Assembly (NCBI GenBank): GCA_018262835.1
Contig: JADFDP010000015.1
Location: 1 to 40,641 of the forward strand
DNA from: Candidatus Aminicenantota bacterium
GTDB lineage: Bacteria > Acidobacteriota > Aminicenantia > UBA2199
Direction: 5' to 3'
Length of the DNA: 40,641 bases
A model generated the notes under the pieces. It ran no database searches and was not told the origin of the DNA. It saw only the letters and a program-made list of their open reading frames with translations. The translations under genes were made by a program, and so were the position numbers. Of the stretch, positions 1-40,641 are shown one piece after another; positions within the stretch are counted from its first letter, which is position 1; every line of letters begins with the position of its first letter.

Positions 1-102
1 GAGTGAGAGCTGGCGCCTGCCGGTGAGCGGCACCAGGCTGCAGGCCTGGAACAGAAGCATGGCCAGCAGAAAAACAATCGATCCGCTTTGTAACTTTTTC
101 AT
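1..102 (-). CDS. M48-family metallopeptidase lipoprotein, N-terminal fragment
   Basis: Only the first 34 codons are in the window; the gene runs off the left edge. The peptide begins MKKLQSGSIVFLLAMLLFQAC, a lysine-rich n-region, a hydrophobic core and a cysteine at residue 21 that fits a lipoprotein signal. The following SLVPLTGRRQLSL matches the P-x-TGRxQL segment found just after the lipid-anchored cysteine in M48 (HtpX/LoiP/BepA-like) periplasmic zinc proteases. The start ATG at 102 is preceded by GGAGAGGTGAG. The HEXXH motif lies outside the window, so the family call rests on the N-terminal signature only. Confidence 0.6.
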   Translation of the reverse strand, partial: MKKLQSGSIVFLLAMLLFQACSLVPLTGRRQLSL

Positions 103-173
103 GGCTCACCTCTCCTGGCGATGCGGCCTCCAGGGTTCTTTTGCGCGAAACAAATCATTGCGGCGCATCCCCG

Positions 174-275
174 CTAAAAGGTTTTCCGCCCCAGCAACAG
201 CCGCACGAAGTGGAACGTTAAAAACCCCAAGGCCCAAAGAGCGCCAAGGGTGATTATTATTTTTGCAAGCAGCAT
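174..275 (-). CDS. Possible 33-aa single-span membrane peptide
   Basis: A short reading frame reads MLLAKIIITLGALWALGFLT followed by FHFVRLLLGRKTF and a stop. It has one hydrophobic span and a basic C-terminus. A GGGGG stretch lies six bases before the ATG. It sits 71 bp upstream of the M48 lipoprotein gene on the same strand. I recognise no family. The length and the purine-rich ribosome site make translation plausible but unproven. Confidence 0.35.
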   Translation of the reverse strand: MLLAKIIITLGALWALGFLTFHFVRLLLGRKTF

Positions 276-709
276 AACGACCCCCTTTTTCTTTTGCTCA
301 TCATTTTCTTGCCTGGCCTTTTTTCAAAAGGCACAAGAAACCTAGGAGAATCTGCTTTTTTAAAGCATTTTTCATACCAGAATCTTTGCGCGGTTCAGGG
401 ATGCGGGGAAATTGATTTCTTTACCGGCAAAAGGCCGGAAATCCAGGCCGCCGCGCTTTTAAGCCAAGGCCCGGACTCAGCGGCCGGCTCTCCCGCCAGG
501 GAAATTCGACCAAATAACAGGACAATTCCTGATTAACAGGATATTCCGAAAAACTGAAAATTTTAAAAAAACCTGTCTTGGACACTTTCCAATGGTTAGG
601 AACAATGGACGGCGCCACTCTACCACTTCGTTTTATTTAAAGATGCCGAAATGCCGCAGCCGCCATGAATTGGCAATGGAAGGCTGCGGATTTGTTTTGC
701 CTGTTGCCC
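276..709. other. Non-coding spacer downstream of kamA
   Basis: No convincing gene was found in these 434 bases. There is a 17-nt hairpin (GCCTTTT arm) at about 316-332 without a clear T-run. A 22-nt block at 634-655 is identical to the 3' end of the small membrane protein gene at 22681-22809 (see that entry). The rest is unstructured, with AT-rich and GC-rich patches. Confidence 0.5.
634..655 (-). repeat. Decayed 3' tail of the HFGIFK small-protein gene
   Basis: These 22 bases are identical to 22682-22703. Read on the minus strand they encode the same HFGIFK tail and run into a stop codon. The codons before it (S-W-R-L-R) resemble W-W-L-L-G of the intact gene but no start codon is in frame nearby. 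I read this as a degenerate paralogue lying just after kamA. Confidence 0.45.
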
Positions 710-1855
710 TTATTTCCGGTTCGGATTGTGCCGCGTGGGCTTGCCTTCTATCCTTTCGATGGGGTCGTTCACATAGACTTTTCCGAGCCCGATCGGCGAG
801 GTGATCACGCCGCCCTTGCGGTCGGCGCTGATGCCGTCCGAATAGCCGAGGTCGACCGGGGTCTTGCCCCGGCCGCCCAGGGCGTCGACCACGTAGGTCG
901 GCCGCAGGAAGCCGGTGGTGGCGCCGCACAAGTCGCGGCAGATCTCCTTGCCCTGGGAGATCTCGGTGCGGAAATGGCCGGTCCCCTCGACGAAATCGGC
1001 ATAGTACAGGTAATAGGGCCGCACGCCCATGCGGCCGAGGCCGTGCACCAGGTCGCGCATCACGTCGGTGTCGTCGTTGACCCCTTTCAGCAGGACGCTC
1101 TGGTTGCCCATGGGGATGCCGAGGCCGCGGATGATCTTGACCGCCTGGTAGCTCTGCTCGGTGATCTCGCTGGGGTGATTGAAATGGGTATTGATGAAGA
1201 GCTGCGGCTCCTTCAGCGACCTGGGGGTGTGCTGGCGCAGCATCTCGACGAACTCGGCGTCCTCGATGATCTTCTGCGGCCAGACGCAGGGGACGCGGGT
1301 GCCGATGCGGAAGAGGTCGAGGTGCGGGATCCGCCGCACCTTGCCCAGGATCTCGTCGAGCTTCCGGGTGCCGAGCAGGAACGGGTCGCCGCCGGAGATC
1401 AGCACGTCGCGGATGTCCTCGTGGGCGGCGACATACTCGATCCCCTTGTTGATCTCATCCATGGACGGGTTCTTGATCTCGTCGCCCACCTTGCGCTTGC
1501 GGGTGCAGAAGCGGCAGTACATGGCGCACTCGTTGGACACGAAGAGCAGGACGCGGTCGGGATAGCGGTGGATGATCGTCCGCGGACCGCCCAGCGGGAT
1601 GTCGCCCTCCTCGTCCAGCGGGTCGGCGGTCAGGTCCATGTAATGCTCCAGCTCCTCGACGTCGGGGATGGCCTGCTTCCAGATGGCGTCGTTCATTTTT
1701 TCGATGAGGCCGAGGTAATAGGTATTGACCCGCATCGGATACCTGGCAATCACATCCTTCAGCCGCGGATCGACCCTGGCCTTCTGGCCGGACAGCCATT
1801 TCTCCAGGTCTTCGAACGTCTTGATCCCGTTTTTTAAAATATCTTTGTAAGCCAT
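710..1855 (-). CDS. kamA: Lysine 2,3-aminomutase family radical SAM enzyme
   Basis: The 381-aa protein belongs to the KamA family, which uses SAM, a [4Fe-4S] cluster and PLP to interconvert L-alpha-lysine and beta-lysine. The cluster motif is C110-x3-C114-x2-C117 in NECAMYCRFCTRKRKVG, followed by GGDPFL at about 155-160. The PLP lysine is K331 in VVDALGGRGKTP. The two acidic residues that hold the epsilon-amino group of lysine in characterised enzymes appear conserved as D287 (ADFVEGTGHFRT) and D324, which argues against a glutamate 2,3-aminomutase. The protein is shorter than clostridial KamA (about 416 aa). The ATG at 1855 has AAGGAG eight bases upstream. No acetyltransferase (ablB) or lysine-fermentation gene is adjacent, so whether it serves catabolism or beta-lysine osmolyte synthesis is open. 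Confidence 0.9.
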   Translation of the reverse strand: MAYKDILKNGIKTFEDLEKWLSGQKARVDPRLKDVIARYPMRVNTYYLGLIEKMNDAIWKQAIPDVEELEHYMDLTADPLDEEGDIPLGGPRTIIHRYPDRVLLFVSNECAMYCRFCTRKRKVGDEIKNPSMDEINKGIEYVAAHEDIRDVLISGGDPFLLGTRKLDEILGKVRRIPHLDLFRIGTRVPCVWPQKIIEDAEFVEMLRQHTPRSLKEPQLFINTHFNHPSEITEQSYQAVKIIRGLGIPMGNQSVLLKGVNDDTDVMRDLVHGLGRMGVRPYYLYYADFVEGTGHFRTEISQGKEICRDLCGATTGFLRPTYVVDALGGRGKTPVDLGYSDGISADRKGGVITSPIGLGKVYVNDPIERIEGKPTRHNPNRK

Positions 1856-2026
1856 TGCGGCATCTCCTTGTCTCTCCTTTGCTGGCCGGAAAGGAGAAAC
1901 CGGTTCCTACCTGCAAGCAAATAATATTCCTTTTTGAAATTTTCGGCAACCGGGACCGGGCGGCCAGGCCGGGTTGATTTTTCCCGTACGCTGCGCCATA
2001 CTCCCGCTATCGGGCAAGGAGGAAAC

Positions 2027-2245
2027 ATGAGATTCATTTACCTGGCTTTGCTTATTTTATTTGCCGGAGTCACCGTCCTGTTCGCCCTGCAGAACCTGGA
2101 GACCATCACCGTCTCGTTCTTGAACTGGAGCGTGACGCTGCCCATCGCCGTGGTCGTCATCGGGGCCTATGCCCTGGGCATGGCCAGCGGCGGCAGCGTG
2201 CTGGCCTTCCTGCGCTGGACGCTGGGTCGAAGCAAAAAAACGTGA
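2027..2245 (+). CDS. LapA-domain (DUF1049) inner-membrane protein
   Basis: A 72-aa protein with two hydrophobic spans: MRFIYLALLILFAGVTVLFA and a second around residues 35-60 with a glycine-rich GMASGGS turn. The motif ALQNLETITVSFLNWSVTLPI is the hallmark of LapA/YciS proteins (ALQN..xVxxxFL). In Enterobacteria LapA works with LapB in controlling LPS synthesis; here no LapB partner is adjacent, so only family membership is claimed. The ATG at 2027 has AAGGAGG ideally placed. It diverges from kamA. Confidence 0.75.
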   Translation: MRFIYLALLILFAGVTVLFALQNLETITVSFLNWSVTLPIAVVVIGAYALGMASGGSVLAFLRWTLGRSKKT

Positions 2246-2271
2246 AGCCCGGCCCCCGGAGTTTCCCCGTT

Positions 2272-3663
2272 TTAATAGGGAACAAGGCAGGCAAGCAGGT
2301 TGCCGACTCCATAATCAATATAGGTGGCCTGCTCCGGACACCAGCCCATCACCCGGTTGTCGTGGGTGCCGCTGACCAGAAGATAGTGGCCCTGGAGGGC
2401 GGCCAAGCCGCTGACCCGGTTGTCTAGGAAGGTCTCGTCGTAGGCGCTGACCAGTGATCCACCGTAATCATGGTAATCGAAGGTCGAGATGATGCAGGCA
2501 TGTCCGGCCACGCCGCTGACCTCATTGGCGGAAAAAAGATTTCCATGACCTTCGGTGACCAAGCCCCCGGCATAGTACCTATTGCCTGAAGCCATCACGA
2601 TGCGATTCTCCATGATGCGATTGTCAAAGCAGACCTCGCCGCCGGCAACGATTCCATATTCGGTCATTCCGGTCAGTTCATTGTTGGCGACCAGAACCTG
2701 GCTCGTTTCAAATTGGCCGCCGATCCCCTTGAATCCGTACAGATGGATCCCCCAGTAGCAATTCTGCAGGGTATTCCTTTCCACTATCGTGCCGGCCAGC
2801 GCACCGTGAAGATCGATGGCGGTATTGGTCAAGCGGACCGTATTGGCCCTGACCAGGGCTCTCCGGCAGCAAGCGAGATATATTCCGAAACCAGAGGCGA
2901 ATGAGCTCTGCCCGTCGATGTCGTTGCCGTCAATTTCCAGGAGGGTATTTTGGGGCTGATAACTGCTGCGGTGGTAGAGAACATAGATCCCGCCGCGATG
3001 ATGAACAATCCGGTTGCCTTTGATCTGAACCACTCCCTCGCGGGGATCGAAGTCAGCCGAATCGTTTTTTACTACGATGCCCAAACGCAGGCAATCAATA
3101 ATATTGTCATTCAAAAAAACGCTTCCCTGCACCATGCAAGTGGAAATCACGGTGCGGTGAATGTCGCTGAATGTGCAGCGGGATACCGTCAAGTTGTCCA
3201 GGTTGGCATAAACGATGTAGTTGGCCGGCTCCTGATTGGAGTGGCAGGTCAGGATCCCTACCAGAAAGCTCCGCAATTCCAGATTCTCAAACGTGACGCT
3301 TTTGTCACCCGCGGGATTGTTGACAAAAAAAGCCGTTATGCCGCGGCTGCCGTAGCCGTCGGGCCCGACTTCGCTGGGAGCCCCAATGATAACCGCTCCG
3401 GGCAGCCCGCGCAGAGTCAGGGATTTGTCCCTGATGATAATTGCCCCGGTATCTTCGGTCGGCAGGGCGAAGGGGGCGTCACTGAAGTCATATTCGCCGC
3501 GATGAAATTGGATCCGATCATGATCGTCGGCCCGATCGACGATCTGCTGGATATCCGCGCGCGTCATCCCGGAACGGACATTCCACGTTTTCGCCGGCAG
3601 CACGCTCCCGGCCGCTAAAAAAACAACAAGCAGGATCCAAAGCATTCCACTGACTCTATTCAT
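2272..3663 (-). CDS. Exported right-handed parallel beta-helix protein
   Basis: A 463-aa protein with a signal peptide (MNRVSGMLWILLVVFLAAGS, probable cleavage near AKT). The rest is a ladder of PbH1-type coils with recurring N-N-x-hydrophobic units (FVNNPAGDKSVTFENLELRS, VFLNDNIIDCLRLGIVVKND, NGNDIDG, ANTVRLTNTAIDLHG). This fold is used by pectate-lyase-like and carbohydrate-binding surface proteins; no catalytic triad can be assigned. The N-terminal TWNVRSGMTRADIQQIVDRA resembles the capping segment of beta-helix proteins. The C-terminal ATYIDYGVGNLLACLVPY resembles the tail encoded at the far right of the window (40560-40641). GGAGGATGA precedes the ATG. Substrate unknown. Confidence 0.75.
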   Translation of the reverse strand: MNRVSGMLWILLVVFLAAGSVLPAKTWNVRSGMTRADIQQIVDRADDHDRIQFHRGEYDFSDAPFALPTEDTGAIIIRDKSLTLRGLPGAVIIGAPSEVGPDGYGSRGITAFFVNNPAGDKSVTFENLELRSFLVGILTCHSNQEPANYIVYANLDNLTVSRCTFSDIHRTVISTCMVQGSVFLNDNIIDCLRLGIVVKNDSADFDPREGVVQIKGNRIVHHRGGIYVLYHRSSYQPQNTLLEIDGNDIDGQSSFASGFGIYLACCRRALVRANTVRLTNTAIDLHGALAGTIVERNTLQNCYWGIHLYGFKGIGGQFETSQVLVANNELTGMTEYGIVAGGEVCFDNRIMENRIVMASGNRYYAGGLVTEGHGNLFSANEVSGVAGHACIISTFDYHDYGGSLVSAYDETFLDNRVSGLAALQGHYLLVSGTHDNRVMGWCPEQATYIDYGVGNLLACLVPY

Positions 3664-3979
3664 TCATCCTCCTTTTATAAAGGGCATAGTGTACAAAGGT
3701 CAAAATGCCGGTTCAATAAGGAAAATCCTGATTTGGCTGTGCGATTTTCCCTAGCCGGTCCGCGAAAAAAAGCAGCGGCAAGCATCGTCCCCTGGAGCCC
3801 GTCGGGTTGCGAAATCAGCGGATAAATAGTATCCTCGGAAGATCTGAAAACCATGTATGGAACATACCTGACCCTGGCTTCGGCTTTGCTGTTGGCCTAT
3901 GTGCTTTGGCGGGCATCTTCGCTCCAACGGTTGCGTCGAATTCCCCGCCGGGCTTTTCTGCTCGGCGGCCGGATTTTTT
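3664..3979. other. Intergenic region between beta-helix gene and DUF3592-like gene
   Basis: This 316-base gap holds the beta-helix promoter and inverted repeat (3688-3750). It also holds one interspersed-repeat end (AAGCATCGTCCCC near 3781). A short plus-strand reading frame from 3853 has a hydrophobic start but then runs antisense through the next gene, so it is not called. Confidence 0.4.
3688..3716 (-). promoter_or_regulatory. Sigma-70-type promoter of the beta-helix gene
   Basis: Read on the minus strand, TTGAAC (3711-3716) and TACACT (3688-3693) are separated by 17 bases. The predicted transcript start near 3681 leaves the GGAGG ribosome site inside a leader of about 18 bases. An inverted repeat, GGAAAATC-N15-GATTTTCC at 3720-3750, lies immediately upstream of the -35 box and could be an activator or operator site. 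Confidence 0.4.
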
Positions 3980-4459
3980 TCAGCGAAGCGGCGGGGCGTC
4001 TCCGTCTCCGGCGAAAAGGATCTTCTTCGGCCGGCGCGGGTCCACCAGCACCTTCAGCCGCGCCCCGCGCTGCAGCCCGGCCAGGGAGAGCGGGTTCCAG
4101 CAGCGCCTGTCGGTGATGACGTACGGCATGCGGTCGGGAGGAGCGATCTCCAGCTTCAGCTCGATCTGGGGCATGTCGTTCACCGTGGTGCCGGTCGTTT
4201 CGGCGGCAAGGATGGTGGCCACGGCGGGGATGCCGTTCTCCCGGAAATAGGCCAGCCGTTTTTTCTGGAAAGCCAGGTAACCGAAGAGGACGCCGTTAAT
4301 GATCAGCTGCAAGAAGATCCAGATCACCCCGAACCAGAACATGGGCAGGCCGTCATCGGTCCGGACGCTGGGGTTGGCCATGCCCACGATCAGAAAGATC
4401 ACTCCCGGCGCCGCCAGCAGCAGGGAAAACAGCCACCAGCGCTTGCTCAAGGTCCACAT
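3980..4459 (-). CDS. DUF3592-like two-span membrane protein
   Basis: A 159-aa protein with two transmembrane spans (about residues 10-28 and 42-65) and a C-terminal soluble domain. The domain segment GIPAVATILAAETTGTTVND through GARLKVLVDPRRPKKILF follows the DUF3592 pattern: AxV..v..TG...N..p......V, then a closing G..v.V.vDP..P. Its role is not known. The ATG at 4459 has GGAGGAAAACG upstream. The gene starts 18 bases after the stop of the GerW-like gene, so the two are probably one operon. Confidence 0.6.
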   Translation of the reverse strand: MWTLSKRWWLFSLLLAAPGVIFLIVGMANPSVRTDDGLPMFWFGVIWIFLQLIINGVLFGYLAFQKKRLAYFRENGIPAVATILAAETTGTTVNDMPQIELKLEIAPPDRMPYVITDRRCWNPLSLAGLQRGARLKVLVDPRRPKKILFAGDGDAPPLR

Positions 4460-4477
4460 CGTTTTCCTCCTGACAGG

Positions 4478-4840
4478 CTAGTTCCGCTTGCCCCTGGCCA
4501 GGCGCGCCAGGAGAAACAGGGCCAGACCGCCGAGGATGAGTCCCGTCTGCAGGAGCCTGCCCTTGTCGACGATCTCGACAAAACGGGCCCGGCCCTGGCG
4601 GATTTCGATGTATCCCAGGGGTGTGGTTTTTACACCCACGCCCAGGCAGGGGCCTTTCTTTTTTTTGCCCGCGCCATCCCCTTTGCCGCCCGCCTGCGCA
4701 TCGCGGTCGCAGCCGCAGGCGTGGATGGATAACCTGGCCACGGGGATGAAGGTGACCCGGTCCTTGACGTAGGCTTCACCGAACACGGCTTTGGCGCCGC
4801 TTTTTTCGGTTATTTCCTGGATGACTTCTTTTAGATTCAT
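4478..4840 (-). CDS. GerW/YtfJ-family protein with C-terminal membrane span
   Basis: A 120-aa protein matching the GerW (sporulation protein YtfJ) family. The core KAVFGEAYVKDRVTFIPVAR is followed by a low-complexity Gly/Lys/Asp loop and then LGVGVKTTPLGYIEIRQGRA. In Bacillus the protein is tied to spore germination, but it is widespread in non-sporulating bacteria and its function there is unknown. The usual glycine-rich loop here carries HACGCDRD, a C-G-C pair absent from many family members. After the core comes a hydrophobic segment (GLILGGLALFLLARLA) that anchors the C-terminus. It is cotranscribed with the DUF3592-like gene. Confidence 0.7.
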   Translation of the reverse strand: MNLKEVIQEITEKSGAKAVFGEAYVKDRVTFIPVARLSIHACGCDRDAQAGGKGDGAGKKKKGPCLGVGVKTTPLGYIEIRQGRARFVEIVDKGRLLQTGLILGGLALFLLARLARGKRN

Positions 4841-4966
4841 ATGTGCCTCCCCTGCCTTTTTTTGGTTTATTGTATGTTATGGACGTTTTTCTGTCAAAAA
4901 CGGGAAACATCGCCGGTTCTTGCCCGAGCCGCAAAGCCGGGCGCCGTCCCCGGCGCTCCCCGGGGA

Positions 4967-4995
4967 TTGATTGCCGCCGGCCGCCGTGCCATAAT
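4967..4995 (+). promoter_or_regulatory. Promoter of the methyltransferase gene
   Basis: TTGATT (4967-4972) and CATAAT (4990-4995) are spaced by exactly 17 bases. The predicted start point near 5002 leaves only about 10 bases of leader before the ATG at 5012, with GGTG as a weak ribosome site. Confidence 0.5.
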
Positions 4996-5011
4996 CATCA
5001 GCGGGTGATCC

Positions 5012-5881
5012 ATGTCAAAGGTCGATCGTTTTCCGCTTGCATACGCCGTGCTGTCCAGGTTCCAGGCAACGGGACTGCTCCAGGCCAGGGAGGCGGGGCG
5101 GCAGGCGGCAGAGACCTCGCTTGACCTCGGGCTCAGCCGCCATGAGGTCCAGCTCGACGCCGCCGGCGTCCATGCCGACGGGCGGCTGCTGCTCGATTGG
5201 AAACAGCTGCAGGCCATCGCCGCATCGGAGAACGGCTGTTTCCGGGTTCATGACGGCGCCTGCGGGGAGATCCGTGGTTTTTCCGAGTCCAGCCAACGCG
5301 CCTATCGCCTGTTCCCCACCGCGGAGGCCCCGGGGCTGCTGCTCGCCGGCTTCACCATGCACCGCTTCAAGGATATTTCACCCAACCGGGCCGCCCTGGA
5401 GATGGTCAGGGCCGCGGCGCCGGTCCGCGGCCGCGTGCTCGATACCGCCACCGGGCTCGGCTACACGGCCATCGCCGCAGCCAGGGGCGCCGTCGAGGTG
5501 GTCACCATCGAGCTCGATCCGGGCTCTCTGGCCATGGCCCGGGCCAACCCCTGGTCGCAGGAGTTGTTTCATCATCCCGCCATCACCTGCATCGTCGGCG
5601 ACAGCAGTGAAGAAATCGCCAAATATCCGGATGGGCATTTCAGCGTCATCATCCACGATCCGCCCAGCATGAGCCTGGCGGGCGATCTCTATGCCGAGGC
5701 CTTCTACCGCCAGGCCTGGCGGGTATTGTCCGGCAACGGCCGCATGTTCCACTACCTCGGCGACCCGCACAGCGCCCTGGGCGGGCGCGTGACCAAGGGG
5801 GTGATCCACCGCCTGCGCGCGGCCGGTTTTCGGCGCATCGTCCCCAAGCCGGTGGCCTACGGCGTCCTGGCCTGCAAATAA
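5012..5881 (+). CDS. SAM-dependent methyltransferase (COG2521-like)
   Basis: A 289-aa protein with a class I Rossmann methyltransferase domain in its second half. The SAM-binding glycine loop is VLDTATGLGYTAIAAARG at about residues 140-157. The acidic ribose-binding residue is in VVTIELDPGSLAMARANPW. A D-P-P motif (IIHDPPSM, about 213-220) sits at the spot used for substrate in N-methyltransferases. The FKDISPNRAALEMVRAA segment before the loop resembles the archaeal COG2521 group of predicted methyltransferases. The first ~110 residues are a separate domain I do not recognise. The substrate is unknown. It stands alone with its own promoter. Confidence 0.75.
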   Translation: MSKVDRFPLAYAVLSRFQATGLLQAREAGRQAAETSLDLGLSRHEVQLDAAGVHADGRLLLDWKQLQAIAASENGCFRVHDGACGEIRGFSESSQRAYRLFPTAEAPGLLLAGFTMHRFKDISPNRAALEMVRAAAPVRGRVLDTATGLGYTAIAAARGAVEVVTIELDPGSLAMARANPWSQELFHHPAITCIVGDSSEEIAKYPDGHFSVIIHDPPSMSLAGDLYAEAFYRQAWRVLSGNGRMFHYLGDPHSALGGRVTKGVIHRLRAAGFRRIVPKPVAYGVLACK

Positions 5882-6200
5882 AAGGGCGACACCTGGCCCC
5901 CGGATCCCGTTGGGATTCGCAAGGCAGATCCGCATCCCCTCATGGCGAATGTCTCTGTGTCTGATTCTTTGTATACGCTGACTTTAACACTGGTTTCTCT
6001 TGAATTTGCTGCTGGTGATTCGGAATTTAAGAAGGACACGCGTTCAGGCGTAAATCCTTTTAAGCTGATCGATGCGGCGGCCGATCTGCACGTGGACGCA
6101 CGGCAGCTCGGAAACGGCCGCGCCTTGCAAAGCAAGGTCAATGGGATTCAGATAAAAAATTTCGAACTCCAGGAATGCTCAATTAAAACCGGGTTTTAGT
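5882..6200. other. Intergenic stretch, possible small transcription unit
   Basis: The region opens with a repeat-like block (CACCTGGCCCCCGGATCC near 5890). An 85-codon plus-strand frame (5942-6199, starting MANVSVSDSLYTLTLTLVSL) ends just before a plus-strand terminator. It lacks a ribosome site, has no recognised family, and the opposite strand is equally open over part of it. I leave it as an unproven frame. Confidence 0.25.
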
Positions 6201-6250
6201 CGGAGCTTCTCCGGATGCACCCAGATGCCTTCTGGTGCTTTTTATTTTTT
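6201..6250 (+). terminator. Rho-independent terminator
   Basis: Two adjacent hairpins lie here: CGGAG-CTT-CTCCG at about 6201-6213 and GCACC(C)AGA...TCT(G)GTGC at 6217-6238. The second is followed by TTTTTATTTTTT. The T-run is on the plus strand, so it ends a plus-strand transcript: the methyltransferase readthrough or a small unit in 5882-6200. It abuts the stop of the minus-strand barrel gene. Confidence 0.65.
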
Positions 6251-6964
6251 AAATGAATACTGGATACCGACAAGCAGGGATATGGGATTGAAGTTCAGTT
6301 TCTGCCGTAATTCCCCGCTGCCAAGCTCCTCCACCATGAAACTGGTCCGCAATTGCTGCAGCATGACCGAATAGCCCCAACCGCTGGCCGGAGTACGGGT
6401 GATGCCGATGTGGACACCCAGCAGCATGCGCGCCCCGCCATAAAAATGACGGGCTTTGCCGACAGCCGGACGCACATCTTGGCTCCCGAAGATGCCCAGA
6501 CCGCACTGCAATCCGACCTGAAGGCTCCATCCGGCCCAGCGAAGCAGATCGTACCCGGCGCATATCCGGACCGGGCAGAAGGAAATGCTGGCCTTGGGCT
6601 TCTCAATGACAATCCCGTTTTCTTCGGTATGGTGCACCTCGGCATGAAGCCGGGTCGGCACAAAACCGGCCGCGACGCCCAAGACAAAGCGATCGGAAAT
6701 TCTATAGTTCAGCAGCGCATCGAAGCCCAATGAGAAATCCTGGGTTCCATTGCTTGCCGACACGCTCCCCACTGGATCCGGTCCTGGCGGTATAACCGTA
6801 TACCAATTGGTCCAGCGGTTGCGACCATGCTGGATCACGCCCGATATGCGCATTGTCCAACCGGAAATCGCTGAATTGTTTGGCACGGGAGTTCCGGCGC
6901 CGGCGGCGGATAAGCAGGGAAAAACCAGCAAACCCAATAAAATCAAGCTCATGATAAATTTCAT
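6242..6964 (-). CDS. Small outer-membrane beta-barrel protein
   Basis: A 240-aa protein with a cleavable signal peptide (MKFIMSLILLGLLVFPCLSA). After it come alternating hydrophobic/polar strands of about 10 residues with tight turns (FSLGFDALLNYRISDRFVLG, WSLQVGLQCGLGIFG, GWGYSVMLQQLRTSFMVEEL). The C-terminal strand SLLVGIQYSFKK has a near-terminal aromatic as used by the barrel assembly machinery. This looks like an 8-10-strand OmpW/OmpA-barrel-type protein of unknown ligand. It ends 30 bp upstream of the TonB-receptor region's downstream edge and follows that gene on the same strand, so they may be cotranscribed. Confidence 0.65.
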   Translation of the reverse strand: MKFIMSLILLGLLVFPCLSAAGAGTPVPNNSAISGWTMRISGVIQHGRNRWTNWYTVIPPGPDPVGSVSASNGTQDFSLGFDALLNYRISDRFVLGVAAGFVPTRLHAEVHHTEENGIVIEKPKASISFCPVRICAGYDLLRWAGWSLQVGLQCGLGIFGSQDVRPAVGKARHFYGGARMLLGVHIGITRTPASGWGYSVMLQQLRTSFMVEELGSGELRQKLNFNPISLLVGIQYSFKK

Positions 6965-6994
6965 CCGTATTCTCCTTCGCTCGAAGCGGATTCT

Positions 6995-9340
6995 CTAAAA
7001 CTCGAATTCGATTCCCAAAACCGGAAGCATTCCCATTTCTTTTTCCGTCATGATTTCATTTACCCGAGGCACCCACCAATAGAATAAAATATTTTTTTTA
7101 TTGCGAACATTCCAGATGTCCAGGTAGAAGGTCAGGCTCGATTTGCCGAAAAAGAACCGCCGGTCCACCCTGATGTCCAGGGTGTTGTATGTCGGGAAGC
7201 GTGCCTGGAGAAACCTTGAATTGTCTAAAACTTCCGCGCCCGCTTGCCGCGATGCCTCCACATCGATGGGCGTATAAGGGCCGCCGCCCAGCAAACTGAA
7301 CTTGGCGCTGAACTCCCAATGGCGATTCGGCTTATACCCGCCGCTCAGGCTCAGAATGAAGCGGTTATCATAAACGCGATGATGAGCCTCTCCTTGGAGG
7401 TCCTTATATCGGCTCCGGAAATAGGAAGCACTTAGAAAACCATAAAATTTATGCACCAGCTTTTTCTGCACGAACAATTCAATTCCCTGCGTCTTGCCGC
7501 TGCCTCCGTCGGTCAATGTTTTCGGAACCCGGTAGCCCACGGGAGAGAATTGGTTGTCCCGGAAGCGGCCGACCGCCCAATCGATGGCCAGCCAGCGAGG
7601 ATTGTCCGGGGAAACAGGCAGGTTTTCATAATTTTTTATATATCCCTCCAGCGTTACTTTGGTGCCGTTCGCGGCAAACCATTCCATTCCCAGCGAGTAA
7701 TGGGCGGCCTTCATGTCCTGCAAGCCGGCGGCTCCGGAGATATAGGCCAAAAAATTTGCGGGCAGAGATTGATAGAACACGCCCCCGCCAGCGGCCAGCG
7801 ACAAAGACCGATTGAGCTGATATTTCATGGATAGGCGCGGTGACAGATGGAAAGCATCGTTGGCCGAGGAATAGTCCCCCCGGAATCCGACGGTCGTGGT
7901 CAGGCGTTTAAAAAAATTGCCTATGTGGGAAAAAAACAAGCCGCAGTGGGTCGTCGTAAAAACAAAGCTATTCTGTCTTCTTGCTGTCATATTGCCGCTG
8001 GCATCTGGCTCCGGAAAAAGCGTTTCCTCAAGCCTTTCGGAGTCATGGTTTACTTGCAGCCCGAATTCCAGCTTGCTGCGGTTGTTCAAAATCAGGTAAT
8101 TGACATTTCTCAGGCTGACGCGATTCGCCACGTCATCCACATCCCATATCGGCCGGGTCCCGACGTTGGCCATCGGCATGCTGTTCAGGATGCTTTTATT
8201 CTCGCCGTTGAGGTTGCGGATGGATGAAAAAGCCAGGGAAGTGTTCGAAAAGAACTTGGGACTCCAATGGGCCGTCCAGTTGGCGCCCACGGTATGATGC
8301 GCGTAATCCAGCTTATCCTGGATCCTTTCACTGTTGGTTGGATCTTCGCTCAGATCACCGGAAAGATGAAAATACAAAAGACTCAGCTTCTGGGCCGGGC
8401 TGATATCATAGTTGATTTTAAATTGACCGTCCAGGCTCCCGATCAAAGCGCTGAGATCAAGAATTTTGGCTTTCTGCAAGAACCTCAGGTAGAATTTCCT
8501 GAAGGAAGCCAGCCAGGCGCCCCGGCCCTTGGCAATGGGGCCTTCCAGGGTGAATCCGGCGCTGAGCGTATCCATATTCATTTGCCCGTCGAACTCGCTG
8601 CGGTTTCCCTCCCGCAAGGTGATATCGGTGATGGCGGAAAGATAACCGTTGTAATTGGCGGAGAATCCGCCGCTGTAAAACTCGACATTCTGAATCAGAT
8701 CCGCGTTGAGCGCCGAGTAACTGCCGCCGCTGGAACCCAGATTGGGCAGATGATCAATATAAGGAATTTCAATGTTGTCAACGATATAGCCGTTTTCGTT
8801 GGGACTGCCCCCCCGGATCGCCAGATCGGTGTCTTCACTGGCCGTGGTGGCGATGCCCGGCAAAACCTTCAGCATGCGGGTGACGCCGCCGGCGGTCCCC
8901 GGGGCGCGCCGGACCTCTTCCGCCGAAACGCTTACCGCGCTGACCGGGTTTGTCTCATCCTTATGAAAATAACTGCCGGTGACTTCAACGTTCTCCTCAA
9001 TTTTCAGCAGTTGCTCGTCCAAACTGATGTTGACATAGGTGATCCGTCCGGGGCGGACGATAATATCCGTCTTGTCCAGGGTTTTGTAGCCCGCAGCGGT
9101 AATCCGCAAGCCGTAATTACCCGCCGGAACATCGCTGATTTTGAATTTGCCGGTGCTATCGGCAAAAGTTGAAAATTCAGCATTCAGCACTTGAATGACC
9201 GCTCCCGGGATCGACTGTTTGCTGAAGCGATCGATAACTTCTCCCTGCAGCGAACCGGCTGTTTTCCCCGCCTGCAGCAGAGAGGCCGGCATCATGACCA
9301 AGATGCCAATCACGGCGGATAAAGAACATGAACGCATCAT
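6995..9340 (-). CDS. TonB-dependent receptor with carboxypeptidase-regulatory-like domain
   Basis: About 781 aa. The start is set at the tandem ATG at 9340/9337 because GAGGTGA lies just upstream and a signal peptide (MMRSCSLSAVIGILVMMPAS) begins there; the frame is open 35 codons further up. After the signal comes a carboxypeptidase-D regulatory-like domain (GSLQGEVIDRFSKQSIPGAV ... GNYGLRITAAGYKTLDKTDI). Then comes the plug domain (RMLKVLPGIATTASEDTDLAIRGGSPNEN and YIVDNIEIPYIDHL, with the IRGG box) and a long 22-strand-type barrel ending MLPVLGIEFEF. This is a SusC/PorV-independent receptor of the kind common in Acidobacteriota and Bacteroidota. The imported ligand cannot be told from sequence. 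The small barrel protein gene follows after 30 bases. Confidence 0.88.
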   Translation of the reverse strand: MMRSCSLSAVIGILVMMPASLLQAGKTAGSLQGEVIDRFSKQSIPGAVIQVLNAEFSTFADSTGKFKISDVPAGNYGLRITAAGYKTLDKTDIIVRPGRITYVNISLDEQLLKIEENVEVTGSYFHKDETNPVSAVSVSAEEVRRAPGTAGGVTRMLKVLPGIATTASEDTDLAIRGGSPNENGYIVDNIEIPYIDHLPNLGSSGGSYSALNADLIQNVEFYSGGFSANYNGYLSAITDITLREGNRSEFDGQMNMDTLSAGFTLEGPIAKGRGAWLASFRKFYLRFLQKAKILDLSALIGSLDGQFKINYDISPAQKLSLLYFHLSGDLSEDPTNSERIQDKLDYAHHTVGANWTAHWSPKFFSNTSLAFSSIRNLNGENKSILNSMPMANVGTRPIWDVDDVANRVSLRNVNYLILNNRSKLEFGLQVNHDSERLEETLFPEPDASGNMTARRQNSFVFTTTHCGLFFSHIGNFFKRLTTTVGFRGDYSSANDAFHLSPRLSMKYQLNRSLSLAAGGGVFYQSLPANFLAYISGAAGLQDMKAAHYSLGMEWFAANGTKVTLEGYIKNYENLPVSPDNPRWLAIDWAVGRFRDNQFSPVGYRVPKTLTDGGSGKTQGIELFVQKKLVHKFYGFLSASYFRSRYKDLQGEAHHRVYDNRFILSLSGGYKPNRHWEFSAKFSLLGGGPYTPIDVEASRQAGAEVLDNSRFLQARFPTYNTLDIRVDRRFFFGKSSLTFYLDIWNVRNKKNILFYWWVPRVNEIMTEKEMGMLPVLGIEFEF

Positions 9341-9504
9341 TTTCACCTCGGCATTTTCGACGGTATAAGCTGAAACACAATAAAGTCCTTTCTTTTCACC
9401 TGAAATTCTTTTGGCTCTTGATAATTTACTGAAAAATTTTTTCAATTGCCGTGTTTAAAAGGTATGCGAATTTCCAAGGAAGTCCATAACCAAGGATCGG
9501 CAAA

Positions 9505-10143
9505 ATGAAAACAAGGATCTCGGCTCTTGTCATGTCGATGTCGGCTTTAATCGCCCTGCTGGCCATGGCCGCAAGCTGCCATAAGGCTGCGGAGCCCCGG
9601 GATCCCATGTCGTCCTGCCTGGAGCGCGCCCAATTCGGCGATCCCTCCCAATCGCCCTATGTGCTCCCCTACCCGATCGGCAGATCGTGCAAGGTGTTCC
9701 AGACCTACTGCGGCCCGCAGAATCACGGCAGCGACAACCAACTGGCCTACGACTTCGAGATGCCGCTGGGAGCGCCAATCCTGGCCGCCCGCGCCGGGAC
9801 CGTGGTCAAGGTGTTCGATACCCACCTGGACAGCGACGAGTATGACAGCCAATTCAACTACGTTTTCATCCGCCATAACGACGGCACCGCCGCTTTCTAT
9901 GCTCATTTGGGACGGCACAGCGCCGTGGTCCGGGAGGGTGACAGCGTGCAAGCGGGCCAGCACATCGCCGACTGCGGACATCTGGGCAATCCCGTTACCG
10001 ATCTCCTGCACTTCGGCGTTTACCGCAGCTGGCCGAACTTCGATGGCGATGACCTGGCGGTGAATTTCAGGAATGCCGATGGCCCGCTCGACGCCCGCGG
10101 CGGCATGCTGCAGGGAACATCGTACCTGGCCTTGCCGTATTGA
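9505..10143 (+). CDS. M23 (LytM-like) peptidase lipoprotein, possibly inactive
   Basis: A 212-aa protein. The signal ends in LLAMAASC with C25 as probable lipidation site. The LytM fold spans about residues 65-175. H74 and D83 (NHGSDNQLAYDFEMPLGAPI) match the first zinc half-site, and H134 in FYAHLG is the catalytic histidine. H169 (DLLHFGVY) matches the second zinc ligand, but the usual H-x-H pair is L-L-H here, so the first histidine of that pair is Leu167. The enzyme may be inactive and act as a scaffold or activator, as EnvC-type LytM proteins do, or the alignment of this divergent subfamily may be off by a few residues. AAGGATC precedes the ATG. It diverges from the TonB receptor. Confidence 0.7.
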   Translation: MKTRISALVMSMSALIALLAMAASCHKAAEPRDPMSSCLERAQFGDPSQSPYVLPYPIGRSCKVFQTYCGPQNHGSDNQLAYDFEMPLGAPILAARAGTVVKVFDTHLDSDEYDSQFNYVFIRHNDGTAAFYAHLGRHSAVVREGDSVQAGQHIADCGHLGNPVTDLLHFGVYRSWPNFDGDDLAVNFRNADGPLDARGGMLQGTSYLALPY

Positions 10144-10260
10144 GCGCCGCACCCGCTTTTTACTTGCTGCCGGATGCGGAATCGCCGGCAATATCCCCAG
10201 GCTCCCGAAGAAATTCCGGAAAATCGTGTATAATGAGCGAAAAATCATGATGAAGGGACC

Positions 10261-10941
10261 ATGGAACTGATCATCGTCAAAGCCGCCCCGCCCGGAATTT
10301 ACATTGCCTTCGCTGTCGCCCTTTACATCTGGCACGTGGCCGCGTCGCTGCTCGGTGTTTTCATCGCCGACCGTTTTGCCGTTGGCGATTCCAGTCCCGA
10401 TTTGAAAAGTGACCTGAAAAAAATGGGCGCCTGCTCGCTGATCGCCTTGTCAACGTTCCTGGCGGTATTCTATTTTGCCCAAAAACCGATCGTCTTCGTG
10501 ATTTATATCCTGTTCTTCATTTTTTCCCTGAAATTCGCCTACCTGGGCGCAAACCCCGGCTTCCTGCTGGTCATACTCGGAACCGACCTGGCGGCAATGG
10601 TCGCCTTTGCCCTGGCTGTCCGCTGGCTGCGTCTGCCGGGCATATTTTCCCTGTATTTGGTTTTCGCGATCGCCTTTTTGCTCCAGTATCAAATCAAGCG
10701 GAAGCGGGCCGAGGAAAACAGGAAAGCAGAGAAACAAAAGGAATCCGCCGTCCGCGCGCGGGCCAGGAGCAGCCCGGATTTCACCACCTTCTGCTATCAA
10801 TGCCTGTTCAGCCGCCAGGCCGGCGCCCGCTGCCAGCTGAAGATCGACGGCGAAGAGGTCCGTGAGATCATGATCGGCCCCAGGACCTACTGCACCTCGT
10901 TTCGCCAGGGCCCGGCCGGCGATCTGCAGGCCGGGAGCTGA
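10261..10941 (+). CDS. Four-span membrane protein with cysteine-bearing C-terminal domain
   Basis: 226 aa with about four transmembrane helices between residues 12 and 145. A basic/acidic helical stretch (IKRKRAEENRKAEKQKESAV) and a soluble tail follow. The tail carries four cysteines in FCYQCLFSRQAGARC and RTYC, which could bind metal or form disulfides. I recognise no family. The ATG has AAGGGACC upstream, and a TATAAT box lies at 10229-10234 without a good -35. The topology leaves the tail in the cytoplasm if the N-terminus is cytoplasmic. Confidence 0.55.
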   Translation: MELIIVKAAPPGIYIAFAVALYIWHVAASLLGVFIADRFAVGDSSPDLKSDLKKMGACSLIALSTFLAVFYFAQKPIVFVIYILFFIFSLKFAYLGANPGFLLVILGTDLAAMVAFALAVRWLRLPGIFSLYLVFAIAFLLQYQIKRKRAEENRKAEKQKESAVRARARSSPDFTTFCYQCLFSRQAGARCQLKIDGEEVREIMIGPRTYCTSFRQGPAGDLQAGS

Positions 10942-11076
10942 TTTTATCGGGCCGGTTTTTCGAGCGCTGCCTGCAGAACCAAACGAGCGCACCCGGCGCC
11001 CGGCTTCAAAACCATGCCCATGCAAATTGGCCGGCAGCGATCCCGGAGCTTCAGAGCTTTTTTTGGAATCGGCGCC

Positions 11077-11742
11077 CTATTCGATCGTCGCCAGGAACTG
11101 CCGCGCCATGCCGGCCACGTCGCTGTCGGTGCGGATGCCGCCCCAGGGGTCTTCGGGCCGCACCAGGTTGACCACGACGATGTTGGCGCCATTGAAGATG
11201 GCGCTGCGCGCCTCCTTGAGGCCCACGCCGCCGGCGGCCGAGATCAGCGAACTGAACTTGCTGCGCACGCGGTTGACGTGCCGGTACTGGATCATCTTGC
11301 CCCGCGTGCTCTCCTCATCGCGGCCCAGGTGCAGCACCACCACGTCGGGCGGCTTCTTCAATTTCATCAGCACCTGCAGCGGGTCGTGCACGCCCAGCAT
11401 GTCGATCATCGAGTCCACCTGGAGCTCGGAGCAGCAGGCGACGAACAGGTCAAGAGCTTCGGTGGGCGAGCTGCCCAGCACGGTCGCCGCCGAGGCGCCG
11501 GCGCCGCGCACCATGTCCACTTCCGCCTGTGCGCCATCCACCGTCTTCAGGTCGGCGACCACGTGGCCTTTCCAGAATTGGCGGATCGCGCGGACGCCCG
11601 CCAGCCCCTCGCGCTTGATAAAGGGGGTGCCGGCCTCGATCAGGATGCGCTCGCTCCTGGGCAGCTTGGGCAGCAGGCGCAGGACCAGGGCGGTGTCGTA
11701 GTTGAAGGCGATCTGCAGGTAGCGGGTGTTGTTGTCCAGCAT
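11077..11742 (-). CDS. Hexulose-6-phosphate synthase-like (HUMPS/OMPDC superfamily) protein
   Basis: 221 aa covering a full (beta/alpha)8 barrel of the orotidine-5'-monophosphate decarboxylase superfamily. It is closest to 3-hexulose-6-phosphate synthase: LQIAFNYDTA at strand 1, ILIEAGTPFIKREGL at strand 2, VADLKTVDGAQAEVDM at strand 3 with the D64-x-K66-x-x-D69 signature, ATVLGSSP at strand 4, and a phosphate site near SAAGGVGLKEA and GANIVVVN. The strand-1 aspartate of typical members is N14 here, a change at an active-site position. The neighbouring 6-phospho-3-hexuloisomerase is missing. It starts 12 bases after the slipin stop, so the two are an operon. Formaldehyde fixation is possible but unproven. 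Confidence 0.7.
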   Translation of the reverse strand: MLDNNTRYLQIAFNYDTALVLRLLPKLPRSERILIEAGTPFIKREGLAGVRAIRQFWKGHVVADLKTVDGAQAEVDMVRGAGASAATVLGSSPTEALDLFVACCSELQVDSMIDMLGVHDPLQVLMKLKKPPDVVVLHLGRDEESTRGKMIQYRHVNRVRSKFSSLISAAGGVGLKEARSAIFNGANIVVVNLVRPEDPWGGIRTDSDVAGMARQFLATIE

Positions 11743-11754
11743 GGGGCCGGAGGC

Positions 11755-12534
11755 CTACTTCCTGTCGCCGCCCATGACGGAGCCGAGCACGCGGCCCAGG
11801 TCGGAGGGAACGAAAAGGACGATTTTCTCGGAAGGATCGGCCGCAATGTCGCGGATCGTCTGCAGCGTGCGCAGGTGCAGCGCCCCCGGGCTCTTGGACA
11901 GGTTCTCGGCCGCCTGGCGCAGGTTCTCCGAGGCCGACAGCTCGCCGCTCGAGTTGATGATCATGGCGCGGCGCTCGCGCTCCGCCTCGGCCTGCTTGGC
12001 CATGGCGCGCTTCATCTCGGCCGGCAGTTCGACCTCCTGGATCTTGATCGACTCGACATCCACGCCCCAGCCGCTCGTCTCGGCGTCGACGATCTTCTTG
12101 ATGCTCTCGGCGATCTGCTCGCGCTCGGTGAGCACGAAGTCCATCTCGCCGTTGCCGATCACGTCGCGCAGCGCCGCCTGCGTGTACTGGCGGATGGCAT
12201 AGACGTGGTTCTCGATCTTGTTGATCACGTCCTCGGGGCTGATGACCTTGAAATAGACCACGGCGTTGACCAGCATGGGGATGTTGTCCTTGGTCATCAC
12301 CTCCTGGCGCGGGATCTCGGCCGTCTTGAGGCGCATGTCGACCACGCGCATGGACTGCAGGATGGGAATGATGAGCGTCAGGCCGGGGCCGCGCGTTCCC
12401 GTGTACTTGCCCAGGGTAAAGACCACGCCTCGCTCGTATTCATACAGCCGCCGGATCGACCTCAGGATCCAACTGGCCAGGATCACAAGAATGGGGAAAG
12501 CAAGCAAACCATTGATTCCTAGAATCTCGGGCAT
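11755..12534 (-). CDS. Slipin (SPFH/band 7, stomatin-like) membrane protein
   Basis: 259 aa. One N-terminal membrane span (GINGLLAFPILVILASWILR) is followed by the SPFH domain (YEYERGVVFTLGKYTGTRGP, DMRLKTAEIPRQEVMTKDNI, DVINKIENHVYAIRQYTQAALRDVIG). Next comes the alpha-helical tail rich in A and E (KRAMAKQAEAERERRAMIIN) that drives oligomerisation. The usual length of prokaryotic slipins is about 250-260 aa. Slipins are normally next to an NfeD-type serine protease; here the partner is a HUMPS-fold enzyme instead. The start ATG has AAGGAGG ideally placed. Confidence 0.9.
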   Translation of the reverse strand: MPEILGINGLLAFPILVILASWILRSIRRLYEYERGVVFTLGKYTGTRGPGLTLIIPILQSMRVVDMRLKTAEIPRQEVMTKDNIPMLVNAVVYFKVISPEDVINKIENHVYAIRQYTQAALRDVIGNGEMDFVLTEREQIAESIKKIVDAETSGWGVDVESIKIQEVELPAEMKRAMAKQAEAERERRAMIINSSGELSASENLRQAAENLSKSPGALHLRTLQTIRDIAADPSEKIVLFVPSDLGRVLGSVMGGDRK

Positions 12535-12652
12535 GGCAGACCTCCTTTATCTCGGCTGACTTAAGCCTCCGTCAGAATGTAGCACAGGGAGCCCGTTGAT
12601 TCAACCGCGGCTTCAACCTCAGCCATAAAATTTGGATTTGACCCCCCGCCAT

Positions 12653-12676
12653 GCCTTTTGGGACGGCACCGTCCCC
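12653..12676. repeat. Compact palindromic end of interspersed GGGACGG repeat
   Basis: GGGACGG-CA-CCGTCCC forms a 7-bp stem with a 2-base centre at 12660-12675. It is preceded by GGATTTGACCCCCC, a relative of the second repeat family. It sits between the exported helical protein and the slipin gene, where it could also act as a transcript end. Confidence 0.45.
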
Positions 12677-12701
12677 CATGCCCTTTCCCTCGCGGCGGGT
12701 C

Positions 12702-13409
12702 CTATTCCTTCTTCAGTTCATCGATCCGGTCCTGGGCGATCTCGCGCATGAAGTCCATGTCCTCGCTTCCCGCGGACCTTTCCAGGAACTTTCCGTAATA
12801 AACGACGGCTTCCTTGAGGCGGTTCGTTTTTTCCAGGGCGCCGGCATAGTCAAAAAAATCATAGACCGAAAATTCCGCCTCCCGGGCCGAGATCCCGTCA
12901 TAGTAAGCCGCGATTTTTTCATGCCGGCCCAGCGCCTCGTAAGCCTGGTGCAGGCTGCGGATCGGCGAGAAGACCAGCGCTTCGTCGGGATACTTCTTCA
13001 TGGACACGACCGTCGAGGCCTGGTAGCGGCCGAGAAACCGCTCCAGGATCCCGACGATCTCCTCATGCCTGGGCTCTTCATAGGCCTGGAGGTAGAGATG
13101 GGTCAGCCGCCAGTAGGATTCATGCGCCCGGCCGGTGTCGGGGCATTGATCCATGACCAGCTTGTAGTAGCGCTCGAAGAATTCCGGCCGGGCGTCGTCG
13201 GCGGCGGCGGCCAATTTCTTGAAGATCGCCCTGGCCAGGTCCTCCTGGTCGGCCGGCGCCAGCGGCGCCGGCTTCTTCAGCAGGGCCTGGATCTGCGGAT
13301 CCTCCCCATCCTGGCCGGCTGCGGACAGCGGGGCCGCGGCCCCGGCGAAAACCCATCCGCCGAGGGCAAGCAGGCCCAAGGCGATGAGAAGCGAATTTGC
13401 TTTCTTCAT
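12702..13409 (-). CDS. Exported helical-repeat (TPR-like) protein
   Basis: 235 aa. The start is placed at 13409 because GGAGGGCTTGAA precedes it and a signal peptide (MKKANSLLIALGLLALGGWV ending GAAAPLSAAG) begins there. The frame is open 23 codons upstream. The mature part is a run of paired helices with TPR-like spacing (HESYWRLTHLYLQAYEEP, IRSLHQAYEALGRHEKIAAY, YDFFDYAGALEKTNRLKEAV). No catalytic motif is visible. It probably acts as a periplasmic protein-protein adaptor. Confidence 0.6.
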   Translation of the reverse strand: MKKANSLLIALGLLALGGWVFAGAAAPLSAAGQDGEDPQIQALLKKPAPLAPADQEDLARAIFKKLAAAADDARPEFFERYYKLVMDQCPDTGRAHESYWRLTHLYLQAYEEPRHEEIVGILERFLGRYQASTVVSMKKYPDEALVFSPIRSLHQAYEALGRHEKIAAYYDGISAREAEFSVYDFFDYAGALEKTNRLKEAVVYYGKFLERSAGSEDMDFMREIAQDRIDELKKE

Positions 13410-13558
13410 TTCAAGCCCTCCAATGGGAACCATGCCGGACGCGGGAAAACCGATTTCCCGTCGTCCTATTTTGCGCAAAAACCGACGGAAATGTCAACCG
13501 CCTTTGCTGCCATTACCGGGACGCAACCCCGGAGATTTTCAAAAAAGAACGGAGCGGA

Positions 13559-14092
13559 TCAAAAGGGGATGAGCGCCTTCAGGAACGGCCCCAGGCGGGC
13601 GGTCAGCTTCTCCAGCAGGTCGAGATCGGCCGGCGTGAAATCGGGCCCCGGTTCGGCGTAGGCGGCGCGCTTGCGTGAGATCTGCACCACTCCCAGCCGT
13701 TCGCCGTCCACCGCGACGGCGGCTCCCATCATTTTCCAGATCCGGCGCGACTCGCCATCCTGCTCCTTGACGAACTCGTATTCGACCAAATGCTCCCGCT
13801 CCATGAGCCGGTTGTCCATGAACGAATCGCCGCTGCGGAAGATGTTGGCGGCGATGGCCATGGTCGAGCGGACGGGCAATTCCTTGGCCTCGGCCAGGAA
13901 ATCGGGCCAGAGAAAGGACAAGGATTCCCCGCGCTTCCACAAGACGGCCACCTCGGCTTTTTCGCCGCCGAAGGCGTCGGCAAGAAAACCGGCCATGCGG
14001 TTCAGGGCCGTATGGAACCGCTCGTCAGCGGGAATCTCCGACGTGGCGACAAGCGTGCGCAAATCCTCGATCAGGTCGTTGATGTCATTCAT
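13559..14092 (-). CDS. GAF-domain protein
   Basis: 177 aa made almost entirely of one GAF-type sensory domain. It starts MNDINDLIEDLRTLVATSEI with a helix, followed by ERFHTALNRMAGFLADAFGG. It ends with the strand/helix pattern GAAVAVDGERLGVVQISRKR and FTPADLDLLEKLTARLGPFL, which is typical of the GAF C-terminus. No output domain is attached, so it would have to signal through a partner or act as a small-molecule or redox sensor. It lies 66 bases after the exported flavodoxin gene on the same strand, a possible two-gene unit. GGGGGAATT precedes the ATG. Confidence 0.7.
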   Translation of the reverse strand: MNDINDLIEDLRTLVATSEIPADERFHTALNRMAGFLADAFGGEKAEVAVLWKRGESLSFLWPDFLAEAKELPVRSTMAIAANIFRSGDSFMDNRLMEREHLVEYEFVKEQDGESRRIWKMMGAAVAVDGERLGVVQISRKRAAYAEPGPDFTPADLDLLEKLTARLGPFLKALIPF

Positions 14093-14158
14093 GGTGCCAA
14101 TTCCCCCTGGCCTATCCTACCGCGGGCGCCGGCGGGATGCAAGCCCCCTTCCGGCGAA

Positions 14159-14734
14159 TTATTTCGCCTCGCAGATCTTGGCCAGGAGCTCCCTGCCGAA
14201 CTCCAGGCACTTGGCCTTGTCGGTGTGATCATAGCTCGCGAACGGATGGTTGACGCTCTTGTAGTACTTTTCAAGGCCCTGGAAGTCCTCGGGGGACAGG
14301 ATCTCTTTCTTCATCCAGCCGCTGAACGCCCTCGCCAGCAGGGGCTTGGCCCGGCATTTCCCGGCGAACATCTCCAGGTATCCCCCGGCCTGGTCGGGCG
14401 GCATGCCGCAGACGACGAAGACGGCAAGGAGCTTGTCCTTCACCTCTTCTCGCCTCTTTTCCAGGAAGGCGATCATGTCCGCGTGAAGCATGTCACCGTA
14501 GATGCCCGAGCCGAGGATCACCTTCTCATAGCCGCCAAGGTCCCCGGCCTCCTTTGCCGCCACGACCGCCGCCTTTCCCGCCATGCCCTCGGCGATCCAC
14601 TCGGCCGTCCGGGCGGTGCTGCCGTAGCGGGAACCATAGACGATCACCACGCTCTTCTGCTCCTCGGCCGGGGCAGCAAAAACGGAAAGTCCGCCGCATG
14701 CGGCGATCAACAAGCCGATCGAAATGATCTTCAT
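14159..14734 (-). CDS. Flavodoxin-domain protein with signal peptide
   Basis: 191 aa. The start at 14734 follows GGAGGCGTGGG. The N-terminus MKIISIGLLIAACGGLSVFA is a signal peptide, with cleavage probable after AAPA (C13 also gives a weak lipobox). The mature protein begins with a flavodoxin fold: VVIVYGSRYGSTARTAEWIA carries the FMN-phosphate loop (GSxYGST), and LGGYEKVILGSGIYGDMLHA and LLAVFVVCGMPPDQAGGYLE follow the Flavodoxin_5 (HemG-like) pattern. Flavodoxins are normally cytoplasmic, so an exported one is unusual. The MDEKE-type quinone-binding insert of HemG is not evident. Its likely role is an electron shuttle or flavin sensor in the periplasm. Confidence 0.75.
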   Translation of the reverse strand: MKIISIGLLIAACGGLSVFAAPAEEQKSVVIVYGSRYGSTARTAEWIAEGMAGKAAVVAAKEAGDLGGYEKVILGSGIYGDMLHADMIAFLEKRREEVKDKLLAVFVVCGMPPDQAGGYLEMFAGKCRAKPLLARAFSGWMKKEILSPEDFQGLEKYYKSVNHPFASYDHTDKAKCLEFGRELLAKICEAK

Positions 14735-14849
14735 CCCACGCCTCCTTACGCTCACTGCGTTGGCCAAATGTAAATATGGGAAACCTTGTTTTCTCAAGTC
14801 CGCATTGTGAAGAAAAATCCGCAAAATGTCAACGGAACCCGGCCGGAGT

Positions 14850-14925
14850 CCCGAAGTCAGGCGCCGTCCCGGAAAGGGTCGGGACTTGAATGATACCATT
14901 ATTTCAAGACCCGGCCTGGATGCCC
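14850..14925. repeat. Interspersed-repeat cluster with inverted arms
   Basis: CAGGCGCCGTCCC near 14860 is a family-A end. GGGTCGGGACTTGAA (about 14877-14891) and TTTCAAGACCC (about 14902-14913) form a near-inverted pair. The latter matches the GGGTCAGGTCTTGAAT motif seen inverted again at 40249-40414. Confidence 0.4.
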
Positions 14926-14965
14926 CCAAGAATCAAGCGCCGAGCCGAAAACCCGTCCGATTTGG

Positions 14966-15142
14966 TTATTGCCGCACCAGTTCCACGCGGCGATTCTGGG
15001 CGCGACCCATCTCGCTGGCGTTGTCGGCCACCGGCTTTGCCGAACCGAATCCCCTGGTTTGCAGGCGGCCGGCCGCGATCCCGGCGGCCAGCAGATAGGC
15101 CTTGACCGCATCGGCGCGCTGCAGGGAAAGCTTCAGGTTGTA
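14966..15142 (-). pseudogene. OmpA C-terminal domain remnant
   Basis: The translated end YNLKLSLQRADAVKAYLLAA...GRAQNRRVELVRQ is the second half of an OmpA/Pal peptidoglycan-binding domain: the N-x-x-LS-x-x-RA-x-AV helix, the G-F-G strand and the NRRVEL end. The first half, with the G-H-T-D motif, is missing upstream, where only unrelated sequence follows the PD40 gene. A short frame from 15163 (MLSLFSFYNLK...) could still be read, but it would lack half the fold. I call it a truncated gene. Confidence 0.6.
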
Positions 15143-15214
15143 AAATGAAAACAAGGACAGCATGACACGCACCTTCTGACGGGCGTTCCTCTCGGTCGAA
15201 CGTCCCCCTGGCGT

Positions 15215-16141
15215 TCAGTTCGTTTCGGCCTTATTTCTGATGGCGTCGAGGATGCTGGCGTCGATGCGGTAGATGTCCCCGCTTTCGCCGCCTTCGCCCT
15301 TCTGATAGCGGAAGAAAAAGAGCTCGCGCCCGCCAGGCGAGACCAGCGGGAAATCCTCGCCGGCGGCGGTGTTGACCTCGTCGCCCAGGTTGATCGACGG
15401 CCCCCAGTTTCCCTGCGCGTCGCGAAAACTGACGTAGAGGTCCCAGCCGCCCCGGCCCCCGGGCCCGTTCATCCAGGCGGTGAGCAGGTAGCTCTCGTCG
15501 GGAGCGACGAAGGCGTGGCCGCCGACCAGGGCGCCCGGCTGCCGCGGGTCGAACAGCTTGACCGGCTCGGAGACGGCGGCGCCGTCGAAGGCGCAGCGCC
15601 ACAATCCCTGCGATGAATAGTAAAGATTGCCCGCCCGGCTCTGGCTGGCCCGCCACTGGTCTCCCGGCCCGTTAACCGGCCCGGGGAGCGGCCGGGGGGC
15701 GGACCAGCCGCCGTCCAGGCGCTCGACGAGCCAGATGTCGAAATCGGCGGCAGCGGCGCCGGCCGGCCCGGGGCGGTTGGAGCTGAAATAGAGCCGCCGC
15801 CCGTCGGGGCTGAAGCAGGGCTCGCTGTCGCTGAAGGTCCCGGAGAAGGGGGCGATCGTCGATGCCTGCCAGGCCCCGTCCCGGCGGCAAGCGTGATGGA
15901 TCTCCCATTGTCCGGGGGCTTTCCTGACCGTGAAGAAGATCTCCTGCTCGTCGGGGCTCATGGCCAGGCAGAATTCGATCCGCTCCGGCAGGCTGATGAT
16001 CCCCGGGGCGAACATCTCCGCCCGGGGCCGCTCCGCCGCCAGGGCCGGCAGAACCAGAAGCAGCAGCGCCGCGAGCCAGGCGGCGGGAAAAACGCGCCTT
16101 GAACTATCCGATCTTTCTTTCATCTTTTTCATGCCTTCCAT
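15215..16141 (-). CDS. Exported PD40 (WD40-like) beta-propeller protein
   Basis: 308 aa with the start placed at 16141 (GGGGAGATGG upstream); M codons three and six residues later are alternatives. The signal peptide contains AAWLAALLLLVLPALAAE. PD40 blades of the TolB type follow: ISLPERIEFCLAMSPDEQEIFF, FSDSEPCFSPDGRRLYFSSNR, DQWRASQSRAGNLYYSS, AGEDFPLVSPGGRELFFFRY. The SPDG-x-x-L-F-F pattern is the family hallmark. No protease or OmpA domain is fused, unlike many relatives, but an OmpA remnant lies directly downstream, so an ancestral PD40-OmpA unit may have been broken here. Confidence 0.75.
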   Translation of the reverse strand: MEGMKKMKERSDSSRRVFPAAWLAALLLLVLPALAAERPRAEMFAPGIISLPERIEFCLAMSPDEQEIFFTVRKAPGQWEIHHACRRDGAWQASTIAPFSGTFSDSEPCFSPDGRRLYFSSNRPGPAGAAAADFDIWLVERLDGGWSAPRPLPGPVNGPGDQWRASQSRAGNLYYSSQGLWRCAFDGAAVSEPVKLFDPRQPGALVGGHAFVAPDESYLLTAWMNGPGGRGGWDLYVSFRDAQGNWGPSINLGDEVNTAAGEDFPLVSPGGRELFFFRYQKGEGGESGDIYRIDASILDAIRNKAETN

Positions 16142-16224
16142 TTTATTCCATCTCCCCAAGCATGGCAAATTGAACAGCAACCCTTTCGCCTTTTCATCAA
16201 CAGCGAACATCGAGCCTTTTTGAG

Positions 16225-16380
16225 GTCATAGGTCCTGGGTAATAGGTCATAGGAAAGAAGATATCGCTAAATTGCTGTTAACCTATCACCCATAACCCAT
16301 CACCTATTGCCTTATTTTTCTTCAACTTCGAACTTCGAACCTCGTCTTTTTCTTTACCTCTTTACCTCTTTTCTCTAAAG
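16225..16380. repeat. Heptamer-like tandem-repeat spacer
   Basis: The region holds degenerate 7-base units: ATAGGTC/TAGGTAAT-type units at about 16227-16252, ACCTATC-ACCCATA-ACCCATC-ACCTATT at about 16280-16311, and ACTTCGA-ACTTCGA-ACCTCG at about 16324-16344. The first and second tracts are roughly complementary and could fold back. About 31 of 32 bases at 16280-16311 recur at 20357-20388. Confidence 0.6.
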
Positions 16381-16423
16381 GCATACAATCGGACTTCAGG
16401 ATCCGTTGCCAAAAGGAGCGATC

Positions 16424-17665
16424 GTGACCCCTGTTTCAGATCCGCAGCCCGCCCAAGCCTCGCCCGTCCGCCCGGTGATGGCCATCACCGCCGCCGGCAC
16501 CCTGGCCATGGCCGGCTACGAGATGGTGCGCTCGTCTTCCGCCTCGGTCTTCCTGGCCCACCACTCGGCCGCGCGCCTGCCCGAGGCGCTGATGCTGGTG
16601 CCGCTGGCCATGTTCGCCTTCACCTGGCTCTTCAGCATGGCGCTGAAGCACATGGGCGCGGACCGCACCTTCACCGCCACCTTGCTGCTCTCAGCCTTGG
16701 TGCTGGCCGCGGCGACGGAGGCCGTGCGCCGCGGCGTCCCCGGCTCCGCCTTCCTGCTCTACATTTTCGGCCAGGCCTACATCGTCTTCATCGTCGAGGA
16801 GGTGTGGGCCTTCATCAACAGCCTGTTCGTGCCCGCCCAGGGCAAGCGCTGGAACGGCGTGATCATCGCGGTCAGCACCGCCGGCTCCATAACGGGCGGC
16901 ATCCTCACCGGCCGGCTCTCGGTGGCCATCGGCTCGGAGCGCATCGTCTGGATCGCCGCCGGCCTCACCGCCGCCGCCGCCCTGCTCGGGCGCCTGGCCT
17001 TCCGCCTGGCCGGGACGCGGCCGCCCCCCCCGGACCGGCCGCCGGAGAAGATGGCCGACCATTTCGCCTGGGACCTGCTGCGCACCGGCCCCACCATCCG
17101 CCGCCTGGCCCTGATCGTGGTCGCCGCCCAGTCGGTGGCGGTGCTGCTGGACATCGCCTTCCACCAGGCGCTGCAGACCGCGATGCCGCAGCAGGACCCG
17201 CGCACCGCCCTGCTCGGCTACTTCTGGTCGGCGGTCAACCTCTTCGCCCTGGCGCTGCAGCTCGGCCTCTGCCCGTTCCTGCTCTCCCGCGTCCCGCTGC
17301 GGCGCATTCACGGGGCCATCCCGCTGCTCTTCGGCCTGGCCGCCCTCGGAGCCGTGGCCTTCCCGGTCCTGCCCGTGCTCGGCGCGGTCTTCTTCATCTC
17401 CAAGACGGTCGACTACTCGGTCTTCCGCGCCGCCAAGGAGGTCCTCTACATCCCCCTCTCCTTCACCGCCCGCTACCGCGCCAAGATGACCGTGGACGCC
17501 CTGATCTACCGCTCATCCAAGGGAGTGGTCTCGGCCCTGCTCACCCTCTCCAACCGGGCCTTCGGCCTCCTGCCCCTGCGCCTCTACCCGCTCCTGGTGG
17601 TGCTCCTGTGCGGCGGCTGGAACCGCTTCACCAGGGGGCTGCCCGAGCCCGGCTCGAAGAGTTGA
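16424..17665 (+). CDS. ATP/ADP-translocase-like (Npt/TLC family) membrane carrier
   Basis: 413 aa with about 10-12 membrane spans. The start is the GTG at 16424, which has AAAAGGAG seven bases upstream; a TTG six codons earlier lacks one. The late motif KTVDYSVFRAAKEVLYIPL followed by RYRAKMTVDALIYRSSKG is diagnostic of the nucleotide-exchange carrier family (COG3202). That family includes the ATP/ADP translocases of intracellular bacteria and plastids and many uncharacterised free-living homologues. The mid-section VEEVWAFINSLFVPAQGKRW is also typical. Transport of nucleotides is not assured for free-living members. The gene stands alone between two tandem-repeat spacers. Confidence 0.75.
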   Translation: MTPVSDPQPAQASPVRPVMAITAAGTLAMAGYEMVRSSSASVFLAHHSAARLPEALMLVPLAMFAFTWLFSMALKHMGADRTFTATLLLSALVLAAATEAVRRGVPGSAFLLYIFGQAYIVFIVEEVWAFINSLFVPAQGKRWNGVIIAVSTAGSITGGILTGRLSVAIGSERIVWIAAGLTAAAALLGRLAFRLAGTRPPPPDRPPEKMADHFAWDLLRTGPTIRRLALIVVAAQSVAVLLDIAFHQALQTAMPQQDPRTALLGYFWSAVNLFALALQLGLCPFLLSRVPLRRIHGAIPLLFGLAALGAVAFPVLPVLGAVFFISKTVDYSVFRAAKEVLYIPLSFTARYRAKMTVDALIYRSSKGVVSALLTLSNRAFGLLPLRLYPLLVVLLCGGWNRFTRGLPEPGSKS

Positions 17666-17895
17666 AGACGAAGAAAAAGTTCGATGTTCGAAGTTCGAAG
17701 TTTTCGGAATAGGAAACTGAGCGATCTCTTGGTTAGAATTTCAAAGAAACGGCAAAACTAATTATTGATTAAAACAATAGTTCGAACCCTTTGCTGTTTT
17801 TCTTATTTCTTCAACCTCGAACGTCGAACCTTCATTTGTCTCTTGGCATCTTCAAAACTCTGAATTCCTATCCCACGTAATAGTATAAAAAGGAA
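17666..17895. repeat. Heptamer-like spacer with TTCGAAG units
   Basis: Contains GTTCGATG-TTCGAAG-TTCGAAG at about 17679-17700 and CTCGAACGTCGAACC at about 17815-17829, the same unit as in the 16.3-kb spacer but in the other orientation. A TATAAA box (17884-17889) lies just before the next gene. Confidence 0.5.
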
Positions 17896-17901
17896 ATGCC
17901 A

Positions 17902-20052
17902 GTGAAATCATTATTGCGGCTCCTGTTTTCGACGTATCTTCTCATTCCCGTCTCATTGCCGGCCCATGACACCCTCAAACCGTCGCGCGCGTCGGCGCCG
18001 CCGCTGATCGACGGCGTGCTCGACGATGCGGCCTGGCGCGAGGCGCAGCAGATCACGGGCTTCAAGACCTTCTTCCCCGATTTCGCCAAGGACCCATCCG
18101 AGCGAACCCTGGCCTGCATGGCCTACGACGCCGAAAACCTGTACTTCGCCTTCTATTGCTATGACCGTTCTCCGGAAAAGATCAAGGCCAGCATGGCCAG
18201 CCGCGACACGATCCAGACCGACGATTTCATCTGCATCAATCTCGACAGCTTCAACGACCAGCAGTCGTTTTACGCCTTTTACGTCAACCCCCTGGGCATC
18301 CAGGCCGACAGCCGCTACGCCGGCAGCACGGAGGATTTAAGCGCCGATTTTGTCTGGTCGAGCGCCGGGCGGCTCAACCATGACGGCTATGCGGTGGAGA
18401 TGCGTATCCCCTTCAAGAGCATCCGCTATGCGGGAAAAGAGCGGGTGCGGATGGCGCTATTCTTGGAACGCTACATCAACCGCACCAAAGAGCACGGGTC
18501 CTACCCGGAGATGGATCCGAAAAAGGGCTACGCCTTCGTTTCCCAGATGCAGCCGCTCGAGCTCCGTGACATCCGGCGCACCACCCTGCTGGAAGTGCTG
18601 CCCTCCATTGTTTTCAACCAGAGGCACGAGCAAAGGGAGGGGCGCCTGCAACGGAGCGAATCCAGGGGCGAGTTTGGTGTCACCGGCAAATTGGGATTGA
18701 CCTCGAAACTGATCCTCGACCTTGCCTGGAACCCCGATTTCAGCCAGGTCGAGTCGGACGCCGGCCAGGTGGACGCCAACCTGCGCAGCGACCTCTACTT
18801 CACCGAGAAGCGGCCGTTCTTCCTCGAGGGCAGCGACATCTTCCAGATGGCGGGAATGAGCTTCTTCATGAACGCCGTCCACACCCGGCGCATCGTCGAC
18901 CCGCTGCTGGGATTCAAGCTGTCGGGCAAGCTGGGCGGCCGCAACACCCTGGGGGCCATATTCTCCCTGGACGAGTCCGCAGACAACCCCCTGCACGAAG
19001 GATCCGGGGCGGCGAACGCCGCGTTCACCATTTTCCGCTACAAGCGGGCCCTGAGGGACGACAGCTATGTGGGGGCGTTCTACACCGGCCGCGAGCAGGG
19101 CAGCGACTACAACCGCCTGGTCGGGCTCGACGGCCAGCTTCGCCTATCGCGCTCTGAGACGCTCAGCTTCCACGGCTTCGCCTCCTCGACCGACAACCCG
19201 TCCATGCCGGACGAGAAGGGGACGGCACTGAACGCCTACTACTCCAAGTCGACGCGCGACCTGGACCTGACGGGATGCTTCTACTCGATCGGCCGCGGCT
19301 TCATCAGCGAGAGCGGCTTCCTGTCGCGCAGCGGCCTGACCGGCATCGAAAGCGAGATCGGCCCGAAGTTCTACCCCAAGTCCAATTTTTTCCGCAAGGT
19401 CAAGCCCCGCCTCTGGATATATGTCATTCGCGATCACGAGAGCCGCATGAACGAGGCGATGGGCAGGCTCGGAGTCGACTTCCTGCTGCCGGGAAACACC
19501 GGCCTGACCCTGGAAGCCTGGACAGGCAGCGAGATCTTTCTCGACCGGCGCTTCGATATCAGCCAGTACCGGCTGATCGCCAACAGCTGGCTGAGCAAGA
19601 AGCTGTACCTTTATCTTGCCTACCGCCGGGGCAACCAGATCCGCTACGTGCAGGATCCGTTCCAGGGATACGGGAACACGGTCGCCGGCATAGCCCGCTA
19701 TCTTCCCACTGACAAGCTCGAGTTGGAGATCCGCTTCAATTATGCCGACCTGTTCGCCGAGGCCGACGGCCTCAAGGTCTACGACTACACGATCCTGCGC
19801 AACAAGCTCACCTACCAGCTGAACAAGTACCTTTTTTTCAGGGGCGTGCTCGAGTACAACGACTACCGCAAGAAGCTGCTCACCGACTTCCTGGTCTCAT
19901 TCACCTACATCCCGGGCACCGTGATCCAGCTGGGCTACGGTTCGCTCTACGAAAAGGCCCGCTGGGAGGAAAACGGCTACCGGCCCGACGACCGTTTCCT
20001 GGAAATGAAGCGCGGGCTCTTTTTCAAAGCTTCCTACCTCTGGCGGCTGTAG
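17902..20052 (+). CDS. DUF5916 protein: CBM9-like domain plus outer-membrane barrel
   Basis: About 716 aa. GTG at 17902 is preferred as start because AAGGA lies seven bases before it and it gives a clean signal peptide (MKSLLRLLFSTYLLIPVSLP). ATG two codons upstream is the alternative. Residues about 25-220 form a carbohydrate-binding family 9-like sandwich (PPLIDGVLDDAAWREAQQIT, LYFAFYCYDRSPEKI, YAVEMRIPFKSIRY). The rest is DUF5916, a beta-barrel with NPDFSQVESDAGQVD and the highly conserved EKRPFFLEGSDIF. It ends with the aromatic strand FFKASYLWRL. The protein is predicted to sit in the outer membrane; substrate unknown. The family is abundant in Acidobacteriota and Bacteroidota. Confidence 0.85.
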   Translation: MKSLLRLLFSTYLLIPVSLPAHDTLKPSRASAPPLIDGVLDDAAWREAQQITGFKTFFPDFAKDPSERTLACMAYDAENLYFAFYCYDRSPEKIKASMASRDTIQTDDFICINLDSFNDQQSFYAFYVNPLGIQADSRYAGSTEDLSADFVWSSAGRLNHDGYAVEMRIPFKSIRYAGKERVRMALFLERYINRTKEHGSYPEMDPKKGYAFVSQMQPLELRDIRRTTLLEVLPSIVFNQRHEQREGRLQRSESRGEFGVTGKLGLTSKLILDLAWNPDFSQVESDAGQVDANLRSDLYFTEKRPFFLEGSDIFQMAGMSFFMNAVHTRRIVDPLLGFKLSGKLGGRNTLGAIFSLDESADNPLHEGSGAANAAFTIFRYKRALRDDSYVGAFYTGREQGSDYNRLVGLDGQLRLSRSETLSFHGFASSTDNPSMPDEKGTALNAYYSKSTRDLDLTGCFYSIGRGFISESGFLSRSGLTGIESEIGPKFYPKSNFFRKVKPRLWIYVIRDHESRMNEAMGRLGVDFLLPGNTGLTLEAWTGSEIFLDRRFDISQYRLIANSWLSKKLYLYLAYRRGNQIRYVQDPFQGYGNTVAGIARYLPTDKLELEIRFNYADLFAEADGLKVYDYTILRNKLTYQLNKYLFFRGVLEYNDYRKKLLTDFLVSFTYIPGTVIQLGYGSLYEKARWEENGYRPDDRFLEMKRGLFFKASYLWRL

Positions 20053-20475
20053 AGGCGCCAGGGCTTACTTTTACCTTTGAAGTATTTATTTCCAGCTGAT
20101 CGCATAGGCAGGCTCTCGCGCCATTCCCTTTGATCCAGGGAAGAGAGAGGGAAGAGAAAGGGAAGAGCGAGTAAGAAAAAAGCAAAGGCATTCAGAAAAA
20201 TATTATTCCATTGTCCCGCCAACCTTGGGCACACGTCCGCCGAGTACAGTTTTCTTACTTTTTAACTTTTGCCTTTTTACTTTTGCCTTTTCCTTTTCCC
20301 TTTGCTTTTTCTTCTCTATCGCCACTAGCCTCTCGCCCATAGTCTTAGTTCTCTTACCTATCACCCATAACCTATCACCTATTGCCTAGTGCTGTTTTCT
20401 TCACTTTTACCTTTTCACTTTTCCTTTTTAGTGTCTTCCTCTCCCTGAGATATTTCCCGCGAACTTATATATATT
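20053..20475. repeat. Long low-complexity spacer with 7-base and 11-base tandem units
   Basis: No gene is present in this stretch. GGGAAGAG units recur at about 20138-20171 (period about 11). A long run of xxCTTTT heptamers covers about 20258-20315 (ACTTTTT-AACTTTT-GCCTTTT-TACTTTT-GCCTTTT). ACCTATC-ACCCATA-ACCTATC-ACCTATT spans about 20357-20388. More ACTTTT units lie at about 20402-20431. The T-rich strand is the plus strand throughout. Confidence 0.65.
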
Positions 20476-20493
20476 TTTCTTAAGGAGGGATTC

Positions 20494-21243
20494 ATGAAGA
20501 AAACCCCATGCCTTTCACTGGCATTATTCGTACTCCTTCTGCCCCTGGCCGTCCTGGCCGACGACGTCACGCCCCCGACCGTGACCTGGAATGCCCCGGG
20601 CGAGGGCACCTGCTGGCAGATCGACGCCACCCATCCCGAGCTGGGGCTCGTGATCTCGGCCGAGGACCCCAGCGGCGTCAAGCAGGGGCAGATCTGGAGA
20701 AAGAAGGGCCGCTACGGCCTGACCGCCGACTTCCGCTCCTGGCCCAGCCTCTGGGGCCACACCTATGCCCGCGACGGCGTCGCCCCGCCCGCGGTGCGCG
20801 AAACTCTCCTGTTCCGCATGATGGGCTTCGAGGAGGGCGTGTACACCTATATCGCCGAATTCGCCGATATGGCGGCCCACAACAGCCGCCGGGCGCTGCT
20901 CCATGTCTCCATCGACTTTGCGCCGCCGACCGTTGCCATCACCGCCCCCACTGCCGGCAAGGTCGTCTGCCGCGACAGGAACCTGGCCATCAACGTTTCG
21001 GCCAGCGACAGCGGCTGCGGCATCGCCCAGCTCCAGCTCTACCTGAATGAAGTGACGTCCACCACCCCGGTCTCAGTCGACACCTCCCGACCCTACCAGC
21101 TGACCGTGCCCAAGGAACTGCTGCGCGGCGACCCGCTGCGCATCATCGTCAGGGCCATTGACCGCGCCGGGCGCTCGAGCCTGGCCGAGGTCTCCGTGCG
21201 GCCGATCCTCTACTGCCTCATGGGCGGCACGGTCCACAGGTAA
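20494..21243 (+). CDS. Exported Ig-like domain protein
   Basis: 249 aa with a signal peptide (MKKTPCLSLALFVLLLPLAV, cleavage near LADD). Two Ig/bacterial-adhesin-type domains follow. The first starts DVTPPTVTWNAPGEGTCWQI. The second starts APPTVAITAPTAGKVVCRDR and has the ASDSGCGIAQLQLYL strand and IIVRAIDRAGRSS end typical of Big_7/Ig-like modules (PP-x-V-x-I-x-x-P). No anchor is present, so it should be free in the periplasm or outside. TAAGGAGGG precedes the ATG. Confidence 0.65.
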   Translation: MKKTPCLSLALFVLLLPLAVLADDVTPPTVTWNAPGEGTCWQIDATHPELGLVISAEDPSGVKQGQIWRKKGRYGLTADFRSWPSLWGHTYARDGVAPPAVRETLLFRMMGFEEGVYTYIAEFADMAAHNSRRALLHVSIDFAPPTVAITAPTAGKVVCRDRNLAINVSASDSGCGIAQLQLYLNEVTSTTPVSVDTSRPYQLTVPKELLRGDPLRIIVRAIDRAGRSSLAEVSVRPILYCLMGGTVHR

Positions 21244-21330
21244 GCCCGGCACCTTGGCTGCCGGGGCTAGTCGTAACGCCAGGATGGCGGCGATCTCTTG
21301 TCGGCGTTCCCCGGGTCCGCGCCGAGAGCC

Positions 21331-21786
21331 TTACGATCCCGACTGGCAGAGGTCGAGCAGTTCGTCCTTCCTGGGGCGGAAATAGAACACGGCGGCGGCG
21401 GCGATCCCGACCAGCAGGTAAAGGTCCATGGCGTTCTTCCCCAGCAGGTACAGGACCAGGCCGTAGATGCCGACACTTTCGCTCATGGCCAGGGACGCGA
21501 TCACGGCGCTCGAATATTTTTGCGGCATGGAGGACGGGCGGGCCTGGGCCGGGCCTCCCGCGGCCAGAATCAGCCTCCGTACATATCCGGCGGCAATCAA
21601 CGTGGCGAACCCGAGCGCATAAAGGGCGATGCGGAGCATGCGGAAGGCCTCTGCGCTCAATTCTGACTTCAAGCCCGGTGCGACCACCTGGCCGACGATC
21701 CAATAGACGGCCAGGGAACCCAGCAGGGCCATCCAGATGATCTTCAGGACCGCCAGCACGCGATCCATGTCCTGTTCAGCGATCAT
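21331..21786 (-). CDS. Four-span membrane protein of unknown function
   Basis: 151 aa. The start at 21786 is chosen because GGGAG lies upstream and the first membrane span begins soon after. There are four hydrophobic segments: VLKIIWMALLGSLAVYWIVG, MLRIALYALGFATLIAAGYV, AVIASLAMSESVGIYGLVLY and MDLYLLVGIAAAAVFYF. The third carries S-E-S-V-G-I-Y-G-L-V-L, reminiscent of the acidic helix of ATP-synthase c-type subunits, but a single such resemblance is weak. It lies 82 bases after a CPBP protease gene on the same strand. Confidence 0.55.
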   Translation of the reverse strand: MIAEQDMDRVLAVLKIIWMALLGSLAVYWIVGQVVAPGLKSELSAEAFRMLRIALYALGFATLIAAGYVRRLILAAGGPAQARPSSMPQKYSSAVIASLAMSESVGIYGLVLYLLGKNAMDLYLLVGIAAAAVFYFRPRKDELLDLCQSGS

Positions 21787-21868
21787 TTTCGTTTTCTCCC
21801 ATGCCCGGATTTTGCCGGGATTCCTCGTCAATGTCAATAAAGTCAAGCACCTTGCCCATGCCTCCTTT

Positions 21869-22642
21869 TCAGCCCACGGCTCCCAGCGCGATGGCCACGA
21901 ACAGCGGCCCATTGAACATGCCGTGGATGAAAACGCCCACCAGCGTGTTGCCGGTCCGCTGGAAACAGTACGGGATAATCACGATCACCGGCACGAGCAG
22001 GATCATCAGGCCGGGACCGAAGGGCAGGTGGAAGAGCAGCCACAGCCCTGAGCACAGGGGCCAGGCGCCGGGGCCCGGCAGGCGCGACTGCAGGTAGCCG
22101 CGCCACAGCAGCTCTTCGCCGGCGATGTTGAAGAAGAACATCGGCAGCCAGGCCAGCAGCAGGAGCCTTTCGCCGCCCCGGAACGGCCGCATCTCCATGA
22201 ACCACGGCGTCGTGGACAGCATGGGCATGCCGAAGCCGCGGTGGAGCAAGAGCGCTGCGGCGAAGACCAGCCCCGACAGGGCCAAGGCCAGCAGCAGCCC
22301 GCCGAGCGCGCAACGCCAATCCTTTTGGGTCAACGGCCGGACATGCAGCGCCGCCAGGATCGTCCCCGGGCTGCGGTTCCCTTCGGCAAACGCCCCGCGG
22401 GCGGCGAACAGCAAAAGCGGGATGAAAAGGAAATAGCCGGTGATGAACCAGTAAAGGGCGGGGTTCAGGGTAAAATGCGCCATCAGGAACGGCCGCAGCG
22501 TGAAGAGCAGCAAATAGAAATAGGCGGTGAACGATACAAAGACCAGGGCCGTCCGGGTCCGCGGGATCTCCCTGGGCGGCATGACCGCGACGTTAGCCGG
22601 CAATTCTTCATTTTTGAACATGATTTCAATAATTCTTTTCAT
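21869..22642 (-). CDS. CPBP-family intramembrane metalloprotease
   Basis: 257 aa with about eight spans. The three CPBP (CAAX protease/bacteriocin-processing) motifs are present: E176-E177-x3-R181 in GEELLWRGYL, H205 in LWLLFHLPFG, and H240-x3-N244 in FIHGMFNG. These glutamate and histidine residues form the Rce1-type active site. Bacterial members process peptides, anti-sigma factors or confer self-immunity. The target is unknown. No strong ribosome site precedes the start at 22642. A second CPBP gene lies at 29803-30582. Confidence 0.85.
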   Translation of the reverse strand: MKRIIEIMFKNEELPANVAVMPPREIPRTRTALVFVSFTAYFYLLLFTLRPFLMAHFTLNPALYWFITGYFLFIPLLLFAARGAFAEGNRSPGTILAALHVRPLTQKDWRCALGGLLLALALSGLVFAAALLLHRGFGMPMLSTTPWFMEMRPFRGGERLLLLAWLPMFFFNIAGEELLWRGYLQSRLPGPGAWPLCSGLWLLFHLPFGPGLMILLVPVIVIIPYCFQRTGNTLVGVFIHGMFNGPLFVAIALGAVG

Positions 22643-22680
22643 CCGGGAGAATCGGGTACGACGCTTGGCTCCGGCAAGCC

Positions 22681-22809
22681 CTATTTAAAGATGCCGAAAT
22701 GCCCCAGGAGCCACCACAAAAAAATGAAAAATATAATGGTCGAGAGGCATCCGGCGCCGAGTTTCTTCGCGCCCCAACCGGCCGCAATGGCCCTCAGGAT
22801 CTTGCTCAT
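22681..22809 (-). CDS. 42-aa single-span membrane protein (HFGIFK tail)
   Basis: This short gene reads MSKILRAIAAGWGAKKLGAG, then CLSTIIFFIFLWWLLGHFGIFK and a stop. It has an amphipathic basic N-terminus, a single cysteine at the membrane face and one strongly hydrophobic helix with a W-W pair. AGGAGAAAAA places the ATG at 22809 well. It lies 38 bases upstream of the CPBP protease gene on the same strand, so it may be a co-expressed partner or substrate. A decayed copy of its tail lies at 634-655. I recognise no named family. Confidence 0.65.
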   Translation of the reverse strand: MSKILRAIAAGWGAKKLGAGCLSTIIFFIFLWWLLGHFGIFK

Positions 22810-22957
22810 TTTTTCTCCTGCCCCAGGCAGCTTTTGCGCCCCGGCCTGGACATCAACGCATCATAGCAAATCCCATGTGACAATGGTAGACCTGGCGCCA
22901 GGGCTCTGTGCCCAATGCAAAAAGGCAGGCACCATCCCGCAAGCCCCGGGGCTTCGT
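22810..22957. repeat. Degenerate interspersed-repeat remnants
   Basis: AGACCTGGCGCCAGGGCTC (about 22888-22906) and GGCACCATCCCGC (about 22929-22941) look like worn copies of the two interspersed motif families seen throughout the window. No gene is present. Confidence 0.3.
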
Positions 22958-24133
22958 TCACCGCAGCAGGGTGATGAGGATCTCGGTCTTCATCTCGTCC
23001 GCCATTTTTGCCAGCGCGCCCTCCACCAGCACGCCCAGGTTCGTGGCCACGAAGAGGTACGTTTTATGGGAGGGAATGTGGATTAGCGCGCAGCCCGCCC
23101 CGATGCCGCCGCCGCCGTGCCCGTAGGCGGGAAGGCCCTCCAGGTCGATGTAGCTCAAGCCCATGCCGTAGCGCTTGCCGCCCTTCTCATCTTTCACGAA
23201 ATCCAGCATCTCCTGAAGCGATCCGGTCTGCAGCAGCCGGCCCTCCACGAGCCCCTTCAGGAACTTCACCGCGTCGATGGGGTTGCAGACGATGCCGTCA
23301 TCACCCTTGGAGGAGGCCACGGTCACCTGCTGCAGTTGCGAAAAATTGGCCGGCCGGCCGGTATTCAGCACGTCCCAGTACGATTCGGGCAGGTCGAGTC
23401 CGTCCAGGTAGGCGTGGTCATTGCCATAATAAGAGTGGTTCAGCCCCAGCGGCCGGAAGATATTCTTCTGGATGAAGGCGGCATGGTCCCCGGTCAGGGC
23501 ATCCGCCACCAGCGCCAGCAGCAGATAGTTCGTGTTGGTATACCGGTAGCGGCTCCCGGGCGCGAACTGCGGCTCCTCGCCGGCGATGCTTTTCAGGCAA
23601 TCCTCCGCCGAAAAATAGCTGTCGGGGTGCATCAGCACCCGGGCGACGAAGCGGGGGTGGCTGTTGTACTCGGGCACGCCCGATGTCTGGTTCAGCAGCA
23701 TGCGGATGGTGATCTTTCCGGCATCCTTTATATATCCGCCGTAACGGGCGGGCAGGTACTTCGTGAGCGGGGCATCGAGCTCGATCTTTCCCTGCTCCTT
23801 CAAACACAGGATCGCGACGGCCATGTAGGTCTTGGAGACGCTCTGGATGTACTGCAAGTGGCCGTTGCGCATGGGAACTTTATTCTCGACGTCGGCGTAC
23901 CCCCGCGCTCCGGCCCACCAGCCCTCGGCCTCGGTATATACCGCCATGGCGACCCCGGGCAGCGCCTCGGCGCAATAGCGCTTCATGATCGCGTCCAAAG
24001 CCTCCGCCTTTGAAAAATTTGCATTGACGGCCACGCCCAGGTCGCACTCGCCCGCTGCTTTTTTCACTGCCCGGGCGTTCGAAAGGAGAGCCAGGACGAA
24101 AAGGGCTGCGGCGGCAATAACGAATCGTTTCAT
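22958..24133 (-). CDS. Exported serine hydrolase, beta-lactamase/D-Ala-D-Ala carboxypeptidase fold
   Basis: 391 aa with a signal peptide (MKRFVIAAAALFVLALLSNA). The serine-hydrolase triad of class C beta-lactamase-like proteins is complete. S98-x-x-K101 is in QSVSKTY, Y198-x-N200 in RYRYTNTNY, and the third motif is HGG in YGHGGGGIGAG near residue 345. Length and motif order fit the Beta-lactamase (PF00144) family, whose members act as peptidoglycan carboxypeptidases, esterases or peptidases. Real antibiotic hydrolysis is unlikely to be implied. GGAGGATAGA precedes the ATG. The gene's upstream region is occupied by a transposase remnant. Confidence 0.85.
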   Translation of the reverse strand: MKRFVIAAAALFVLALLSNARAVKKAAGECDLGVAVNANFSKAEALDAIMKRYCAEALPGVAMAVYTEAEGWWAGARGYADVENKVPMRNGHLQYIQSVSKTYMAVAILCLKEQGKIELDAPLTKYLPARYGGYIKDAGKITIRMLLNQTSGVPEYNSHPRFVARVLMHPDSYFSAEDCLKSIAGEEPQFAPGSRYRYTNTNYLLLALVADALTGDHAAFIQKNIFRPLGLNHSYYGNDHAYLDGLDLPESYWDVLNTGRPANFSQLQQVTVASSKGDDGIVCNPIDAVKFLKGLVEGRLLQTGSLQEMLDFVKDEKGGKRYGMGLSYIDLEGLPAYGHGGGGIGAGCALIHIPSHKTYLFVATNLGVLVEGALAKMADEMKTEILITLLR

Positions 24134-24157
24134 TCTATCCTCCTGATCAACGACATT

Positions 24158-24345
24158 GGGGACGGTGCTTGGTTTTTTGTATCAATCATATTTTTTTGAC
24201 TTTTTCATAGCGAACCAACGCACCCAGAGCATTCATTTTTACACCTGAAAACTCAGGCAGCCTGGCAATCTCACGGCAGGTAAGGCCGCCGTAGTCCTTT
24301 AGAAGCGCCACAGCTGCCGACGCACCTTTTGCAGGGATTGTCCCC
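24158..24345 (-). mobile_element. Remnant of a REP-associated (IS200-like) transposase unit
   Basis: GGGGACGGTGCTT at 24158-24170 is a family-A end. From about 24330 down to a stop at 24186, the minus strand encodes LKDYGGLTCREIARLPEFSG followed by VKMNALGALVRYEKVKKI. This matches the C-terminal helix-turn-helix of the remnants at 35425 and 36957. No catalytic Y1 (HUH) part is left. The other edge (ATTGTCCCC near 24338) is a poor inverted match, so this is an eroded copy. Confidence 0.6.
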
Positions 24346-24360
24346 AGGCCCCGGCAGCGA

Positions 24361-25263
24361 TTACTTCGCGTAAAACTGCAGGGTTTTGGCGGCGTTGAGG
24401 TAATGGCCGACCACGGAGCCGTACACGCGCTCATCTGCGGTCAGAATCAGGATGAAAATCTTGTCCGCCCGGTAGGTGAGGAACTGCCGCTGCCGGATAC
24501 TGGCTCCTTCGTAGGCATACTCGGAATCCAGCTCCCGTCCGGTGAGCATGCCGGCTGTGGTCCAGGTATCGTTGCGGATGCGGCCCTTGAGGGCGCCGGT
24601 GATCTGGTCGATGAGCTGCTGGGCGACCAGGTTGATCGCTTCCTTGCTGCGGGAATCGCCGGCCGCGGTGACAGGCACGACCTGGACGTTCAGGCTGGAC
24701 ACGGGGCTGTTGTCGGCGTTGGCCAGGAACATGCAGATCACGCTTGATTTCCCTTTTTCCCCTTCGACCCATCCGGCCGGGTATTGGATGGATAAACCGT
24801 AGTCCGGGCTGGAGAACGTCCGGTAGGCGGGAGATGGCGGCGCTGCCGCCTTGGCCGCCGCCACGGTGAACCCGATGCTGCCATGATCCTTCCGGTTCAG
24901 CTGGAAAACGGCCTTGTAGCGGCCGATGAACCAGCCCGTGGCCGGGGGAGTGATCTTGAGCGAGAGGTAGCCGGTGCCGTAGACATCGGGGAATTCCTGG
25001 ACGGCGATCTGCTGCGGCTGGCCGCCCGGCAGGAAATACGCCGTGATCTTGACCTGCGTCCCCTGCGGGGCGTCCGCAAGCTTGACCGTCAGGTAGATCG
25101 GCTTGGCCTCGGGGCTGAAGGTTTCGCTGACGCCGATGGGGCTTTGCAGCTTGGGGTCCACGCCTCGCGACGCCCGCATCTCGCTGAGCCTGGCCGTGCT
25201 CTCCGCCGAGGCCGGCGCCGCCGCCCAAAGGCAAATCAAGGCTGCTGCTGCGATCTTTTTCAT
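24361..25263 (-). CDS. Exported two-domain protein of unknown function (PsbP/DUF1795-like C-terminus)
   Basis: 300 aa. The start at 25263 has GGAGGTGAGGAC upstream and opens a signal peptide (MKKIAAAALICLWAAAPASA). Residues about 35-145 look like a beta-sandwich (PIYLTVKLADAPQGTQVKIT, GTGYLSLKITPPATGWFIGR). Residues about 165-300 (FSSPDYGLSIQYPAGW ... ADKIFILILTADERVYGSVV and NAAKTLQFYAK) follow the PsbP/Mog1/DUF1795-like pattern, which begins with an F-x-x-x-x-Y-x-x-x-Y-P-x-x-W strand. Its role is unknown. It follows another exported protein gene after 104 bases. Confidence 0.6.
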   Translation of the reverse strand: MKKIAAAALICLWAAAPASAESTARLSEMRASRGVDPKLQSPIGVSETFSPEAKPIYLTVKLADAPQGTQVKITAYFLPGGQPQQIAVQEFPDVYGTGYLSLKITPPATGWFIGRYKAVFQLNRKDHGSIGFTVAAAKAAAPPSPAYRTFSSPDYGLSIQYPAGWVEGEKGKSSVICMFLANADNSPVSSLNVQVVPVTAAGDSRSKEAINLVAQQLIDQITGALKGRIRNDTWTTAGMLTGRELDSEYAYEGASIRQRQFLTYRADKIFILILTADERVYGSVVGHYLNAAKTLQFYAK

Positions 25264-25367
25264 GTCCTCACCTCCAAATGGATTTGCGCTCCCGTCTCCA
25301 CTACGGGTATACACCAACGGTCCGGGGAATTCAAGTTCGAGCAAACAGGGTCAACAATAGCTGACCC

Positions 25368-26084
25368 CTAGTTCCCCTTGACCGGGATGAAGCGCACCGT
25401 CAGCGTGCCCGGCTCTGCGAAGTCGTCGTGACGGAAAGGGAATTCAAAGGTCAGCGGTTTGCCCTGGAGAAGGTCGGCCGCGGGCAGGGCGAAGCAGAAC
25501 TCCATGCCGCCCACCGAGCTCTCCTGCTGGCGGACGGCGCAATCGTCGGTCCAGGCCAGGGTCTCCATCAGCGGCAGCTTGCACTCGAAGATGCAGCGGG
25601 GGATCGGCACAACCGCATCCTCGAGGTTTTCGGAGGTCTCTTGGTTGACGATGTCGTCGCGGCCGGCGACGTCGCTGTCGGCGACCACGGCCAGCACCCC
25701 CGAGAACGAGTCGTTCTCGGCCGTGAACCAGGCCTTGACGATCTTGCCGTCGCACCGGGTATGCGGGCACAATTCATGGGCGGTGATCGTCCCCTCGCCG
25801 AAGACCACGTAGACCGGCAGGGTGGACTTGGGGCCGGAGGCCAGCCACCAGCTCATGGGCTCGGGCCCGGCCTTTTTGCGGCCGAAGCCGAAGCGCAGGT
25901 CGCGAAAAGCGGCGTCCAGCGACAGTTTGGTCAGGTACGGGCCGTCCTCGGGAACGCATGCGGCCGCTGCCGTGAAGCCGATGTAGAGGTGGTAGGCCGG
26001 CGATATTTTCCTTGAGCCATCCTGCGCCTCGCCTTGCACCGCCAGTGACAGGAGCAGCAGGATGAGAAAAGCGATTCTTTTCAT
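25368..26084 (-). CDS. Exported protein of unknown function
   Basis: 238 aa with a signal peptide (MKRIAFLILLLLSLAVQGEA). The mature part is predicted to be mostly beta strand, ending KPLTFEFPFRHDDFAEPGTL and TVRFIPVKGN. It carries several cysteines (ACVP, LCPHTRC, RCIFEC, DDCAV, EFCF), an even-looking set that could pair in the periplasm. I recognise no family. GGGAGGGGGAAT precedes the ATG. Confidence 0.55.
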   Translation of the reverse strand: MKRIAFLILLLLSLAVQGEAQDGSRKISPAYHLYIGFTAAAACVPEDGPYLTKLSLDAAFRDLRFGFGRKKAGPEPMSWWLASGPKSTLPVYVVFGEGTITAHELCPHTRCDGKIVKAWFTAENDSFSGVLAVVADSDVAGRDDIVNQETSENLEDAVVPIPRCIFECKLPLMETLAWTDDCAVRQQESSVGGMEFCFALPAADLLQGKPLTFEFPFRHDDFAEPGTLTVRFIPVKGN

Positions 26085-26288
26085 ATTCCCCCTCCCTTGA
26101 ACTCACTTGCCTCTGATTATATGACCCTGATTGCCTGTTTTCAATCGGCCGCCCTCAAGGGACGTTGCCTGGAAATCAGGGACGAGCCTTGCGATTAAAG
26201 GTCGCGGCAAGACAGGATTCTAAACAGGAAGAAACGAATTGTCAATTTATAATTATTAGACCTGGCCCCGAAGCCTTTCTAAGGCGCC
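26085..26288. repeat. Intergenic interspersed-repeat remnants
   Basis: CAAGGGACGTTGCC and CAGGGACGAGCC lie at about 26156-26193. AGACCTGGCCCCGAAGCCTT lies at 26259-26278; its GACCTG-x-CCCCGAAGC core recurs at 28610 and, slightly changed, at 40538. No gene is present. Confidence 0.35.
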
Positions 26289-27629
26289 TCAATGCATCTG
26301 GTGATATGGCAACGGCGTGGCGGAGACCGCCTCCTGATAGCTGATCGATCCGTCCAGCGCCATTTTCAGGGCGGTCTCGCGCAGGCTGACCAGTCCGTCC
26401 TCCCGGGCCTGGCGGATAAAGGCGCAATCGGGTACCCAGCGGCCCAGCAGCCCCTTCATGGCCGGCGAAATGGGCAGGACCTCGTAGATCCCGGTCCGCT
26501 TCAATATCCCCGAGCCCCGGCATGCCTCGCAGCCGCCGCCCCTCCTGTATGTCAGCAGCGACCCCTTGCAACCCAGGGGCAGCCCGCTCCGCTCCAGCAT
26601 CACGGCCGGGACCTCGATCGCGGTCTTGCACTCAGGGCAGAGCAAGCGGACCAGCCTCCCCGCGCAGACCAGGCTCAGGTTCTCGGCGAGCAGCTCGCGG
26701 AAAGCGAGGATCTTGGCGCGGTCATATTCGGGTATCAGGTCCCACCCGGCATAGCCGTGAAGGCGGCGCAGGCAGGGAATGGCCTCCCAGGCGTGGGTCG
26801 CCGCCACCACCAGACGGTCCTTGGCAGCCTTCAGGGAGGCTTCGACCTCTTCATAACTGCGGATCTCCTGGACCAGCAGCACCCGCGGGTCGTCCGCCAG
26901 GGCCGAGGGGAAACGCTTGTGATAATCGGCACCTGTATCCAGCAAGATCTGCCGGGCGCCGGGCAGGCGGAACTTGCGCGGCCGCTCGATGGTGGTGGTA
27001 CTGTGGCCCTGGCGCAGCCGGCGCATGACCGAAGAATAGCAGACGATCGACTTGCCGCTGTGGGTGGGCCCGGTCACCAACACCATGCCCTTCGGGGCGT
27101 CGACCGCCTGCTTCATGGCTCGCAGCCAGGCCGCGTCGAAGCCCAGCTTGTCCAGGTCGAGGTCGAAGGATTTTTCACGGGTGTAGAAAGTGAATTGGAA
27201 GATAAAACCATGAATGCCGCGGACGGCACTGACGAACACATCGTACCAGTTGCCGTCGGAAAGACCGAGCAGCAGCACCCCGTCGAACGGCAGACCCCAA
27301 TGCGGCTCGAAATCCCCGCACCACAGGCGGGAGACCTCGATGGAGAATTCCTTGTGCAGCGCGGCCGGGAAGCGCATGATCTCGCGCCATTTCCCCTTTT
27401 CCTTGCCGCGCACCCGGGTGCATTCCTCGAACGGCTCGACCGAAAAACTCCACCCCGGGAACTCGAGGGTCTTGAGCAATACGTCCTTGACCAGGCGCAG
27501 GCCGGGGCTGTCGCTGCCGTTGTTTTCCTGAAGCGACTCCACCGACAGGACATTGAAATCGCCACCCAGGAATTCCAGGTCGGAGGGGACATTCTCCGAA
27601 TATTCGCTTTTCTCTCCCATGGCGATCAA
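26289..27629 (-). CDS. Divergent GspE/PilB-type secretion ATPase
   Basis: About 446 aa from a TTG at 27629 (GAGGG nine bases upstream) or 443 aa from the ATG at 27620. The C-terminal half is a type II secretion/type IV pilus ATPase. Walker A is GPTHSGKS (about 187-194) instead of the usual GPTGSGKT. The Walker B region is RVLLVQEIRSYEEVEASLKA in place of D-I-x-x-x-G-E-I-R-D. AATHAWEAI replaces the S-T-L-H-T-N-D His box. The zinc tetracysteine of GspE is kept at C331, C334, C367, C370, followed by RTGIYEVLPIS. The N-terminal half lacks a recognisable GspE N1 domain. No pilin, GspF or secretin gene is nearby. It is probably a regulatory or specialised paralogue. Confidence 0.75.
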   Translation of the reverse strand: MIAMGEKSEYSENVPSDLEFLGGDFNVLSVESLQENNGSDSPGLRLVKDVLLKTLEFPGWSFSVEPFEECTRVRGKEKGKWREIMRFPAALHKEFSIEVSRLWCGDFEPHWGLPFDGVLLLGLSDGNWYDVFVSAVRGIHGFIFQFTFYTREKSFDLDLDKLGFDAAWLRAMKQAVDAPKGMVLVTGPTHSGKSIVCYSSVMRRLRQGHSTTTIERPRKFRLPGARQILLDTGADYHKRFPSALADDPRVLLVQEIRSYEEVEASLKAAKDRLVVAATHAWEAIPCLRRLHGYAGWDLIPEYDRAKILAFRELLAENLSLVCAGRLVRLLCPECKTAIEVPAVMLERSGLPLGCKGSLLTYRRGGGCEACRGSGILKRTGIYEVLPISPAMKGLLGRWVPDCAFIRQAREDGLVSLRETALKMALDGSISYQEAVSATPLPYHQMH

Positions 27630-27730
27630 AATTCTAAACCCTCGCCACTTTTAATGCAATTCCCCGGGGCGCTGGCGAGCCTGTCACGTCTCCTTCATCC
27701 GGGACGAACGGCTCACGCGGACCTCTGGTT

Positions 27731-28447
27731 TCATGCACTGCGCTCCTCCCCTTCCCGGGCGCCCGCAGGAATGATCTCCCGCACCCAGGGGTCTTTTCTC
27801 AGGGCCAGTTCCCTGATAAAAGCCGCGCAGATCTTATATTCATCGTCAATCGGCTTGGCCAGGTAGCTTAGGCACTGATTGAAAAATCCCAGCTCACGGA
27901 ACAACTCGGCCTTGAGAAGCCGGTTCTCGTCGTCCTGCTCGTCCAGGATGCAGATCAACTCCTTCATGTTCTTGATCTCGGCATAGGAGAACGGCTCCAG
28001 GGGCTTTCCGTTTTTTCCCTTGAACTTCCGCGGCCCATGCTCGGACCTCCGCCTTCTGTCGTTCCCGGCCCGCCAGGCGCGCAGGCGCAGGTAGGCTTCC
28101 TTCTCGTCGCTGTCGACCCTGGTCTTCAGCAGGCCGAAGTAGTCTTTCGCGGTGGGCATCTTGTACGGCCGGGCGATGCTGAGATCTGCATCCGGGTTGG
28201 CGATCGGGACGAAATCACTGGGGCGGTTCATTCCCTTGTCACCGATTTCTTCCAGCTCTTCCAGCCACATCAACGCCTTGCAGAACGGGCATTTGACCAG
28301 CTCGGGCTGGTCGGGCATCATCGGGGCATCATACGCGCCGTCGGTCCAGCTGACAGCCCCGCACGAGTTCCCTGACATCCATGTTTCCTCTTCGATCAGC
28401 TTTTGGCACTTGGAACATTTCTTGATCAACGTGGGCCCGGGCATCAT
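27731..28447 (-). CDS. Zinc-ribbon protein of unknown function
   Basis: 238 aa. Two C-x2-C pairs (KKCSKCQKLI at 11-14 and VKCPFCKALMW at about 53-56) make a zinc ribbon at the N-terminus, with an extra cysteine in GNSCGAVSW. The C-terminal 100 residues are helical (EAYLRLRAWRAGNDRRRRSE, MKELICILDEQDDENRLLKA, FRELGFFNQCLSYLAKP), resembling a helical repeat. No signal peptide is present. I recognise no function. GGAGGTGCTCC precedes the ATG. A strong promoter with an inverted repeat lies upstream. Confidence 0.6.
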   Translation of the reverse strand: MMPGPTLIKKCSKCQKLIEEETWMSGNSCGAVSWTDGAYDAPMMPDQPELVKCPFCKALMWLEELEEIGDKGMNRPSDFVPIANPDADLSIARPYKMPTAKDYFGLLKTRVDSDEKEAYLRLRAWRAGNDRRRRSEHGPRKFKGKNGKPLEPFSYAEIKNMKELICILDEQDDENRLLKAELFRELGFFNQCLSYLAKPIDDEYKICAAFIRELALRKDPWVREIIPAGAREGEERSA

Positions 28448-28465
28448 GGAGCACCTCCTTTCATG

Positions 28466-28506
28466 TTACTATTGTAAATGGCCCACTATGACAAATGATG
28501 TCATAG
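28466..28506 (-). promoter_or_regulatory. Promoter and palindromic operator of the zinc-ribbon gene
   Basis: On the minus strand TTGTCA (28489-28494) and TAGTAA (28466-28471) are 17 bases apart. A perfect 8-bp inverted repeat, CTATGACA-AATGA-TGTCATAG at 28486-28506, covers the -35 box. The layout fits repressor binding over the promoter. The leader is short and contains GGAGG. Confidence 0.5.
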
Positions 28507-28559
28507 GCGATAAATAATTGAATTTCCCGGTTTTTTTGCTGGATCCCATACATATCCAT

Positions 28560-28625
28560 CAAACACACATTTTCACAGTTCGTCCCCAGGTTTTTTTATT
28601 TTTATTTTTGAGACCTGCCCCGAAG
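28560..28625. repeat. Paired ends of the two interspersed repeat families
   Basis: CACATTTTCACAGTTCGTCC then CC (about 28566-28587) recurs with one change at about 32063-32083. GAGACCTGCCCCGAAGCTT (about 28609-28627) matches 26259 and 40538. A T-rich run separates them. Confidence 0.45.
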
Positions 28626-28718
28626 CTTCATGAGTCCTCCCGTTGACTTTTTCCCGGCGCGATGTTAAGAACTTTCATTGCGGCTGGCGAATCGGTTTTC
28701 GCGGCAACAGGGAGGAAC

Positions 28719-29783
28719 ATGACCGACAAAAAAAGGAAGAGGGCCTTGGCCGTTGTTTTTATGATTTTGCTGACTCCGGCTTTTCAGGGCATGGCGCCCG
28801 CCGGCCCGGGCCGGGAAGCGGAAAAACCGGCGGCGATCCAGTGGCGATTCCAGGCGGCTTCGGGCATCCATTCCTCGCCGCTGCTGGCCGGGGGCCTGTT
28901 GTTTTTCGGCAGCGATGACGGCACACTTTACGCGCTGGACCTCGCTGGAGTCCTGAAGTGGAAATTCAAGGCGAACGGCATGATCGGCGGCGAGCCGTTT
29001 TTTGACCGGGGGCTGGTCTACGTCAGCAGCGAAGACGAACATGTGTACGCCCTCGACGCGGCCACCGGCAGGAACATCTTCACCTTTGCCGCCCATTCGC
29101 CGCTGTCCCAATCTCCCCTGGTCGCCGACGGCATGCTGGTCACTCCAAGCTGGTGGCGTAACGTGGTCGCCGTCGACGTGAAAAGCGGGGAAGAAAAATG
29201 GAAGTACGGCGCCGCCGGCCCCATCACCGCCGCTCCGGTCCGGTCCGGCCGTGTGCTGTACGTGTGCAGCGACGGGCCGTTCATTTATGCGCTGGGCCTG
29301 GACGACGGCACGGAAAAGTGGAAGCAGGCTGCGAGCTGGCTGGCCCGTTCGCGGCCAATTGTTCACGAAGGCGTTCTATATATCGGCGGCAGCGACAATT
29401 GCGTTTACGCGCTGGCGGCCCGGGACGGCAAGGTGAAATGGAGCGGCAAGACCGGCGGGCCGATCCTGTCGACGCCGGCGACGGGCAAGGATCGGGTGTT
29501 CGTGGGCAGCGCTGACGGCAATCTCTACGCCTTCCAGTCAATGACCGGCGAAAAGGCCTGGATGCTGGCAACCGGGGCCGCCATCGGTTCCTCACCAACG
29601 GTCGCCGGCGGCATCGTCTATTTCGGCAGCAACGACGGCTCTCTCTATGCCGCCGACGCCGTGACCGGCGCCCTGAAGTGGAGGCTGGACACAGGTTCCC
29701 CGGTTACGACGACGCCGCTGGCGGCGGGAGGCACCGTCTATGTCGCCACGGAAGCCGGGGTCCTGCTCGCCCTGCGGTTATAG
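28719..29783 (+). CDS. Exported PQQ-like (BamB-type) beta-propeller protein
   Basis: 354 aa. The start at 28719 has GGGAGGAAC directly upstream. A signal segment follows (ALAVVFMILLTPAFQGMAPA). Seven propeller blades repeat the pattern 'SSPLLAGGLLFFGSDDGTLY-ALD-G-x-x-KWKF' (for example SPTVAGGIVYFGSNDGSLYA-ADAVTGALKWRL). The A-x-D-x-x-T/S-G-x-x-x-W signature is the PQQ/BamB repeat; the cofactor-binding residues of true quinoprotein dehydrogenases are not visible. It is probably a periplasmic scaffold. TTGACT (about 28643) with TAAGAA 17 bases on is a possible promoter. Confidence 0.8.
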   Translation: MTDKKRKRALAVVFMILLTPAFQGMAPAGPGREAEKPAAIQWRFQAASGIHSSPLLAGGLLFFGSDDGTLYALDLAGVLKWKFKANGMIGGEPFFDRGLVYVSSEDEHVYALDAATGRNIFTFAAHSPLSQSPLVADGMLVTPSWWRNVVAVDVKSGEEKWKYGAAGPITAAPVRSGRVLYVCSDGPFIYALGLDDGTEKWKQAASWLARSRPIVHEGVLYIGGSDNCVYALAARDGKVKWSGKTGGPILSTPATGKDRVFVGSADGNLYAFQSMTGEKAWMLATGAAIGSSPTVAGGIVYFGSNDGSLYAADAVTGALKWRLDTGSPVTTTPLAAGGTVYVATEAGVLLALRL

Positions 29784-29802
29784 AACCGGTTGGGGACGGT
29801 GC

Positions 29803-30582
29803 TTACATTTTTGCATGAATAAGGCGCGCCGCACCGGTTCGCAGCACGATATAGATAACCAGGATCCAGGTGAGAGCAAGATATATGAGCCACAACGGAA
29901 AGACGGCGGGTATTCCCAACACGGCCAGCGTTATATTGTATGCCGCGTGGTAAAGCACCGGCAGCAATATTTTGCCGCCGGTTTGATTGTAGACCCAGGA
30001 CATCAACAGGCTGAGGGCAACGACCTCCAATAAAAAAGCGATCATCATCCAGAGTCCTGGCAGCCCCAGGCGCGGGAAGGGAAGAATCGGCAGATGCCAC
30101 AGCGTCCATATCACGCCGATCAAAACACTGGCCTTCAATGCGCTGCCTCTGGCCTGGAGACGGGGCAAGGCAAAACCCCGCCAGCCGAACTCTTCCCGCA
30201 GGCCGGACCACAGCACCCCGGGCGCAAAGCCGGACGCCATCGCCGGGACACTCCCGCCGCCAAGAACAAGCAAGCCCATGGCCGCGAAACAAAGAACCGC
30301 TGCACCGAAAAGGACGAACAAGTACCATTGAATCCCGGTCCGCCACTGAAAAATGCGGCCGATGAACCGCCCGACCCCTGAACTCCCCTGCAAAACTCCG
30401 ACGACAATCATTGATGACAGGAGCGGTCCGGCCAATCCCACCTGATTGAGAATCAGGCGCCCCCAGCGAGGCATGGGAACCAGGAAAATGGCGAACCAAG
30501 AAATCCAGGAAATGGCAAACGTCATCATGAAAAATGCAGTCAATGCATGGCCTTTCATCCATGCCCTAACTTTGAAAAGCAT
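29803..30582 (-). CDS. CPBP-family intramembrane metalloprotease
   Basis: 259 aa with about eight spans. Motifs are E130-E131-x3-R135 in LREEFGWRGFALPRLQ, H163 in WTLWHLPIL, and H212-x3-N216 in YHAAYN. The EEFGWRG version marks the large subgroup of bacterial CPBP proteins distinct from the 21.9-kb copy, so this is not a recent duplicate. GGAGGTCGA precedes the ATG. Its stop lies within a family-A repeat end (GGGGACGGTGCTTA at about 29792-29805), so the repeat may have set or replaced the original C-terminus. Confidence 0.85.
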   Translation of the reverse strand: MLFKVRAWMKGHALTAFFMMTFAISWISWFAIFLVPMPRWGRLILNQVGLAGPLLSSMIVVGVLQGSSGVGRFIGRIFQWRTGIQWYLFVLFGAAVLCFAAMGLLVLGGGSVPAMASGFAPGVLWSGLREEFGWRGFALPRLQARGSALKASVLIGVIWTLWHLPILPFPRLGLPGLWMMIAFLLEVVALSLLMSWVYNQTGGKILLPVLYHAAYNITLAVLGIPAVFPLWLIYLALTWILVIYIVLRTGAARLIHAKM

Positions 30583-30699
30583 TCGACCTCCATTAGCAAA
30601 TCACTTTTACTAATAAAACGCCCGGGGCCGGGTTTTGGGACAACTTTCTTTCTTTTCCCCTGCCTTGGCGGACATGGCCGCCGATGCAAAACCTGCCGG

Positions 30700-30975
30700 T
30701 CAGCCGAACAGGAAGCCGATGATGCGAACCAGGTCCCAGGTCAAAAAGGCGAAGACGAAGGCGATCAAGACCGGCTCCCAGCCGATGCGGAGCGCCGCCC
30801 GCAAGAAGCGGGCCGGCCCCTTCTTTACATGATGCCGGAGCAGTTCCTCGAGCAGCCGGGACTCGAAGCCGGCAGCCATTCCCGCCGGCAGTTCCTCCGT
30901 CCGCAGACGGGAAAGCTGCTCGAGCAGCCATGTATCCGTTGCCAGTTCGGGCATGAGTTTTTCCGGGTCGTTCAT
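30700..30975 (-). CDS. Small membrane protein coupled to the ECF sigma factor (candidate anti-sigma)
   Basis: 91 aa. The ATG at 30975 overlaps the sigma factor stop as ATGA, so translation is coupled. The first 60 residues are soluble and helical (PEKLMPELATDTWLLEQLSR, AAGFESRLLEELLRHHVKKG). One membrane span follows (IGWEPVLIAFVFAFLTWDLV). The position and topology are those of an anti-sigma factor. However, the HxxxCxxC zinc-finger of ZAS-type anti-sigmas is absent, so any inhibition must use a different fold, or the protein may be a sensor partner. Confidence 0.6.
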   Translation of the reverse strand: MNDPEKLMPELATDTWLLEQLSRLRTEELPAGMAAGFESRLLEELLRHHVKKGPARFLRAALRIGWEPVLIAFVFAFLTWDLVRIIGFLFG

Positions 30976-31550
30976 GATGCTCCTCCTCCGTTCAATGGCA
31001 TTCCGGCCAGATCGACGCTTTCCCTCAGGAGCCGGAGGCCGCGCGAGAAACGCTGGCGGGCGGCGTCGATGCGGATGCCGGCCACCTGCGCCGCCTGCTC
31101 GTAGCTGAGCCCCTCGATGCCGACCAGGATCACGGCTTCGCGGTAGATCCCGGGCAGGCTCCCCAGCGCCGCCTCCAGCAGCGCCTGCTGCTCGGAGCGC
31201 TGGGTCGTTTCCAGGGGAGTGGGCGGCGGGGCGGAAATGACCTGGAGCCGGCCGAGCTCGTTCAGGTAATGCGCGTCGCGGCTGCGCCAGCGGCACCAGC
31301 TGAAGAATAGGTTGCGGGCGATGGTGAAGAGCCAGGGCAGCAGCTGGCTGTCGGCGCGCAGGGTGTGCAGCTTGGCCACCGCCCGGCACCAGGTTTCCGA
31401 GGAGAGGTCCTGCGCCGCTTCGCGCTCGCCGGCGAGCCGCGCCAGGTAGGAGAACAGCCGGGGCTGGTAGCGGCGGTAGGCGGCGCGCAGGGCGGCCGCA
31501 TCACCCCGGCGCAGCTCGAGCAGGAGGACATCATCGGTCGCTTCAGCCAT
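30972..31550 (-). CDS. ECF-type RNA polymerase sigma factor
   Basis: 192 aa. Region 2 spans RRYQPRLFSYLARLAGEREA with the DLSSETWCRAVAKLHTL and PWLFTIARNLFFSWCRWR segments that bind core polymerase and the -10 element. Region 4 spans ALLEAALGSLPGIYREAVIL and GLSYEQAAQVAGIRIDAARQ, the helix-turn-helix that reads the -35 element. The start at 31550 has AGGGAGAAGC upstream; the frame stays open for long upstream but without coding character. A TATAAT box lies at about 31566-31571 (minus strand). The gene overlaps the membrane partner by four bases. Confidence 0.88.
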   Translation of the reverse strand: MAEATDDVLLLELRRGDAAALRAAYRRYQPRLFSYLARLAGEREAAQDLSSETWCRAVAKLHTLRADSQLLPWLFTIARNLFFSWCRWRSRDAHYLNELGRLQVISAPPPTPLETTQRSEQQALLEAALGSLPGIYREAVILVGIEGLSYEQAAQVAGIRIDAARQRFSRGLRLLRESVDLAGMPLNGGGAS

Positions 31551-31590
31551 GCTTCTCCCTGGATCATTATAACGGATCGCGGGGATTTTT

Positions 31591-31607
31591 GTGACCGCCC
31601 CCGTCAC
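31591..31607. promoter_or_regulatory. Inverted repeat in the sigma-factor promoter region
   Basis: GTGAC-CGCCCCC-GTCAC lies between the divergent sigma factor and small membrane protein genes, just upstream of the sigma gene's TATAAT. It could be an operator or the ECF sigma factor's own recognition site. Short arms (5 bp) keep this tentative. Confidence 0.25.
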
Positions 31608-31661
31608 ATCCATGCCGCCGCCGGCGTTATCAGGGTGAAAATCCATGCAAAGGAGTCGAAC

Positions 31662-32000
31662 ATGGCATTGGGAATCATCCTTACGCTCTTGATCGTGGCC
31701 CTGGGGCTGTTTACCGTCGGCGTTGCCGTCTCTTTCCTGCTGAAGCCCACCGAGGTGAAGCTGGGCTTCATCCGCCCCCTCTCCATCGCCACCACCTACG
31801 CCAGCATCGTCGGCGTCGTCACCGGCCTGGCCGTTACCCTGACCCAGATTTCCTGGGAGTTGAAGCCTGGCGCCGGCCTGGGCAATACCGCCCTGTTCCT
31901 GGGCGGCATCAGCGAGGCGCTGGTACCGGCCATCATCGGCTTCTCCCTGCTGACCATCGCCTGGGTCGCCGTTTCCCTGGGCATGAGGAAGCATATCTAG
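31662..32000 (+). CDS. Three-span membrane protein, weakly ExbB/MotA-like
   Basis: 112 aa with three hydrophobic spans: GIILTLLIVALGLFTVGVAV, IATTYASIVGVVTGLAVTLT, and LVPAIIGFSLLTIAWVAVSL. The end ISEALVPAIIGFSLL resembles the third helix of MotA/TolQ/ExbB proton-channel proteins (E-A-L-x-P/T-x-x-G), but the protein is too short to be a full member. AAGGAGTCGAAC precedes the ATG. It is divergent from the sigma factor gene and shares the 111-base intergenic region, so it may be a regulon member. Confidence 0.6.
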   Translation: MALGIILTLLIVALGLFTVGVAVSFLLKPTEVKLGFIRPLSIATTYASIVGVVTGLAVTLTQISWELKPGAGLGNTALFLGGISEALVPAIIGFSLLTIAWVAVSLGMRKHI

Positions 32001-32009
32001 GACATTGGG

Positions 32010-32090
32010 GGGACGATAGCCATACCATTGAATCTCCTGAATGGGATAAGAAGGCCCCATTCACATTTTCACAGTCCGTCCCCGAGTTTT
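32010..32090. repeat. Interspersed-repeat unit
   Basis: GGGGGGACGATAGCC (about 32006-32020) faces ACAGTCCGTCCCC (about 32071-32083) as loosely inverted ends about 75 bases apart. The right end repeats the 28.57-kb copy. It sits at the convergence of the small membrane protein and the NTF2-fold gene. Confidence 0.4.
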
Positions 32091-32095
32091 TGGCG

Positions 32096-32584
32096 TCAAC
32101 CGCGCGGAACGAGCATAAGCCGCACGGCGGCTATCTTCCAGATGCCGTCGATCTTTTGGCCTACGCAGGTGAAGAGAACGCTCAGGTGGGGCGCTTCGCC
32201 TTCCGCCGCCTTTTCCCGGGCCACAACGATCGTGCCGTCGCCGATGGCCGCGTCGGGGCCGAGAAAGCGGAGACGCCGGATCATGGTCAGATGGCGGAAA
32301 TCGGCCGGCAGCTGGCTGAACACGACCGCAGCGAAGTACTGCTCGATCTGCTTCCGGCCGCTCAGCACCTCCCCCGTATGCCATTGGAAGTCCGCATCAT
32401 CCAGAAACAGGCCGCCCAGAGCGGCCGCATCGCGGCGGTTCCAGGCCGCATCCAGACTCGCGCTGACCTGCCGGATGGCAACAGTGTCGGCCACCCGCTC
32501 ATCGCCCTGGCCGCGGGCGGCGGCCGGGACGGAACCGGAGAAAAGGGAGCCCCAAAAAACAATCGCGCATAACAAAGCTTTCAT
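32096..32584 (-). CDS. Exported SgcJ/EcaC-like NTF2-fold protein
   Basis: 162 aa with a signal peptide (MKALLCAIVFWGSLFSGSVP, cleavage near AAAR). The mature part is one SnoaL/NTF2-like cone fold: VSASLDAAWNRRDAAALGGL, FLDDADFQWHTGEVLSGRKQ, IEQYFAAVVFSQLPADFRHL, IGDGTIVVAREK and VLFTCVGQKIDGIWKIAAVR. The SgcJ/EcaC group is named after antibiotic-cluster proteins but most members are uncharacterised. No catalytic residues can be assigned. AAGGAGATCACG precedes the ATG. Confidence 0.75.
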   Translation of the reverse strand: MKALLCAIVFWGSLFSGSVPAAARGQGDERVADTVAIRQVSASLDAAWNRRDAAALGGLFLDDADFQWHTGEVLSGRKQIEQYFAAVVFSQLPADFRHLTMIRRLRFLGPDAAIGDGTIVVAREKAAEGEAPHLSVLFTCVGQKIDGIWKIAAVRLMLVPRG

Positions 32585-32702
32585 CGTGATCTCCTTGAAT
32601 ACGCACCGATTCCGGAATGTTAATCACCCGTTCGGCGGAAGTCAAGCGCCGTCCCCAAATGCCAGCATCGTCACCAAATGCTGCACCCGTAGCGGGTGAA
32701 TT

Positions 32703-32927
32703 TCAGTTCCCGCCTTTCCGCAGGCTGAATATTCCCTGGACCAGGTTGGCACCGGAAGCCGCCCCGCTGAGATAAAACAGCAGGAATTTCGCAAGAGACA
32801 CTCCACCCTGTGTGTAAAATACGATTGCGACGCAGAGGAAAACAAGGCTCAAAGCAAAAAAGCGCAGGTAACTTCTTTTTATTTTTCGGCTCCTCCTGTT
32901 CCCGGTTTCGATTATTTCAAAAAACAT
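32703..32927 (-). CDS. Small two-span membrane protein
   Basis: 74 aa from ATG 32927 (MFFEIIETGNRRSRKIKRSY), with a basic N-terminus and two spans (FFALSLVFLCVAIVFYT and LAKFLLFYLSGAASGANLVQ). Start choice is weak: no good ribosome site precedes this ATG, and one at 32984 would add 19 residues. The hydrophobic pattern and absence of alternatives support it as a real gene. No family recognised. Confidence 0.45.
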   Translation of the reverse strand: MFFEIIETGNRRSRKIKRSYLRFFALSLVFLCVAIVFYTQGGVSLAKFLLFYLSGAASGANLVQGIFSLRKGGN

Positions 32928-33048
32928 GATAACGTTTCTGGAGGCTGATGTCGATAGTGTATGAATTAAAGCCAGCAAAGTCATAATGTCAAGCCCGCTC
33001 CCGGAGTCCCCTTGCCGGGATGAGCAGCGTTTCCATTCCATCCAGTGG

Positions 33049-33102
33049 TTGACTTTGCAGAAAAATATCCTAAAATTCAAGCATGGGGCGAATCGATTTT
33101 CC
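33049..33102 (+). promoter_or_regulatory. Promoter with palindromic operator-like element, copy 1
   Basis: TTGACT (33049-33054) and TAAAAT (33071-33076) are 16 bases apart. GGGGCGAATCGATTTTCC at 33085-33102 follows, starting 14 bases after the start of the -10 box. It is the least perfect of the three related sites (see 35787 and 37391). The linker TCAAGCATG also resembles CCAGCATG in copy 3. Confidence 0.5.
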
Positions 33103-33147
33103 AATCATCAGCGAGCATTTTGTTCATGTTGAAAAGGCGAGTTGAAG

Positions 33148-34557
33148 ATGAAAAAAAAACCATTGCTTCCCATCATTGGGATTGCCCTGGCCGCGCTGCT
33201 CCTGGCCTGTTGCCGTGTTCCACCGCCAACGCCTGCAAGCCAGGAAAACGTGTACTACGTTGCAGCCAATGGCAGTGATTCCAACCCCGGAACGGAGGCC
33301 CAACCCTGGCTGACGATCCGGAAGGCTGCCTATACCCTGGTCGCAGGGGATACGCTGTACATCCGGGCGGGTGACTACCCCGAACGCGTTGTCCCGCAAA
33401 ATTCGGGAAGTGAGGGGAATCCCATCACCTACGCGGCCTACCCCGGTGAGGTGGTCACCATTGAGGGGACGGGGGTGGATGTACCGGAATATAGCGGGTT
33501 GTTCGACCTGACGGGGCGGGATTACCTCCGCATTTCGGGTTTGCGGGTGATCCACTCGAAGTATTATGGCATCGTGGCTGAAAATTCCAGCCACATCGTC
33601 ATCGAACGCAACACCACCTATGACACGTATTCATCCGGCATCTCTTCGTGGAACAGCCATGACATCATCGTGGATGGCAACGAAGTGGTTGGGGCGTGCA
33701 CCGGCATTTGGCAGGAGCACATCTCGATCAGCAACACCGGCTCTTTCGAGGTGCGCTACAACCACATCCACCATGTCATGCCTGGCACGGAGGGCAAGGA
33801 GGGGATGAGCATCAAGGACGCTTCAGCCCACGGGAAAGTGTACGGCAACCACGTGCACCACCTGAATCATGTGGGCATCTACGTGGACGCCGAGGCCGAG
33901 CATTTGCTCGACATTGAAGTTTATCAGAACCTTGTCCACGACATCCATGGCATGGGTTTCTCTCTGGCTTCCGAAGCGGGCGGACTGTTGGAAAATGTCC
34001 GCCTGTACAACAACATTGCCTATAACAACCAGGTTGGCATATGGCTGTCGACCTGCTGCATGGCCTCGCACCCCTTCAAAGACATTAGCATCATCAACAA
34101 CACCTTTGCCCATAACGGGCTGGGTAGCTGGGGCGGCGGCATCGGAATCGAAAACACGCAGATGGAGAATCTGGTCATCCGCAACAACATTTGCAGCCAG
34201 AATACCTATTCGCAGATGGCCGCCCCGGCCAGCGTTCTGTCGGAGGTCAGCGCGGATCACAACCTGGCCGACGGGGATCATGACCCCGAGTACGAGTTCC
34301 ATGGCCAGGGTGATCTCGTCGATGTGTCCGCCTTGTTCGTAAACCCGCTGACGGGTGATTATCGCCTGCAAGCCGCCTCGCCGGCGATTGACGCCGGGGC
34401 CGCGCTCGCTGCCCCCGCCATCGATTTCGACGGGGAATCCCGCCCCCAGGATGGCAACGGGGACGGCCGTGCGCTCTACGACATCGGGGCGTACGAATTC
34501 GTCGTCCCGGTCGTTTCAGCGTCCGCCTATCTGCCGCCGGATGTAAAAAATCGTTAG
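33148..34557 (+). CDS. Beta-helix lipoprotein with choice-of-anchor-Q-type C-terminus
   Basis: 469 aa. The start is ATG 33148; a TTG two codons upstream is possible. The signal ends IALAALLLACC, a clear lipobox. The N-terminal VYYVAANGSDSNPGTEAQPW-LTIRKAA is the DUF1565-type opening of surface parallel beta-helix proteins. PbH1 coils follow (HIVIERNTTYDTYSSGISSW, IIVDGNEVVGACTGIWQEH, VRLYNNIAYNNQVGIWLS, NNTFAHNG, RNNICSQN). The end SPAIDAGAALAAPAIDFDGE with DIGAYEF is the 'choice-of-anchor Q' motif. The likely role is a polysaccharide-binding or lyase-like surface protein; no catalytic residues can be assigned. The last 47 bases of the gene are duplicated at 37270. Confidence 0.8.
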   Translation: MKKKPLLPIIGIALAALLLACCRVPPPTPASQENVYYVAANGSDSNPGTEAQPWLTIRKAAYTLVAGDTLYIRAGDYPERVVPQNSGSEGNPITYAAYPGEVVTIEGTGVDVPEYSGLFDLTGRDYLRISGLRVIHSKYYGIVAENSSHIVIERNTTYDTYSSGISSWNSHDIIVDGNEVVGACTGIWQEHISISNTGSFEVRYNHIHHVMPGTEGKEGMSIKDASAHGKVYGNHVHHLNHVGIYVDAEAEHLLDIEVYQNLVHDIHGMGFSLASEAGGLLENVRLYNNIAYNNQVGIWLSTCCMASHPFKDISIINNTFAHNGLGSWGGGIGIENTQMENLVIRNNICSQNTYSQMAAPASVLSEVSADHNLADGDHDPEYEFHGQGDLVDVSALFVNPLTGDYRLQAASPAIDAGAALAAPAIDFDGESRPQDGNGDGRALYDIGAYEFVVPVVSASAYLPPDVKNR

Positions 34558-34617
34558 CTGCAGTAAGGGAAAAAGGATTCAGGGCAAAAGTAATAATGAA
34601 AGACCTGACCCCAATGC
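34511..34617 (+). repeat. 107-bp direct repeat, copy 1 (gene 3' end plus downstream)
   Basis: This block matches 37270-37376 at 103 of 107 positions by eye. It covers the last 15 codons and stop of the beta-helix lipoprotein gene plus 60 bases downstream, ending in GACCTGACCCCAATGC. Confidence 0.85.
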
Positions 34618-34670
34618 TGCATTAAACGCTTCACCCTGTCATTGGGTGATAGGAAAACAGGTTTCAGCAA

Positions 34671-34716
34671 TTGACTTTTCTACAGGCCTATTTTAAACTG
34701 GCTCCTTTAAAAGGAG
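34671..34716 (+). promoter_or_regulatory. Promoter with inverted repeat covering the ribosome site
   Basis: TTGACT (34671-34676) and TAAACT (34694-34699) are 17 bases apart. CTCCTTT-A-AAAGGAG at 34702-34716 follows, and its right arm is the ribosome-binding site of the gene at 34721. As RNA the stem could hide the site; as DNA it sits where the operator-like palindromes of three neighbouring genes sit. Confidence 0.45.
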
Positions 34717-34720
34717 AAAA

Positions 34721-35380
34721 ATGCGACTTGTAACCAAGCAAACGCTATTATTAATACTGACCTTTGTTCTTCTCATCGGCCATGCAGCGGCTGTTTGGGG
34801 GCAGGACGCGCCGACCCCCGAAGGATACCAACGCGCGAACAAGCTACCCCCGGGATTCCAGGTTCTGGTACCGCAAGGATATGCGATCCAATCGCAACAA
34901 TCGGTCAAATACGGCAATATGGCCAATATTTCTTTTGTCGCCAACAAGCAGTTCACCGGTCGCCACTCGCTTTACTTCAGCGAATATCATCTGGACCTGA
35001 ACCTGAAGGAGTCGCCAAGCCAGCTGATCAAAATGCAGGCGCCCATGTACCAACAGAAGCTGGAACAGGATGTCCAGGCGAAAATGATCAGCCGAGAGTC
35101 GGACGCGGTTACGGCCTACGACCCACCCCAACTGACGCGGTATTCCTGGGGGGCGGGAGTCAGCCAACGGGTTGTTCACAAATACATGGGCGCCGGAACA
35201 GCGCCGGACGAGGTGGAATATCGTTGCGATTATCATGGACTGATCGTAGGCGACCGATCCATCAAGCTGTTTAAATTGTCGGTTTCCGGGGTGGGAACCC
35301 GCGCCGAAGCAGATCAGTGGGCCGAACGGGTGGCGAAAGAGATCGGCAAGACCGGCCTCGTCAACTTGAATCTGAATTAG
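34721..35380 (+). CDS. Exported protein of unknown function
   Basis: 219 aa with a signal peptide (MRLVTKQTLLLILTFVLLIG, cleavage near AVWGQ). The mature part has a beta-rich pattern (GFQVLVPQGYAIQSQQ, ANISFVANKQFTGRHSLYFS, KLFKLSVSGVGTRAEADQWA) with a PsbP/Mog1-like feel similar to the gene at 24361, but no motif that fixes the family. It ends LVNLNLN. AAGGAG precedes the ATG. A transposon remnant follows within 15 bases of the stop. Confidence 0.55.
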   Translation: MRLVTKQTLLLILTFVLLIGHAAAVWGQDAPTPEGYQRANKLPPGFQVLVPQGYAIQSQQSVKYGNMANISFVANKQFTGRHSLYFSEYHLDLNLKESPSQLIKMQAPMYQQKLEQDVQAKMISRESDAVTAYDPPQLTRYSWGAGVSQRVVHKYMGAGTAPDEVEYRCDYHGLIVGDRSIKLFKLSVSGVGTRAEADQWAERVAKEIGKTGLVNLNLN

Positions 35381-35392
35381 TTCTAGTGAATT

Positions 35393-35718
35393 GGGGACGG
35401 TGCTTTACTTTATTACTTTAGCCGTCATTTTGCCCCAAGCCGTTCCCTGGAATCCATATACAGTTTCCCCAGCGAATTTTGCTTGATGCCGGAGAATTCG
35501 GGCAATTGCGCGATCTCCCTATAGGTGAGCCCAGACAACTCCCTCAGTCGAACCAACAGTTCCCCCGTAAATGCTTGCCGGTCATCGTTCCAAAGTCGAG
35601 TTGTTAGCGAAGTCACAAATTCAAGCACCCTGTCCAGAGGTTCCTCGAATGTTTAAAATCGCGACCCGGCCCCAGGGTTTCAGAGCTCCCCAAAGTAACA
35701 AAGTCAAGCATCGTCCCC
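35393..35718 (-). mobile_element. 326-bp transposase remnant unit with inverted ends (copy B)
   Basis: The left end GGGGACGGTGCTTTACTTTA... (35393-35419) and right end (35692-35718) match as inverted repeats at 24 of 27 positions. From about 35650 down to a stop at 35425 the minus strand encodes a RAYT-like C-terminus: EEPLDRVLEFVTSL, TGELLVRLRELSGLTYREIA and QLPEFSGIKQNSLGKLYMDS. The catalytic Y1 region is missing. The C-terminal helix-turn-helix is shared with the units at 24.2 and 37.0 kb. Total length equals that of the 36932-37257 unit although different parts of the transposase are kept. Confidence 0.7.
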
Positions 35719-35786
35719 GGAGAGGTCCTTTGGCTTTTTTCGCCGCCAATGTGCGCCAAGGGGGGCCAAGGGGCCCTGGCCGAGTA

Positions 35787-35842
35787 TTGCAATTCCAGTA
35801 AAAGTTCCCTAAAATCCCTTCATAGGGAAAATTGAATTTTCC
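35787..35842 (+). promoter_or_regulatory. Promoter with palindromic operator-like element, copy 2
   Basis: TTGCAA (35787-35792) and TAAAAT (35810-35815) are 17 bases apart. GGAAAATT-G-AATTTTCC, a perfect 8-bp palindrome, lies at 35826-35842, 15-16 bases after the start of the -10 box. Both boxes are identical to those of the 37391 promoter. Confidence 0.6.
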
Positions 35843-35862
35843 TTTTGTCGCAGGAGGGGGAA

Positions 35863-36900
35863 ATGAAAAGGAAATCTTTTTTGTTTGTTTTTTGGGTTTT
35901 TATTTTATTGCTTCCATTGACTTTAGTTTTCCCACAAACCGTAATCAAGCAAAAGAAAACGACATTCTCAATCCTAAAGGTGACCGTGCCCGATCTGATC
36001 GGAAAGACGTTCGCTCAGGCAAAAGAAATTCTTGAGAATAAAAAGCTGGGGTGTGTCAGAGAAATCATTCTGACCGAAAAGGCCGAATTCCAGGGGAAGG
36101 AGGGTACTATCGTTCGACAGGACCCACAGCCGGGAAGCGAAACCGCTTCGGGAACAAAAGTTCGTTTAGTTGAATACAACCCGCCAAAAAATGTTCGGCT
36201 TGCTGTCAGAAAAGTGGACCTTTTAATTGACAACGTCTACTGGACGAAACATCCGACCCGAAACACGGACAGGCTGATTGTCTTAATAATGGGGAAAGAA
36301 TCCGGCAAACCGGTAAAAGACCTTAATCAACTGGATATCAAGGTGGTACTCCGAGATAAAAACCAAACAGAAATTTACTACAGCCTGGCAACGTTTTCAA
36401 CTTCCTTCAGTTCAGACGGTATTGCTTCGGTAATTTTTGACGCCATTCCATATGGAAAAATGAACGACACATACTATATACGACTGACCATAGATCCGCT
36501 GAATAAAATCATCGACACCAATATGGCCAACAATGAGTTTGAAACAAAATCACTTGCTGATTTTGCGGTAAAAAGTATGTGGATCGAAGATGCTGGCAGC
36601 TATTACAAAATCAAAGCGACAATCAAAAATATGGGAACGGTAAAGCAAACCAAAGTCTTTTCTTATACCTGGTACGTTGAAGGCAAAGCGGATTCATTGA
36701 AGCTCGATGTCTATCTTGGGCCAAATCAGGAATATACCATCAATACTACTGCCCGAAAGGAATCAATTCCTGCTGACAAAAATTCCCTGCAAGTGAAGCT
36801 CCATTTAAATGACGGACTGGTTTCCTGGAGAAATAAAGTGATCGCCGAGATAGATTACGCAAACAACATTCTTGAACAAGACCTAAGTATTCCCAACTAG
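35863..36900 (+). CDS. Exported PASTA plus CARDB-like domain protein
   Basis: 345 aa. The start at 35863 follows GGAGGGGGAA. A signal peptide (MKRKSFLFVFWVFILLLPLT) leads into one PASTA domain (residues about 38-107: VTVPDLIGKTFAQAKEILEN, GTIVRQDPQPGSETASGTKV). Then come two CARDB-like Ig modules (VRLAVRKVDLLIDNVYWTKH and DFAVKSMWIEDAGSYYKIKA), each ending in the N-N-x-x-E pattern (DTNMANNEFE, DYANNILEQD). PASTA domains bind muropeptides and CARDB domains act as surface adhesion modules, so a cell-wall or surface role is likely. The base composition is clearly AT-richer than most neighbours, suggesting recent acquisition. It shares its promoter type with the genes at 33148 and 37465. Confidence 0.75.
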   Translation: MKRKSFLFVFWVFILLLPLTLVFPQTVIKQKKTTFSILKVTVPDLIGKTFAQAKEILENKKLGCVREIILTEKAEFQGKEGTIVRQDPQPGSETASGTKVRLVEYNPPKNVRLAVRKVDLLIDNVYWTKHPTRNTDRLIVLIMGKESGKPVKDLNQLDIKVVLRDKNQTEIYYSLATFSTSFSSDGIASVIFDAIPYGKMNDTYYIRLTIDPLNKIIDTNMANNEFETKSLADFAVKSMWIEDAGSYYKIKATIKNMGTVKQTKVFSYTWYVEGKADSLKLDVYLGPNQEYTINTTARKESIPADKNSLQVKLHLNDGLVSWRNKVIAEIDYANNILEQDLSIPN

Positions 36901-36931
36901 AAAGCAAGGGAGAGCAAGGGGGGAAAGCAAG

Positions 36932-37257
36932 GGGGACGGTTCTTGTATTCTTGACATTACTCCCCCCACAAAGGAAACTTCGAGCGCGCCAGGCGGTATA
37001 GACATCCCATGCTATTCAGCTCCAGACCTGCAAAAAGATCCAGCTTCGCAATTTTCCGGTAGGTCATTCCCGCGCGCAGCAGACCAGAACGCAGATCTTG
37101 GCAAAAGCCTGAATCCTTCCCAGCAAAACTAGAAAGAACTCTTTATCCACTGCGGTCCTGAAAAGCGGGCTCCCTTCTTGTTCGCGGTTCATCGCGTCAG
37201 GGAAATCTCTTAAGAATATTTTTGCTGATCAAATACAAGAATACAAGAACCGTCCCC
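36932..37257 (-). mobile_element. 326-bp miniature REP-transposase element with both transposase ends (copy C)
   Basis: The ends are perfect 22-bp inverted repeats starting GGGGACGGTTCTTG (36932-36953 and 37236-37257). Inside, minus strand, 37192-37064 encodes MNREQEGSPLFRTAVDKEFF then LVLLGRIQAFAKICVLVCCA, which matches the N-terminal part of Y1 REP-associated transposases just before their HUH motif. It stops at TGA. Overlapping that stop, 37067-36957 encodes MTYRKIAKLDLFAGLELNSM then GCLYRLARSKFPLWGE, the C-terminal helix-turn-helix. The catalytic centre between them has been deleted, as in miniature elements that need a transposase in trans. Family assignment is from motif reading only. 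Confidence 0.7.
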
Positions 37258-37269
37258 TTTGGCTTCCGA

Positions 37270-37376
37270 TCGTTTCGGCGCCCGCCTATCTGCCGCCGGA
37301 TGTAAAAAATCGTTAGCTGCGGTAAGGGAAAAAGGATTCAGGGCAAATGTAATAATGAAAGACCTGACCCCAATGC
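37270..37376 (+). repeat. 107-bp direct repeat, copy 2
   Basis: This is a second copy of 34511-34617 with four mismatches by eye. It carries a headless last 15 codons of the beta-helix lipoprotein gene, its stop and downstream sequence. It begins 12 bases after the right end of the miniature element at 37257. Confidence 0.85.
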
Positions 37377-37390
37377 ATCACAGCCAACGA

Positions 37391-37446
37391 TTGCAATTTC
37401 ATCAGATTATTACTAAAATCCCAGCATGAGGAAAATTGATTTTCCT
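37391..37446 (+). promoter_or_regulatory. Promoter with palindromic operator-like element, copy 3
   Basis: TTGCAA (37391-37396) and TAAAAT (37414-37419) are 17 bases apart. AGGAAAAT-TG-ATTTTCCT, a perfect 8-bp palindrome at 37429-37446, lies over the expected transcript start of the downstream ornithine-cyclodeaminase-like gene. The linker CCAGCATG matches CAAGCATG of the 33-kb copy. Confidence 0.6.
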
Positions 37447-37464
37447 GTCCGTTAGTGCAACTGT

Positions 37465-38433
37465 ATGATTATTCTAAATAGTGAAGAAATCGACAGCCTG
37501 GTTGACCGCACGGAGCTTATTCATGCTGTTGAAGAGGCTTTCCGTATACATGCCGCCGGAAACTTCGCGATGCCGGTCAGAACACATGTTGACTACAGGA
37601 ATAAAACCTTCCTGTCCATGCCCTGCTTCACCGACAGTTTTTTTGGCGCCAAGCTGGTCTCGCTTGTCCCCGCCAATACCGAAAAAGGCCTGCCGCCCAC
37701 CCATGGCATCGTCCTGCTCAACGATGGCACCACCGGTGAGCCGCTGGCCGTCATGAACGGAGCAACCATCACCGCTCTGCGGACAGCGGCAGTGGGCTCG
37801 TTGAGTATCGAGTACCTGGCGGATCAAAACGCTTCTCGTCTTGGCGTGATCGGAGCCGGAGTGCAGGGACTGCACCAGCCCCTTTTCGCCTGCACCGTGC
37901 GCCAGTTTACCAGCATTCATCTATACGATTGCCGTGAAAAGGCCTTGCAGGACCTGGCTCACAAACTGGCGGCCCTGCTCCCCGGAATCAAGATCAGCGC
38001 CGAAAAATCATCTCTGGATGTTCTGCTAAATTCTGATGTGCTCATCACGGTCACCAACAGCGAGAACCCCCTGTTCCCGGATGACCGCGCCCTGTTCAAG
38101 AACAAGCATTTCGCAGCCATGGGATCCTATAAGCCGGAGATGCGGGAATATCCCGAGGCGGTTTTCAGAAACCTTTCCTGCCTTCTGATCGACACGGAGC
38201 ATGCGCTCCATGAGACAGGTGACGTGATCACCCCTCTCGAGCAAGGCTGGATCTCAGCGCAACAGGTCATCCCATTCGACCGGGTGGTCAGCGGAGAGCT
38301 CCAGACTGCCGCCAACGAGAATAACGTGACGTTTTTCAAGTCAGTGGGCATGGCTCTTTTCGATATGGTCACGGCTGATCTCATTTACCATAAGGCCAGG
38401 CAGAAGGGATGTGGAACCGAAGTACGATTGTAA
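37465..38433 (+). CDS. Ornithine cyclodeaminase / mu-crystallin family enzyme
   Basis: 322 aa, full length for the family of NAD(P)-dependent enzymes that includes ornithine cyclodeaminase, archaeal alanine dehydrogenase, EutC and SbnB. The substrate lid region is AMPVRTHVDYRNKTFLSMPC with FGAKLVSLVPAN. The Rossmann nucleotide loop is RLGVIGAGVQGLHQ at about 127-140, and the conserved GATITALRTAAVGSLS precedes it. LIDTEHALHETGDVITPL is the typical C-terminal signature. The reaction cannot be fixed from sequence. It lies 54 bases before a serine dehydratase gene on the same strand. No good ribosome site is visible at the ATG. Confidence 0.85.
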   Translation: MIILNSEEIDSLVDRTELIHAVEEAFRIHAAGNFAMPVRTHVDYRNKTFLSMPCFTDSFFGAKLVSLVPANTEKGLPPTHGIVLLNDGTTGEPLAVMNGATITALRTAAVGSLSIEYLADQNASRLGVIGAGVQGLHQPLFACTVRQFTSIHLYDCREKALQDLAHKLAALLPGIKISAEKSSLDVLLNSDVLITVTNSENPLFPDDRALFKNKHFAAMGSYKPEMREYPEAVFRNLSCLLIDTEHALHETGDVITPLEQGWISAQQVIPFDRVVSGELQTAANENNVTFFKSVGMALFDMVTADLIYHKARQKGCGTEVRL

Positions 38434-38487
38434 TCGCGGCGGCCGCGCTCGGTTCGGTCGCGTGATGAACAGCATGAAGGGTGTCTC

Positions 38488-40062
38488 ATGAAGATCAAGA
38501 AACAGCAACCAAGCATTTTTAATGACGTCATCGGACCGGCCATGCGCGGCCCCTCGAGTTCCCACTGTGCGGGTTCCCTGCGCATCGGTCGCATGATCAG
38601 AAATCTGATGGGCGGCCGCATACGCGATGTGCTGATCGAGTACGATCCGAACGGTTCGCTGGTGACTACCCACGAAAGCCATGGTTCGGACATGGGGCTG
38701 TACAGTGGCCTGCTGGGTTACGATACCCTTGATAAAAGGCTGTTGAATTACAGGAATGAGATAAAAAAAGCCGGTATGACCGTCAGGGTGAAATACGTTT
38801 CCTATGGCGCCAAGCATCCAAACACCTACAGGATTACTGCTGCAAGTGACAGAACCACCCATCGCGTCACCGCATTGTCAGTCGGCGGCGGGATGATCGA
38901 GCTGGTCGAGATCGACGGAGCCGTGGTGAGCATGCAGGGAGACCGCTGGGAAACCATCGTTTTCCTTTCTGAAGCATCGGGGAATCCGGAACGCACCATT
39001 TCGGGCTGGGTCAAGGCAGGCGAAGTCACCCTGAAAAAAGGTCAATCGCCATTTGTGCGGATAGCGACGACACACCCTTTGTCTGCATCCGTGCTGCAGC
39101 GGATCAAAAGCCTGCCGTCGGTTCTGCGTGTAGCCGTCATGGATCCGGTTCTGCCTGTCATTTCCCACCCCGACGTGAAGCTTCCATTTACCAACTCCGA
39201 GGAGATGATCCGTTTCAACAGGAACAGGGGCCTGCCTCTTTGGAAACTAGCCGTCGCTTATGAAAGCGCGCGCGGAAATATTTCTGAGGTCCAGGTCGTC
39301 GAGAAAATGCGGGCCATGGTCAGGATCATGGACGCCGCAATCCAATCAGGCCTCAAAGGAACCCGATTCACCGACAGAATTCTGCCGGCTCAGTCTACGC
39401 TGTTTAAAAAGAAAATGACGTCAGGGAAGCTGATTGACGATCCCGTCCTGAACCGTATCATCCTCTTTGTCTCGGCGTTAATGGAAACAAAAAGCTCGAT
39501 GGGCGTCATTGTCGCGGCGCCGACAGCCGGAGCCTGCGCTGCATGTCCAGGGGCCATTATGGGTGCCGGCCGTGCGTTGAAGCGGACAGAGGAAGATATG
39601 GCCAGGGCCATGCTGGCCGCGGGCCTGATCGGGGTTTTCATTGCCGACCAGTCCACATTCGCGGCCGAGAGCGCCGGCTGCCAGGCTGAATGCGGTTCGG
39701 CTTCAGGGATGGCCGCTGCCGGCCTGGTACAGCTGAACGGTGGGGATTTCCGGCAGGCACTGGGAGCGGCGTCCATGGCCTTGCAGAATTCGTTCGGGAT
39801 GACATGTGACCCCATTGCCAACCGTGTCGAGGCACCGTGCCTTGGCAAGAACATCATGGCGGCCGTCAATGCCCTGTCTTGTGCCAATATGGCCCTTGCG
39901 GGCTACGATCACCTGATACCGCTCGATGAAGTCCTTTCGGCATTCGACAAGGTCGGGAGAAGTCTCCCGAGAGAACTGCGATGCACGGCGCTGGGCGGGC
40001 TGTCTGTGACCAAGACATCGGAGCGGATCACCAGGCGGCTGCTCAGCCGCAAACGAGCTTAG
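38488..40062 (+). CDS. Iron-sulfur L-serine dehydratase (single-chain)
   Basis: 524 aa. The N-terminal beta region carries GPSSSHCAGS (S23-H26), the substrate-loop signature. The C-terminal alpha region carries GVIVAAPTAGACAACPGAIM, AGCQAECGSASGMAAAGL (C398, C402) and MTCDPIANRVEAPCLGKN (C440, C451), which include the [4Fe-4S] ligands of this family. The enzyme converts L-serine to pyruvate and ammonia without PLP. It is longer than E. coli SdaA (about 454 aa) because of an extended middle region (about residues 120-290) that may form an ACT-like regulatory domain. The 54-base spacing after the cyclodeaminase-like gene, with no terminator seen, suggests an operon. Confidence 0.9.
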   Translation: MKIKKQQPSIFNDVIGPAMRGPSSSHCAGSLRIGRMIRNLMGGRIRDVLIEYDPNGSLVTTHESHGSDMGLYSGLLGYDTLDKRLLNYRNEIKKAGMTVRVKYVSYGAKHPNTYRITAASDRTTHRVTALSVGGGMIELVEIDGAVVSMQGDRWETIVFLSEASGNPERTISGWVKAGEVTLKKGQSPFVRIATTHPLSASVLQRIKSLPSVLRVAVMDPVLPVISHPDVKLPFTNSEEMIRFNRNRGLPLWKLAVAYESARGNISEVQVVEKMRAMVRIMDAAIQSGLKGTRFTDRILPAQSTLFKKKMTSGKLIDDPVLNRIILFVSALMETKSSMGVIVAAPTAGACAACPGAIMGAGRALKRTEEDMARAMLAAGLIGVFIADQSTFAAESAGCQAECGSASGMAAAGLVQLNGGDFRQALGAASMALQNSFGMTCDPIANRVEAPCLGKNIMAAVNALSCANMALAGYDHLIPLDEVLSAFDKVGRSLPRELRCTALGGLSVTKTSERITRRLLSRKRA

Positions 40063-40559
40063 ACAGCGGCTGATCCGGTTTCACGAGCCCTGGGACCCCT
40101 CGTGGAAGGTACCCCCTGGTAGCTGAATTCACTTTCCAAGCACATCCCCCTGGGCTCCTTTTTTGTCCGTTTGGGCAACAGCCCGTCAAAATTAGAAATT
40201 AGCCAGTCAACCATCAACTTTTCCTTTTCCGGCGCTTTACAGGAATCAGGGTCAGGTCTTGAATTGTAAGGTTAATCGCCGACCTTTTTCATTTCTCTGA
40301 AGGACCAAACTGATTGATGCGCGAATCATGATAAAAGCTCCGGAATATTCCTCCCCCCAATGGATATGACAGATCTTGAAACTGCGAAAAAACTGTCATT
40401 TCAAGACCTGACACTTAGGTCCCCCAAAAACATATAAACGAGCACCGCCCCTCAAGGTCCATAAGAAAATTAATTTTTTGCCTTTTCTATAGTTGACCCC
40501 AATGCCTGGCAAATTCTCTTGGAGGCTACATGTTTTTGAGACCTGCCCCCGCAGCTTTC
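40063..40559. repeat. Repeat-rich gene-free region
   Basis: A weak CACGAG/CTCGTG hairpin lies at about 40081-40104. GGGTCAGGTCTTGAATT (40249-40265) and ATTTCAAGACCTGACAC (40398-40414) are inverted ends (15 of 17 matching) of a 166-bp unit with no clear gene inside. TTGACCCCAATGC (40493-40505) matches the end of the 107-bp repeats. GAGACCTGCCCCCGCAGCTTT (about 40537-40557) matches the copies at 26259 and 28609. Confidence 0.5.
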
Positions 40560-40641
40560 CTAGATGCAGGGAATCAAGCCGCTGATCTGATTGTCTTGCC
40601 CCAGGTCAGTAAAGGTCGCGTTTTCCGAAGCTATGCCTTGA
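40560..40641 (-). CDS. C-terminal end of a third beta-helix-type protein, cut by window edge
   Basis: The last 26 codons read QGIASENATFTDLGQDNQIS then GLIPCI and a TAG stop. The ending ATFTDLGQDNQISGLIPCI parallels ATYIDYGVGNLLACLVPY, the C-terminus of the beta-helix protein at 2272-3663, in length, spacing and hydrophobic positions. The gene continues beyond the right edge. Only the tail supports the call. Confidence 0.5.
   Translation of the reverse strand, partial: QGIASENATFTDLGQDNQISGLIPCI

Follow-up and report, generated by a model that had tools for sequence, protein, structure and literature searches.

An internally deleted Y1 transposon with terminal inverted repeats in a Candidatus Aminicenantes genome, and its shortened relatives

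Y1 transposons and the short repeats related to them

TIR-associated tyrosine transposases (TIRYT/TIRtrons) were named in 2013 by Di Nocera et al., and the available text of that paper gives GGGGWSAS as the consensus of the TIRtron outer motif (PMC3733652). According to the available parts of Quentin et al. 2018 (PMC6006769), TIRYTs fall mostly in subclass 2.1 and carry C-terminal HTH domains, and it is to this subclass that the clade of the element described here probably belongs. The element lies in the window, that is, the whole stretch of 40,641 nucleotides that was analysed. With the TIRtrons it shares a RAYT-type Y1/HUH enzyme whose C-terminal extension may be HTH-like, flanking inverted repeats whose outer motif is of the GGGG(A/T)(C/G) type, and the presence of such ends in genomes singly or in pairs. 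It differs from them in that the window copy has no enzyme core and in that its ends read GGGGACGG rather than GGGGWSAS: GGGGAC agrees with GGGGWS, whereas the final GG is not an exact fit to AS.

In the REPIN/RAYT system (Bertels and Rainey 2011, PMC3116915), a short inverted pair is proposed to stem from the two ends of an IS200-like element and to be mobilised in trans by the transposase of that element. The short inverted pair and the proposed trans mobilisation by a Y1 transposase recur in our element. However, REPINs consist of GTAG-type REP hairpins without gene pieces, as generally understood and as described in PMC3116915, whereas the window element keeps transposase remnants. Moreover, each REP folds into a hairpin of its own, whereas the stem of the window element forms between its two ends. 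In the available portions of PMC3116915 and PMC3733652, an origin of REPINs and similar tiny repeats from Y1 transposons is already proposed, and forms that retain gene pieces between their ends are not described.

IS200/IS605 elements have the same catalytic fold and motifs, but they carry subterminal hairpins and no terminal inverted repeats, whereas long inverted ends are the rule in the window's clade. An IS200/IS605 identity was rejected for the element because of the long inverted ends found in it and in its relatives, and a classical IS200 parent was rejected because the clade genes have terminal inverted repeats, matching the TIR-associated tyrosine transposases. Bacterial MITEs usually go back to DDE elements, which cut double strands. 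Our element resembles them in being short and non-autonomous, with matched inverted ends and its coding core gone, but its parent used a single-strand Y1 enzyme and not a DDE enzyme.

The deleted element and the gene from which it derives

The full element is a TIR-flanked, internally deleted Y1 transposon of 346 bp on the minus strand. Its parts, together with two neighbouring features, are as follows.

36922..37267, minus strand: whole element, delimited by its inverted arms and by alignment of its DNA to the intact gene of a relative (G006:C210) and the adjoining 3' end
37236..37267, minus strand: 5' terminal inverted repeat, of which the inner 22 bp (37236-37257) are identical to the opposite end
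36922..36953, plus strand: 3' terminal inverted repeat, inner 22 bp at 36932-36953
37064-37192, minus strand: ORF1, 42 aa
36957-37067, minus strand: ORF2, 36 aa
37068..37209, minus strand: N-terminal transposase remnant, holding most of ORF1; 75% DNA identity to G006:C210:19-160, protein match to residues 8-52
36926..37077, minus strand: C-terminal remnant (HTH-like region, stop codon and 3' end), holding ORF2; 88% DNA identity to G006:C210:779-930, protein match to residues 259-298
37068..37077, minus strand: deletion junction GCGCGCGGGA, a collapsed 10-bp near-repeat GCGTGC(T/G)GGA, located by alignment with the intact gene; 628 bp lost
36900..36936, plus strand: three tandem outer-end copies (GAAAGCAAGGG-like), direct repeats with comparable arrays beside intact relatives
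35393..35718, minus strand: second miniature, of another subfamily, with TIRs GGGGACGGTGCTTTACTTTATTACTTT and GGGGACGATGCTTGACTTTGTTACTTT and a C-terminal remnant only (ORF 35425-35628)

A preliminary description of this DNA had reported perfect 22-bp inverted ends and two frames of 42 and 36 codons that overlap by the four bases ATGA, all of which we confirmed in the sequence. The 22-bp ends, GGGGACGGTTCTTGTATTCTTG, occur at 36932-36953 (plus strand) and 37236-37257 (minus strand) with 0 mismatches, and around this perfect inner part the inverted ends reach 32 nt, with 29/32 positions matching (91% complementarity). Homology to another site in the window, in the form of a 111-bp direct repeat, restarts at 37266, beside the element, and since this repeat copy starts at the element's outer edge, it supports the placement of that edge on the 5' side. 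In a single-stranded DNA fold of the element, its two ends pair along one long stem, which is kept in the centroid structure, and the fold of the whole element beats 98 of 100 shuffles (z = -2.7). The ends contain no GTAG, and neither of them folds into a separate hairpin. On these grounds, and with 28 matches of the core motif in the window's genome against 2 for a reversed control, identity with a REPIN was rejected. Strict inverted ends had been called odd for a relative of IS200/IS605. They are not, because 45 of the 47 assessable intact clade genes sit between inverted ends that are better than those of all 20 shuffles, mostly beginning (G)GGGACGG; the association of such ends with tyrosine transposases has moreover been known since 2013, according to the available text of PMC3733652.

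Two further regularities were seen at the ends. Inside the clade TIRs, two tandem 8-bp repeats follow GGGGACGG, as at 37236-37260 in the window, where the 5' end reads TTCTTGTA TTCTTGTA. On the inner side of GGGGACGG, the best direct repeat had a spacing of 8 in 31 of 37 end sequences, and the mean best 8-mer match in the ends was 6.2 versus 4.3 in shuffles. These repeats could be paired binding sites, and the regular layout of GGGGACGG plus two 8-bp tandem repeats presents a concrete target for binding tests. Outside the ends, tandem arrays, whose unit combines a portion of the 3' end with 8-16 bp of flank, follow the 3' end in 5 of the 32 intact elements tested, as well as in the window (36900-36936). 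These arrays are often successively truncated (for example L074 at 900-1000, and the 3' flanks of L112, L121 and L172). A general rule that the flanks outside the ends mirror each other in inverted orientation was rejected, as it is true in the window and a few relatives but not in general.

When 100 relatives were searched with the 22-mer, allowing at most 1 mismatch, it proved to be rare, occurring in 7 of them, all in the window's genus. A Y1_Tnp search and a search with the C-terminal piece converged on one contig of the same genus (G006:C210), where a 298-residue open frame contains the HUH motif as DNHYHL and the catalytic tyrosine in YVLGNP and is followed by the window's 3' end; ATGTCAAGAATACAAGAACCGTCCC of the window 3' TIR is identical in the two. 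Both window pieces align with this frame, order and strand being kept, and the frame continues into the same TIR. The preliminary description had read the two frames as N- and C-terminal pieces of one transposase with its catalytic middle deleted, a reading to be abandoned if no intact transposase aligned with both or if they matched unrelated families; the G006 gene aligns with both and carries the HUH motif. It had also looked to a full-length relative with the same ends and an intact HUH motif. The G006 relative has the intact frame, the motif and the same 3' end, while its 5' end lies beyond the contig start, paired ends being seen only in other subfamilies.

Neither Pfam nor NCBIfam gave a match for the 42-residue or the 36-residue piece alone, and the assignment of both to a transposase rests on their alignment with full-length relatives. 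The parent gene itself scores 30.5 bits with Pfam Y1_Tnp (cut-off 23), and NCBIfam REP_Tyr_transpos matches it with an E of 3e-14 at 53 of 80 bits, which is below the curated cut-off. H55, H57 and Y114 are invariant among 15 aligned intact proteins of the same taxonomic family. A sequence profile gave no match against solved structures, but fold comparison did: the top match of the clade's structure model (pLDDT 88) was 4er8, a RAYT-REP hairpin complex, followed by IS608 and ISDra2. The C-terminal domain of the model is helical (residues 222-290), with one relative giving a weak match to HTH_23 that falls short of the cut-off (E 0.04). Close matches among named genomes come mainly from Candidatus Aminicenantes, WOR-3 and Stahlbacteria. 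Judged by its sequence, the putative parent matches a TIRtron, with a Y1 (HUH) transposase gene between GGGGACGG-type terminal inverted repeats.

The missing 628 bp comprise the HUH motif and the catalytic tyrosine and lie exactly between two 10-bp near-repeats, at bases 151-160 (GCGTGCTGGA) and 779-788 (GCGTGCGGGA) of the G006 gene, of which the window holds one merged copy. Because the lost segment is flanked by these copies, we infer a deletion at short homology, which may have occurred by replication slippage or another event of this kind; the chance of an identical run of at least 6 bases at random breakpoints is ~0.002 (about 0.2%). Since 628 is not a multiple of 3, the two pieces lie in different frames. 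The ATGA bases are also found in frame within the intact G006 gene, as the natural ATG-ACC (Met-Thr) codon pair of its C-terminal part, and since the frame-shifting deletion exposed these codons, the overlap is a by-product of that deletion. Translational coupling was ruled out on the same evidence, and the meeting point to which attention had been drawn has no meaning of its own. The ATG of ORF1 corresponds to a methionine codon within the original gene, ~11 upstream residues having been lost or decayed, and the N-terminal piece is both frame-broken and diverged.

The surroundings contain further material of this type. The 111-bp direct repeat (34507-34617 and 37266-37376, 95.5%) comprises the tail of a 474-aa frame (33133-34557) and the end of another TIR family (GGGGTCAGGTCTTTCATTATT); its second copy begins at the outer edge of the mini-element and stops close to that of the other TIR, a layout that would suit the copying of a segment together with an end. 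The second miniature is 1.2 kb away from the first element, and a third C-terminal transposase remnant (24158-24311) has one clear and one decayed TIR. With up to 2 mismatches, the TIR core GGGGACGGTNCTTG has ten matches in the window versus 1.6 expected, and the region is rich in TIR debris.

Deletion derivatives in related genomes

The window's junction recurs in a second species (G015:C1:7179-7395) within unrelated flanks. The two copies may go back either to one shared deletion or to two deletions at the same repeat, as the site patterns allow both. A derivative with another junction is present at G011:C33:110070, and at G009:C15:16457-16695 and in G006:C284 only N-terminal remains adjoin the 3' end. 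A family-wide profile search of 34 genomes of the Ca. Aminicenantes family returned many short clade pieces that are N-terminal only or C-terminal only. Middle-only clade fragments were almost absent; the middle-only pieces that did appear lay at contig edges or belonged to other Y1 families. Of the 45 fragments tested, 11 carry their own significant inverted ends, which vary from case to case, and ~8 further fragments have GGGACGG-like motifs at both ends. The derivatives with paired ends are ~160-350 bp long.

One of these derivatives, the 180-bp type, consists of an end, a short linker, a C-terminal remnant and the other end, and can be aligned from end to end among five copies in G010 and one copy each in G007 and G006, which are other species. 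Because these copies have the same internal joint but different flanks, the type has spread after its deletion, so that some deletion derivatives in the family do spread. Several copies of one deletion at different places, as expected of a MITE, are thus found for this sister type; for the window's own deletion there is one same-junction copy, that in G015. A still shorter form occurs in the window's own genome (G000:C87:9787), where the same 22-mer faces a decayed partner in a bare end pair of ~52 bp.

Elsewhere, a miniature was observed in two copies (L271 and L275, at about 26400 and 4840 of G015:C1) that are 92% identical over 233 bp, and the two ends of this miniature resemble different TIR subfamilies with only the GGGACGG core in common. 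TIRs and remnants are also clustered in hot spots, namely G010:C268, G015:C1 at 4.5-9.6 kb and G002:C8 at 1.7-8.8 kb.

The element after its deletion

Very probably, the window element is a deletion derivative of a TIRtron and could behave like a MITE that is mobilised in trans. In the single-stranded state its two ends would pair into a stem of 22-32 bp, and a Y1 enzyme (TIRYT) made elsewhere could act on this stem and so move the derivative in trans. In sister genomes, related derivatives have multiplied after deletions of their own. The window copy probably has not multiplied recently and is now decaying. It is the single copy in its genome, which is 81% complete, and a contig end truncates the one clade transposase that was found in it. 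The preliminary description had regarded the element as an intermediate on the way to a short non-autonomous element; the relatives support such a route for derivatives of this kind, but the window copy stands alone in its genome. It had further proposed a search for empty sites in related genomes. None was found in the genus through either neighbouring gene, as the left-hand one has no counterpart in the other genomes of the genus and the right-hand one is preceded elsewhere by different sequence; the genes flanking the element are nowhere adjacent in the other genomes of the genus.

It is also possible, with a likelihood that we place slightly short of even, that the element is a dead, decaying copy of a transposase gene which lost an internal segment at random and never moved after it had been shortened, its matched ends being mere leftovers. 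The deletion history is the same in this explanation as in the one we prefer, and the two differ only on mobility after the deletion. A dead copy would fit with the element's being single in its genome, with the broken frame and 75% identity of the N-terminal piece, and with the 34 of 45 other fragments that are without significant paired ends. It fits poorly with the inner 22 bp of both ends, still identical despite the decay of the interior, with the same junction in an unrelated place of another species, and with the multiplication of the sister miniatures.

One could also imagine that selection maintains the C-terminal piece because it encodes a small DNA-binding protein, a regulator or competitor of the transposase, since C-terminal remnants recur across the family and the differences by codon position over all pairs of 180-bp-type pieces and relatives (139:122:269) show some third-position excess. 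Yet this excess can stem from the coding past of separate parents, and several C-terminal remnant copies contain in-frame stops. Between the C-terminal pieces of the window and of G015, the differences by codon position are 8, 9 and 4, without third-position excess, with 1 synonymous versus 14 non-synonymous codon changes. We consider selection for such a protein very improbable, and because the differences between the window and G015 are spread evenly across codon positions, the leftover coding pieces are most likely unused as proteins. The notion that the two peptides come from unrelated genes and lie by chance between two repeat copies, to which the silence of Pfam and NCBIfam on either piece alone might lend colour, is refuted by the alignment of both, in order and strand, with one 298-aa frame running into the same TIR.

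The element of the window, a deletion derivative in our preferred reading, is of a kind already known, and it is a good example of TIRtrons turning into miniature elements. One may go further and propose, tentatively and with the balance leaning somewhat against it, that TIR-type Y1 transposons of Ca. Aminicenantes repeatedly collapse by short-homology deletion to derivatives of 160-350 bp that keep the gene ends, and that some of these spread as single-strand-mobilised MITE families and shrink to bare end-pairs. According to this proposal, the route from a transposase gene to a REPIN-like repeat would be visible, with all of its stages coexisting in one group. Because the full gene, the deletion forms with gene pieces and the bare 52-bp end pair occur in related genomes, this route lends itself to comparative and laboratory tests. 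Recurrent collapsed copies, which sometimes spread, would in this way bear on the birth of tiny parasitic repeats.
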